Shown here one piece after another: positions 1-41,402 of a stretch of DNA of 41,402 nt. The stretch spans positions 1 through 41,402 of the forward strand of contig JANXUP010000034.1 in NCBI GenBank assembly GCA_025356175.1, given 5' to 3'. The notes beneath the pieces were generated by a model, which saw only the letters and a program-made list of their open reading frames with translations, had not been told where the DNA came from and did not search any database. This DNA comes from Sphingomonadaceae bacterium (lineage in GTDB: Bacteria; Pseudomonadota; Alphaproteobacteria; Sphingomonadales; Sphingomonadaceae). The translations under genes and the position numbers were made by a program. Each line of letters starts with the position of its first letter. The first letter of the stretch is position 1.

Positions 1-1922
1 GGAAGTTCCTCCTCCAGCGCGGCGAGCCGGTTCTCTGCCTCAAGCCGTGCGGCTTCCGCTCCGCCTTCGCCGCGCGCGACGAAGCCGTCCCAGCGGCGCA
101 GATGGCCAACGGTGGTCACCAGCCACTCGCCGGGAGCAAGCGTGCGGCCATCGTCGGCTTCGGCAACGTGGACCAGCGCCAGCCTCGCGGCGAGTTGCGG
201 CGGACATTGACTGACTTGTTCCGCAAGGCTGCCGGGCACTGCCTTGGGCGCCGCTGCGCCGGTCCAGAAACGGCCATCTTCACCCGAGGGGGCGGCACCA
301 AGCAGTGCCTTGGCATCGCGGCCCAGCACCGCGGCGAGCGCGCGTTCGTAGCCCGGTCTGGCGCGCAGCTGGTTAAGCGCTTGCGGCAGTCCGTGTTTGC
401 CGGCGGCCTGCTTGGCGCGAGCATCGCGGTCACGCGCCAGTGCCTGGTGTTCGCGCTCAATTCCCGCAAGCTCGGCCTTGGCCTGGGCGAGCGTCGCCCC
501 GGCACTATCGCGGTCGGCCTGAAGCGCGGCTTTGCGCTCCTGCTGCGCGGCAAGCGCGGCCTGTGCGGACTGCACCGCAGCGCGGGCCTGTTCGGCCTCA
601 GCCTGCGCCACCTGCAGCGCGGCATCAGGATCGCCTTCGCTGGCGAGGCTTGCAGCAAGCTCGGCCTGCCGTCGCTTCTCGCCCTCGATGCGTTCGAGCC
701 GCTGGCGCGCGGCAGAAAGTTCAGCATCGGCGACGCGCCATTCGGCTTCGACCCCGGCCTGATCGGCAGTGGCCTGGGCAAGTGCCAGTTCGGCACCGCG
801 CAGGTTGCGGTCAGCATCGTCGAGCGCGGCGGCAACGCGCGGGCGGCGTTCTTCGTCCTCGCGCAACGCGGTTTGCCCGGTGGCGAGATCGCGCTCCAGC
901 TTGCCCAGCGCTTCGGCGGCATCGCGGGTCAGCCGGTCGGCCTCGCCGCGATCCTCTTCGAGTCGTTTATGCTGGCGATCGAGGTCGGAGAGGCGCTGTT
1001 CGGCGGCCTCAAGCTGGCTGGTCAGCGTCGCCATGCGGTGGCCGTGCGCCGAGGCATCGTCGCGCCGGTCAGCCAATTCGTCGCGGGCTTCGGCCAGCGC
1101 TGCTGCGGCGGCGTGCTGTGCATCCTGTGCTGCCTTCGCCGCAGCCTGGCATTCGGCGACCTTGGCATCAGCGCCTTGTGCCTCAGCCCGCGCGGCTTCG
1201 GCGGCGGCGGCGGCATCGCGCCAGCGAGCGAAGACCAGCCGCGCCTCGGCCAGCTTGATCTTGTCCGACAGCGCCTTGTAGCGCTCGGCGGCGCGCGCTT
1301 GCCGCCGCAGCGCGCCGATCTGCTGATCGAGTTGGCCCATGATGTCTTCAAGTCGGGCGAGGTTACTCTCGGTCGCACGGAGCTTTTGTTCGGCATCCTT
1401 GCGCCGCACGTGAAGGCCCGCGATCCCCGCCGCCTCTTCCAGCATCATCCGCCGTTCAGCCGGTTTGGCGGCGATTACCGCGGCAATGCGGCCCTGGCTG
1501 ACGAGGGCCGGGGAATGCGCACCGGTGGCCGCATCGGCAAAGATCAGCGCCACGTCCTTGGCCCGCACGTCGCGCCCGTTGACGCGGTAGGCGCTGCCGG
1601 CGCCGCGCTCGATCCGGCGGACCACTTCCATGGCACTGTCGTTGTCAGCCCCGCCGGGCGAGGTGATATCGGCGTGGAGAACCACTTCGGCGAAATCGCG
1701 CGGCGGGCGCTGCGCGGTGCCGGCGAAGATCACGTCTTCCATCCCGCCCGAGCGCATCGACTTGGGCGAGTTTTCGCCCATCACCCAGCGGATCGCTTCG
1801 AGCAAGTTCGATTTGCCGCAGCCGTTGGGCCCGACCACCCCGGTCAGCCCGGGTTCGATCCGCAGTTCAGCCGGCTCGACGAAGCTTTTGAATCCGCTGA
1901 GCTTGAGCCGCGTGATCCGCAT
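1..1922 (-). CDS. smc: Chromosome segregation protein SMC, N-terminal part (runs off the left edge)
   Basis: Reverse-strand reading from ATG at 1922: [50 protein letters not shown] (Walker A GPNGCGKS), then a long Ala/Glu/Arg-rich coiled coil and a hinge-like segment ([20 protein letters not shown]). Missing from the ORF track because it has no stop in the window. Confidence 0.93.
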
Positions 1923-1955
1923 CTGTCGTGCTACCGGCCCCCGCCCCGAGCCGGC

Positions 1956-2720
1956 TTAGCGTGCGCCGGCGGCGCGCAGCGCCTCGGCGATCTTGGGCCA
2001 TTCGGACTGGTCGGGCGGGATCTGGAAGCCATCGATGACCAGTGTCGGCGTCTGCTGGATCCCGGCATCGGCGAAAGTTTTGAAGGTGTTCGAGATCTTC
2101 ATCGCGTTGTCGGTGTTGGCGAGACATGCATGCGCCTGATCGACCGACATTCCGCGCGCGGCAAAAAAGCTGGTAAAGCCAAGCGCATCGGCCAGTGCCG
2201 GCAGTCGCTGCGCCGGAGCCATCTTGCTGGCTGCTTCAGCCGCGGCCTGGACCTTTGGATCGTCCAGCAGCTTCACGAAATTGTCGTAGTTGCCGTAAAC
2301 CTGCTCAACCAGCGGGAAAAAGTTTTCCTTGGGTGCGCAGCGTACCAGCATGGTCAGCGGCAGATCCTGCTGGTGGATGTAGAAGCTGCGATATTCGTAG
2401 CTGACCCGGCCCGAGGAGACGAATTCGCTCTTGATCGGGGTCATCGCTTCACTAGCAAAACGGGCGCAGTGCGGGCAGGTAAGCGACCCGTATTCCACCA
2501 GCTTGATCGGTGCTGCAGGGTTGCCCATCATCATCCCGCCGGTTGCGGTTGCGGTGATGGTGTCCTCCCACGTCTGCCCGGCAGGCGGAGCGATCTTGGC
2601 GAGTGCCGCGCCGGCTGGCGCATCTCCGGCCTTGTCGTCCTTTTTGCAGGCGGCAAGACCCAGCGCGAGCGGGGCAGCAGCGAGTGCGAGCAGCAGGTAG
2701 CGCGAACGGATTGCGGTCAT
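1956..2720 (-). CDS. DsbA-like thioredoxin-fold lipoprotein (CPHC active site)
   Basis: 254 aa; lipobox-like LGLAACKKDD; SLTCPHCARFASE; cis-Pro loop QQTPTLVIDGF. Confidence 0.88.
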   Translation of the reverse strand: MTAIRSRYLLLALAAAPLALGLAACKKDDKAGDAPAGAALAKIAPPAGQTWEDTITATATGGMMMGNPAAPIKLVEYGSLTCPHCARFASEAMTPIKSEFVSSGRVSYEYRSFYIHQQDLPLTMLVRCAPKENFFPLVEQVYGNYDNFVKLLDDPKVQAAAEAASKMAPAQRLPALADALGFTSFFAARGMSVDQAHACLANTDNAMKISNTFKTFADAGIQQTPTLVIDGFQIPPDQSEWPKIAEALRAAGAR

Positions 2721-2820
2721 GTGCGGGTCGGGTCCTTGGCTTCGAGTCGTGAAATTTAGTCGGTATTGCGATTGGACAGAAGGATCGGCGCGGCCTCAGC
2801 CAAGCTTCTCCACAAGTGAA

Positions 2821-3630
2821 TCACTGCACCTGGGTCGTCACGCGGGTTGCCGGTATCTGGGGAAGAAGCGATGGCGATGCTGGAGCCGTTGCCCCGCCGG
2901 CCAGCGCCGTATCGATCAGCGGCCTCAGCGGGTCCCAGGCGTAGACGGTCTGCAACGCTCCGTTGATCATGAAGCTGGGGGTGCCCGTCACACCGATAGT
3001 CGTCCCGGCGTAGTTGGTCTGGGTGTTGAGCCAGTCGAGTTTCTTCTGGTCGGCCAGGCAGGCATCGAGCTGCTTGGTGGTATAGCCGCGGGCGAGCATG
3101 ATCTTGACCAGGCCAAGATCGCGTGCTGCGGCCTTGCGTTGCGCAACTGGATTGCTCTCCAGAGCTTGCCAGCGGGCTTGATAGGTCGGATCGGCCGGTG
3201 CCTTGAACCACGACCCCTGCGCGCCAAGCAAAGCTGCTTCGTTGGGGAAATACTGGCCCTTGTCGCCGCACAGCATCAGCAGAGTAGGGATTTCATCGAG
3301 CGCCACGCGGATAAATGGCCTAAGTTCAACCGAAACCTTGCCTTGGCGGACCAGCCCCGTCGCTAGCGGGACCTTGCTCTCCTTCGAGAAGTCCGCGCAA
3401 TGCGAGCAGGTTAGCGAAATGAATTCGACCACTTTCACCGGCGCATCGGGATTGCCCATGAGCGGGAAGCCCTGCTCGGTCATGGTAATCGTCTGGTCCC
3501 AGTGCGGCCCGGCCGGAACAACCGGTGCTGCTGCGCGCTTGCGCGGGGCGGGTTTGGCCGAAGCTGTGAGCGGCAGTGCGGCGATCAACAGACCGGTGGC
3601 CAGGGCAGCGATGAACGTCTTCATGGTCAA
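2821..3630 (-). CDS. Exported DsbA-like thioredoxin-fold protein (CSHC active site)
   Basis: 269 aa; signal peptide MTMKTFIAALATGLLIAALPLTASA; SLTCSHCADFSKE; cis-Pro loop GTPSFMINGAL. Confidence 0.88.
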   Translation of the reverse strand: MTMKTFIAALATGLLIAALPLTASAKPAPRKRAAAPVVPAGPHWDQTITMTEQGFPLMGNPDAPVKVVEFISLTCSHCADFSKESKVPLATGLVRQGKVSVELRPFIRVALDEIPTLLMLCGDKGQYFPNEAALLGAQGSWFKAPADPTYQARWQALESNPVAQRKAAARDLGLVKIMLARGYTTKQLDACLADQKKLDWLNTQTNYAGTTIGVTGTPSFMINGALQTVYAWDPLRPLIDTALAGGATAPASPSLLPQIPATRVTTQVQ

Positions 3631-4307
3631 AAGCTCGCGTCAATAAGGGGCCGCAGCTCTGCCCAGCCATGGGCATTATCGAGCAATGTGCGGTTGATGA
3701 GGAAACTTGGGGCTGACTTAATGCCGAGCGCATACCCGGCTTTGCTTTGCTCGCCAATCCGGTTTGCAAGCTTGACATCGCCCAGGCAGGCGTCGGTTGC
3801 CGTGCGGTCGAAGCCGCGGCTTTCCATGATCTGGTAGAAGCCCATGTCGTCCGCCACGGCGCGGCCGCGCGACAGCAGGGAGCCGTATGTCCAGCGCTGC
3901 TTCTGTGCCGGTCCGGCCCGTTCCAGCATTGTGCGCCAGCGGCTTTGGCTGCGGATCAGGGCCGAATGGTTGAGCGCGAACTTCTCCGGCGGGCCGCAGT
4001 CGGCGAGCATCGCCGCAACCTGATCGACCGGTCCCTGAACCAGGTGCCGCACCTCGATCGCCACCTTGCCCGAAGCGACATAGCCGATCTGCAGCGCTGC
4101 GCCGGACTGCATTTCGAAGGTGCCGCAATCGGCGCAGGTGTAGCTCATATATTCGGTCAGCCGCACCGGCGCGTCGGGATTGCCGATCAGGTGGCCGCCA
4201 TCGGGCAGGAGCACAACCGTATGCGTCCAGCCCACGGTCTTGGGCGCGGTGGCAGTAACCAGCAGCGTGGCGGCGGCCAGCAGAACCACGCGGGCGTATC
4301 GCATCAC
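3627..4307 (-). CDS. Exported divergent DsbA-like thioredoxin-fold protein (CADC active site)
   Basis: 226 aa; N-terminal signal; YTCADCGTFEMQSG; AP in the cis-Pro position (SAPSFLINRTL); 4-bp overlap with the next gene. Confidence 0.85.
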   Translation of the reverse strand: MMRYARVVLLAAATLLVTATAPKTVGWTHTVVLLPDGGHLIGNPDAPVRLTEYMSYTCADCGTFEMQSGAALQIGYVASGKVAIEVRHLVQGPVDQVAAMLADCGPPEKFALNHSALIRSQSRWRTMLERAGPAQKQRWTYGSLLSRGRAVADDMGFYQIMESRGFDRTATDACLGDVKLANRIGEQSKAGYALGIKSAPSFLINRTLLDNAHGWAELRPLIDASF

Positions 4308-4837
4308 TGCTTGTCGTCCTCCGCCGCATTGCCGAGGCTGCGCGCGAGCGATTCAAGCACCGTGCGCAGTTCGGGATCGCCGATGTCGCGCAGGCTGTCC
4401 CCCAGTTCGAACGGGATCGGCCTCAATGACGGCGGCGCTGTCGGACGTTCCTTGGCCGGCGGCGGCTGAACCGCACCTTGCCGAAGCTTGACCTTGACCA
4501 CCGCGTTGTAGCCGAAGAAGCGGTTCACCCGCTCAATGATCTCGGGGATCACGTGGCTGATCATCGGGGCGTGCGCCGGGACCACCAGCAACTGGAGGAT
4601 GCCCTCGCTCTTTTCGCCGAGGGGAAAGCGGATTGCTTCGGGCATGCACACCCGGGCGTGCCGTTCACCCACGATTTCGGGCCAGCGGGTTACTACGCTC
4701 GACTGGACGAAGCCGAATTTGCGGAACGCGGTGCGTCCCACCTCGGGCATCAGTTCAGCGATCGGCCGCGCGCCGCTGCCCCGTGCGCGCTCGAACCGGC
4801 GCGGTGCCGGTTTCGGTGGTTTGCCATCCCGTTCCAT
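4304..4837 (-). CDS. dciA: DUF721/DciA-family protein (candidate replicative helicase loader)
   Basis: 177 aa from the internal ATG (MERDGKPPKPAPRRFERARG...); DUF721-like core FRKFGFVQSSVVTRWPEIVGERHARVCMPEAIRFP; overlaps the upstream stop region of the DsbA-like gene. Confidence 0.75.
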   Translation of the reverse strand: MERDGKPPKPAPRRFERARGSGARPIAELMPEVGRTAFRKFGFVQSSVVTRWPEIVGERHARVCMPEAIRFPLGEKSEGILQLLVVPAHAPMISHVIPEIIERVNRFFGYNAVVKVKLRQGAVQPPPAKERPTAPPSLRPIPFELGDSLRDIGDPELRTVLESLARSLGNAAEDDKQ

Positions 4838-4866
4838 TGTGCGCCTGCCAATGCCATAGCGCTGCG

Positions 4867-5934
4867 ATGGACGCCAGCGCCGAGACGATTCCCGAAAGCC
4901 TGCTCGGCTGGTACGACACGCACCACCGTTGCTTGCCGTGGCGTGCGCCGCCGGGCGCGCCGCCACCCGAGCCCTACCGGGTGTGGCTGTCCGAGGTGAT
5001 GCTGCAGCAGACCACTACGGCTGCGGTCGCGCCGTACTTTGCCCGGTTCCTTGCGCGCTGGCCCAATGTGGCAGCGCTGGCCGCAGCCGAAGAGGGCGAC
5101 ATCATGGCGGCCTGGGCTGGGCTGGGCTACTATGCCCGCGCCCGCAACCTCATTGCTTGCGTTAGGGCAGTTGCGGCGCGCGGCGGTCAATTTCCGCAGA
5201 CCGAAGCGGAGCTGCGCGCGCTGCCGGGGCTGGGTGCCTATACCGCCGCCGCCGTGGCCGCGATCGCCTTTGGTGAGCGCAGCGCGGTAGTCGATGCCAA
5301 TGTCGAGCGGGTGATCACCCGGCTCTATGCGATTGCCACCCCGCTGCTGCAGGCCCGCGCGCAAATTCGTGATCAGGTCGATGCCATCACCCCCGCCGAT
5401 CGTCCCGGTGATTTTGCCCAAGCGATGATGGATCTTGGCGCAACCGTGTGCACCGCGCGCGGACCGCGGTGCCTGCTGTGTCCGCTGTCCGACCTTTGCG
5501 CGGGCCGCTCGCTTGGTCCCGAGCAGTTTCCGGTCAAAGTGCCCAAGAAAGCCAAACCACAGCGATCAGGCCAGGCTTTCTGGATCGAGCGGGACAGCGA
5601 GGTCTGGCTCGTCCGCCGGGCAGACACTGGCATGCTGGGCGGGATGCGCGCGCTGCCCGACGACGGCTGGTCGGCGCGCGGCGATGGCGACGCGCAGGCT
5701 CCGCTGGACGGCGATTGGACCCTGGCTGGCAGCGTCCGGCACGGCTTCACCCATTTCGATCTCGATTTGCAATTGATGGTTTATTCAGGAGCCGATTACT
5801 CTAGGATTGATCCAGAACAAGGCGAATGGTGGGCATTAGGTCGGCTGGATGAGGCCGGTTTGCCCACGCTGTTTGCCAAGGCAGCGTGGCTGGCCACGGC
5901 TGGCACCGTCACGGGGAGAACGATTGGTGATTAG
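4867..5934 (+). CDS. mutY: A/G-specific adenine glycosylase MutY
   Basis: 355 aa from ATG 4867; WLSEVMLQQTTTAAVAPYFARFLARWP, LPGLGAYTAAAVAAIAFGE (HhH), CTARGPRCLLCPLSDLC (4Fe-4S cluster cysteines). Confidence 0.95.
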   Translation: MDASAETIPESLLGWYDTHHRCLPWRAPPGAPPPEPYRVWLSEVMLQQTTTAAVAPYFARFLARWPNVAALAAAEEGDIMAAWAGLGYYARARNLIACVRAVAARGGQFPQTEAELRALPGLGAYTAAAVAAIAFGERSAVVDANVERVITRLYAIATPLLQARAQIRDQVDAITPADRPGDFAQAMMDLGATVCTARGPRCLLCPLSDLCAGRSLGPEQFPVKVPKKAKPQRSGQAFWIERDSEVWLVRRADTGMLGGMRALPDDGWSARGDGDAQAPLDGDWTLAGSVRHGFTHFDLDLQLMVYSGADYSRIDPEQGEWWALGRLDEAGLPTLFAKAAWLATAGTVTGRTIGD

Positions 5935-7243
5935 GCTCGATTTTTCACGCCGCGATATGCTGAGGGCGAGCGCCCTGATGGGCGGGGCGGGGATAATTGC
6001 CGGTCTGCCGCTCGGCGCGCAGCTGGCCCGCGCCGCCGAAGCGGCGGGGATCGAGGCCCAATGGCCGACAGTGACCGCGATGCTCGATCGTTACGTCAAG
6101 GCCCGCAAAGTTTCTGGCATGATCGCCGCGCTCGGCTGGCGTGATGCGCCGCCCGGGTACATCGCACGCGGCAGGGAAGGCTTCGACGATCCCGACCTTG
6201 ATGGTCCGGATAGCCTGTTCCGCGCCTATTCGATGACCAAGCCGCTGACCGGCATGGCGGCGATGAACCTGATCGATGAGGGCAAGCTGAAGCTCGACCA
6301 GCCCATCGCCGATTTTGCGCCCGAATTCGCGCACATGCAGGTGGCGATCGATCCCATGAAAAGCCTCGCATCCCGCCCCGCGACGCAGCTCATCACCGTC
6401 CGCCATTTACTTACTCACACCAGTGGTTTCGGTTACGCGGTCGTCGGCAAAAACAAGGTCGCCGACGAATTGAAGCGGCTCGGGGTCAACCCCGGGATCA
6501 TTACCAAGCGGAAAATCAAGGGCCTCAACGATGGCCCTCCGACGCCGGGGCCGGACGAATTCCTGCGGCTTGCCGCCACTGTTCCGCTGATCGCCGAACC
6601 CGGTGCCAAATGGTCCTATTCGATGTCGCTCGATGTGCTCGGCCTGATTATCGGCCGCGCTGCGGGAATGAGCTTTGATGCGTTCCTGCACGAACGGCTG
6701 TTGGGACCGCTCGGCATGACGAGCAGCTTCTTCCAGGTCCCCGGCAGCGCCTCGGCGCACCTCACCACCAATTACGCCTATTTCCTGGGTCGCCCGTTTG
6801 CGATCGACCGGCCGGAGGGATCAATTTACCAAGACCCGATCCCGTTCGCATTTGGTGGATCGGGTCTGGTCACCTCGCCGGCCGATTTCGACCGGTTTCT
6901 TGCGATGCTGGTCGGCCTGGGCATGTCGGACGGCAAACGGATCATGAGCGAGGCGGCGGTGCGGATGGGCACGTCGAACCTCTTGCCTTCGGGGGTTGAC
7001 CTCACCGGCACCTGGATCGCCGGGCAGCAGTTTGGCGCGGGCGGGATAGTCGGCACCGGCAAAGATGAAGGGCTTTACGGCTGGTCGGGCGCAGCGGGGA
7101 CAATCGGTTTTGCCCAGATGAAGCTTGGCCTCAGGACCAGCCTCTATGTGCAATACATGCCGCAGGACAAGCTGCCGATCCTCAAGGAATTTCCCAAGGC
7201 GATCGGCGCTGACCTGACCGCGATGCAGGCGCGCAAGGCGTGA
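5927..7243 (+). CDS. Serine hydrolase, beta-lactamase/class C fold family, probable Tat substrate
   Basis: GTG start overlapping the mutY 3' end; twin-Arg SRRDMLRASALMGG; YSMTKPLTG (SxxK), HLLTHTSGFGY, WSYSMSLDVLG. Confidence 0.87.
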   Translation: MIRLDFSRRDMLRASALMGGAGIIAGLPLGAQLARAAEAAGIEAQWPTVTAMLDRYVKARKVSGMIAALGWRDAPPGYIARGREGFDDPDLDGPDSLFRAYSMTKPLTGMAAMNLIDEGKLKLDQPIADFAPEFAHMQVAIDPMKSLASRPATQLITVRHLLTHTSGFGYAVVGKNKVADELKRLGVNPGIITKRKIKGLNDGPPTPGPDEFLRLAATVPLIAEPGAKWSYSMSLDVLGLIIGRAAGMSFDAFLHERLLGPLGMTSSFFQVPGSASAHLTTNYAYFLGRPFAIDRPEGSIYQDPIPFAFGGSGLVTSPADFDRFLAMLVGLGMSDGKRIMSEAAVRMGTSNLLPSGVDLTGTWIAGQQFGAGGIVGTGKDEGLYGWSGAAGTIGFAQMKLGLRTSLYVQYMPQDKLPILKEFPKAIGADLTAMQARKA

Positions 7244-8118
7244 GTCTGATCGCCTTTGCTGGCGGCGGGCTCGACCGGGCCGATCACATCCGCTCCGATC
7301 CTGCCGCGCTCGAAGCCCTGATGGACTGGCGCGCGCGGTTGCTGCGGCTCGACGGGCTCGACCCGGTGATCGATCCGGACGGCCAGCTGACCTGGGGCAC
7401 GCTCAGCGATGCGGCGGCCGATAGCGAACTGGTGTTCCTCGGCCTGGCGGGCGAGAAGCCCTGCTTCGCCGAGGTCACGCACAATCTTGCGGGCAGTGTC
7501 GCCCCCGCCAACCCGCGGCTGTGGGCGGCGATGGCGGCGCTCGATGCAGCGGAACTGGCGACATATGGCGGCGCGCGGGCCTTGGTCGATTGGCACGCGC
7601 GGCACCGGTTTTGCGCGCGCTGCGGGGCGGGGACTGTGCTTGCCAAGGGCGGGTGGCAACGCAATTGTACCAGCCAGGATTGCAAGGCCGAACATTATCC
7701 CCGCGTCGATCCAGTCACGATCATGCTGGTTGAGCATGACGGCCGGGTGCTGCTTGGCCGTCAGCCGCGCTTTCCGCCGCGGCGCTTTTCGGCGCTGGCC
7801 GGGTTCGTCGAACCGGGCGAGACGATCGAGGAAGCGGTGGCACGCGAAATCCACGAAGAAGCAGGTCTGCGCGTACGCGACGTGGTCTACGTCGCCAGCC
7901 AGCCGTGGCCGTTCCCGTCCAGCCTAATGATCGCTTGCCATTCGCACACCGACGATCCCGCGATCACCATCGACATGACCGAGCTCGACGAGGCCGACTG
8001 GTTCACGCGTGACGAAGTGGTCCAGGCGATGGCCGGGGATGAAGCCGCGCGGTTCATCGCCCCGCCGCCCTTCGCGGTGGCGCATCACCTTTTGAAATGG
8101 TGGCTCGAACATGGCTGA
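7240..8118 (+). CDS. nudC: NAD(+)/NADH pyrophosphatase NudC (Nudix)
   Basis: GTG start overlapping the previous stop (GTGA); zinc ribbon CARCGAGTV...NCTSQDCKAEHYPR; Nudix box GFVEPGETIEEAVAREIHEEAGL. Confidence 0.94.
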   Translation: MSLIAFAGGGLDRADHIRSDPAALEALMDWRARLLRLDGLDPVIDPDGQLTWGTLSDAAADSELVFLGLAGEKPCFAEVTHNLAGSVAPANPRLWAAMAALDAAELATYGGARALVDWHARHRFCARCGAGTVLAKGGWQRNCTSQDCKAEHYPRVDPVTIMLVEHDGRVLLGRQPRFPPRRFSALAGFVEPGETIEEAVAREIHEEAGLRVRDVVYVASQPWPFPSSLMIACHSHTDDPAITIDMTELDEADWFTRDEVVQAMAGDEAARFIAPPPFAVAHHLLKWWLEHG

Positions 8119-8791
8119 ACCGAAGAAAATGACGATCGACATCTATTCGGATGTCATGTGCCCGTGGTGCATCGTCGGCTATTCGCAGCTGCAGACGGCG
8201 TTGGCCGAGTTGAAGGGCGAAATCGAGGCCGAGATCCGCTGGCTGCCGTTCGAACTCAATCCCGACATGCCGCCCGAGGGTGAGGAGAGCGTGGCGCACA
8301 TTGCCCGCAAGTACGGCCGCACCCTTGAACAGGCCGCGGCGGGGCGGGAACAGATGGCTGCCGCAGGTAAGCGGGCGGGCTATGACTTTGCCTATCAGGG
8401 TCCGTCGCCCGAACCGGAGGCCATGCTGCGCAACACCTTTGCAGCGCACAAATTGCTCAAGTGGGCGCTGATCGAGGCTGGGCCAGAAGTACAGAACCGG
8501 CTCAAGCTGGCGCTGTTCGATGCCCATTTCCAGCAACGCCGCAACGTGTCCGATCCCGATGTGCTGGTCGAACTCGCGGTAGCGCAAGGGCTCGAAGTGG
8601 AAGGTGCGCGCGCCGCCCTTAGTGATGAGACGCTGGGCGCAATCGTGCGACAGGAAGAAGCGCAAGCCTGGGACATGAACATCTCCGGGGTTCCGGCGAT
8701 GATCGTCCAGGGCAAATACATGATCCCCGGCGCGCAGGAACCCGAAGTCTATGTGAATGCCCTGCGCCGCGTCGCCGCGAAAGGGCTCTAG
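8111..8791 (+). CDS. DsbA family oxidoreductase, FrnE-like
   Basis: 226 aa, no signal peptide; DIYSDVMCPWCIVGYSQL; GVPAMIVQGKYMIPGAQEPEVY. Confidence 0.9.
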   Translation: MAEPKKMTIDIYSDVMCPWCIVGYSQLQTALAELKGEIEAEIRWLPFELNPDMPPEGEESVAHIARKYGRTLEQAAAGREQMAAAGKRAGYDFAYQGPSPEPEAMLRNTFAAHKLLKWALIEAGPEVQNRLKLALFDAHFQQRRNVSDPDVLVELAVAQGLEVEGARAALSDETLGAIVRQEEAQAWDMNISGVPAMIVQGKYMIPGAQEPEVYVNALRRVAAKGL

Positions 8792-9576
8792 CTGGCCAGA
8801 AGTTTGATGCCGGACAGTACCAGCACCCCGGCCAGCGCCGGGCGGAGCAGGTTATCGGGCGTGCGGCTGGCGAGCAAACTGCCCACAATCACCCCGGGAA
8901 TGGATCCGATCAGCAGGTTGAACAGCAGCGTGCCGTTAACGTCACCGATGAACCAGTGGCCTAACCCCGCAACAAAGGCGAGCGGCACGGCGTGGGCAAT
9001 GTCGGTGCCGACCAGCCGCGCCACCGGCAGGCGGCGGTAAAGCATCAGCAGCACGGTCATGCCGATTGCCCCGGCACCGATCGAGCTGATCGAAACCAGC
9101 ACGCCCAGCACCGCGCCGAGCACTATGGTTGGAACCAGCGCCAGATCCGATGATACCGGATGATGGGTCGCCCCGTAAGCCATCAGGCGGCGCTGGAACA
9201 GGATGCCGGTCGCGGTCAGCAGCAGCATGACCCCCAGCACCACCATGATCACGTGGTTGGCCGGCTTGCCGAGTTGGATGAAGCTGTTGAGCGCCACCAG
9301 GGTCACCACTGCAGCAGGCAGGCTGCCGGTGGCGAGGCGGCGCATCACTTTCCAGTCGACTGTGTCTTTCCAGCCGTGGATCGCGCTGCCGACCGACTTG
9401 GTGATGGCGGCGTAGAGCAAGTCGGTGCCCACAGCGGTTTGCGGCGAAACGCCGAACACCAGCACAAGCAGCGGGGTCATCAAGGATCCGCCGCCGACGC
9501 CGGTCAGGCCAACCAGAAAGCCGACGAGCAGCCCGGCCAAGGCATGCAGGGCATCGAAACTTTCGGCATACGGCAT
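8788..9576 (-). CDS. Sulfite exporter TauE/SafE family membrane protein
   Basis: 262 aa, multiple TM segments; GLTGVGGGSLMTPLLVLVFGVSPQTAVGTDLLYAAITK. Confidence 0.92.
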   Translation of the reverse strand: MPYAESFDALHALAGLLVGFLVGLTGVGGGSLMTPLLVLVFGVSPQTAVGTDLLYAAITKSVGSAIHGWKDTVDWKVMRRLATGSLPAAVVTLVALNSFIQLGKPANHVIMVVLGVMLLLTATGILFQRRLMAYGATHHPVSSDLALVPTIVLGAVLGVLVSISSIGAGAIGMTVLLMLYRRLPVARLVGTDIAHAVPLAFVAGLGHWFIGDVNGTLLFNLLIGSIPGVIVGSLLASRTPDNLLRPALAGVLVLSGIKLLAS

Positions 9577-9676
9577 GAAAGCGATCTCCCTGCGTCAGCT
9601 TAGCCCCGTGCCACGGGGCATGGTGCGATCAAACGCAGCAGTTCTGTAGCGCGGGAAAGCCCCGCTATCCAGCCAA

Positions 9677-10078
9677 TCAGACCAGCCCCAGCCGCGCCAG
9701 GTCGCTCGCCAGCTTGCCCGGGATGACATCGCCCGCAGTCTCGCCTTCGGCCAGATCGCGCGGCGCGTCCTGGTCCTCAAGGTAACGCCAGCCTTGATGC
9801 GCCCGCTTGGGCTGCGGGTAGATGTCGATCAACGTGGCCGAAATGACGATGCTGGTCTTGCCTCCCTCAGCTTCCTCGAAGCGCAGGATCGGGCTGCGCG
9901 CGACGAGCTGGTGCTTGTAGACCCAGAACAGCGATCCGCCCCGTTCGATCTCGGCGGCGCGCTTGGGGAGATAGCGCGTGGTCAGCTTCGCGACGTCGCC
10001 GCGGTTCTGGAACCAGGTGTGCAGTTCCTCCAGGCTCTGCGCGCCATAGGCGACCTTGGTCAGGTGCAACGCCATCAA
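9677..10078 (-). CDS. DUF1489 family protein
   Basis: 133 aa; HLTKVAYGAQSLEELHTWFQ...TRYLPKRAAEI..GGSLFWVYKHQLVARSPIL..., resembles the alphaproteobacterial DUF1489 family. Confidence 0.8.
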   Translation of the reverse strand: MMALHLTKVAYGAQSLEELHTWFQNRGDVAKLTTRYLPKRAAEIERGGSLFWVYKHQLVARSPILRFEEAEGGKTSIVISATLIDIYPQPKRAHQGWRYLEDQDAPRDLAEGETAGDVIPGKLASDLARLGLV

Positions 10079-11505
10079 GCGAGCCCGGTGAGTACGGCGA
10101 GGCCAAGGAACGAGAAAAAGCCCATCACGTCGGTCGCCATGGTCACGAACACCGCCGAGGATACCGCCGGATCGATCTTGAGTTTGTCGAGCGTGACCGG
10201 AACCAGGATGCCCGCCAGCCCTGCGACAAGATTGTTGATCAGCATCGCTGCGGCAATCACCATGCCCAGCAGCGGGTTGGCGAAAATGAGGCCGACCCCG
10301 GTGCCGATCATGATCCCAAGCGACAAGCCATTGGCACTGGCGATCGAAAATTCGCGGATGATCATTCGCCAGGTGTTCGAACTGGTGATCTGGTTGGTGG
10401 CCAGCGCGCGGACCACCACTGCGAGGGTCTGCGTCCCGGCATTGCCGCCCATGCCTGAAACGATCGGCATCAGCACCGCGAGCAGCGCGAATTTGGCGAT
10501 TGCGCCCTGAAACAGCCCGACCACGCTGGAAGCAATGACTGCGGTGCCAAGGTTGACCACCAGCCAGGTCAGCCGGGTGCGGATGGTATATTTGATCGGC
10601 TCGTTGATATCGCCGTCGCCTGCGCCGGATAGCAGCAGCGCGTCTTCGCCGGCTTCTTCCTGGATGATGTGGACCACGTCATCGACCGTGATCTGGCCGA
10701 CCAGCCGGCCGTCCTCATCGACCACCGCGGCCGAAATCAGCGCGTACTTCTGGAACCGCAGCGCGACCTCTTCCTGGTCCATCGTCACCGGGATCAGGGT
10801 CTGTTCGCGGGCCATCACGTCGGTCAGCGCGATGCTGCGCGGGGCGCGCAGGATCCATGACAGCGCGCAGGTCCCGACCGGGTGATGCCGCGCATCGACG
10901 ATGAAGATTTCCCAGAATTCGTTGGCCAGATCGTGACCTTCGCGCAGGAAATCGATCAGACCGCCGACCGTCATATGTTCGGGCACAGCGACGAAATCGC
11001 GGCTCATCAAACGTCCGGCGGACTCTTCCGGATAGGACAGCGCGGTCTCGATCGCAGCGCGGTCTTCCGGCTCCATTTCGGCGAGGACCGCCTGCTGGTC
11101 GTCTTCGTCGAGGTCTTCGAGCATCGCCACTGCATCGTCGGTGTCGAGCTGTTCGGCGATGTCCGCCACTGCGCCGGCGGGGAGCGATTCAACCAGCAGT
11201 TCGCGGACGTGATCGTTAAGTTCGGCGAACACCTCGCCGCTCATCAGGTCGCTGATCGCCTTGGCCAGCGCCGGGCGCTCGTCAGCCTCGATCAGTTCAA
11301 ACAGGTCGGCGACGTCGGCGGGATGGAGCGGTTCGACCAGGTCATAGACCTGCCCGGTTTCGCCCGCTTCCAGCGCATCGCGCACGCGCCGCACGAATTT
11401 TTTCGTGAGGGTGTTTTCCTCATCAAGCCGCTCATCCACGCGCACTTCGGTGGCGGCATCTTCGGCCGCGTCGCTGTGCAGGGAAACGAGATCGTCGGGA
11501 GTCAT
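10075..11505 (-). CDS. mgtE: Magnesium transporter MgtE
   Basis: 476 aa from internal ATG (MTPDDLVSLHSDAAED); MgtE_N acidic domain, CBS pair, TM domain with VLMPIVSGMGGNAGTQTLAVVVRALA. Confidence 0.94.
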   Translation of the reverse strand: MTPDDLVSLHSDAAEDAATEVRVDERLDEENTLTKKFVRRVRDALEAGETGQVYDLVEPLHPADVADLFELIEADERPALAKAISDLMSGEVFAELNDHVRELLVESLPAGAVADIAEQLDTDDAVAMLEDLDEDDQQAVLAEMEPEDRAAIETALSYPEESAGRLMSRDFVAVPEHMTVGGLIDFLREGHDLANEFWEIFIVDARHHPVGTCALSWILRAPRSIALTDVMAREQTLIPVTMDQEEVALRFQKYALISAAVVDEDGRLVGQITVDDVVHIIQEEAGEDALLLSGAGDGDINEPIKYTIRTRLTWLVVNLGTAVIASSVVGLFQGAIAKFALLAVLMPIVSGMGGNAGTQTLAVVVRALATNQITSSNTWRMIIREFSIASANGLSLGIMIGTGVGLIFANPLLGMVIAAAMLINNLVAGLAGILVPVTLDKLKIDPAVSSAVFVTMATDVMGFFSFLGLAVLTGLA

Positions 11506-11619
11506 CGGCGCCGGTCTAGGCCGGTAAAATGCAAAAGCAACCGGGCGCACGTGCCGGGGCGTGACTTTGTCCCGGCGCACCCTATATCGGCCCCGAAATT
11601 CGCGAAGGAGTTAGCGATA

Positions 11620-12078
11620 ATGGCCGACGAATACCTTACCCTCAGCCTCAGCACCGGCGGCGACGTCAAGATCAAGCTGCGCCCCGATCTGGCCCCCGGC
11701 CACGTTGCGCGGATCAAGGAACTGGCAGGCGAAGGCTTCTATGACGGGGTGAAGTTCCACCGCGTGATTCCGGGCTTCATGGCGCAGGGCGGTTGCCCCG
11801 ACGGCACCGGCATGGGCGGTTCCAAAAAGCCCGACTTGGAGGCCGAATTCAACAATGAACCGCATGTCCGCGGGGTCTGCTCGATGGCGCGGACCAATGC
11901 GCCGCACAGCGCCAACAGCCAGTTCTTCATCGTGTTCGACGACGCCAGCTTCCTTGACCGGCAGTACACCGTGTGGGGCCAGGTGGTCGAAGGCATGGAC
12001 AATGTCGACAACCTGCCCAAGGGCGAACCGCCGCGCGAGCCGGGCGTCATCACCAAGGCAGTTGTCAGCGAAGGCTGA
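11620..12078 (+). CDS. Cyclophilin-type peptidylprolyl isomerase, cytosolic
   Basis: 152 aa from ATG 11620; FYDGVKFHRVIPGFMAQGGCPDGTGMGG; NSQFFIVFDDASFLDRQYTVWGQVVEGMD. Confidence 0.95.
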   Translation: MADEYLTLSLSTGGDVKIKLRPDLAPGHVARIKELAGEGFYDGVKFHRVIPGFMAQGGCPDGTGMGGSKKPDLEAEFNNEPHVRGVCSMARTNAPHSANSQFFIVFDDASFLDRQYTVWGQVVEGMDNVDNLPKGEPPREPGVITKAVVSEG

Positions 12079-12747
12079 TTATGGGGTGGGCGCTGCCGGC
12101 TGAACCGGCAGCGCCCGCCGCACCTTGAGCACCTTGACCTGCGGGTCGAGCATTTGGCCCTTCATGTACCCTTCGCCCTTGGTGGCGGAGCGCGGGGCGT
12201 TGTAAATCCTGCGCACCACATCCATCCCGCTGACGACGTGCCCGAACGCGGCATAGCCGGCGCGCGCATCGGGATCGGGCGAGGCCGGATTGGCATCGAA
12301 CGAGGTCAGGTCCGACAGCAGGATCGAGAAATCGGCATTGGCCGTGCCCGGCGCCAGCCGCGCCATCGATAGTGTTCCGGCTTTGTGGGTGAGCCCGGTC
12401 ACCGTGGTCGGTTCATGCGCAATCGGCTTCATCAGCCGCGCCGGAAACTGGTTGAGCCCGCCTTGCAGCACGCCGTTGGGCTCGGTCCCCCAATTGAGGT
12501 GCATGGCGCGGTAGAAAGTCATGCCGTTATACCGCCCGCTATCGACATAGCGCATGAAGTTCTCGGTCGTGATCGGGGCGTGCTTGTGATCGAGCTCGAG
12601 CACGATGGTGCCCTGCTCGGTGATCATTTCGACCAGCACCGTATCGCCGAGCGGCGGCGGAGGCGGAGGGGCTTTCTTCGCCTTGGTCGCGCCGGTCAGC
12701 GCGAGCAGGGTGGCGGGCAGGGCGGCAAGAACGAATCGGCGTTTCAT
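12079..12747 (-). CDS. Cyclophilin-type peptidylprolyl isomerase, exported
   Basis: 222 aa from ATG 12747 (MKRRFVLAALPATLLALTGATKAKK signal peptide); cyclophilin domain YNGMTFYRAMHLNWGTEP...DFSILLSDLTSFDAN...YAAFGHVVSGMDVVRRI. Confidence 0.9.
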   Translation of the reverse strand: MKRRFVLAALPATLLALTGATKAKKAPPPPPPLGDTVLVEMITEQGTIVLELDHKHAPITTENFMRYVDSGRYNGMTFYRAMHLNWGTEPNGVLQGGLNQFPARLMKPIAHEPTTVTGLTHKAGTLSMARLAPGTANADFSILLSDLTSFDANPASPDPDARAGYAAFGHVVSGMDVVRRIYNAPRSATKGEGYMKGQMLDPQVKVLKVRRALPVQPAAPTP

Positions 12748-13043
12748 GTGGCGATGCTGCCCAATCACGCTGCTCTGCGCCAGCACTGATGCACAACCGG
12801 ACCAAGACGGAGTTCAAACTGGCATAGGTGCGGTTGAGATGGGCTATGGAAGCTCTCAAAACCGGCACAATTTCGGTCAATTGTCCGAAAAACTGTATTT
12901 ATATCAGTGTTTTAATGGAAGCTACGGTGTGCCCGAAACCATCCAACGGGGCTAAACCGTCTGCCCAAAGTCTGCGCTACAGATTCCCGGCCATGTAGGA
13001 AACCCGTCTCGCATCGACTTTGCGCTTGGCATTCGCCACCTGA

Positions 13044-13928
13044 TTACAGTCCCGCCCCCGCGATCCAGTCGTGGAAGATCCGCACGCTTCGGATTTCGAG
13101 TGCGTGGGGGCGGCAGATGAACCAGTACGAATAGGGGCTCTCGACCTCGACATCGAACAGCTTGGCCAAGCGGGGGTCGTGGCTGCGGCGGAAATGGTCA
13201 TCGTGCATGATTGCAATGCCGAGGCCGTTGGCGGCGGCTTCGAGGATCAGCTGGCCCGAGTCCATATGGTCGATTGCCGCCGAGGCGAGGCTGGGCATGC
13301 CCAGCGCGCGTTTCCATGCGACGAAGCTGTCGGGTAGTTCGGTGTGGATCAGGAAGGTCTGTTTGCCCAGAATCTCGGCGTCGGGGTTGCCGCCAATCTC
13401 CGCCGCCAGCGCTTTGGAGGTAAACGCGTAAACCTGGTTGTGATCGAGCCGCACTGCGTGGAACGCCGGGTCGGGCTCTTTGGCCAGCACGATCGCGGCG
13501 TCGAGCGTATCGCCAACGCGCGCCTCGGGATGCGCCGCAGTATCGAAATCGATGTGCAACCGTGGGTGGGCCTTGCGCAGTTCGGGCAGGCGCGGGAACA
13601 GGCGCTGGGTGCCGAACAGCGGCAGGACGCCAAGGTGCAGGCGCAAGACTTTGCTGTCTTCAACCTGGCCTTCCACAGCGGCGGCCAGTTCGTCAAAGCG
13701 CAGGCTGACCGCGTCGTAGAAGGCTTGGCCATCGTCGGTCAGCTTCATCGCCTGGTGCTGGCGGGTGAACAGCCGCTTGCCGATGAACTCCTCGAGCGCG
13801 GCCACGCGCCGCGACAGTGCTGAGGGGCTGAGGCCGAGTTCGTCAGCAGCCGCGCGCGCCGACCCGAGCCGGACGATCCGGACGAAGGCTTCGATTGCAC
13901 GCAGTGGCGGAAGGCGGCGGATGGCCAC
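13044..13928 (-). CDS. LysR family transcriptional regulator (GcvA-like)
   Basis: GTG start at 13928; RRLPPLRAIEAFVRIVRLGSARAAADELGLSPSALSRRVAALEEFIGKRLFTR (wHTH); LysR substrate-binding domain. Confidence 0.92.
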   Translation of the reverse strand: MAIRRLPPLRAIEAFVRIVRLGSARAAADELGLSPSALSRRVAALEEFIGKRLFTRQHQAMKLTDDGQAFYDAVSLRFDELAAAVEGQVEDSKVLRLHLGVLPLFGTQRLFPRLPELRKAHPRLHIDFDTAAHPEARVGDTLDAAIVLAKEPDPAFHAVRLDHNQVYAFTSKALAAEIGGNPDAEILGKQTFLIHTELPDSFVAWKRALGMPSLASAAIDHMDSGQLILEAAANGLGIAIMHDDHFRRSHDPRLAKLFDVEVESPYSYWFICRPHALEIRSVRIFHDWIAGAGL

Positions 13929-13932
13929 GCGG

Positions 13933-14832
13933 CTAGTCCTCGCTCTCGCTTGGCGGCAGGGGCGGGTGCAGCCGCAGCCGCGTAACGCGCTTTTCGTCAC
14001 CGGCGATCACTTCCAGCATCCAGCCGCTGTCATGGTGCAGCATCGCGCCGGGGCTGGGGACTGCTTCGGCGAGCATGAAGGCGAGACCGCCCAGCGTATC
14101 GATGTCCTCCGCCACCACCGCCAGGCGCGGATCGATCAGCGCGCCCACTTCATCGAGCTCGGCGCGGGCATCGGCTTCCCACATCCCGCCGTCGAGCGGG
14201 ACCAGCATGGCTTCGGGCGCGTCGTCATGCTCATCCTCGATCGCGCCGGTGATTTCCTCGACGAGGTCCTCAAAAGTGATGATCCCGTCGGTGCCTGAAT
14301 ATTCATCGACCACCACCGCCAGATGCACCCGGCTCGCGCGCATGTCATTCAGCACGTCGAGCGCGCCGCGCGCGGTGGGCACGAACAACGGCTGGCGCAG
14401 CAGCGTCGTCCAGTCCTTGGGCACCTTGCTTGTCGCCAGGAACGGGAACACGTCCTTGATCAGGACCATGCCAATGATCTCGTCGAGCGTATCTGCATAG
14501 ACCGGCAGGCGCGAATGGCCGTGTTCGGCAAACGAGGCGACTACGTCTTCCCAGGTTGCGCTGGCCGGGATGGCGATGATCTCGCCGCGCGGGATTGCCA
14601 CGTCGTCGGCGTCGTGTTCGCTGAAGTGCAGCAGGTTGCGCAGCATCTGGCGCTCAAGCGGGGAGAGGTCGCCGTCGCCATCGGGCGCGCCGCCATCTTC
14701 CTCATGCTCGTCGATTGCTTCTTCAAGCTGCGCGCGCAGCGACTGGTCCGGCTCGCCCAGGCTGAGCGCGCGGCGCAGCATCCGGCTCAGCCAGGCTCTA
14801 CTATCGCCATCTCCGGAAGTGCCCTCGGCCAT
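13933..14832 (-). CDS. Hemolysin/CorC family CBS-domain protein
   Basis: 299 aa; VVDEYSGTDGIITFEDLVEEITGAIEDEHD; C-terminal CorC_HlyC domain; clustered with ybeY/phoH. Confidence 0.92.
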   Translation of the reverse strand: MAEGTSGDGDSRAWLSRMLRRALSLGEPDQSLRAQLEEAIDEHEEDGGAPDGDGDLSPLERQMLRNLLHFSEHDADDVAIPRGEIIAIPASATWEDVVASFAEHGHSRLPVYADTLDEIIGMVLIKDVFPFLATSKVPKDWTTLLRQPLFVPTARGALDVLNDMRASRVHLAVVVDEYSGTDGIITFEDLVEEITGAIEDEHDDAPEAMLVPLDGGMWEADARAELDEVGALIDPRLAVVAEDIDTLGGLAFMLAEAVPSPGAMLHHDSGWMLEVIAGDEKRVTRLRLHPPLPPSESED

Positions 14833-14847
14833 TAAATGCCAGAATCC

Positions 14848-15345
14848 CTAGGTCTCGTCGTGGTCGCCATATGGGTCGGCGATTGCAAGAAGCGCAAGTG
14901 CCTTTATTTCGAGCTGCTCCATTTCACGAGCATCTTCGGGCGAACGCTCGTGATCGTAACCGGCCAGGTGCAGGAAACCGTGGATCAGCAGGTGCGTGAC
15001 ATGGTCTTCCAGCGAAATTCCCTTGTCCGCCGCTTCGCGCTGGCAGGTTTCGAGCGCAAGCGCGATGTCGCCTAATAGTTCTGGCGGACCTTCCGCCGCG
15101 AGTGCCAACAAGTCCTCGCGCTCCAGCATTGGAAATGAAAGAACATTGGTCGGCTTGTCCTTCCCGCGCCATTCGCGATTGAGCGCGTGGACCTCGGCAT
15201 CGGAGGTAAAAGCGACGGACGCGGAAAGCCGCTGATTGGCAAGTTCTTCAGCAACTGGCGCGAGCGCGCTTGCGGCCCGCACTGCGACACTCTCCCAATC
15301 GGGAGGGGACGGCCAGCCAGCCTCGAGCGAAAAGTCCAAATCCAT
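14848..15345 (-). CDS. ybeY: Endoribonuclease YbeY (rRNA maturation)
   Basis: 165 aa; LNREWRGKDKPTNVLSFPM; HLLIHGFLHLAGYDHE (H3 metal motif). Confidence 0.96.
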   Translation of the reverse strand: MDLDFSLEAGWPSPPDWESVAVRAASALAPVAEELANQRLSASVAFTSDAEVHALNREWRGKDKPTNVLSFPMLEREDLLALAAEGPPELLGDIALALETCQREAADKGISLEDHVTHLLIHGFLHLAGYDHERSPEDAREMEQLEIKALALLAIADPYGDHDET

Positions 15346-15369
15346 GTTGTGGTGAGGTGAGCGCGAGGG

Positions 15370-16398
15370 TTACCCCTCGTTCCCCTCATAAGCCTGGACA
15401 ATCCGCCCGACGATCGGGTGGCGGACCACGTCGGCGACGGTGAAGCGGGTGATCGCGATGCCGTCGATCCCATCCAGCCGTCCGACGGCGTCGTTGAGGC
15501 CGCTCATCGGCGGGCCGCCGGGGATATCGACCTGCTTGGGATCGCCGCAGACCACCATCCGGCTGTTCTGGCCGAAGCGGGTGAGGAACATCTTCATCTG
15601 TTCGCGCGTGGTGTTCTGCGCTTCATCCAGGATGATGAAGCTGTCAGCCAGCGTGCGGCCGCGCATGAAAGCGATCGGGGCGATCTCGATCTCGCCGCTG
15701 GCCAGTCGCCGCTCGACCTGTTCGGGCGGCATGCAATCGTACAGCGCATCGTACAATGGGCGCAGGTACGGATCGACCTTTTCCTTCATGTCACCGGGGA
15801 GGAAACCGAGTCGTTCGCCCGCCTCAACCGCCGGGCGCGAGAGGATCAGCCGCTGGACCGAACCGGTGATCAGCTGCGAAACCGCCTGCGCCACCGCGAC
15901 ATAGGTCTTGCCGGTACCCGCCGGACCCAGTGCAAAGATAACGTCCTTGCTCGCCAGTGCCTTCATATATTCGATCTGCATCGCGCTGCGCGGGACGATG
16001 GTTTTCTTGCGGGTGCGGATCATCACGCCTTGCGCGCCATCTTCGCCCGAGACGATGCCTTCGAGCGTGGGTTCGGCTGACATCACGATCAGCGATTCGA
16101 CCACGCCAGCGTCAAGCTCCTGCCCGCTCATCAGCCGCTGGTGCATGCCTTTGAGGACGTCGCGTGCCCGCGCGACGGGTTCTTCCGGCCCTTCGATCTG
16201 CACCCGGTTGCCGCGGGCGGCGATATAGACCCCCAGCCGGTTTTCAATCTGGACCAGATTTGCATCAAACTGGCCGAACAGCGCGCCGAGCACGGTCGCC
16301 TCTTCGAATTCGATTTCGCTCTTTGCGCGGGGCGGAGCTGTCCGGACGGGAGCCGGGTTTGATGCGCCATGACCGGCGCGCTGAGGTTTGCGGGGCAT
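15370..16398 (-). CDS. PhoH family ATPase
   Basis: 342 aa from internal ATG 16398 (MPRKPQRAG); FALGPAGTGKTYVAVAQAV (Walker A), FIILDEAQNTTREQMKMFLTR (Walker B), VCGDPKQVDIP. Confidence 0.95.
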   Translation of the reverse strand: MPRKPQRAGHGASNPAPVRTAPPRAKSEIEFEEATVLGALFGQFDANLVQIENRLGVYIAARGNRVQIEGPEEPVARARDVLKGMHQRLMSGQELDAGVVESLIVMSAEPTLEGIVSGEDGAQGVMIRTRKKTIVPRSAMQIEYMKALASKDVIFALGPAGTGKTYVAVAQAVSQLITGSVQRLILSRPAVEAGERLGFLPGDMKEKVDPYLRPLYDALYDCMPPEQVERRLASGEIEIAPIAFMRGRTLADSFIILDEAQNTTREQMKMFLTRFGQNSRMVVCGDPKQVDIPGGPPMSGLNDAVGRLDGIDGIAITRFTVADVVRHPIVGRIVQAYEGNEG

Positions 16399-16674
16399 AA
16401 AGGGTGAAGCGCACTCCCTTCGGTAAAGCATCCGATCGCGGCGATGGACACCGGGAACAAGATAGCCCCCCACGAGTTGGTGGCAAGAGACGATGGTCGG
16501 CAAGCTGCAGGACAGCCTGCCTTTTTGCACAGTCATCGTTGACCGCGACAGCTGTCGCATTGGCGCGACATTCGTGGACCATGGCTGACCGAAAGGTTCC
16601 CGACCGGTTCAGCGGAAGCCGCCTAAACCCGCTGCATCGCCACCAAGCGATGATAGCACTTAAGGAGCATACCC

Positions 16675-17151
16675 ATGCGTAAGATTCTCATTGCCGCCCT
16701 TGCGGCATCAACCCTCGTCCCGGGGATGGCCAGCGCGCAAAGCGCAGGCGAAGTGCGCCGGGGCCAGCAGGAAGTTCAACGTGACCAGCGTGATGTCCGC
16801 CAGGCTCAGCAGCAGGGTGATTGGCCGAAGGCCCAGCGCGCCCGCCAGGAAACCCGCGAAGACCAGCGCGAAGTCAACGAAGACTGGCGTGATTATCGCA
16901 AGTCGCACCGCCAGGTATTCCAGCGCGGCACCTACAACGCTCCGCGCGGGATGCGTTATCGCCCGGTCAGCGCCGGCTTCACCTTCCAGCGGGCGTTTTA
17001 TTCGAACCGCTACCAGCTGAACGATTACCGCAGCTATCGCCTGCCCAATCCCGGTTACAACCACCGCTGGGTGCGTTACGGCAATGATGCAGTGCTGGTC
17101 GATACCCGCACCGGCCGCGCCTTGCGCGTGATCAACGGATTCTTCTGGTAA
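16675..17151 (+). CDS. Exported RcnB-like protein
   Basis: 158 aa; signal peptide MRKILIAALAASTLVPGMASA; RQ-rich helical region then YRLPNPGYNHRWVRYGNDAVLVDTRTGRALRVINGFFW, resembling the RcnB family. Confidence 0.78.
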   Translation: MRKILIAALAASTLVPGMASAQSAGEVRRGQQEVQRDQRDVRQAQQQGDWPKAQRARQETREDQREVNEDWRDYRKSHRQVFQRGTYNAPRGMRYRPVSAGFTFQRAFYSNRYQLNDYRSYRLPNPGYNHRWVRYGNDAVLVDTRTGRALRVINGFFW

Positions 17152-17171
17152 CAGCCAGTCTAACCGGCATT

Positions 17172-17201
17172 ACGGCCCGTGGGAGCAATCCTGCGGGCCG
17201 T
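17172..17201. terminator. Bidirectional intrinsic-terminator-like hairpin between the rcnB-like gene and miaB
   Basis: ACGGCCCG(TG)GGA-GCAA-TCC(TG)CGGGCCGT: ~13-bp stem including two wobble pairs capped by a GCAA tetraloop, followed by TTTC on +; lies between convergent genes ending at 17151 and 17213. Confidence 0.65.
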
Positions 17202-17212
17202 TTCGCTGGCGC

Positions 17213-18535
17213 TCAGACCAGCTGCGCGGCGAGCGAATTGCCAAGTGCTTCGTTCAGCCTAACCTCGACCAGGTCGCCGATCCGGACGTCTCCGGTGAAA
17301 TGCGCCGATTGCAGCCAGGGCGTCTTGCCCAGCCATTGGCCGGGATACTTGCCCTTGCGTTCGACCAGCACGGTACAGGTGCGCCCCACCGAGCGCTCGT
17401 TGAACACCAGTTGCCCGGCGCTGATCGCGGCCTGCAGCCGCTGCAACCGCTCATCCATCAGAGCCGCTGAAACCTGGCCATCCATCGCCGCCGCCGGAGT
17501 GCCGGGGCGGGGCGAATACTTGAAGCTGAAGCACTGCGCGTAGCCGACCTGTTCGACCAGCCGCACCGTCTCTTCGAATTCGGCATCGCTCTCACCGGGA
17601 AAGCCGACGATGAAATCGCCCGATAGCGCAATATCGGGCCGCACGGCGCGGATTTTGTCGAGCACCGCGAGATAACTGGCCACCGAATGGCTGCGGTTCA
17701 TTGCCTTCAAAACCCGGTCGCTTCCCGCCTGCACCGGCAAATGGAGGAACGGCATCAACTGGGGAATGTCACGATGCGCCGCGATCAGGCCGTCGGTCAT
17801 GTCGTTGGGGTGGCTGGTGGTATAGCGGATGCGCGGCAGGCCAGGGATCAGGGCCAGCGCCTCGATCAGCTTCTCGAGACCGCGCCGGTCTGCATCGCGC
17901 GCCCCCGAATCACGCCACGCATTGACGTTCTGGCCGAGCAGCGTGATTTCCTTGGCACCGGCATCGACCAGTCGCTGCGCTTCGCCGACCAGATCGGCGA
18001 ACGGCCGCGATATCTCGGCGCCGCGGGTGTAAGGCACTACGCAATAAGTGCAGAACTTGTCGCAGCCTTCCTGCACGGTGAGGAACGCTGCGGGCCCAAC
18101 CTTGCGGCGCGCGGGCAGCGCTGCGAACTTGGTCTCGGCGGGCATGTCGGTGTCGATCGCGCGCTCGCCCTTGCTGGCTGCATCGATCAGCTCGGGCAGG
18201 CGGTGATAGACTTGCGGGCCGACCACCAGGTTCACCGACGGGGCGCGGCGCATGATCTCCTGCCCCTCGGCCTGCGCGACGCAGCCGGCCACCGCGATCA
18301 TCGGGCTGGTGCCGTCAGCGCGCTTTAAACGGCCGATGTCGGAAAAGACCTTCTCGGTCGCCCGTTCGCGGATGTGGCAAGTGTTCAGCACGACCAGGTC
18401 GGCGTCCTCGCCATCGGCTGCCGGCGCAATGCCTTGCCGGTCGAGCAGCTCGGCCATGCGTTCACCGTCGTAGACGTTCATCTGGCAGCCGAAGCTCTTG
18501 ACCCGGTAGGTCCTGGGGGAGGCGGGGGCAGTCAT
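17213..18535 (-). CDS. miaB: tRNA-2-methylthio-N6-dimethylallyladenosine synthase MiaB
   Basis: 440 aa; FGCQMNVYDGERM; radical-SAM QEGCDKFCTYCVVPYTRG; C-terminal TRAM domain. Confidence 0.97.
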   Translation of the reverse strand: MTAPASPRTYRVKSFGCQMNVYDGERMAELLDRQGIAPAADGEDADLVVLNTCHIRERATEKVFSDIGRLKRADGTSPMIAVAGCVAQAEGQEIMRRAPSVNLVVGPQVYHRLPELIDAASKGERAIDTDMPAETKFAALPARRKVGPAAFLTVQEGCDKFCTYCVVPYTRGAEISRPFADLVGEAQRLVDAGAKEITLLGQNVNAWRDSGARDADRRGLEKLIEALALIPGLPRIRYTTSHPNDMTDGLIAAHRDIPQLMPFLHLPVQAGSDRVLKAMNRSHSVASYLAVLDKIRAVRPDIALSGDFIVGFPGESDAEFEETVRLVEQVGYAQCFSFKYSPRPGTPAAAMDGQVSAALMDERLQRLQAAISAGQLVFNERSVGRTCTVLVERKGKYPGQWLGKTPWLQSAHFTGDVRIGDLVEVRLNEALGNSLAAQLV

Positions 18536-18577
18536 GGGGCGCGGCCTATAGCGCTGCGCTACGCGGATTCCAAAGCT

Positions 18578-19468
18578 TCATCGCGCGGAGCCCAAACCGC
18601 CATCGCGCGGAGCCTTGTAGCCGACCATCGGCAGGTCATAGCGGAACGGGCGCAGCGGCTTGCCCAGCGTCGCGACCAGCTGCTCCTCGATCCTCATGCG
18701 GGCCTGCGCGGCAATGTTCTTCCGGCCGGGAAAATCGTGCGGATCGAACGGGTCGAGGAAATACACGTTGACCGCAAATGTGCCGGGCCGGGCGAAGATT
18801 CGCCGGGCATTGTTGATCCCGCTTTCCTGGTCGAGCCAGGCAATCCATTCGGCGATCGGTCCGTAATCGATCACCACCGGCTGGACCAGCATCCCCGGCG
18901 GCGGCGGTTCGAGAACGCTGATCATGCTGGTCTTGAACGGCAGCAGCGAATGTCCGTCGGTTACCGTGCCTTCGGGGAAGATCACCACCGACCAAGTATC
19001 GGCCAATGCTTCGCGCAAGGCATTGATCTGCTCGGCGATGTTTAGCTTGGCTTCGCGCTTGGTGAACACGGTGCGATTAAGCCGCGCCATCCAGCCCAGC
19101 ATGAACATTTCGCCGATTTCCGCGCGTGAGACGAAGGCCGAACCGGTTATCCCGCCGAGCACCGGAATATCGAACCACGAAACGTGATTGGGCATGAAGA
19201 ACACGTCGCGCCGCAGCGGCACCCCGTGGACCTGCACCCGCGCTCCGATCACCCGGGCCGTCCAGCGCAGGAAATACATCGGGAAAGGTGAGCCGTACTT
19301 GATCAGCCGGAACAGGTAATGCAGCGGCACCACCACCAGCATGGCCAGCGCCAGCAGCAGCGAACGCCCCCAGATCCTCAGCTCACCCGTCAGGCCGACC
19401 GGCACCGGGGTTCCGGCAGCGTGAACCGGAATGGAGTCGTTGGAATCGAATCGGGGCAATCCGGACAT
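18578..19468 (-). CDS. Lysophospholipid acyltransferase family protein (PlsC-like)
   Basis: 296 aa; FMPNHVSWFDIPVLG (NHxxxxD), VVIFPEGTVTDG. Confidence 0.92.
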   Translation of the reverse strand: MSGLPRFDSNDSIPVHAAGTPVPVGLTGELRIWGRSLLLALAMLVVVPLHYLFRLIKYGSPFPMYFLRWTARVIGARVQVHGVPLRRDVFFMPNHVSWFDIPVLGGITGSAFVSRAEIGEMFMLGWMARLNRTVFTKREAKLNIAEQINALREALADTWSVVIFPEGTVTDGHSLLPFKTSMISVLEPPPPGMLVQPVVIDYGPIAEWIAWLDQESGINNARRIFARPGTFAVNVYFLDPFDPHDFPGRKNIAAQARMRIEEQLVATLGKPLRPFRYDLPMVGYKAPRDGGLGSAR

Positions 19469-19480
19469 CTTGAGCAGGTC

Positions 19481-20242
19481 CTAGCCAGCCAATTGTTTCA
19501 GCATCGCGTCCCGCGCCGCCGCAGCGATCGACTTGCGGTTCTCCAGTGCTGCCCCGGTGAGTGGCGGGAGGAAATGCACGGTCAGCCGGACCGGCTTGCT
19601 GTGCGCAAGGATGCGCAGGAAATTGTCGAGCCCGTGCTCGTCGCCCACCCACGCAATGTCTGCAGCCTCGTGCCCGTAGTCGAGCAGCACCGGCTGGACT
19701 GCAATCCCCGCCGGCAACGGCTCGAATGCGGACAACAGCGAACTCTTGAACGGCAGCAGCCCCGTGCCGTCGCTGGTGGTGCCTTCGGGGAAGATGGTCA
19801 GCGCGCCGCTGTCGCTCAGCGCGGCGCGCACCGCTTCGACTTGCTCGGCGACGCTGGTGCGATCATGCCGGGCGATGAATACTGTCCGGTTCATCCGGCA
19901 CAGCCATTTGACCAGGGGCATCGACGCGAGCCCGTCATGCCCGACAAACGCGCTGCCGCTGGCTGCGGCCAGGGCCGGCACGTCGATCCAGCTGACATGG
20001 TTGGCGATCAGGAACACCCCGCCGCGCGCCCGTTGCCCGCGATAAGACAGTTCCACTCCGGCCAGCCACGCAGTCCCGCCAAGGAAGACGCGTGGCCACG
20101 GGTTAGGCAGGCGCAGGATATGGCTGACGTAGTGGAGCGGAATGCAGGCCAGCAGCAGCATTGCCATGCCGGTAAGACGGATGGATGCACGGGCCTTGCC
20201 AAGCAACGACATATGCCGGGGCTGGGCGAGCGCGGCTGCCAT
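19481..20242 (-). CDS. Lysophospholipid acyltransferase family protein (PlsC-like), second paralogue
   Basis: 253 aa; LIANHVSWIDVPALA (NHxxxxD), LTIFPEGTTSDGTGLLPFKSSLLSAFEPLP. Confidence 0.92.
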   Translation of the reverse strand: MAAALAQPRHMSLLGKARASIRLTGMAMLLLACIPLHYVSHILRLPNPWPRVFLGGTAWLAGVELSYRGQRARGGVFLIANHVSWIDVPALAAASGSAFVGHDGLASMPLVKWLCRMNRTVFIARHDRTSVAEQVEAVRAALSDSGALTIFPEGTTSDGTGLLPFKSSLLSAFEPLPAGIAVQPVLLDYGHEAADIAWVGDEHGLDNFLRILAHSKPVRLTVHFLPPLTGAALENRKSIAAAARDAMLKQLAG

Positions 20243-20664
20243 CAGCTCTCCCGTTCCAGCCGCACGCCGTAAAGCTCCATGCGGTGGTCGACCAGCCGGT
20301 AGCCCAGCTTCTCGGCAATTTGGCGCTGCAGCGCCTCCAGCTCGGGATCGACGAATTCGATGACCTTGCCGCTTTCAACGTCGATCAGGTGGTCGTGATG
20401 CGCTTCGGGTGCGGCTTCATAGCGGGCGCGGCCATCGCCGAAATCGTGGCGATCGAGGATACCGGCTTCCTCGAACAGGCGCACCGTGCGGTAGACGGTC
20501 GCGATCGAGATGCGCGAATCGATCGCCGCAGCGCGCTGGTGCACGTGCTCGACGTCTGGATGATCCTCGGCCTCGGACAGGACGCGCGCGATGACGCGGC
20601 GCTGCTCGGTGATCCTGAGGCCGCGCTCGGCGCAGAGGGCTTCGATGTCGATAGGCTGGTGCAC
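20242..20664 (-). CDS. fur: Fur family transcriptional regulator
   Basis: 140 aa; LRITEQRRVIARVLSEAEDHPDVEHVHQRAAAIDSRISIATVYRTVRLFEEAGIL; HHDHLIDVESGKVIEF. Confidence 0.92.
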   Translation of the reverse strand: MHQPIDIEALCAERGLRITEQRRVIARVLSEAEDHPDVEHVHQRAAAIDSRISIATVYRTVRLFEEAGILDRHDFGDGRARYEAAPEAHHDHLIDVESGKVIEFVDPELEALQRQIAEKLGYRLVDHRMELYGVRLERES

Positions 20665-20744
20665 GGGGCGCGGATGATCCTCAAACGAATGGCCCCGCCG
20701 ATCATAGATGGGCGGGGCGATTCTTCAACTGATAGCGCTAACGA

Positions 20745-21185
20745 TCAAGCAACCTTGGGCTTGCGGCCGCGCTTCACCCCAGGCTTGCGTCCCAGACCGA
20801 TCTTCTTCGCCAGTTCACGGCGCTTCTCGGCATAGTTGGGGGCAACCATCGGATAGTCGGCGGGCAGGCTCCAGCGTGCGCGGTACTGATCCGGGGTCAG
20901 ATTGTAATGCGTCATCAAATGGCGCTTCAGCATCTTCAGCTTCTTGCCGTCTTCAAGGCAGACAATGAAGTCTGGCTTGATCGACGACCTGATCGATACC
21001 GCCGGTTCCGGCATCACTTCAACCGGGACCACGGGCTGGCCAAGCATCGCCAGCGCGCCGTAGACGTTCGAAATCAAACCCGAAACGTCTTCGACCGCGA
21101 CATTGTTGTTGCTGACATGCGCGGCGACAATGTCCGACGTCAGCGTAATGAGCATTTCATTCACATCGGCATGGGTTGCATCCAT
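20745..21185 (-). CDS. mucR: MucR/Ros family transcriptional regulator
   Basis: 146 aa; SSIKPDFIVCLEDGKKLKMLKRHLMTHYNLTPDQYRARWSLPADYPMVAPNYAEKRRELAKKIGLGR. Confidence 0.94.
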   Translation of the reverse strand: MDATHADVNEMLITLTSDIVAAHVSNNNVAVEDVSGLISNVYGALAMLGQPVVPVEVMPEPAVSIRSSIKPDFIVCLEDGKKLKMLKRHLMTHYNLTPDQYRARWSLPADYPMVAPNYAEKRRELAKKIGLGRKPGVKRGRKPKVA

Positions 21186-21196
21186 GACCAATTCCT

Positions 21197-21210
21197 TTCG
21201 TAGTAACGAA
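21197..21210. repeat. Inverted repeat TTCGT-AGTA-ACGAA just upstream of mucR
   Basis: Perfect 5-bp arms, 4-nt spacer, immediately 5' of the apparent mucR RBS (minus-strand AAAGGAA). Confidence 0.5.
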
Positions 21211-21271
21211 CCAAGCTACCTTCAAATTTTGACAGGCGGAATTCGGCTAAGCCCATTTGCCAGAGGGCACA

Positions 21272-21284
21272 AGTCAATTTGACT
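21272..21284. promoter_or_regulatory. Candidate operator AGTCAA-T-TTGACT upstream of mucR
   Basis: Perfect 6-bp inverted arms around one base in an AT-rich intergenic region. Confidence 0.4.
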
Positions 21285-21301
21285 GGTTTTTAAACAACCT
21301 T

Positions 21302-21319
21302 ACCAAAAGTTCATTTGGT
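21302..21319. promoter_or_regulatory. Candidate operator ACCAAA-N6-TTTGGT between rimI stop and mucR
   Basis: Perfect 6-bp inverted arms with 6-nt spacer, AT-rich. Confidence 0.35.
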
Positions 21320-21787
21320 TTAATCGTTTGCAGTGTAATCCTGTTGCAGTTGGCAAGCAAATGTCAGGGCATCGAGCCGGTCACCCGTGCTACTGCGATA
21401 ATAATAAGGCCTTACGCCAATTTGGGTAAAATGAAATTGGCGATAAAGATTCTCGGCCCGATTACCTCTCCGCATCTCAAGCAGAACACGCGCTGCACCG
21501 CGTGAGCGGGCACCGGCCAGAAACTGTTCAAGCAACTGGGCCCCGTATCCATTCCTGCGCGCAGAAGGAATTACCCCAAGCAGCAAAAGCTCTTCTTCGT
21601 CATAAGCAAAACGCGAGAGGAAGAAGCCGGCACAGCAATCTTTTTCCATGACCAGGCCATAGTGGCAGTTGCCCAGGACCAGCGCATCCTCGATCTGGCG
21701 GCGGGTCCAGGCCTCGCCGAATTGCGGATCGAACGCCAGCGCCATTACGGCCATAATCTGGTCGATGTCGTCCGCCGGGGCGATCAA
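21320..21787 (-). CDS. rimI: Ribosomal-protein-alanine N-acetyltransferase (GNAT)
   Basis: 155 aa; LLLLGVIPSARRNGYGAQLLEQFLAGARSRGAARVLLEMRRGNRAENLYRQFHFTQIGVRPYYY; overlaps the tsaB end. Confidence 0.88.
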   Translation of the reverse strand: MIAPADDIDQIMAVMALAFDPQFGEAWTRRQIEDALVLGNCHYGLVMEKDCCAGFFLSRFAYDEEELLLLGVIPSARRNGYGAQLLEQFLAGARSRGAARVLLEMRRGNRAENLYRQFHFTQIGVRPYYYRSSTGDRLDALTFACQLQQDYTAND

Positions 21788-22404
21788 TTCGCTACCCCTG
21801 GCAGCCGTGCGTCAGGGGCGCGGCCATAATCGAGCTGGACCGAAGCGGTGAAGTCATCCGCGGATAGCAAACCGATCATGCGCGCATCGGGGAGCAGCGG
21901 CAGCGCGCGGCCCAGACCGCGCAAGGCAACCAGTGCCTCGGCCTGCGACCCGGCGACAAAGTTTGCATCCAGCAGCGCTGCGGCTTCTGCTGGCGAGCGC
22001 GATTGCGGCGAGACAAGGCTTTGGCCCTCTGCGCCGAACTGGCTGACGAACCATTCGCCGTGACCGCCGGTCATCGCGATGCCAACTGGCGTGGCTCCCG
22101 CCTGTTCGCGGGCCATTGCGGCAATCAAGGCGTGCGTCGAATAGCCGACGATCTCGGCCTGCCAGGCGAGCGCCAGGGCGCGCGCGGCGGCCAGCCCGAC
22201 CCTGAGGCCGGTAAAGCTGCCCGGGCCGAGCGAGACGGCAATGCGGTCCGCCTGGCCCTTGCCCGGCAGCGCGGCGATCATCGGGATCAGCGCTTCAGCG
22301 TGGCCGCGGCCCAGCACGCGCGCAGTGCCGTCCAGCAAGAGGTCCTGCTCAAACAGGGCAACCGAACAATTCTCGGTCGCACATTCGATGGCCAGCAATC
22401 TCAT
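21784..22404 (-). CDS. tsaB: tRNA threonylcarbamoyladenosine biosynthesis protein TsaB
   Basis: 206 aa; LLAIECATENCSVALFE; IAVSLGPGSFTGLRVGLAAARALALAW. Confidence 0.95.
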   Translation of the reverse strand: MRLLAIECATENCSVALFEQDLLLDGTARVLGRGHAEALIPMIAALPGKGQADRIAVSLGPGSFTGLRVGLAAARALALAWQAEIVGYSTHALIAAMAREQAGATPVGIAMTGGHGEWFVSQFGAEGQSLVSPQSRSPAEAAALLDANFVAGSQAEALVALRGLGRALPLLPDARMIGLLSADDFTASVQLDYGRAPDARLPGVAN

Positions 22405-22422
22405 GCGGGTAACGATAGCGCG

Positions 22423-23016
22423 TCAGGCGACGCGGTTGAAAGCCCCGAAATCCGGACGCGGGCTGCGCTCGAAGATAGTGGCAGGGTCGCCATAGCCCAG
22501 CGTCGAGATGAAATTGGACTTCACGCGCGGGGTATCGGCGAAGAATGCCGCGTCGACTGCTTCAGGATTGAACCCCGACATTGGCCCGGTATCGAGCCCG
22601 AGTGCGCGCGCGGCCATGATCAGATAAGCGCCCTGCAGCGACGAATTGCGGAACGCCGTGCTTTCGCGCAGCGGCTCATTGCCGGCGAACCAGCTCTTCG
22701 CATCGGCGTGCGGGAACAGCCACGGCAGTTGCTCGTGGAAATCGAGATCCATGCCGATGATCACACTGACCGGCGAGGCAAGAATTTTGGGCGGATTGGC
22801 CCCGCCGGCGCAATCCGCCAGCTTCTGCTTGGCTTCGGGCGTGGTCACCCAGACGAGCCGCGCGGGCAGACAGTTGGCGCTGGTCGGCCCCATCTTCATC
22901 AGGTCCCAGATCGCCTCAAGCTGGTCGCGCTCGACCGGGGTGTCGAGATAGCCGTTGTAAGTCCGCGCGGTGCGAAACAACTGGTCAAGCGAAGCATCGG
23001 GCAGAGGCAGGGACAT
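22423..23016 (-). CDS. rutE: Nitroreductase-family malonic semialdehyde reductase (RutE/HadB-like)
   Basis: 197 aa from ATG 23016 ([28 protein letters not shown]); [35 protein letters not shown]. Confidence 0.85.
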
Positions 23017-23047
23017 TCGGTTCTCCGGGTACTTCAGGTCAGGTGGC

Positions 23048-23623
23048 TCAAGCGGCGCGGACTTCAAGCACTTCGGGGACATAATGCTTGAGCAGCGATT
23101 CAATCCCGTGCTTGAGCGTAGCGGAGGAAGACGGGCACCCCGCGCAGGCGCCCTGCATGGTGAGGAACACCACCCCGTCACGGAAGCCGCGGTAGACAAT
23201 GTCGCCGCCGTCATTGGCGACTGCCGGGCGGACGCGGACTTCGATCAGTTCCTTGATCTGTTCGATAACTTCGGCATCGGCGGGATCGTCATCGATCGTC
23301 TGGTCTTCGGCCGGGACGTTGATGCCCGATGCGTCAGGGCCCGCGAACAGCGGTGCGCCGGTAACGAAGTGATCGAGCAGCAAAGCCACGACCTGCGGCT
23401 TCAGTGCCGACCAATCGACCCCTTCGCCCGCGGTGACCGAAACGAAGTCGCGCCCGAAGAATACGCCGGACACATCGCCCAGATCGAACAGCGCGGAGGC
23501 CAGCGGCGAGGCTGCAGCGCTCTCCGCATCGGGAAAGTCGCGCGTTCCAGCGGTCATCACCGGCTCGCCGGGGAGGAACTTGATGGTCGCCGGGTTGGGC
23601 GTGAGTTCGGTTTCGATGAACAT
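23048..23623 (-). CDS. nfuA: NifU/NfuA-type Fe-S scaffold protein
   Basis: 191 aa; [23 protein letters not shown]-terminal [16 protein letters not shown]...[20 protein letters not shown]. Confidence 0.94.
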
Positions 23624-23766
23624 GATGCGTCACATGTAAGGAGCGCGCGGCATCGCGGCAAGGGCGTGGCTGCTTAGGAAGGGGCAACAAGAACTTTAAG
23701 GCCTGCCGCGCAATTCTGCGGTTATTCACTGGCCAGTCAGTTATGTGCTGCCTATATCCGTCCCCT

Positions 23767-26721
23767 ATGCACGTGAAATCTCGCGCCCAGCGCCTGCTCG
23801 CCTTTTTCGTTCCCGCCCTGGCCCTGCTGCTCGCCCCCGCGCTTGACGCGGCGAGCGCGGCCACCAGCAAGCGCGCTGCGGCCCCGCTCCTTGCCCCCAA
23901 CACGCCCAGCACCCCATGGCTTTACCGCGGGAGCGACATCCCGCAGGACCCCGAATGGATCTTTGGTGAGCTGCCCAACGGGGTGCGCTATGTGGTGCGC
24001 AAGAACGGCGTGCCGCCCGATCAGGTATCGATCCGTATCCACATGGACGTTGGCTCGATGTTCGAAAGCCCAAATGAAATGGGCTATTCGCACCTGCTTG
24101 AGCATTTGGTGTTCCGTCAGTCGAAATATCTCGAAAACGGCCAGGCAATTCCGGTCTGGCAGCGGCTGGGGGCAAGCTTCGGCAATGATACCAATGCGCA
24201 GACCGGGCCACTCAGCACCACCTTTCAGCTCGATCTGCCCAATGCCAACGCCCAGTCGGTCGATACCAGCTTCAAACTCCTTTCAGGCATGATGATCGCG
24301 CCGACCCTGTCGGAAGCCAACGTCCGCACCGAGGTGCCGATCGTGCTCGCCGAAAAGCGCGAGCGCGGCGGCACGGCTGAACGCGTGGTCGATCAGCAGC
24401 AAGGCACAATTTTCGCCGGGCAGAAGATGGGCTCGCGTCCGGTGATCGGCACCGAGGCGACGCTTAATGCCGCCAATCAGGGCAGCGTGCGCGCCTATCA
24501 CCAGCGCTGGTACCGCCCGGAAAACTGCGTCATCGTCGCGGTCGGCGATATTGATCCGGACGTGCTCAAGGCCGATATTGCCAAGTGGTTCGGTGACTGG
24601 AAGGGCGTCGGCCCGCGTACGCCGGAACCCGCGTTCGGCGATCCGGTCGCGCCCAAGGGTGCCAAGGGCGCCGCCCCGGTCGGCGCGACCAAGGTCATCG
24701 TCGAGCCCAGCCTGCCGCGCCAGATCGTCTATGGCGTGCTGCGCCCGTGGCGGCCGGTCCACGATACGATCGTCTACAACCAGGGGATCATGGTGGATTC
24801 GCTGGCGCAGGCGATCATCAACCGCCGGCTGGAGGCCCGCGCCCGCGGCGGCGGCAGCTTCCTTTCGGCGCAGGTCAGCCAGGAAAAGACCATGCGCTCG
24901 GCCGACGTGACTTATGTCGCGATCACCCCGCTCGGGCCCGACTGGAAAAGCGCGCTCAAGGATACCCGCGCAGTGATCGCCGATGCGATGACCCGGCCGC
25001 CAACACCGGCCGAGATTGACCGTGAGGCCAAGGAATTCGGCGTCGCCTTTGAAAGTTCGGTTGAACAACGCCGCCTGCTGCCGGGCTCGAAGCTGGCGGA
25101 TGACATGGTCGCCGCGCTCGATATCCGCGAGACAATCGCGTCCCCCGAAACCGTGCTCGACATCTTCAAGCGTTCGAAGTCGATGTTCACCCCGGCCAAT
25201 GTGCTGGCGCACACCCGGCGGCTGTTCAGCGGCACGGTGACGCGCGGGATCTATGTCACCCCCGATGCCAAGGAAGCGACCGGCAGGGGGCTTGCGCTGG
25301 CGCTGGGCGGCACGGTGGCCGCTAACGGCAATTCGCGGGTTGATGCCAAGGCAATCGACTTCGCCTCGCTCCCGTCGATCGGCGCGCCGCAACAGCCCAT
25401 CGCGACCAAGCCCACCGGCTTGCTTGAGATCGAGCAGCTCGATTTCGCCAACGGGGTCAAGGTCCTGCTGTGGCCGACCGACAACGAGCCGGGCCGGGTA
25501 ACGCTGAAGGTCCGCTTCGGCGCAGGCTGGCGCGCGTTCAACGCGCAGACCGCGCCTTATTCCACGCTGGGCAACCTGGCGCTGGTCGGCTCCGGCGAAG
25601 GCAGTCTTGGCCAAGAGGAACTCGACAAGTTGACGACGGGCCGCAAGATGGGCTTCGATTTCAAGACCGACGATGGCGCCTTCACCTTTTCGGCCGATAC
25701 CCGCGCTGCCGATCTTGACGACCAGCTTTACCTGCTGGCCGACAAGTTCGCCTCGCCGCGGTGGGATGCCAATCCGGTGCTGCGCGCGCAGGCCGCCGCG
25801 CGGATCAACTACCAGAGCTTCGCGACCAGTCCGCAAGGGGTCGTCCAGCGCGATCTGAAGTTCTACCAGCGCGGCAAGGACCCGGTCTTCGCGACCCCGA
25901 CGCCAGAGCAGATTTCGGCCACCACGCCCGACGGGTTCCGCAGTGTCTGGGCGCCGATCCTGGCGCAGGGGCCGATCGAGATCCAGCTGTTCGGCGATTT
26001 CAAACGCGATGCGGCAATTGCGGCGCTGGCCAAGACCTTCGGGGCGCTGCCGCCGCGCGGCAATCTGCCCACGACGACCGCGCCGGCCACGGCAAAGACG
26101 CTTGCGCCCTCGGCCGGGCCGGTGGTGCTCTATCACAAGGGCGACCAGAACCAGGCCGCGGCGCTGATGGCCTGGCCAACCGGTGGCGGGGTCTCGGGCA
26201 TTCAGGAGAGCCGCCAGCTCGAAATCCTCACCCAGATCATCCAGAACCGCATCCTCGATGCCATGCGCGAGAAGCTGGGCGAGAGCTATTCGCCGCAGGT
26301 CGCCAATGACTGGCCGATCGACCTCGATAGCGGCGGCACGATCTTTGCGCTGTCGCAGATGCAGCCCAAGGCGGTGCCCGAATTCTTCGCCGCAGCCGAC
26401 AAGATTGCGGGCGACCTGGCCACCACCCCGGTAACGCAGGACGAGCTGGACCGGGTGATCGAACCCTTGAAGCAACAGCTGACCCGTGCTTCCACCAGCA
26501 GCGCCTTCTTCATGTATCTGCTCGAAGGCGCGACGATCGATCCGCGGCGTTTTTCAACCGTACGCGGCATGATGGCCGACTATACCGAGACCACCCCGGC
26601 GGCGATGCAGGCACTGGCGAAGAAGTACCTGACCCCGGGCAGCAGCTGGCGGCTGGTGATCCTGCCCGAGGGCCAGACGCTGAGCTCGGTCATGCCGGCG
26701 GCGAAAGCGGGCGGGCGGTAA
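23767..26721 (+). CDS. Exported M16 family metallopeptidase
   Basis: 984 aa from ATG 23767 (MHVKSRAQRLLAFFVPALALLLAPALDAASA); inverted zinc motif HLLEHLVF; two M16 halves. Confidence 0.94.
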   Translation: MHVKSRAQRLLAFFVPALALLLAPALDAASAATSKRAAAPLLAPNTPSTPWLYRGSDIPQDPEWIFGELPNGVRYVVRKNGVPPDQVSIRIHMDVGSMFESPNEMGYSHLLEHLVFRQSKYLENGQAIPVWQRLGASFGNDTNAQTGPLSTTFQLDLPNANAQSVDTSFKLLSGMMIAPTLSEANVRTEVPIVLAEKRERGGTAERVVDQQQGTIFAGQKMGSRPVIGTEATLNAANQGSVRAYHQRWYRPENCVIVAVGDIDPDVLKADIAKWFGDWKGVGPRTPEPAFGDPVAPKGAKGAAPVGATKVIVEPSLPRQIVYGVLRPWRPVHDTIVYNQGIMVDSLAQAIINRRLEARARGGGSFLSAQVSQEKTMRSADVTYVAITPLGPDWKSALKDTRAVIADAMTRPPTPAEIDREAKEFGVAFESSVEQRRLLPGSKLADDMVAALDIRETIASPETVLDIFKRSKSMFTPANVLAHTRRLFSGTVTRGIYVTPDAKEATGRGLALALGGTVAANGNSRVDAKAIDFASLPSIGAPQQPIATKPTGLLEIEQLDFANGVKVLLWPTDNEPGRVTLKVRFGAGWRAFNAQTAPYSTLGNLALVGSGEGSLGQEELDKLTTGRKMGFDFKTDDGAFTFSADTRAADLDDQLYLLADKFASPRWDANPVLRAQAAARINYQSFATSPQGVVQRDLKFYQRGKDPVFATPTPEQISATTPDGFRSVWAPILAQGPIEIQLFGDFKRDAAIAALAKTFGALPPRGNLPTTTAPATAKTLAPSAGPVVLYHKGDQNQAAALMAWPTGGGVSGIQESRQLEILTQIIQNRILDAMREKLGESYSPQVANDWPIDLDSGGTIFALSQMQPKAVPEFFAAADKIAGDLATTPVTQDELDRVIEPLKQQLTRASTSSAFFMYLLEGATIDPRRFSTVRGMMADYTETTPAAMQALAKKYLTPGSSWRLVILPEGQTLSSVMPAAKAGGR

Positions 26722-26832
26722 CACCGCCTGCGCGAAACAAAATTGCGCGAGCGAGCCCGCGCGCTTTGCATGTTTTGCAATCGCCTGCGCTTGGGGCTAT
26801 GGGCGCGCTTTCGATTCACCGGAGCACTTGAC

Positions 26833-28206
26833 GTGGCGCAGAACTGGACCCCGATTAGCTGGCAGGACAAGGAAGTCCGGCACCTGCCGAGCTATCCCGA
26901 TGCTCCCGCGCTCGATCGGGTTCTGGGCACGATTGGCAACTTTCCCCCGCTGGTCTTCGCTGGCGAAGCGCGCGCGCTCAAGGCCGATCTGGCGCAAGTA
27001 GCTGCAGGCAATGGCTTCCTGCTGCAGGGCGGGGACTGCGCTGAAAGCTTCGCCGAATTTCACCCCAACAACATCCGCGATACCTTCCGCGTGCTGCTGC
27101 AGATGGCGGTGGTGCTGACTTTCGCCAGCAAGCAGCCAGTGATCAAGGTCGGGCGCATGGCCGGGCAATTCGCCAAGCCGCGCTCGTCGCCGGTTGAGAC
27201 GATCGACGGCGTCGAGCTGCCTAGCTACCTGGGTGACAACATCAACGGGATCGAGTTCACCCCCGAAGCCCGCATCCCCGATCCGCAACGACTGCTCCAG
27301 GCCTATTCGCAAAGCGCCGCGACGCTCAACCTGCTGCGCGCGTTCTCAACCGGCGGCTATGCCAATCTGCGCCAGGTCCACCAATGGACGCTCGATTTCA
27401 TGGGGCGCAGTCCGTGGGCCGACAAGTTCGCGCAGATGGCTGACCGGATCGGCGAGGCGATGGATTTCATGGCCGCCTGCGGGATCGATCCGCAGACCGT
27501 GCCGCAACTCCAGGGCACCAGCTTCTACACCAGCCACGAGGCGCTGCATCTCAAGTACGAAGAGGCGATGACCAGGCAGGATTCGCTGACCGGCGACTGG
27601 TACGATACCAGCGCGCACATGCTGTGGATCGGCGACCGGACCCGCTTCGAAGGATCGGCGCATGTCGAATTCCTGCGCGGGGTCGGCAATCCGCTCGGCT
27701 TCAAGTGCGGGCCGAGCCTCTCGCCCGACGAACTGCTGCGCCAACTCGACGTGCTAAACCCGGGCCGCGAGGCAGGACGGATCACGCTGATCAGCCGCTT
27801 CGGCGATGACAAGGTCGAGGCCGGGCTGCCCGCCCTCGTTCGCGCGGTGAAGCGCGAAGGGCATCCGGTGGTGTGGTCCTGCGATCCGATGCACGGCAAC
27901 GTGATCAAGGCCAATTCGGGCTACAAGACCCGGCCATTCGACCGCATCTTGAACGAAGTCCGCGGGTTCTTCGCGGTGCACCGCGCCGAGGGCACTCATG
28001 CCGGCGGCATCCATATCGAAATGACCGGGCAAGACGTGACCGAATGCATGGGCGGGGCGGTGGCGATCAGTTCGGAAAGCCTCGCCGATCGCTATCACAC
28101 GCATTGCGACCCGCGGCTCAACGCGGCGCAGTCGATCGAGCTCGCGTTTTTGCTGGCCGACATGCTCAACCAGGAAGCGGTGGACCGCGCGCAACGCGCA
28201 GCCTGA
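26833..28206 (+). CDS. Class II 3-deoxy-7-phosphoheptulonate (DAHP) synthase
   Basis: GTG start; [53 protein letters not shown]. Confidence 0.95.
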
Positions 28207-28375
28207 CGTAATATTCTAACCGTTCGTCGCGGTATTTTTGCCATAGTCGCGTACTAATCGTGCAGTGCACCATGGCGCGGCTTGCCGCGGCTCGGCGGGC
28301 TGGTAACACTTGGGATGCTTGTGGATCGGCCTATCAACGGCGACGGCAAGTCAGGGTAACCAAGGGGTAAACTAT

Positions 28376-31270
28376 ATGAAAGTATTCGCACGTCAACTTC
28401 TTGCCGGGGCGGCAATTGGTGTTGTCACCGCGATGTCGGCAACTGCCGCCAATGCGCAGTCGACTTCGCCTGATGCAGCGGCTTCCAGCGATGCACCCGC
28501 CAGCGAAATCATTGTCACGGGTTCGCGCATCCGTCGCGATCCGTTGAACGATCCATCGCCGGTGGTGCGCCTTGATAGCGAGACGATTGCCCAGACCGGG
28601 CTTACCTCGGTAGCTGACGTGCTGCAGCGCCTGCCGGGTTCGGCCGGCGGCCTCAACACCCGCTTCAACAACAGCGGCAACCTTGGCAACCCGCCAGATG
28701 GCGGCGGCGTTGGCGCCGGTTCGTCGACGATTGATTTGCGCTACCTTGGCGCCAAGCGCACGCTCGTGCTGGTCGATGGCCTGCGGTACGTCAGCGGCGC
28801 TTCGGCCAGCGGCATTCCCAATGCGGTCGACCTGAACTCGCTGCCCGATGGCATGGTGGACCGGATCGAAGTGCTCCAGTCGGGCGCTTCGCCGCTTTAC
28901 GGTTCGGACGCCATTGCCGGCGTGGTCAACATCATCACCAACAAGACCCAGCGCGGCTTTCGCGGTTCGGTCCAGATGGGCGAATACCTTGGCAAGGGCG
29001 ACGGCAAGACCGGTGCGTATCAGCTGAGCTACGGCGCCGGCAGCGACCAGATCCACGTTGTGGCCGGGGTCAGCTATGTCGGCTCGGGCTCGGTCAGCGC
29101 GCGTGACCGCGATATTTCGCAGTTCCCCAATCCGGGCCAGACTTCGTGCTCGGATCCGATCGGCGGTTGCTCCAGCGCAACCCCTCTGGGCCGGTTCCTG
29201 GTCCTTGGCCGCAACCTGACGCTCAAGGCACCGGTGGTCGGGCGTACGCCGGTTTACGATCCGACCCTGGTAGGCGGCGACTACAAGAACTTCACCTCGG
29301 CCGACCGCTTTAATTTCGCGCCGTACAACTACTTCCAGACCCCGAACCAGCGTTACGGCGGCTTCGTCAACACGCGGGTGGAAGTCAGCGACGCGCTGAA
29401 CCTCTCGGTGAAGATGGTCTACAACCACCGCCACTCGCAGAACCAGGCAGCCTTCCTGCCGCTGTTCGTGGGCCCTGATGCCGGTAACGGCAACCTGCTC
29501 GATACGGTCTCGATCGATGCGACCAACCCCTACAACCCGTTCGGCGTGACGCTACAGTCCGGCCTCAATTCCAACGGGACCCCCAACGGACAGGCAGCCA
29601 ACTACAGCTTCATCGCCCGCCGTCTGGTCGAAGCCGGGCAGCGCACCTACACGCAGGACGTTGATACGCTGACGCTGAGCGCCACGCTTGACGGCAAGTT
29701 CCAGCTGTTCGGCCATGACTGGTACTGGGATGCCAACGCGGTGATCGGCCATAACGATGCCAAGCAGTTGTTCACCGGCAACGTCAACGCCGCCAAGCTG
29801 CAGCAGGCGCTGGGTCCGGTTGCTTTGTGCACCGGCTCGTGCGTGCCGTTCAACATCTTCGGCGGCCTGGGTTCGGTTACCCCGGCGATGCTGGCTTTCG
29901 TCGGCTTTGACGAATACGACCGGTCGTCTCAGCGGTTGTCGGACTTCGAAGCCAACCTGACCGGTACGCTGTTCGAACTGCCGGCCGGTCCGGTCGGTGT
30001 CGCGCTCGGCTTCGAGCATCGCTACCAGTTCGGTTCGTTCACTCCGGATCCGATCATCCAGGCCGGGCTCGGCGCGGATATCCCGGCGCAGGCGGCCAGC
30101 GGCAGCTTCAAGGTGGACGAATTCTACGGCGAAATCCGGGTTCCGCTGCTGAAGGACACCCCGTTCTTCAACATGCTCGAACTGTCGGGAGCGGCGCGTT
30201 ATTCGAAGTATTCCACCTTCGGCGGCAATACCTCGCTGACCGGCGGCGTGCAGTGGAAGCCGGCGGCTGACCTGCTGCTGCGCGGATCCTATGCGCAAAG
30301 CTTCCGCGCACCTTCGATCGGCGAACTGTACGGCGCGCAGTCGCGCTTCGACCAGCCGCTGTCCGATCCGTGCACCAGCGCTGCGGGCGGCTTGTTCCCC
30401 ACCAATGCAACGGTCAAGACCAACTGCATCGCCAACGGCGTGCCGTCGAACGGCAGCTATGTCGAACCGCAGGGCGGCCAGCTGCCAGTCCTGACCGGCG
30501 GCAACCCGAACCTGAAGCCGGAAACCGCGCGGACCATCCTGGTCGGCGGGGTTTACAGCCCGGCCTGGGCTCGTGGCGGGGCGCTCAGCAACTTCAGCGT
30601 GACGGTCGATTACTTCGACATCAAGTTGAAGGGTGCGATCAGCTCGATCGGGGCCGACGTGCTGCTCAGCCGCTGTGCGCTGACTGGTGATCCGCTGAGT
30701 TGCGCGGCAATCGTGCGTACGCCGTCGGGCTTCATCTCGTCGATCAACGGGGTGCTGCTCAACACTGGTACGATCCGCAGCCGCGGGCTCGATGCAGCGG
30801 TCAACCTGCGCACCGGTGCGCCCGGTGGCAGCCAGCTGGGCTTGACGCTCGCCACCAACTTCCTCTTCCAGTATGACGAAGGGGTTCCGGCGACCAACGG
30901 CACGACCACGACCAGCTATCTCGGCTTCGAACGCGGTAGCCCCGATCAGGCCTATCCGAAGTTCAAGGCCACCGGCACGGTCGACTGGACCATCGGCCCG
31001 GTCAAGGCGCTGGTAACCGGCCGCTATATCGGCCCGGTGACCGAGATCCAGAACACGACCAAGAACCTCAATTCGCGGTTCTACACCGACTTCCAGCTGC
31101 AGATCTCGCCGGGCATGTTCGATCGGCGGCTGACCTTCACGGTCGGAATGAACAACGCGTTCGACGTCGATCCACCGGCCTGCTTCAGCTGCAGCCTGAA
31201 CAACTACGATCCCACGACTTACGATGTGCCGGGCCGCTTCGGCTACGTCCGCGTCTCGTACAAGATGTGA
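28376..31270 (+). CDS. TonB-dependent outer membrane receptor
   Basis: 964 aa from ATG 28376; signal peptide; plug [21 protein letters not shown]...[16 protein letters not shown]...[13 protein letters not shown]; terminal aromatic-rich beta strand. Confidence 0.95.
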
Positions 31271-31297
31271 TTTTGCAGTGCCCTTTGGGGTGATGGG

Positions 31298-31327
31298 AAG
31301 GGGCGGCCTTGGCCGCCCCTTCTTTTT
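31298..31327 (+). terminator. Intrinsic terminator downstream of the TonB-dependent receptor
   Basis: AAGGGGCGGCC-TT-GGCCGCCCCTT perfect inverted repeat followed by CTTTTT. Confidence 0.88.
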
Positions 31328-31366
31328 GCGGCAGGAGGGCGGCATGAACAGCAACAGCCCAGCCCG

Positions 31367-32038
31367 ATGATCGCCCGCGAACTGCTCGGCACCGCACAAG
31401 TCCCCGATGGCGAAGAGTTGAAGCTCTACCGCCACGACCGCGATTTCATGATCGTGCTGGGCTACAATGAACTGATGAGCACGCGCATGCGCACGTCCGA
31501 GGAAGCGCTTGCGACGATGACGATCGAGCGGCTCGTAGGGGTGCGCGATCCGCACTTGCTGGTCGGCGGCTATGGCATGGGCTTCACCCTGCGCGCGGCT
31601 CTGGCCAAGGTTGAGGGCAATGCCCGCATCACCGTCGCCGAACTGGTCCCCGAGATCATCGAATGGGCGCGGGGCCCGATGGCCGAGCTGACCGCCGGCT
31701 GCCTCGACGATCCGCGCGTGCGGCTCGTGCGCGGCGATGTCGCCGAGGCGATCCTGCTCGCGCCCGAACTGCTCGACGCGATCCTGCTCGATGTCGACAA
31801 CGGCCCCGATGGCCTGGTCCGCGCCGACAACAAGCGGCTCTATTCGAAGGCCGGGCTGCACAATGCGCGGAAAGCGCTGCGCTCCGGCGGGATCCTCGCC
31901 GTGTGGTCAGCGGACAAGGACCCCAAGTTCCGCCGCCGGATGGAAGAGTGCCACTTCGAAGTCGAAGAAGTCGAAGTAAGAGCGCGCGCCAACGGCAAGG
32001 GTCCGCGCCATGTGATCTGGTTTGGGCGGACGGAATAA
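31367..32038 (+). CDS. Spermidine synthase-like SAM-dependent methyltransferase-fold protein
   Basis: 223 aa; LLVGGYGMGFTLRAALAKVEGNARITVAELVPEIIEWARGPM; LDAILLDVDNGPDGLV. Confidence 0.85.
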   Translation: MIARELLGTAQVPDGEELKLYRHDRDFMIVLGYNELMSTRMRTSEEALATMTIERLVGVRDPHLLVGGYGMGFTLRAALAKVEGNARITVAELVPEIIEWARGPMAELTAGCLDDPRVRLVRGDVAEAILLAPELLDAILLDVDNGPDGLVRADNKRLYSKAGLHNARKALRSGGILAVWSADKDPKFRRRMEECHFEVEEVEVRARANGKGPRHVIWFGRTE

Positions 32039-32061
32039 TACAGCAAACCACTGAAGGTATG

Positions 32062-32161
32062 ATCCGTTCGCGGTGAGGAGGGCCAAAGGCCCGTCTCGAA
32101 CCGCAGACCCCGCGCGCGGTCCTTCGAGACGCGGCAAAGCCGCTCCTCAGGACGAACGGAT
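32062..32161. repeat. Large palindromic dispersed-repeat-like element, copy 1
   Basis: Ends ATCCGTTCG...CGAACGGAT are exact inverted repeats; arms share TGAGGAG and GTCTCGAA blocks; each arm has an internal mini-hairpin (GGGCC-AAA-GGCCC and GCGGC-AAA-GCCGC). Confidence 0.85.
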
Positions 32162-32193
32162 GTTGGAATCGCGGCGATTGTACCATCCCCAAT

Positions 32194-32289
32194 ATCCGTT
32201 CGCCCTGCGGAGGCGAAGCCATCCCGAAGGGTCCGGAGCTGCGCGCCGTCCGTCGAGATGCGGCGCAGCCGCTGCTCAGGACGAACGGG
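32194..32289. repeat. Large palindromic dispersed-repeat-like element, copy 2
   Basis: ATCCGTTCGCCCTG...CTGCTCAGGACGAACGGG with the same layout; mini-hairpins GGC-GAA-GCC and GCGGC-GCA-GCCGC in the two arms. Confidence 0.8.
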
Positions 32290-32316
32290 CTTGATTCAGG
32301 TGTTCGAACGTTCGTT

Positions 32317-33291
32317 CTAAGGCAGCAACAGCGTCGACCCCGTGGTTTTTCGGGCCTCCAGGTCGCGGTGGGCCTGCGCGGCATCCTGCAGCGGATAGGT
32401 CTGGCCCACGTTCACGGTCAGCTTGCCGCTTCCGACCATCTGCCACAGCTTGGCCGCGCCGGCCGAGGCCTCGGCGGGTTCGCGGTAGTAGTCGAACAGG
32501 GTCATGCGGGTGACCCAGAGCGAGCCGTTCTGGGCGAGCACGCTCATGTTGACCCCGGTGACCGGGCCGCTGGCGTTGCCAAATGAGACGATCTTGCCGC
32601 GCCGCCGGACCGATTTGAGCGTGGCTTCCCACATTGCCGCGCCGACCCCGTCATAGCTGACCGCGACGCCGTCGCCGCTGGTCAGCTCGCGGACCTTGGC
32701 GGCCAATTCGCTGTCTCCGGAGAGCAATACGGTTTCGGCCCCAGCCTCTCGGGCGAGCGCCATTTTCTCCTCGCTGCCGACGGTGCCGATCACCCGCACT
32801 CCGCGCGCCTTGAGCCACTGCACCAACAGTTGTCCGACCCCGCCAGCGGCCGCCGGGACCAGCGCCCATTCGCCTGCGTCCAGCGGCGCGCAGCGTTCGG
32901 TCAAGGCCTCGACCGTCGCGCCTTTCAGAAACACAGCGGCAGCAGTGCGGCTGTCGATCCCTTCGGGCAGCGGGAAGTACTGCATGGCGGGGGCGATCCG
33001 CGCGCTGGCATAGGCGCCGAGCGCACCGAAGGTTACTGCGCGCTGGCCGGGCTTGAGGTGCGTGACCCCGTCACCGACCGCCTCGACCACACCGGCGGCT
33101 TCCATGCCGAGCCCGGTGGGCATCGCCGCGGGATAAAGCCCGGTGCGGAAATAGGTGTCGATGTAATTGAGCCCGACCGCCTCGTGCCGGATCAGAATCT
33201 CGCCCGGGCCGGGGGCGGGGAGGTCGACCTCTTGCCACTGGATTACCTCGGGTCCGCCGGTCTGCTCAATGAAGGCTTGGGTCGCGCGCAT
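32317..33291 (-). CDS. Quinone oxidoreductase / zinc-independent MDR family
   Basis: 324 aa; AVGLNYIDTYFRTGLYP; VPAAAGGVGQLLVQWLKARGVRVIGTVGSEEKMALAREAGAE. Confidence 0.93.
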   Translation of the reverse strand: MRATQAFIEQTGGPEVIQWQEVDLPAPGPGEILIRHEAVGLNYIDTYFRTGLYPAAMPTGLGMEAAGVVEAVGDGVTHLKPGQRAVTFGALGAYASARIAPAMQYFPLPEGIDSRTAAAVFLKGATVEALTERCAPLDAGEWALVPAAAGGVGQLLVQWLKARGVRVIGTVGSEEKMALAREAGAETVLLSGDSELAAKVRELTSGDGVAVSYDGVGAAMWEATLKSVRRRGKIVSFGNASGPVTGVNMSVLAQNGSLWVTRMTLFDYYREPAEASAGAAKLWQMVGSGKLTVNVGQTYPLQDAAQAHRDLEARKTTGSTLLLP

Positions 33292-33375
33292 GGGAAACTC
33301 CTTTGCAGTCCAGTCTACCTCTTTGCACGCGCAACAAAAGTGCTAGCCTGCGAAAAATTCAAACGGGGTACTTCA

Positions 33376-35259
33376 ATGCGCAAACTGCTTGTCCTGTCGC
33401 TACTCGCCGCGACCGCGCCGCTTCTCGCCCAGGCTCCCGCACCGATCGATCCGATGATGAACGACAAGGTGCCGAGTTACGACTGGGTGCGCCCGCAGGC
33501 CGACTATGTCCGCCGCGAGGTGATGATGCCGATGCGTGATGGGACCAAGCTCTACACCGTGATCGTGTTCCGCAAGGGCACGAAGGACGCGCCGATCCTG
33601 CTCAGCCGCACGCCCTATGACGCGAACGGCGCGACCAGCCGCAACCGCAGCCAGAAGATCGAGGAAGTGCTGCCAGTGATGGACGCGCCGTTCGTCAACG
33701 ATGGCTACATCCGCGTCTATCAGGACGTGCGCGGGCTGCATAAGTCGGAAGGCGATTACGTGATGGTCCGCCCGCTGTCCGGCCCGCTCAACAAGACCGG
33801 CATAGACAATTCGACCGACGCCTACGACACGATCGACTGGCTTACCAAGAACGTGCCCGAGGCGAACGGCAAGGTCGGGATCATCGGTTCGAGCTACTTG
33901 GGCTTCACCTCGCTGATGGCGCTGATCAATCCGCACCCGGCGCTGAAGGCGGCGGTGCCGCAATCGCCGATGGTCGATGGCTGGATGGGCGATGACTGGT
34001 TCCACAACGGCGCCTTCCGCACCTTTGGCTTCGATTATGATCTGGGCCAGACGGTCAAGGAAGGCGGCGGGCCGGTCCCGGTCGGGACCGGCGACGAATA
34101 TCAGACTTACCTCGACGCGGTCAGTTCCGGCGGGTTTGCGCGGGCATGGGGGATCGACCAGTTGCCGACTGTGCGCAAGATCATGGCCCACCCGGCCTAC
34201 GATGCGTATTGGCAGGAGCAGGCGGTCGACAAGCTGCTTGCGGGGCGCAAGCTGACCGTGCCGACGCTGGTGATGCTGGGCCAATGGGACCAGGAAGACA
34301 GCTACGGCGCGCCTGCGGTCTACAAGGCGGTCAAGGCCGCGCAGCCTGACGCGCCGATCACGCTGGGGATCGGGCCGTGGCGGCATTCGGGCACCAATTA
34401 CGTCGGCTACCAGCTCGGCCCGCTGACCTTTGAAGGCGATACCGCGCTGCAATTCCGCACGAACTGGATCAAGCCGTTTTTCGATTGCCACCTCAAGACC
34501 AACCCTGCTCCGTGCAAGTCCATGCCTGCGGCGATCACTTATGCCACCGGGACCAACAAATGGGAGGCCGACGCCAAGTGGCCGGCAGGGGCCGAAACCC
34601 CGCTCTACCTGACCGACAAGTTCGGCCTCAGTTTTGCCAGACCGGCGAGCGCGGGCAGCGATGCCTATGTCTCCGATCCAGCCAAGCCGGTGCCGTTCGT
34701 GCCGCGCCCGGTGCACATGGACGGTGATGCGTGGAAGATCTGGCTGGTGCAGGACCAGCGCTTTGCCGACGGCCGCCCCGACGTGCTCAGCTATAACTCG
34801 GCCGTGCTGACCCAGCCGGTCCACATCAAGGGTGCGCCGCGGGTCGATCTTCATGCCGCGACCAGCGGGCAGGACAGCGACTGGGTGGTCAAGCTGATCG
34901 ATGTTTATCCCTCGGAGCTTACGGTCAATCCGGCGCTGGCCGGCTACGAACTCGGCATCGGGATCGAGATCTATCGCGGGCGTTACGTCCACGGGTTCGG
35001 CACGCCCGCGCCGCTGAAACCGGGACAGACCTACAGCTTTGGCTGGTCGCTGCCCAACGTGAACCACGTGTTCCTGCCCGGCCACCGGATCATGGTGCAG
35101 GTCCAGTCGAGCCTCTACCCGCTCTACGACCGCAACCCGCAAACCTGGGTGCCCTCGATATTCGACGCTCCGGCCAGCGCTTACAAGAAAGCGGTCCAGA
35201 CCGTGCGCTGGGGCGGCGCCGAGGCGAGCGCGGTGTACCTTCCCGTGGTACAGGATTGA
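33376..35259 (+). CDS. Exported CocE/NonD family hydrolase (X-Pro dipeptidyl-peptidase-like)
   Basis: 627 aa from ATG 33376 (MRKLLVLSLLAATAPLLAQA); RREVMMPMRDGTKLYTVI; YQDVRGLHKSEGDY; GSSYLG nucleophile; C-terminal jelly roll. Confidence 0.92.
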   Translation: MRKLLVLSLLAATAPLLAQAPAPIDPMMNDKVPSYDWVRPQADYVRREVMMPMRDGTKLYTVIVFRKGTKDAPILLSRTPYDANGATSRNRSQKIEEVLPVMDAPFVNDGYIRVYQDVRGLHKSEGDYVMVRPLSGPLNKTGIDNSTDAYDTIDWLTKNVPEANGKVGIIGSSYLGFTSLMALINPHPALKAAVPQSPMVDGWMGDDWFHNGAFRTFGFDYDLGQTVKEGGGPVPVGTGDEYQTYLDAVSSGGFARAWGIDQLPTVRKIMAHPAYDAYWQEQAVDKLLAGRKLTVPTLVMLGQWDQEDSYGAPAVYKAVKAAQPDAPITLGIGPWRHSGTNYVGYQLGPLTFEGDTALQFRTNWIKPFFDCHLKTNPAPCKSMPAAITYATGTNKWEADAKWPAGAETPLYLTDKFGLSFARPASAGSDAYVSDPAKPVPFVPRPVHMDGDAWKIWLVQDQRFADGRPDVLSYNSAVLTQPVHIKGAPRVDLHAATSGQDSDWVVKLIDVYPSELTVNPALAGYELGIGIEIYRGRYVHGFGTPAPLKPGQTYSFGWSLPNVNHVFLPGHRIMVQVQSSLYPLYDRNPQTWVPSIFDAPASAYKKAVQTVRWGGAEASAVYLPVVQD

Positions 35260-35317
35260 CCTGGGCCTCGATTGGCAACAGAACGAGCGCGGGTACTTGG
35301 GGTAGGGGGCAGTTTCG

Positions 35318-36226
35318 ATGCGATTTCGTCACGCGGCAGCAATCGCTGCAGCATTGGCCGTGCAACTTACTTGCGTTGTTCCAGCGCAAGCTCAGTATTA
35401 CGGCGGTTATTTCTCGACGCTTCAGCTGATCAACGAACTGGGCAACATGCCCAGCGACGTCGCCTGCCAGAAAGGCACGCCACCGAGCGTCAATGCCGTT
35501 GCAGCGACCAGGTCGGTAGCGATGACCCAGGTGCGCGGCTATTGGGATGCGCTCAGCAGTGGCGGATCTCCGCTCGGTTTCTTCCTGATCGACAAGCACG
35601 TGCGCTGGACTTTCGGCACGACTGTGCTCGACAAGAAGACGCTGGGATCAATCAAGGATCCGTGGGTCGTAGCAGGCAGCAATCTGGTCACCGAACCAGC
35701 CGGCTATGCGCTGGCCGGGGACGGCCTTACTGCGGTGGGGCAATGGCATGTGCTTGATGCCAGCGGCCAGGTCGTTGGCACCTATCACGCAACCTTTAAC
35801 ATGACCAAGCAGCAGCCGCGCATCTCGACGCTGCAATTGATCCCGCCGCAGAGCTGGGTCGATCCGGTCGCGCAGTACTGCCACAAGCCGGGCGACGTGA
35901 ACGGCTATCGCCTCAAGCTTGCGCGCGAAGGCGTGGCCTTTGCCGCGCCACGGCTCGCGGCTGCCCGGCAAGACGAAAACGCAGCCCAGGTGCGGGCCGA
36001 GAAGACGACAGCCGCTGCAGCCGCCGCTCGCGGCGATGCCGCCAAGCAGGAGGCTGCGCGCAAGGCCAATGCCGACTTGGCTGTCGCAACCAACAGCGCG
36101 CGCGCTTACCAGACGATGTCGGACAAGAGCCAGTCCGAGCTTGACGCGGCCCTGGCCGATCAGGCCCGGCTCGATGCTTTGCGTGTGGCGGGCGGTCAGG
36201 CACCTGCCCAGACGGCGAAACCTTGA
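35318..36226 (+). CDS. Exported hypothetical protein with Ala-rich C-terminal coiled coil
   Basis: 302 aa; signal MRFRHAAAIAAALAVQLTCVVPAQAQ; C-terminal AAAAARGDAAKQEAARKANADLAVATNSARAYQTMSDKSQSELDAAL; codon-like reading across its length. Confidence 0.78.
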   Translation: MRFRHAAAIAAALAVQLTCVVPAQAQYYGGYFSTLQLINELGNMPSDVACQKGTPPSVNAVAATRSVAMTQVRGYWDALSSGGSPLGFFLIDKHVRWTFGTTVLDKKTLGSIKDPWVVAGSNLVTEPAGYALAGDGLTAVGQWHVLDASGQVVGTYHATFNMTKQQPRISTLQLIPPQSWVDPVAQYCHKPGDVNGYRLKLAREGVAFAAPRLAAARQDENAAQVRAEKTTAAAAAARGDAAKQEAARKANADLAVATNSARAYQTMSDKSQSELDAALADQARLDALRVAGGQAPAQTAKP

Positions 36227-36232
36227 TCGGGC

Positions 36233-36811
36233 TTAGTCGTGGGCCGGCATATAGCAGCCCTCGTAATATCGGGTGAAGTCGTCGGCGTCGGCGGGGATCA
36301 GATCCATGCCAATGTCCTCGACGACTTCCTTCGACCCGCGATGATCGAAGGCGTTGCCGTTCCCGAACGCATGAATCTGGAAGGTGTAGGACCGAAACCG
36401 GTCAGGGCTCTGCGGATCTGATGGGTAAAACTGGGCCGGGGTCGCATTGAACCAGGCATCGTGGCCGTCGCTTGTCGTCACCCGGTAAAGCACTTTGCAG
36501 ACCTGATAACCGGGAAGGGCATCGACGGATACGCTCCCCTCGCAGTTCTGGTCCCAGTCAGCATCACAAGCCCAGTTGGAGTAAGCGACGTAGCGGTAGT
36601 GCTCTACCGAAGTGCTTTCGAAATGTGCTTTGGGATGCGCCGCAAGTACCTCTGCCGGGGTCTTGCCATTGATCAGCAGCTTGTCAGCCTTGGGCTCCAC
36701 CTTTTTCAAGGGCACAGTGCCCTGGGGTGGGGCCGCCGGCTGGGTCGCTGGTTGCGCTGCCAAAGGAGCCGTGGCCAATGCCAGGGTAAGGGTTGCCAAT
36801 ACGATACGCAT
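36233..36811 (-). CDS. Exported hypothetical protein, Cys-containing
   Basis: 192 aa; signal MRIVLATLTLALATAPLAAQP; NWACDADWDQNCEGSV...YQVCKVLYRVTTSDGHDAWFNATPAQFYP; no family recognised. Confidence 0.75.
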   Translation of the reverse strand: MRIVLATLTLALATAPLAAQPATQPAAPPQGTVPLKKVEPKADKLLINGKTPAEVLAAHPKAHFESTSVEHYRYVAYSNWACDADWDQNCEGSVSVDALPGYQVCKVLYRVTTSDGHDAWFNATPAQFYPSDPQSPDRFRSYTFQIHAFGNGNAFDHRGSKEVVEDIGMDLIPADADDFTRYYEGCYMPAHD

Positions 36812-37060
36812 GATTTGTCCTCCTGCTTTCGATACCGCAGGAATAGCTGATCGGATTGCCCTTCGGCGTGACCGGGATCACGCGTGCCGGGCTATTTATA
36901 CTTAGACTTGCGTAGTTCGGTGGGTAACGGTGACGGGGAGGATGCTGGCTGAGCTGCATTTGCTTACCTCAGAAATGCCTTGTCTTGACCTGCCCAAGCT
37001 TCGTAAGTTTGCGCTGAACCGCGATCCAGTCTCCTGGGTGGCGGTAAGGGGAACTCCACA

Positions 37061-38980
37061 TTGCCAGGTCCGGACGTCTTTCTGTCCTACAATCGCGGCA
37101 ACGCGGACTTTGCGCAGCGGCTGTTCGATGCCTTGAGCGGCGCCGGGCTCGAGGTGTGGTGGGACGCCATGCTGGGCGGCGGCGATGCCTTTGCCCAGAC
37201 CACCGAGGATGCACTGGAGACCGCCGGGGCGGTGGTGGTGCTGTGGTCGGCCGAAGCGATCCAGTCGCATTGGGTGCGCGACGAGGCGACGCGCGGGCGT
37301 GATCGCGGACGGCTGGTGCCGGTCTCGATCGATGGAACGCGGCCGCCGCTTGGCTTTCGTCAGATCCAGTACCTGAACCTCAGCGGCTGGACTGGCGATG
37401 CCGCCGATCCACGCTTGGCCGCGGTGATCAAGGCGATCCGCGGGGCAGCGACCCGCCAGCGTGATCAGGCCGGCTTTCACGCCCCGCTCCAGTCTGACCA
37501 GATCGTGACCAACCGGCGCGGCGCGCTGCTGCTCGGCGGCGGCGCGCTGGCTGTGGTGGCAGGCGGGATTGGGGTGTGGCAGGCCGGGCTGTTCACTGGC
37601 CAGCCGCGCAAGAACAGCGTTGCGGTCATGCCGTTCCGCAACCTCAGCGGCGATCCTCAGCAAGCCTATTTTTCCGACGGCCTGTCCGAGGAGTTGCGCG
37701 CCACGTTAAGCCGCAATGCCAACCTAGCGGTCGCCGGTGAAACTTCGTCGAACAGCTTTCGCGATGCCGGGTCAACCGTGCGCCAGATCGCCAAGGTGCT
37801 GGGCGTTGCGTTCATGCTTCAGGGCTCGGTACGCCGCGCCGGGGAAACGGTCCGGATCACCGCGCAGCTGGTCGACGGTGCGACCGGGTTCGAAACCTGG
37901 TCGAAAAGCTTCGACCGCAAACTGGCGGATATCATCGCGGTGCAAAGCGATATCGCGACGCTGGTCGCCGATGCACTGGCGGTCAATATCGCCGGAGCAG
38001 GGCAGACCCCGGTGCAGCGGGCGGGGGGGGCCGACAGCTCGGCCGCGCTCGATGCGTTCTTGCGCAGCAAGGCGCTCTATCTCAGCGCCGCGACCGAGGC
38101 TGAAACCCGGCGCGCCTTGGGCGAGCTCGACAAGGCGATCGCGATCGATCCGAAATTTGCTGCCGCCCACGCCTATCGCTCGCGCGTGCTGACTTACATC
38201 ACCAGCGCGTTCAGTTCGGGTCAGGCGATGAAGGGTGCCTATGCCGCCTCAATCGATTCCGCCCGCACCGCAGTCCGCCTCGCGCCCGACATGGCCGAAG
38301 GGTACTCGGCGCTGGGCTTCGTCCTGTCGAACGGACAGCTCGACCTGAAGGCCGCGCAGGAGCCTTACCAGCGCAGTTTTGAACTGGGCTTCGGCAATGC
38401 CGACATGCTGACCGCCTTTGCCGATTTTGCCGCCAACGTCGGGCGGTTTGACGAAGGGCGCAAAGCCAGCGCCCGCGCCCGCGAGCTTGATCCGCTTAAC
38501 GCGAGTGTGTTTCGCAGCGCAGGATACCTCGAATTCAGCGCACGCAAATTCGATGCGGCAATCCCCTTGCTGCGCGCCGCCCTGTCGCACAACCCCAAGT
38601 CCAGCATCGCCAATGCCACGCTGGGCGATATCGCCTTGCTGAGCGGCGACGCCGCCGCGGCAAAGACCTTGTACGAGAAGGAAACGAGTGCGCTGTCGCG
38701 CTTGCGCGGGCTGGCCACGGCAACGATGCGGCTGGGCGATGCGGCCGGCGCCGAGCGGTACCGGGCCGATCTGGTCACCCGGTTCGGCACCAACAGCTAT
38801 TACCAGCAAGTTCAGATCCTGGCGCAATGGCAGCGGCCCGGCGACGCGCTCGACGCGCTGGAAAAGGCATACGAGCTTGGCGATTCGGGCTTGGTCCTGA
38901 TGCGGTATGACCCGGTTCTGGATCCGATTCGACATGATCGCCGCTTTGTGTCAGTTTTAACGCGTCTCGGTTTCTCGTGA
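37061..38980 (+). CDS. TIR domain - transmembrane helix - TolB_N/FlgO-like domain - TPR protein
   Basis: Probable TTG start; PDVFLSYNRGNADFAQRLFDALSGAGLEVWWD...VVLWSAEAIQSHWVRDEATRG (TIR); single TM GALLLGGGALAVVAGGIGVWQAG; SVAVMPFRNLSGDPQQAYFSDGLSEELRATLSR...VLGVAFMLQGSVRRAGETVRITAQLVDGATGFETWSKSFDR; TPR-like repeats to the C-terminus. Confidence 0.88.
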   Translation: MPGPDVFLSYNRGNADFAQRLFDALSGAGLEVWWDAMLGGGDAFAQTTEDALETAGAVVVLWSAEAIQSHWVRDEATRGRDRGRLVPVSIDGTRPPLGFRQIQYLNLSGWTGDAADPRLAAVIKAIRGAATRQRDQAGFHAPLQSDQIVTNRRGALLLGGGALAVVAGGIGVWQAGLFTGQPRKNSVAVMPFRNLSGDPQQAYFSDGLSEELRATLSRNANLAVAGETSSNSFRDAGSTVRQIAKVLGVAFMLQGSVRRAGETVRITAQLVDGATGFETWSKSFDRKLADIIAVQSDIATLVADALAVNIAGAGQTPVQRAGGADSSAALDAFLRSKALYLSAATEAETRRALGELDKAIAIDPKFAAAHAYRSRVLTYITSAFSSGQAMKGAYAASIDSARTAVRLAPDMAEGYSALGFVLSNGQLDLKAAQEPYQRSFELGFGNADMLTAFADFAANVGRFDEGRKASARARELDPLNASVFRSAGYLEFSARKFDAAIPLLRAALSHNPKSSIANATLGDIALLSGDAAAAKTLYEKETSALSRLRGLATATMRLGDAAGAERYRADLVTRFGTNSYYQQVQILAQWQRPGDALDALEKAYELGDSGLVLMRYDPVLDPIRHDRRFVSVLTRLGFS

Positions 38981-39006
38981 TGCCGGGCAATTGGATGGGG
39001 GATCAC

Positions 39007-39228
39007 ATGAAGAAGACAGCATTGATCATTGCTTTGGCCGCTGGCGCGTTGAGCCTCTCGGCCTGCAAAAAGGCCGAAGATGCCGCACCGGTCGCCGACG
39101 CCACCACCGAAGCTGCTGCTGACACCGGCGCCATGCCGAGCGATGCCGCGTCTGAAGACGCCGGTGCCGCCAAGGCTGCTGCGCCTGCCAAAGACGGCGA
39201 TGGCAAGGGTAACGACGTCAAAACGTAA
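39007..39228 (+). CDS. Small Ala-rich putative lipoprotein
   Basis: 73 aa; MKKTALIIALAAGALSLSACKKAEDAAP (lipobox LSAC); good position after the TIR-TPR gene. Confidence 0.65.
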   Translation: MKKTALIIALAAGALSLSACKKAEDAAPVADATTEAAADTGAMPSDAASEDAGAAKAAAPAKDGDGKGNDVKT

Positions 39229-39230
39229 GC

Positions 39231-39247
39231 AGGGCGATGGTCGCCCT
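39231..39247 (+). terminator. Terminator-like hairpin after the small lipoprotein gene
   Basis: AGGGCGA-TGG-TCGCCCT followed by TTC. Confidence 0.45.
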
Positions 39248-40715
39248 TTCGGGAAAGCCAGGGCAGGGCGGTAGCTACCGCCCTGCCGCTTTGCGCGGTT
39301 TGCGCCTTGCTGCCTTGACGTTGGCGATCTCAGCGGGTTTTGCGCTGCAGCCGGTTGGTGCCCAGCAAGGCTGGCCGGACGCAGCCCCGACCGATGATGA
39401 TTTCCTGCCGGCCTATTCGCCGCCAATCGTCGGCAACCCGCTGGCCAAGATCAAGGCCGAGCTCGATCCCGCCGCGCAGGTACCTTTCGAGCGGCTGGCG
39501 GATGGCTTGACCCCGCAAGGCCGCGCGGCGCTGTTCGACATATTCGAACGGTTCGGCGTCGGTTACAGTGGACCCAATGCCGAGGTGTTGTTGGCGACTG
39601 ACCCTGCTGCGCTGCAGCGCCTGATCGATTTCCTGGTCGGCGCCAGTCCGGACCGCCGCAAGTTTCTGGCGCGGCAACTGGAATTCAAGGGAAAAGCGGC
39701 GATTGGCGGGCTGATCCAGCGGCTCGGCAACATTTCAACCGAACACGCTGTGCTCGCTTTGGAGACCGGCAATCCCAACGTTTTGACCGGCGAAGATGCT
39801 GCGTTCTGGAGTTATCTCAATTCCGCCGTCAAGCCGGTCCACTCATGGGGTCTGGCGCGCGCCACTACAGCTCCGTGGCAAGTCCAGCTATCGCGGAGCG
39901 GAGCGAGCGCCGCGAAGTTCGATGCGCGGGATGCTGCGCTCGAAATGAAGAAGTACGGCCACCTTCAGCTCCGCTCGCAGCACAACCATGTTTGTGGCGG
40001 GGTGCAGATCGACGCCAACTGGGTGCTCACCGCGGCGCATTGCGTCGGTTGGACGCCGATGGACCATTTTACCGACAACCGCATGATCCGCACCGGGGCC
40101 TTGCGGCTGGGCAATGGCGGGCAGGTCAGGCGGATCGTCGGGGTCGTGGTCAACAACGGCTTCGATGAGAACTCGCTGCGCGACGATATTGCGCTGTTCC
40201 GGCTGGAGGACGGCCCGGGGGTTCCGGCCGGCCAGGAAATCAAGATACCGACCGCGAGCTATCCCCGTCTGTCCAACCAGCCGCTGCAGCTGACCGGTTG
40301 GGGCAAGACCGGCGAGACCGACGATTTCAAGGATGCTCGCGACGCGAATGGCACGCCCAACAGCTTTTCGCCGGGGCTGTTGATCGCGAAGCTGCGCTAT
40401 GTGCCGATGCAGACCTGCAAGGCCTATGGCACCAAGCTGTTCGAGAAGCTCGGCGCGTGGGTGCCGGGCCAGATTTGCGCGGATTCGGCCGAACGCGCCG
40501 ATGCCTGCCAGGGTGACAGCGGCGGACCGCTGGTCTGGTACGATCCCAAGGGAGCGCCGTGGCTGATCGGGCTGGTCTCGTTCGGCAAGGGCCGGACCTG
40601 CGGACGCAGCGGGCTGCCTGGGGTCTATACCGACGTGCAGTATTATGCCCGGACTGGGTGGATCGACCGGGCCAAGCAGCAATTCAGGGCCGGCGCGGTC
40701 ATCAAGGTCAAGTAA
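39237..40715 (+). CDS. Exported trypsin-like (S1 family) serine protease with ~200-aa N-terminal extension
   Basis: LTAAHCVGW (His), RDDIALFRL (Asp), DACQGDSGGPLVW (Ser); signal-like AALTLAISAGFALQPVGAQQ. The exact start codon is uncertain. Confidence 0.88.
   Translation: MVALSGKPGQGGSYRPAALRGLRLAALTLAISAGFALQPVGAQQGWPDAAPTDDDFLPAYSPPIVGNPLAKIKAELDPAAQVPFERLADGLTPQGRAALFDIFERFGVGYSGPNAEVLLATDPAALQRLIDFLVGASPDRRKFLARQLEFKGKAAIGGLIQRLGNISTEHAVLALETGNPNVLTGEDAAFWSYLNSAVKPVHSWGLARATTAPWQVQLSRSGASAAKFDARDAALEMKKYGHLQLRSQHNHVCGGVQIDANWVLTAAHCVGWTPMDHFTDNRMIRTGALRLGNGGQVRRIVGVVVNNGFDENSLRDDIALFRLEDGPGVPAGQEIKIPTASYPRLSNQPLQLTGWGKTGETDDFKDARDANGTPNSFSPGLLIAKLRYVPMQTCKAYGTKLFEKLGAWVPGQICADSAERADACQGDSGGPLVWYDPKGAPWLIGLVSFGKGRTCGRSGLPGVYTDVQYYARTGWIDRAKQQFRAGAVIKVK
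39262..39287. repeat. Perfect 26-bp palindrome at the 5' end of the protease ORF
   Basis: GGCAGGGCGGTAG|CTACCGCCCTGCC, perfectly self-complementary. Confidence 0.85.
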
Positions 40716-40759
40716 TCGCAAGCACAGGCACGGCGCTCATCATGCTGATCTGACAGCGC

Positions 40760-40834
40760 TGGCTGGGGCGGGAGGATTCGAACCTCCGAATGCCGGTACC
40801 AAAAACCGGTGCCTTACCACTTGGCGACGCCCCA
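40760..40834 (-). tRNA. tRNA-Gln (anticodon TTG), CCA encoded
   Basis: Reverse strand TGGGGCGTCGCCAAGTGGTAAGGCACCGGTTTTTGGTACCGGCATTCGGAGGTTCGAATCCTCCCGCCCCAGCCA; acceptor pairing, GTTCGAATC T-loop, anticodon loop TTTTGGT. Confidence 0.95.
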
Positions 40835-40886
40835 ACAACGCCGCGCGCTCATAGCAGAGCGCACGGCGATGGGAAGGGGCGGAACG

Positions 40887-41402
40887 TCAAATCGTGCCGG
40901 GCTTGAGCGTATCGAAATCGCTCGCGTCGTGGCGTTCGCGCAGGAAGGTGCCTTCTTCCCCGCCCATCGCGCGGTTGACCAGCATCCCGCGCTTGGTCGC
41001 CGGGCGCGAAGTCAATTCCATCACCCAGCGGCCGACGTTCTTGTATTCATCGAGGCTGAGGAAGGTCTTGGCGTCGTTATAAGCCAGCCCGCGGTACAGC
41101 GCGCCAAGCCACGGGACGGTCGCGAAATCGGCAATGCTGATCGCGTCGCCGGCGAGGTACGGGCTTTCGGCGAGCCGCTGGTCGGCCACGTCGAACAGCC
41201 GCTTGGTCTCCATCGAGTAACGATTGATCGCGTACTCGATCTTGACCGGCGCATAGGCATAAAAGTGCCCAAACCCGCCGCCGATGAACGGCGCGCTGCC
41301 CATCTGCCACATCAGCCAGCTCAGGCATTCGGCGCGGCCCTTGGCATCGGCGGGAATGAACGCGCCGAACTTTTCCGCCAGATGCAGCAGCATCGCGCCG
41401 CT
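40887..41402 (-). CDS. yghU: Glutathione S-transferase family, YghU-like (N-terminus beyond the right edge)
   Basis: APFIGGGFGHFYAYAPVKIEYAINRYSMETKRLFDVADQRLAESPYLAGDAISIADFATVPWLGAL; C-terminal LRERHDASDFDTL resembles YghU. Confidence 0.85.
   Translation of the reverse strand, partial: SGAMLLHLAEKFGAFIPADAKGRAECLSWLMWQMGSAPFIGGGFGHFYAYAPVKIEYAINRYSMETKRLFDVADQRLAESPYLAGDAISIADFATVPWLGALYRGLAYNDAKTFLSLDEYKNVGRWVMELTSRPATKRGMLVNRAMGGEEGTFLRERHDASDFDTLKPGTI

Follow-up and report, generated by a model that had tools for sequence, protein, structure and literature searches.

Among the closest described systems, Thoeris pairs a TIR enzyme with a SLOG-type receptor or a membrane-acting effector: the ThsB TIR protein signals to the SLOG domain of ThsA, and the TM-macro variant of ThsA acts on the membrane (PMC11204291). 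Burroughs, Kaur, Aravind et al. have described nucleotide-gated SLATT/SLOG systems and conflict systems coupled to peptidases. In excerpts of two of their papers, TIR and SLATT repeatedly appear with trypsin- or caspase-like peptidases (PMC7159879, PMC9503650); trypsin and caspase-like peptidases are seen to alternate (PMC7159879), and SLATT, beside TIR, is a predicted ADPr-gated effector (PMC9503650). Finally, CadC-type one-component membrane regulators combine a cytoplasmic output domain, one membrane helix and the periplasmic fold that is also found here.

We report on a TIR protein encoded in a 41,402-nucleotide stretch of Sphingomonadaceae DNA (hereafter the window), which has features in common with all three. 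It differs from Thoeris in that the TIR domain is fused to a predicted membrane receptor with a periplasmic sensor, that a protease and a lipoprotein are added, and that in the partner a SLOG-like domain and membrane helices share one chain, with neither SIR2 nor macro found. In the conflict systems the corresponding parts occur in MoxR-vWA, GTPase or phage contexts, and a receptor, lipoprotein or Tat-like anchor was not found described in the excerpts. Where CadC-type regulators have a winged-helix DNA-binding head, the protein has TIR; it also differs from them in its Tat-like membrane segment and its partner genes. The NCBIfam Thoeris model scored 26 bits against a cut-off of 220, PADLOC gave no Thoeris match for the TIR protein, its neighbours in the window or the SLOG partner, and no known defence system was matched in full; in the open-licence literature we found no description of this combination of TIR receptor, lipoprotein, protease and SLOG protein. 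Our data suggest TIR-SLOG signalling that is built here on a CadC-type receptor, and the gene cassette is the best clue to the function of the TIR protein. The features are as follows.

37061 to 38980, plus strand: protein of 639 aa with TTG start, in the order TIR, Tat-like signal-anchor, CadC-like periplasmic domain and TPR (Pfam, homologue alignments, structure model)
37076 to 37396, plus strand: TIR domain, residues 6-112 (Pfam TIR_2, family profile against PDB)
37271 to 37285, plus strand: W71-V-R-D-E75, WxxxE motif with the catalytic-position Glu (homologue alignment, PDB TIRs)
37508 to 37591, plus strand: predicted internal Tat signal-anchor at residues ~150-177, made up of the twin-arginine motif N-R-R-x-A-L and a membrane segment rich in Gly (motif statistics)
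37610 to 37984, plus strand: CadC-like alpha/beta domain, residues 184-308, called TolB_N in the preliminary description (Foldseek of the scaffold)
38039 to 38977, plus strand: all-helical TPR superhelix, residues 327-639 (Pfam, structure model, Foldseek)
39007 to 39228, plus strand: small lipoprotein, MKKTALIIALAAGALSLSAC..., 73 aa, Ala/Glu/Asp-rich with the tail GKGNDVKT (equivalents downstream in homologue loci)
39237 to 40715, plus strand: secreted trypsin-like (S1) protease, 492 aa, with signal peptide, TAAHC, DDIAL and GDSGGP (Pfam Trypsin, 9.7e-35)

The reading frame is preceded by an AAGGGGA stretch upstream of its TTG start, and the full-length AlphaFold model has a pLDDT of 87. The preliminary description, made from the letters alone, had read this frame as a TIR-TM-TPR fusion with an N-terminal TIR domain of ~110 residues and one TM helix, and all of this was borne out: Pfam TIR_2 matches residues 6-112 (E-value 8.5e-22; 78.4 bits, curated cut-off 28), a single membrane segment lies at about 154-173 with its hydrophobicity maximum at 154-172, and several TPR models match residues 391-606. 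Its interpretation, a signal-gated NADase or TIR scaffold anchored in the membrane, is supported in part; neither the gene cassette nor the resemblance of the membrane segment to a Tat signal had been noticed.

Of 351 genomes searched within the order, 52 had full-length homologues, and a protein of 100% identity is encoded on JANYEY010000059.1 (Sphingomonadaceae MAG). Conservation was counted over 60 aligned full-length homologues, whose sources are Sphingomonadaceae and a single Lysobacteraceae MAG, and a separate alignment comprised 37. In the window's own genome three TIR proteins are built on the CadC-like/TPR scaffold, two of them having no membrane segment, and there are two further TIR_2 matches. 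The two that lack the segment (L041, positions 4962-6905, plus strand, on contig C73; L042, positions 4607-6394, minus strand, on contig C80; both of genome G000) are probably soluble versions, and sigma-factor-like genes were noted by eye upstream of or near them.

Beyond the membrane segment, Foldseek on the model matched the scaffold to CadC, namely to its periplasmic domain (3ly7/3ly8; TM-score of 0.70, taken on the target), the match coming from a full-length list that is dominated by designed TPR proteins. The TolB_N/FlgO-like domain that had been proposed here is absent from the Pfam matches of the TIR protein at E 0.01; with the Foldseek match, and with the NCBIfam CadC model matching the soluble paralogue L042 (3.3e-7), CadC-like is therefore the better name for the scaffold. 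The wider idea of a periplasmic sensor scaffold that also serves other heads fared better, CadC being a solved relative and scaffolds with other heads having been found; beyond the order the scaffold is common and its heads are mostly other than TIR. The predicted topology likewise agrees with the earlier one, with TIR in the cytoplasm and the scaffold in the periplasm, as the arginine pair precedes the segment and the CadC-like fold follows it. Separately, in one 2.2-Mb genome of the order (G060) the CadC-like/TPR scaffold was matched 20 times, with no TIR head attached.

The membrane segment itself resembles a twin-arginine (Tat) signal-anchor in an internal position, and we predict from its residues that the scaffold is exported by Tat. 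R152 is present in 60/60 and R153 in 59/60 homologues (the exception, L084, reads RQ), no Lys occurs at these positions, and 55 of the 60 fit RR.[FGAVML][LITMVF], reportedly the motif pattern of a published Tat predictor. The segment has on average 5.25 Gly per 19 residues and a hydropathy of 1.64 in these 60 proteins, against 1.64 Gly and a hydropathy of 2.19 in 14 scaffolds with other heads, of which two have RR and the others R-K, K-K and so on. TatC is encoded in the window's genome. It is nonetheless conceivable that Sec inserts the segment as an ordinary N-in signal-anchor whose arginines merely obey the positive-inside rule: Sec can insert segments flanked by Arg, Arg is favoured over Lys in GC-rich genomes, some 150 residues lie ahead of the motif, and L084 has RQ. 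The near-invariant pair, the fit to the R-R-x-phi-phi pattern, the Gly-rich and weakly hydrophobic segment and the different state of the other-headed scaffolds all make this unlikely, and the rest of the model would hold in either case. Low hydrophobicity, Gly and an invariant RR are described features of Tat signals, and RR is present in 0.02% of E. coli Sec signals (PMC7317946). The N-termini of Tat signals are usually free, whereas the motif here (residues 152-153) sits behind the TIR domain; internal Tat segments are known from Rieske-type proteins (PMC5449189). Sec-Tat dual-targeted membrane proteins, such as the actinobacterial Rieske proteins, likewise have an internal Tat-type segment of low hydrophobicity (PMC5449189), but in these several Sec-inserted helices come first, and in the TIR protein a folded cytoplasmic domain. 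Among Tat substrates, an internal Tat-like anchor behind such a domain would be unusual.

Neighbouring genes were called in the 60 loci by searches with the window proteins and with seeds. The lipoprotein reading frame of the window opens at a GTG at 38977 and overlaps the stop of the TIR gene. In 43/60 loci a lipoprotein starts no more than 136 nt downstream of TIR, compared with 0/663 control ORFs, and the family members have 64-137 residues with a low-complexity tail, in some made of tandem repeats (STDQG, ERTGPD, RTGVDE). Downstream of TIR in L088, L094, L130, L132, L091 and L095 these tails include near-perfect tandem repeats that differ by species (SNDQG, STDQG, ERTGPD, RTGVDE, TGDETR), others being GNP(I/V)GP-like; the tails evolve fast and may be ligands or protease sites.

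A trypsin-like protease gene found by seeds lies no further than 1 kb from TIR in 39/60 loci, and L124, which the seeds missed, has one as well. The window protease is one of three PF00089 matches in its genome; with 2-5 such matches per genome, one is beside the TIR gene in 26 of 28 genomes, where 0.17 would be expected by chance, and chance adjacency was rejected on these numbers, by a test uncorrected for phylogeny. Because neither the adjacency nor the Fisher test (below) was so corrected, loci were also counted by cluster at 60% identity, which gave trypsin adjacency in 25/41 and SLOG linkage in 20/41 clusters. By a strict pattern all three catalytic motifs are present in 31/41 neighbour proteases, most of which have a signal-peptide-like N-terminus; the window protease fails this pattern solely because its Asp motif reads DDIALFR. 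The orientations of the cassette genes differ among lineages, and the linkage has therefore been kept through rearrangement. There are also full-length homologues without any partner, mostly the most divergent ones (32-38%). At TIR loci lacking trypsin, Pfam identified a CHAT (caspase-like) protein with an nSTAND1 NTPase (L080, 9627-13741) and a CHAT-OmpA protein (L084, 8995-11757); in L086 (3229-7199) the nSTAND1 gene was confirmed and, judged by eye, the other gene is similar to the CHAT protein of L080. CHAT with nSTAND1, or CHAT-OmpA, is possibly an alternative cassette.

The WxxxE motif that the preliminary description had pointed out is indeed kept, E75 being present in 60/60 homologues and W71 in 53/60 (Phe in the other seven), and W33, W34, D35 and W62 in 60/60 each. 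When the family profile was compared with PDB, the best matches were NADase TIRs, e.g. AbTIR (8g83, 4.1e-8), and E75 lined up with the Glu of the WxxxE motif in AbTIR and in 3h16. A degenerate TIR domain was rejected on the invariance of E75. Since Toll-like receptors and other scaffold TIRs of animals keep WxxxE too, the motif alone is no proof of catalysis; together, the conserved Glu and the similarity to NADase TIRs support, short of proof, NAD cleavage by this domain. That same background would suit a sensor of envelope stress or nutrients that works without a messenger, its non-enzymatic TIR scaffold recruiting another protein upon binding of the periplasmic domain and its protease and lipoprotein serving envelope quality control, and the CadC-like scaffold is a sensor fold while a secreted protease and a lipoprotein are envelope proteins. 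We consider this quite improbable given that E75 stays fixed while neighbouring positions vary, that the profile is closest to NADase TIRs, and that a SLOG-like membrane protein is linked.

This partner of the putative TIR enzyme has ~650 residues, with GVTGHR in its N-terminal part and a membrane-spanning half at the C-terminus, and is encoded within 5.5 kb of the TIR gene in 34/60 loci. Thirty-four genomes have both genes (linked in 29/34), 18 TIR only, five SLOG only and 294 neither, the co-occurrence being assessed by a Fisher test uncorrected for phylogeny. The window carries the TIR, lipoprotein and trypsin genes, and the SLOG gene of its genome sits on contig C61, 200 bases from the edge. 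The partner model (pLDDT 89) resembles YpsA and DprA in Foldseek, the best match, itself weak, being YpsA 2nx2 (target TM-score 0.63, E 1.8e-3, prob 1.00). Pfam offers a weak sequence basis for SLOG, with YAcAr in 3/12 members, and likewise for a SLATT membrane domain: DUF4231 matches 10/12 (best 4.2e-6, up to E 0.1, and below the cut-off in the first member), SLATT_1 matches one of 12 at 0.092, and the copy in the window's genome has no Pfam match. Matches of the model to TRPM channels were weak (prob 0.3 or less) and were set aside.

NAD cleavage is common among TIR proteins of bacterial defence, SpbK being a reported example, and the clustered receptor might simply destroy NAD and stop growth or phage, with the SLOG protein an independent or immunity-like partner. 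This is very unlikely, as a messenger more easily explains the recurrent, linked SLOG membrane protein, and SLOG is a messenger receptor in Thoeris (PMC11204291).

The reading that we prefer, by analogy with Thoeris, is that a periplasmic cue, likely proteolytic, activates the TIR enzyme and that an NAD-derived product gates the SLOG effector; we hold the chances of this to be about even. The TIR protein would be a receptor in the inner membrane, its internal twin-arginine signal-anchor keeping TIR in the cytoplasm while the folded CadC-like/TPR domain is exported to the periplasm. There it would read a cue set by the small lipoprotein and the secreted protease, the latter most likely acting on the lipoprotein or on the TPR domain such that a ligand contact is relieved or created; the role of these two proteins is the least certain step. 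Clustering of the receptor would bring TIR domains together in an assembly that cleaves NAD; the product may bind the SLOG-like domain of the partner, whose membrane-spanning half would open or cluster and change membrane permeability, as a defence or envelope-stress response. A complete immune-like pathway of the envelope, from protease and lipoprotein through a Tat-exported receptor and a TIR messenger derived from NAD to a SLOG-gated effector, would formally resemble the protease-receptor-TIR order of Toll, and we put this forward tentatively, as somewhat doubtful. The TIR systems compared here, Thoeris and its relatives, are cytoplasmic; if our reading is true, the membrane receptor extends TIR signalling to the cell envelope.

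The cassette recurs in many Sphingomonadaceae species and is testable since most of it is present in a named isolate, Novosphingobium sp. RL4. On plasmids one full-length TIR copy was found, in this isolate, with a divergent SLOG partner and a lipoprotein downstream; trypsin was not found by seeds at that locus. The search of phage records for the TIR protein gave no match. A second family, of ~600 aa, resembles the SLOG protein in the latter's C-terminal two thirds alone, and most of its genes lie away from TIR (genomes g28 and g34). Finally, one SLOG gene beside a full-length TIR gene (G375, contig C1, 1438768-1440732) has one in-frame TGA and is possibly in decay.
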